A DNA stretch of 5,305 nt from a bacterium. GTDB taxonomy: Bacteria; JAHJDO01. Shown here in pieces: positions 1 through 5,305 of this stretch. How positions within the stretch are numbered: position 1 is the first letter of the stretch; every line of letters begins with the position of its first letter. A model generated the notes under the pieces. It made no database searches and was not told the DNA's origin. It was given only the letters and a program-made list of their open reading frames with translations. Location: NCBI GenBank assembly GCA_030652805.1, contig JAUSPT010000093.1, positions 1-5,305 of the forward strand, read 5' to 3'. Both the position numbers and the translations under genes were made by a program.

Positions 1-54
1 TGCTTCTTTCCTTATCTCCTTAAATATTTTCGCAGATACTATTAATATTTTCCT

Positions 55-86
55 GACCCCATCCCGAAAGCTTTCGGGATGGGGTC
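55..86. repeat. Perfect 32-bp palindrome
   Basis: The half-site GACCCCATCCCGAAAG (55-70) is followed immediately by its exact reverse complement (71-86), with no spacer. As RNA it would form a very stable GC-rich hairpin. Neither side has an adjacent T-run: the + side continues CCTTGTATCC and the - side continues AGGAAAATATT. It is therefore not a textbook intrinsic terminator, although it could end transcription of a gene lying before the window. Its perfection and its GC content, higher than the surrounding AT-rich DNA, suggest a dispersed palindromic repeat or a Rho-independent stop lacking a U-tract. The structure is certain; the role is inference. Confidence 0.85.
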
Positions 87-138
87 CCTTGTATCCTCCA
101 CCTAGGGGGTAAGGATGTATCTTACCATTTCCACACAC

Positions 139-181
139 AAAAAAATTTTCACTTGACAGGCAAAAATAGATATGTTAGATT
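139..181 (+). promoter_or_regulatory. Sigma-70-like promoter of the feo operon
   Basis: A consensus -35 TTGACA lies at 153-158. With a 17-bp spacer the -10 is TAGATT (176-181), preceded by TG at 173-174 in the extended -10 position; TTAGAT at 175-180 with a 16-bp spacer is the alternative. An A7T4 tract at 139-149 sits just upstream of the -35, where an UP element would be. Transcription would start near 188, leaving a leader of roughly 40 nt before the regulator ATG. No other comparably good promoter is seen before feoB, so this probably drives the regulator and the feo genes together. Confidence 0.65.
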
Positions 182-190
182 TACTTAACA
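173..190. promoter_or_regulatory. Putative DtxR-type operator over the -10
   Basis: An inverted repeat TGTTA (173-177) / TAACA (186-190) with an 8-bp spacer overlaps the -10 and the expected start point. Laid against the DtxR/IdeR box TTAGGTTAGGCTAACCTAA, positions 175-190 keep the leading TTAG, the following TT and the distal TAAC. A metal-bound repressor here would block RNA polymerase, giving autoregulation of the downstream regulator gene. The dyad is seen; its assignment to the regulator at 226-723 is inference from position and partial consensus match. Confidence 0.45.
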
Positions 191-201
191 AATAAAGACA
201 C

Positions 202-218
202 CTTTAAATGATTTAAGG
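202..218. promoter_or_regulatory. Dyad covering the regulator ribosome binding site
   Basis: CTTTAAAT (202-209) and ATTTAAGG (211-218) form a near-perfect inverted repeat around a single central G, with one G-T pair. The right arm contains AAGG (215-218), the only Shine-Dalgarno candidate for the ATG at 226, with a 7-nt spacing. The dyad could be a second protein-binding site downstream of the start point. A single-nucleotide loop is too tight for the full RNA hairpin, so RBS occlusion would need opening of the innermost pairs. Confidence 0.35.
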
Positions 219-225
219 TTTTAAT

Positions 226-723
226 ATGAAAAAAGATAAAAAATGCAGCCCGGATATGGAGGATTATCTGGAGGCTATACTTATTCTTAAAGAAAGACAT
301 AAGGTTGCGAGAGTTAGAGACATAAGCCGCCTGATGAATGTAAAACCGCCCAGTGTAGCCTCAGCTCTACAGACTCTTTCCAGAGATAATTTTGTGATTC
401 ATGAGGCATATGGCTATGTTGACCTTACTCCAGAAGGAGAAGAATTAGCTAAAAGAATACAAAAGCGGCATGAAATGCTGAGCAAATTCCTGAGAGAAAT
501 TCTGTGTATTAATCCAAAAATAGCGGCAGAAGATGCCTGCAGAATGGAGCATGCGATCAGTCAGGAAACATCAAAAAAGTTGACAAAGTTCTTAGAGTTT
601 GTGCAAACCTGCCCGGATCATGATAGACCTGATTGGCTGAAGAGTTTTGATCATTATTTTAAGACTGGCAAGCGGCTAAAGTGTAAGATAAGAGAGCTTA
701 AACAGAAAGATGAGACTAAGTAA
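226..723 (+). CDS. DtxR/MntR-family metal-dependent transcriptional repressor
   Basis: This is a cytoplasmic DNA-binding protein that, in this family, dimerises and represses iron or manganese uptake genes when loaded with Fe(II) or Mn(II). At 165 aa it has the short two-domain form: an N-terminal winged helix-turn-helix (about residues 10-75, wing near YGYVDLTPEG) and a helical dimerisation/metal domain (about 76-140), without the C-terminal SH3-like domain of 226-aa DtxR. By alignment from memory, metal ligands are D13 and E16 (from MEDYLE), H82, C105, E108 and H109 (from ACRMEH). C105 matches the DtxR iron-site Cys, whereas D13 matches MntR D8 rather than DtxR Met10. The CPDHDRPDWL stretch (about 129-138) resembles a segment seen in other short anaerobe homologues. 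The start is set by the M after AAGG at 215-218. Next to feoAAB it is probably the iron-responsive repressor of this operon. The family call is firm; metal preference is not. Confidence 0.93.
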   Translation: MKKDKKCSPDMEDYLEAILILKERHKVARVRDISRLMNVKPPSVASALQTLSRDNFVIHEAYGYVDLTPEGEELAKRIQKRHEMLSKFLREILCINPKIAAEDACRMEHAISQETSKKLTKFLEFVQTCPDHDRPDWLKSFDHYFKTGKRLKCKIRELKQKDETK

Positions 724-742
724 TTTATGAAAGGGGGAAAAT

Positions 743-979
743 ATGGTTGATATGGTATTAAGCGAACTAAAACCAGGTCAAGGAGGCAAGATTACGAAGA
801 TCTCGGGCAAAGGTTCTGTTCGCAGGCGAATTTTGGATATGGGAGTTGTTAAGGGAGCGGACATAGAGATGGAGCGGGTTGCTCCATTAGGGGATCCGAT
901 TGAAGTAAAGATAAAAGGGTATCATCTCTCCCTGCGTAAAGAAGAAGCTTCGGATATACATGTGGAAATAAAAAAATGA
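743..979 (+). CDS. feoA: FeoA-type SH3-like ferrous iron transport accessory protein (first copy)
   Basis: This small cytoplasmic protein (78 aa, usual for the family at 75-85) assists FeoB-mediated Fe(II) uptake, probably by contacting the FeoB cytoplasmic part. Family hallmarks are visible in order: LSELKPGQGGKI (6-17), a central RRRILDMG (27-34) followed by VVKGADIE, the APLGDPIEVKIKGY strand pair (47-60) and LSLRKEEA (62-69). It lies 19 bp after the regulator stop, with a strong AAGGGGG Shine-Dalgarno (731-737) that supports the ATG at 743 over the in-frame ATG at 752. Its stop overlaps the next feoA start. This copy keeps the canonical APLGDP motif better than its neighbour. Confidence 0.95.
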   Translation: MVDMVLSELKPGQGGKITKISGKGSVRRRILDMGVVKGADIEMERVAPLGDPIEVKIKGYHLSLRKEEASDIHVEIKK

Positions 980-1215
980 AGGGGCAGTATTTACCTTTGA
1001 ATATGGTCTCACCTGGCAGAAAAGTGAAACTAGTTGCAGTAAGAGGTGGTCAGGGTATAAGAAGAAGGCTTAATGATATGGGGTTAAGTATAGGGGCGGA
1101 ATTTAGAATTATACACTCCCACTTTTTCGGGCCATGTATTATTGCTGTAGATAATACAAGATTGATTCTTGGCCGTGGAATGTCTCATAAGATATTGGTA
1201 GAAGATACATCTTAA
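976..1215 (+). CDS. FeoA-type protein (second, divergent copy)
   Basis: This is a second 79-aa FeoA-fold protein, translated from an ATG overlapping the first feoA stop (ATGA, 976-979). It lacks a strong Shine-Dalgarno of its own, so translational coupling is likely. It keeps LNMVSPGRKVKL (8-19), GIRRRLNDMGLSIGAEF (27-43) and a terminal strand TRLILGRGMSHKILVE (61-76). The segment equivalent to APLGDPIEV reads SHFFGPCIIAV (48-58), so the Asp is missing and a Cys (C54) and His residues (H47, H49) appear. Tandem FeoA genes before feoB are known in several anaerobes, with the two copies probably not redundant. Which copy contacts FeoB cannot be told from sequence. The fold call is strong; the specific role is inference. 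Confidence 0.9.
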   Translation: MKGQYLPLNMVSPGRKVKLVAVRGGQGIRRRLNDMGLSIGAEFRIIHSHFFGPCIIAVDNTRLILGRGMSHKILVEDTS

Positions 1216-1223
1216 ATTTTTTT
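1202..1223 (+). terminator. Weak attenuator-like hairpin plus T7
   Basis: AAGAT (1202-1206) and ATCTT (1209-1213) are inverted repeats at the very end of the second feoA, followed by AAA and seven T residues (1217-1223). The arrangement resembles an intrinsic terminator, but the stem is only 4-5 pairs, A/U-rich and has a 2-4 nt loop, so it would be inefficient. At most it might reduce transcription into feoB; it may be chance in AT-rich DNA. Confidence 0.2.
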
Positions 1224-1232
1224 ATGTATAAA

Positions 1233-1249
1233 GTTAGATAGATACAACA
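1233..1249. promoter_or_regulatory. Candidate second regulator box before feoB
   Basis: GTTAGATAGATACAACA matches the putative operator at 174-190 at 12 of 17 positions and keeps the same GTT-N10-AAC dyad geometry. It lies in the 70-bp AT-rich gap between the second feoA and feoB. A TATAAA at 1260-1265 could be a -10, but no convincing -35 is seen. If real it would let the metal regulator control feoB separately; chance similarity in AT-rich DNA is possible. Confidence 0.25.
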
Positions 1250-1285
1250 TAGTTATATATATAAAACAAAGAGGAGGAATAAAGA

Positions 1286-3433
1286 ATGCAAAAGAAGCTA
1301 ACTATTGCTTTAGCGGGTAATCCCAATTCAGGGAAAACCACTGTGTTTAACAATCTGACAGGAGCACGCCAGCATGTAGGCAATTATCCGGGCGTAACTG
1401 TTGAAAAGAAAGAAGGGACTTTAAAGTATAAGGATTACTCAATAAACATAGTTGATTTGCCGGGAACGTACAGTTTGACAGCCTATTCAATTGATGAAAT
1501 TGTTACACGTAATTTTGTGATAGAAGAAAAACCGGATGTAGTAATTGATGTTATTGATACTTCCAATCTTGAGAGAAATCTGTATTTAGCCACACAGTTT
1601 ATGGAGTTGGGCGTTCCTTTAATCCTTGCTTTAAACATGTCTGATGTAGCAAAAAAGCAGGGAACAAAGATAGATAAAAACAGGTTAGCTGAGCTTTTAG
1701 ACGTTCCTATTGTTTCTACTGTAGCTACTAAAAAAATTGGCATGAAAGAATTACTTGATGAGATAGTGAGTCTTGTTGAAGCCAGAACTGAACCAGAAAA
1801 AACAATTGTGCATTATGGGAAGGAGATTCGGGAGGAGCTAAAAAAACTGGAGGAAATTCTCAAAAAAGATAAACCTCTTGGAGAAAAATATCCTTTAAGA
1901 TGGCTGGCAGTAAAGCTCTTGGAAACAGACGAGGAGATTATAAAAAAAATAGAGGAAAGTTCCTTTTCGGAGGAGATTCTAAGCGCAGTAGAAAAGAGTA
2001 CTGCTCATTTAAAAAGCATCTTTAATGATGAGCCTGACGCAATAATTGCAGACAGGCGTTATGGATTTATTAGCGGTGCATGTTCTGAAGCAGTTTCAAG
2101 AAACTATGAAACACGTCATACCTCCTCTGACAGGATAGATAAGGTGCTTGTTAATCGTATCTTAGGCTTGCCTATTTTCCTTGGGTTAATGTGGTTAGTA
2201 TTTAGATTTACTTTTAAAGCAAGCGAGCCTTTAATGGGCTGGATTGAGTCAGCGCAGGAATGGTTAGGAAACATGTTTGGCGGGTTTTTACCTGATGGCA
2301 GCGCAATTCGATCATTAGTGGTTGATGGAATAATCGGCGGAGTAGGAAGCGTGCTTATATTTGTGCCGATTATATTCCTGTTATTTCTGGCAATGGCTGT
2401 TTTAGAGGACTCAGGATATATGGCAAGAGCAGCTTTTATTATGGACAGGCTTATGCATAAGATTGGTTTGCATGGCCGCTCTTTTATTCCAATGCTCTTG
2501 GGTTTTGGCTGTAATCTGCCTGCAATTATGGCAACAAGAACAATAGAGGATAGGAAAGACAGACTGGTAACTATTCTGGTTAATCCTTTTATAAGCTGTG
2601 GCGCAAGACTACCTGTATATACTTTGTTTATCGGAGCATTCTTTGCTGAAAGGATAGCAGGGAATGTATTATTCTCTCTATATATTCTTGGGATGATCGT
2701 AGCTATTGTAATGGCTAAGATATTTCGCAGATTTCTGTTCAAGGGCCCAGCATCGCCATTTGTTATGGAACTTCCGCCTTATCGTATACCAACTGTAAAG
2801 GGGCTTTTTATCCATATGTGGGAAAGAGGAGTGGTTTATTTAAAGAAAGCAGGGACAGTTATTTTTGTCGGGTGTGTCCTAATCTGGTTTTTGAGTAATT
2901 TCCCATGGCAGCCCCAATATTCAAAAGACTACAATACTCTAATTGAACAGGCTCAAGAGAATGAAGGATTAGTTTCCAAACTGGAAAACGAAAAGGCATT
3001 TGAGAAAATGGAGAAGAGTTATGCGGGAAGGCTTGGCAGGATAATCTCCCCTGTGTTCAAGCCTTTGGGATTCGACGATTGGAAGACGTCTGTAGGATTA
3101 ATTGGGGGGTTTATTGCAAAGGAAGTTGTTGTTGGAACATTAGGAACGCTTCATTCAGTTGGCGAAGCGGATGAAGAATCCAAAACTCTGCGTCAGGCGC
3201 TTCAGAATCAGAAGCGTTCCGATGGAAGCAGAATGTATAATCCATTAGTTGCTTACAGCTTTATGGTTTTTGTACTTCTATATATGCCATGTGTAGCTGT
3301 AATTGCAGTAATAAAGAGAGAAACAAATTCGTGGAGATGGCCGATATTCACAGCAGTTTATACCACTGCTGTTGCATGGATAGTTGCCTTCCTTATTTAT
3401 CAGGGCGGAATGCTGCTAGGGTTTGGAGGGTAG
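1286..3433 (+). CDS. feoB: Ferrous iron transport protein B (GTP-dependent Fe(II) permease)
   Basis: This inner-membrane protein imports Fe(II) in anaerobic or reducing conditions. Its N-terminal G domain shows G1 GNPNSGKT (11-18), G2 Thr38 within NYPGVTVE, G3 DLPGTYSL (57-64), G4 NMSD (117-120) and a G5-like stretch from about 144. A helical GDI-like spacer spans about 170-275. The membrane part starts near residue 292 (LGLPIFLGLMWLVF), with further helices around 352-375, 461-480, 522-539, 601-620, 656-676 and 682-705. The two inverted Gate motifs are recognisable: GFGCNLPAIMATRT with C409 and NPFISCGARLPVY with C438 in the first, and FIAKEVVVGTLGTL (K612, E613) plus YMPCVAV (C669) in the second. 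At 715 aa it is complete and within the family range. AGGAGGA at 1272-1278, 7 nt before the ATG, fixes the start. No feoC follows; yezD begins one base after the stop. Confidence 0.98.
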   Translation: MQKKLTIALAGNPNSGKTTVFNNLTGARQHVGNYPGVTVEKKEGTLKYKDYSINIVDLPGTYSLTAYSIDEIVTRNFVIEEKPDVVIDVIDTSNLERNLYLATQFMELGVPLILALNMSDVAKKQGTKIDKNRLAELLDVPIVSTVATKKIGMKELLDEIVSLVEARTEPEKTIVHYGKEIREELKKLEEILKKDKPLGEKYPLRWLAVKLLETDEEIIKKIEESSFSEEILSAVEKSTAHLKSIFNDEPDAIIADRRYGFISGACSEAVSRNYETRHTSSDRIDKVLVNRILGLPIFLGLMWLVFRFTFKASEPLMGWIESAQEWLGNMFGGFLPDGSAIRSLVVDGIIGGVGSVLIFVPIIFLLFLAMAVLEDSGYMARAAFIMDRLMHKIGLHGRSFIPMLLGFGCNLPAIMATRTIEDRKDRLVTILVNPFISCGARLPVYTLFIGAFFAERIAGNVLFSLYILGMIVAIVMAKIFRRFLFKGPASPFVMELPPYRIPTVKGLFIHMWERGVVYLKKAGTVIFVGCVLIWFLSNFPWQPQYSKDYNTLIEQAQENEGLVSKLENEKAFEKMEKSYAGRLGRIISPVFKPLGFDDWKTSVGLIGGFIAKEVVVGTLGTLHSVGEADEESKTLRQALQNQKRSDGSRMYNPLVAYSFMVFVLLYMPCVAVIAVIKRETNSWRWPIFTAVYTTAVAWIVAFLIYQGGMLLGFGG

Positions 3434-3437
3434 CGTG
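3425..3437 (+). promoter_or_regulatory. Ribosome binding site inside the feoB 3' end, driving a GTG start
   Basis: GGAGGG (3425-3430) encodes the last Gly codons of FeoB and also serves as a strong Shine-Dalgarno 4 nt before the GTG at 3435. This decides the start of the small gene and implies translation coupled to feoB termination. The spacing is slightly short, but no in-frame ATG exists in the gene. Confidence 0.6.
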
Positions 3438-3587
3438 AAACTCACGAGTAAAAGGAAAGGCATTAATCCAAAGATATTGGAAGAGGTGGCAGAATATATC
3501 AATCAAATAAACTATGGAGAGGTGGTAATAGTAATTCATGATTCAAAAATCGTTCAAATAGAAAGAAAAGAAAAAAAGCGCTTTTAA
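3435..3587 (+). CDS. YezD/DUF2292-family small protein
   Basis: This 50-aa basic protein reads from a GTG one base after the feoB stop. It matches the small YezD family (DUF2292), whose typical form is a short helix (here NPKILEEVAEYINQI, about 11-25), then a G-centred turn (YGE, 27-29), a hydrophobic strand VVIVIHDSKIVQIER (30-44) and a charged tail. The HD-K-VQIERKEK core is the hallmark I recognise. There is no signal peptide or membrane segment, so it is probably cytoplasmic. The biochemical function of the family is unknown to me. Its position directly after feoB and before a porin suggests an accessory role in this uptake operon, or a small regulator. The open reading frame and SD support are clear; family assignment is by motif memory and fairly confident. 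An AAAAGCGCTTTT palindrome (3574-3585) covers its last codons. Confidence 0.8.
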   Translation: MKLTSKRKGINPKILEEVAEYINQINYGEVVIVIHDSKIVQIERKEKKRF

Positions 3588-3687
3588 TTTAAGCCAGCCA
3601 CTGTACAAACAGAGCTAAAATCTAAATTGGCTTTAGGATACCGACTGAACAAGCAGAGGTCATAGAGCAAAAAGTAAGGAGAAGGAA

Positions 3688-4920
3688 ATGAAATTTGACC
3701 TCAAGATTGGATTAGCCGGTGTTTTAATTGTTGCTTTTCTCAGCAATGCTTGTATGGGGGGCAGTGAAACTGCTCAAAAAGGAGTTACAGAAGAACAGAG
3801 AGGAGCTGCAGCAAAGATAATAGACTTATTACAAAGGAAAGGAATTATTACAGCTTCGGAAGCAGAAGAGTTGAAGAAAGAGCTCATAACGAAGAAGCAG
3901 AAAGAAAAAGCCAAGATAGCCAAATCTATAGAAGATAAGACACAGGCAAGCTTTAAGGTTCCGCAGATTGGTTCAGATAAGATGAAGATAGGGGGAATGA
4001 TTAAATTTAGAAATTCTCATTGCCGGGGACATAAAGAGGATAGATCGACAACATCAAGCGGGAAGAAAGACTATGATACTTTTAAGGTTTCAGACGATTC
4101 CCTTGATATTGAGGGAGAAATTACAGACGACTGGAACTACGGTATCAGCCTTACGATGAACGAACAGGATAATGGGAGCAATCTAAGGGATATATGGATG
4201 CAATGGACAGGTTTACCGTATGCTGCAATAACAGCCGGTCAGTTCAATGTTCCATTCAGGGAAGGGGTGGATACAATAGAAGAAGTAGAAGTAGTTGATT
4301 CCATAACACCTGAAAGAGATATTGGTGTGGCAGTTAGCGGAGATATCCTGGATAAGAAAATTACTTATGCTTTAGGTGTATTTAATGGGAGCGGCATCAA
4401 TACCTCGGATGATAATGACCAGAAGGACATTATAGGAAGAGTAGTTGTCTCTCCCTTTAAAGACAGTAATGGGGTATTGGAGGGATTGAGCATGGGTGTA
4501 TCAGCTCAGGGAGGACGTCAGCCTAATGAAACTTCTGAAGGAATTACTTATGGCGGAGACAGAACAAGAATCGGCGGCTTGCTCAAATATGAAGGGAATA
4601 TAGCCAATAGAGGATTTAAACTTCAGGGTGAATATATTCAGCAGAAAAGAGACAGGGATGACCAGAAAGCTGATATCAGTTCTGATGGATGGTACGCGCA
4701 AGCAACATATGAACTCAATCCAAAGTGGTGGTCTGTTTACCAGTATGGAGTGTACAATCCAAGTGGAAAGTCTTCAGGTGATACAAGAAGGACAAGCACA
4801 GTGGGCATCAAATACACTTTCAATGAGTATACGAGTATACAGATGGACTACAGAACGCTAGAATATCCTAACTCTAAGAATGGCCAAGAACTTCTAACTG
4901 AACTTACACTGGAATTTTAA
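3688..4920 (+). CDS. Phosphate-selective-porin-like (OprO/OprP family) outer-membrane protein
   Basis: This is a predicted outer-membrane beta-barrel of 410 aa, in the usual size range. Residues 1-21 form a signal peptide (positive residues, then GLAGVLIVAFL). SNA-C22 could be a signal peptidase I site or a poor lipobox. A charged helical segment follows (about 37-75: IIDLLQRKGIITASEAEELK, then Lys-rich), typical of the N-terminus of these porins before the barrel. The barrel carries family hallmarks: LRDIWMQW, AGQFNVPF (183-190), ITPERDIGVAVSGD, a YALGVFNGSG strand and DIIGRVVVSPF. It ends with alternating residues and a terminal Phe (ELTLEF), the outer-membrane assembly signal. AAGGAG at 3676-3681 supports the ATG. 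It lies 100 bp after yezD on the same strand with no clear terminator between, so co-transcription with feo is plausible. The family name does not prove phosphate specificity; passage of metal or anions is equally open. Confidence 0.88.
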   Translation: MKFDLKIGLAGVLIVAFLSNACMGGSETAQKGVTEEQRGAAAKIIDLLQRKGIITASEAEELKKELITKKQKEKAKIAKSIEDKTQASFKVPQIGSDKMKIGGMIKFRNSHCRGHKEDRSTTSSGKKDYDTFKVSDDSLDIEGEITDDWNYGISLTMNEQDNGSNLRDIWMQWTGLPYAAITAGQFNVPFREGVDTIEEVEVVDSITPERDIGVAVSGDILDKKITYALGVFNGSGINTSDDNDQKDIIGRVVVSPFKDSNGVLEGLSMGVSAQGGRQPNETSEGITYGGDRTRIGGLLKYEGNIANRGFKLQGEYIQQKRDRDDQKADISSDGWYAQATYELNPKWWSVYQYGVYNPSGKSSGDTRRTSTVGIKYTFNEYTSIQMDYRTLEYPNSKNGQELLTELTLEF

Positions 4921-4953
4921 TGCTATAGCCATTCTAGGTACGTGTGCACATAT

Positions 4954-5025
4954 TGCCACAGTGCAGGAGAACAAAAGTATTCTGTGCTGTGGTATTAAAT
5001 AGGGTTTCTTATTTAGTCGTTTTTT
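4954..5025 (+). terminator. Long hairpin and weak terminator candidate after the porin
   Basis: CCACAGTGCAG (4956-4966) pairs with CTGTGCTGTGG (4982-4992) over all 11 positions with two G-U pairs, extendable to 13 pairs (4954-4994), with a 15-nt loop. A second, AT-only stem (4994-5001 with 5010-5017) is followed by T6 at 5020-5025. Neither alone is ideal: the strong stem lacks an immediate T-run and the stem near the T-run is weak. Together they probably end the porin transcript. Confidence 0.4.
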
Positions 5026-5183
5026 CCCTTTCTGTTTCTTGCTATGTGGCTACTTTGTTGTGTAAGTGACATTATATTTCCACTTTTGTTTGTGAAAGAC
5101 AGAAAAGTCTAACCCCAGTAAAGACACCCTGTTCCTACACATTTCCGCCAGAAAACCAGAAAACTCTGTAATACACAAATGAT
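5026..5183. other. Gene-free stretch between terminator region and IS end
   Basis: No start codon with a ribosome binding site, no reading frame of useful length and no RNA gene is evident on either strand. It may be decayed sequence flanking the insertion. The outer boundary of the insertion sequence could lie inside its last 30 bases. Confidence 0.4.
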
Positions 5184-5228
5184 AATGTCCTATTTGGCAC
5201 ATTTAGAAATGTCCTAATTTAAAGAGGC

Positions 5229-5259
5229 TATAATACCCGATTTAATAGGAGGGTATTAT
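5229..5259 (+). promoter_or_regulatory. Transposase -10 box and RBS within a perfect inverted repeat
   Basis: ATAATACCC (5230-5238) and GGGTATTAT (5251-5259) are exact reverse complements around a 12-nt loop. The left arm overlaps a consensus TATAAT (5229-5234). The right arm and loop contain the Shine-Dalgarno AGGAGGG (5247-5253) and the A and T of the ATG at 5258. A transcript begun from this -10 (near 5241) would lack the left arm; a longer read-through transcript would hide the ribosome binding site. No good -35 is visible. Confidence 0.5.
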
Positions 5260-5305
5260 GGCAGAAAGGGATATTATCATGGCAAGTCAAAGAGAGCTAA
5301 AGCGG
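5258..5305 (+). CDS. ISNCY-family transposase, N-terminal fragment (truncated by window end)
   Basis: Sixteen codons are present, MAERDIIMASQRELKR, open to the window edge. This opening, (M-x-R-D-I-I-M-S-Q-x-E-L-K-R), matches the N-terminus I recall for ISNCY-type transposases, where it leads into a helix-turn-helix that binds the IS ends and then a DDE catalytic domain. AGGAGGG at 5247-5253 supports the ATG at 5258 over the in-frame ATG at 5279. The fragment is cut by the window, not visibly broken. With only 16 residues the family call rests on motif recognition plus the upstream repeat structure, and integrity of the element cannot be judged. Confidence 0.7.
   Translation, partial: MAERDIIMASQRELKR

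Follow-up and report, generated by a model that had tools for sequence, protein, structure and literature searches.

A fold-back lock over the transposase start site predicted at the left end of an IS1202-like insertion sequence

The last part of the 5,305-nucleotide stretch of bacterial DNA analyzed here (the window; the IS features placed below are on its forward strand) is the left end of an IS1202-like insertion sequence (IS), and in this end the promoter -10 region of the transposase gene can pair, in RNA, with the ribosome binding site (RBS) and start codon of the same gene. We consider this hairpin to be a fold-back lock against accidental transposase expression, with a probability of roughly 0.8 and with the translation block and the transcription start both being predicted. 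Transcription from outside through the left end of the IS would copy the promoter DNA into RNA, and the transcribed stretch from -10 to about -1 would then pair with the Shine-Dalgarno (SD) sequence, the spacer, and the ATG, blocking ribosome entry. RNA from the IS promoter, conversely, would begin just 3′ of the left arm of the hairpin, leaving the start site open and translatable. What is established computationally is the pairing, its covariation among relatives, the selected codons, and the location of the pairing with respect to the -10 hexamer.

The left tip of the IS is at position 5167, and the final 139 bases of the window (5167–5305) belong to the element. The genome contains 10 further copies of this left end, of which five are 99–100% identical, one 95%, and four 86–87%, with the matches to these copies starting at 5165–5167; a broken fragment represents one additional match in the genome. 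The window, and with it the contig, stops inside the transposase gene, the start of which (MAERDIIMASQRELKR..., 5258–5305) is identical to that of the 423-aa transposase ORF of a complete copy, L005. This 423-aa protein matches the profile NF033594 (ISNCY_2) with 399 bits (cut-off 250, E 2e-119) and, in a by-eye comparison with the published family description (PMC10132070), has a glutamine seven residues past the catalytic glutamate (GRIERLFKTFQDR), which is a marker of the proposed IS1202 family (PMC10132070). L005 is ~1.47 kb in length and its tips (TGTAAT.../TGTCAA...) carry GTCC repeats, consistent with the size criterion for the family of about 1.3–1.75 kb with imperfect terminal inverted repeats. 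By the markers tested (profile match, E+7 = Q, and size and ends) the IS is assigned to the IS1202 family. A target duplication of 15 bp was identified in two complete relatives, L033 and L061, and those of ISTde1-like members are listed as 16–17 bp (PMC10132070). With these ISTde1-like members the IS shares its transposase size, the glutamine at E+7, and TGT-tipped ends (PMC10132070), and the 15 bp of its two relatives comes near to their 16–17 bp (~15–17 bp taken together).

The preliminary description of this DNA had noted a 9-bp perfect inverted repeat joining the -10 region to the RBS and start codon. The repeat is real (5230–5238, ATAATACCC, and 5251–5259, GGGTATTAT) and is the core of a longer RNA stem, in which 5227–5238 pairs with 5251–5262 to give 12 bp, including one U·G, around a 12-nt loop; the pairs that extend the core are T5229–G5260 (the wobble), C5228–G5261, and G5227–C5262. 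The left arm (GCTATAATACCC) holds the -10-like hexamer TATAAT and the discriminator after it, and the right arm (GGGTATTATGGC) the end of the SD, the spacer, the start codon, and the beginning of codon 2. The SD, GGAGG (5248–5252, read from the sequence and used as such in the calculations below), lies partly in the stem with the remainder in the loop, and the ATG (5258–5260) lies in the stem. The predicted fold of the read-through RNA from 5168 to 5290 has an energy of -36.7 kcal/mol (z -5.1, 0/200 shuffles). An Rfam search of 4900–5305 gave no match at the gathering score, and a search of 4850–5305 for a rho-independent terminator at the left end returned 0 terminator-like sites. We rejected a reading of the hairpin as a terminator rather than an RBS hairpin, because it has no U-run and its right arm contains the SD and ATG.

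Sequestration of the start site was measured as the cost of freeing the SD to the ATG in a 71-nt context. This opening cost is 15.6 kcal/mol in the window and was reached by 0/200 dinucleotide shuffles of the upstream part. As controls, nine stretches of the same genome supplied 58 ORFs with a strong SD, mechanical calls rather than curated genes, whose costs average 2.65 and do not exceed 7.4. For comparison, 29 left ends, near-identical copies among them, were drawn from the same genome, genome contigs, and whole genomes of other phyla; viral contigs searched by pattern and by protein yielded no relatives, and phylum searches around two of the relatives no new elements. All but two of the left ends (27/29) are harder to open than every one of the 58 control ORFs. 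For single elements the shuffle p-values are often only 0.01–0.1, since CT-rich sequence readily finds pairing partners in the start region. The stems of L007 and L012 carry an A–C mismatch, L012 being a broken copy; L007 may be intact and, despite the mismatch, has an opening cost of 11.9 kcal/mol. A separate observation concerns L037, which has ATA at the start-codon position and an intact RBS hairpin; this copy may be dead or using another start.

The preliminary description had named beforehand, as a test able to refute it, whether the arms are conserved or compensating in related elements, and we found both arms to be kept and to covary in relatives with 50–85% transposase identity. The score was computed on eleven elements that share one register and have no bulge in the stem; among these, 91.5% of cells are paired and the covariation score is 0.318, as against 0.194 shuffled (0/500) and 0.121 for the best of the slid registers. 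Past the -10 hexamer, the first two pairs occur as four and five standard pair types, respectively (G-C, A-U, U-A, and U·G for the first; C-G, U·G, U-A, A-U, and G·U for the second). Counted alone, pairs in which both sides have changed are not above shuffles, with three observed and 124/500 shuffles reaching three. The transposases of the covarying elements are only 49–85% identical, which makes it unlikely that the pair changes represent one inherited event, in a count that ignores the tree. Among nine distant plasmid-borne relatives, four have strongly closed start sites [L086 (ISEsa1 element), L090, L091, and L092 (ISKpn21)], whereas in the five ISAjo2-like elements on plasmids (L087, L088, L089, L093, and L094) a comparable lock is absent or weak, so that the wider family does not have it throughout. 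As a feature of their surroundings, the left flanks of L089–L094 were seen by eye to contain a dif-like sequence (TTAACATAA...TTAT), which precedes the first end repeat by a few dozen bases. Dif-like flanking sequence has been reported for the ISAjo2 group.

A second helix, missed in the preliminary description, is predicted to enclose the RBS hairpin. Its left arm (5179–5190, ATGATAATGTCC) lies in the terminal inverted repeat, of which it forms the inner part, and its right arm (5269–5280, GGATATTATCAT) comprises transposase codons 4–8. RNA entering from outside would contain the left arms of both helices and IS-promoter RNA would start past both, and the outer helix would thereby close the whole region in read-through RNA only. 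In 24 elements, between 7 and 12 of the first 12 outer-helix positions pair; in L024, L023, and L061 the helix is mostly lost. The right arm also shows a codon bias, in that the second isoleucine of the KDII motif is encoded by the rare codon ATC in 16/17 elements, where 2.4 would be expected from their own codon use and where the maximum in 200,000 simulations was 10 (the elements are related and hence not fully independent). This excess of ATC shows that selection acts on the nucleic acid and not on the protein alone. We give an even chance to a two-layer lock, in which the terminal inverted repeat, the site of transposition, doubles as an antisense arm to codons 4–8 and closes the RBS-hairpin domain, such that RNA crossing the IS end would be closed off by a pair of helices unavailable to native RNA, with codon-level selection across the group. 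A two-helix lock of this kind would, as a second layer, possibly be new.

A doubtful, although possible, alternative is that the conserved letters are DNA sites, with the arm in codons 4–8 being an additional binding site for the transposase (the tip copied in reverse orientation) that serves autorepression and the RNA pairing a by-product. In favor of this, the coding arm reads as the terminal inverted repeat in reverse complement, and selection for ATC at the nucleic-acid level fits either reading. However, the coding arm matches only the left-tip variant, GATAATGTCC, whereas the other end repeats have the form TAGAAATGTCC, which it does not match, and because of this fit we judge the RNA reading of the outer arm to have better odds than the binding-site reading. 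The tip and the codons also change jointly in L056 (GATAATAATGTCC with GGACATTGTTATC) and in L040, as coevolving binding sites could likewise do, and the inner hairpin is left unexplained by DNA sites.

It is unlikely that the inner hairpin acts also on RNA from a junction promoter, assembled from a right tip TTGACA abutting a left tip TGATAAT, and so limits transposase from circular or tandem intermediates. Many members do have an outward TTGACA at the right tip, GATAA is located 14 nt in from the left tip in 8/8 elements checked, and the inner hairpin would be retained in RNA from 5194. Such a junction requires a linker of 2–4 bp, yet the target duplications are 15 bp, and junction promoters normally boost transposase, whereas the hairpin would silence it.

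To return to the fold-back lock, it was already claimed in the preliminary description that the left arm is present only in RNA from outside, and the placement of the arm in most elements agrees with this prediction. The putative -10 hexamer of the transposase promoter, TATAAT (5229–5234), is conserved in relatives and predicts a start at about 5241. In most of the 29 elements the best -10-like hexamer in the 62 nt upstream that were searched lies within the left arm, and the predicted start is no more than about 3 nt from the 3′ end of the arm. The predicted native mRNA would be without the left arm, because the arm covers the -10 hexamer and continues to about the predicted start. The majority of predicted start-region pairs (267/324) use nucleotides upstream of the predicted start, and the median opening cost is 12.5 kcal/mol for read-through RNA and 3.0 kcal/mol for predicted native RNA, the latter resembling that of ordinary ORFs; the predicted native RNA of the window, taken as 5236–5300 or 5241–5305, is essentially unstructured. 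The left arm of the two distant relatives L041 and L028 is upstream of the candidate -10 and still outside the predicted native RNA. Thus the position of the arm varies and its absence from the predicted native RNA does not, which is the pattern to be expected if the arm were selected for that absence. We infer where transcription starts, that translation is blocked, and that the selected benefit is protection against transposition.

The native RNA and its start are treated as predictions throughout, since no consensus -35 was found upstream of the TATAAT, and a TAGAAA at 15–19 nt is no better than chance. A TATAAT without a recognizable -35 would also be consistent with a native mRNA that starts further upstream, in which case the hairpin would be in every transcript and keep translation low, or sense temperature or a factor, comparable to the 5′ stem-loop of IS200, where the RBS is sequestered by a stem-loop in the element's own tnpA 5′UTR (PMC12594629). 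We consider this quite unlikely in view of the coincidence of the best -10 hexamer and predicted start with the left arm in most elements. A TG extension is also found at the -10 in 8/24 elements, among them elements with the hexamers TAAACT, TAAAAT, TAGAAT, and TATAAA, and its presence in most of the elements with a deviant -10 hexamer in the arm is as would be expected of a working promoter. Chance pairing, whereby TATAAT merely resembles the complement of ATTATG and a CT-rich discriminator pairs with any SD, is very improbable, for while TATAAT/ATTATG does form part of the stem and 5/3000 mononucleotide shuffles of the upstream part reach the opening cost of the window, neither the ATT before the ATG nor the discriminator is fixed by promoter or RBS function, discriminator and spacer covary, and nearly all elements exceed every control ORF.

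The closest known systems are IS10/Tn10, whose protection from outside transcription was reportedly described by Davis, Simons, and Kleckner in 1985 (cited in PMC2965389), and IS50/Tn5, which is protected by the same principle. As in IS10 and IS50, a sequence of the outer end that is missing from native transposase mRNA, the start of which is predicted in our case, pairs with the RBS in read-through RNA. The present element differs in having a transposase of an unrelated family, a left arm that reaches from the -10 hexamer to the predicted start, pairing that covaries among family members, and an additional helix between the terminal repeat and codons 4–8. The likeness to IS10 and IS50 drawn in the preliminary description is one of principle, and its finding is right in substance and stronger than the sequence alone could show, this probably being self-protection of the IS10/IS50 type newly seen in an IS1202-like family. 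We found no description of such a lock for ISNCY/IS1202 elements in the open-licence literature, although an older one elsewhere is possible, and the terms promoter, hairpin, stem, and ribosome are absent from the IS1202-family paper (PMC10132070).

Two other types of control at IS ends bear comparison. In IS200 one 5′ stem-loop terminates impinging transcripts and another occludes the RBS (PMC3196728, PMC12594629). In both IS200 and the present IS the stem-loops would lower transposase synthesis (here by prediction); however, the RBS stem-loop of IS200 is within its own tnpA transcript, whereas the present hairpin should be missing from native mRNA, and, unlike in IS200, a terminator is not predicted at the present left end. 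The 5′ terminators that precede transposase genes in several IS families ("mobile attenuators") stop expression of an IS located in a transcribed region (PMC2965389); they terminate transcription, whereas the present hairpin has no U-run and would target translation initiation. The lock would extend a textbook mechanism of self-restraint, so far known in a few elements, to an IS family that is widespread but has been little studied; covariation and codon choice supply the comparative evidence, from several phyla. It would explain how an IS can lie within or downstream of transcribed genes and yet not be activated. It also suggests a rule for which all IS families can be scanned, namely whether the promoter stretch from -10 to -1 pairs with the RBS.

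Upstream of the IS, positions 226–4920 encode, in one direction, a DtxR-type repressor, two FeoA, FeoB, and a porin O/P, and represent an iron-uptake cluster with a porin attached. The preliminary description had argued from read-through out of this porin operon, which it took to be active. We did not accept the operon as active, and the argument from the neighborhood adds little, because a strong stem-loop separates the porin, which ends about 247 nt upstream, from the IS; the case is carried by the comparative evidence. This stem-loop (~4954–4994, about 15 bp) lies between the porin stop and the IS and has no adjacent U-run.

Several further observations concern the ends of these elements and the sites into which they have inserted. 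An exact outward -35 sequence, TTGACA, ends the right tip in most complete members, namely L005, L018, L033, L064, L065, and L075, and GATAA(T) is at 5182–5187 in the window. In L033, L024, and L061, TTGACA or TTGACT is found directly past the right copy of the target duplication (that of L024 being imperfect), hinting at insertion just upstream of -35-like sites. Two short derivatives without transposase, in L016 (~188–220) and L013 (~1501–1570), have a left tip almost abutting a TTGACA-type right tip. In L012 (~226–320), another transposase-less derivative, an inverted left tip is joined at the site of codons 4–8, as if the rearrangement had been mediated by the outer inverted repeat.
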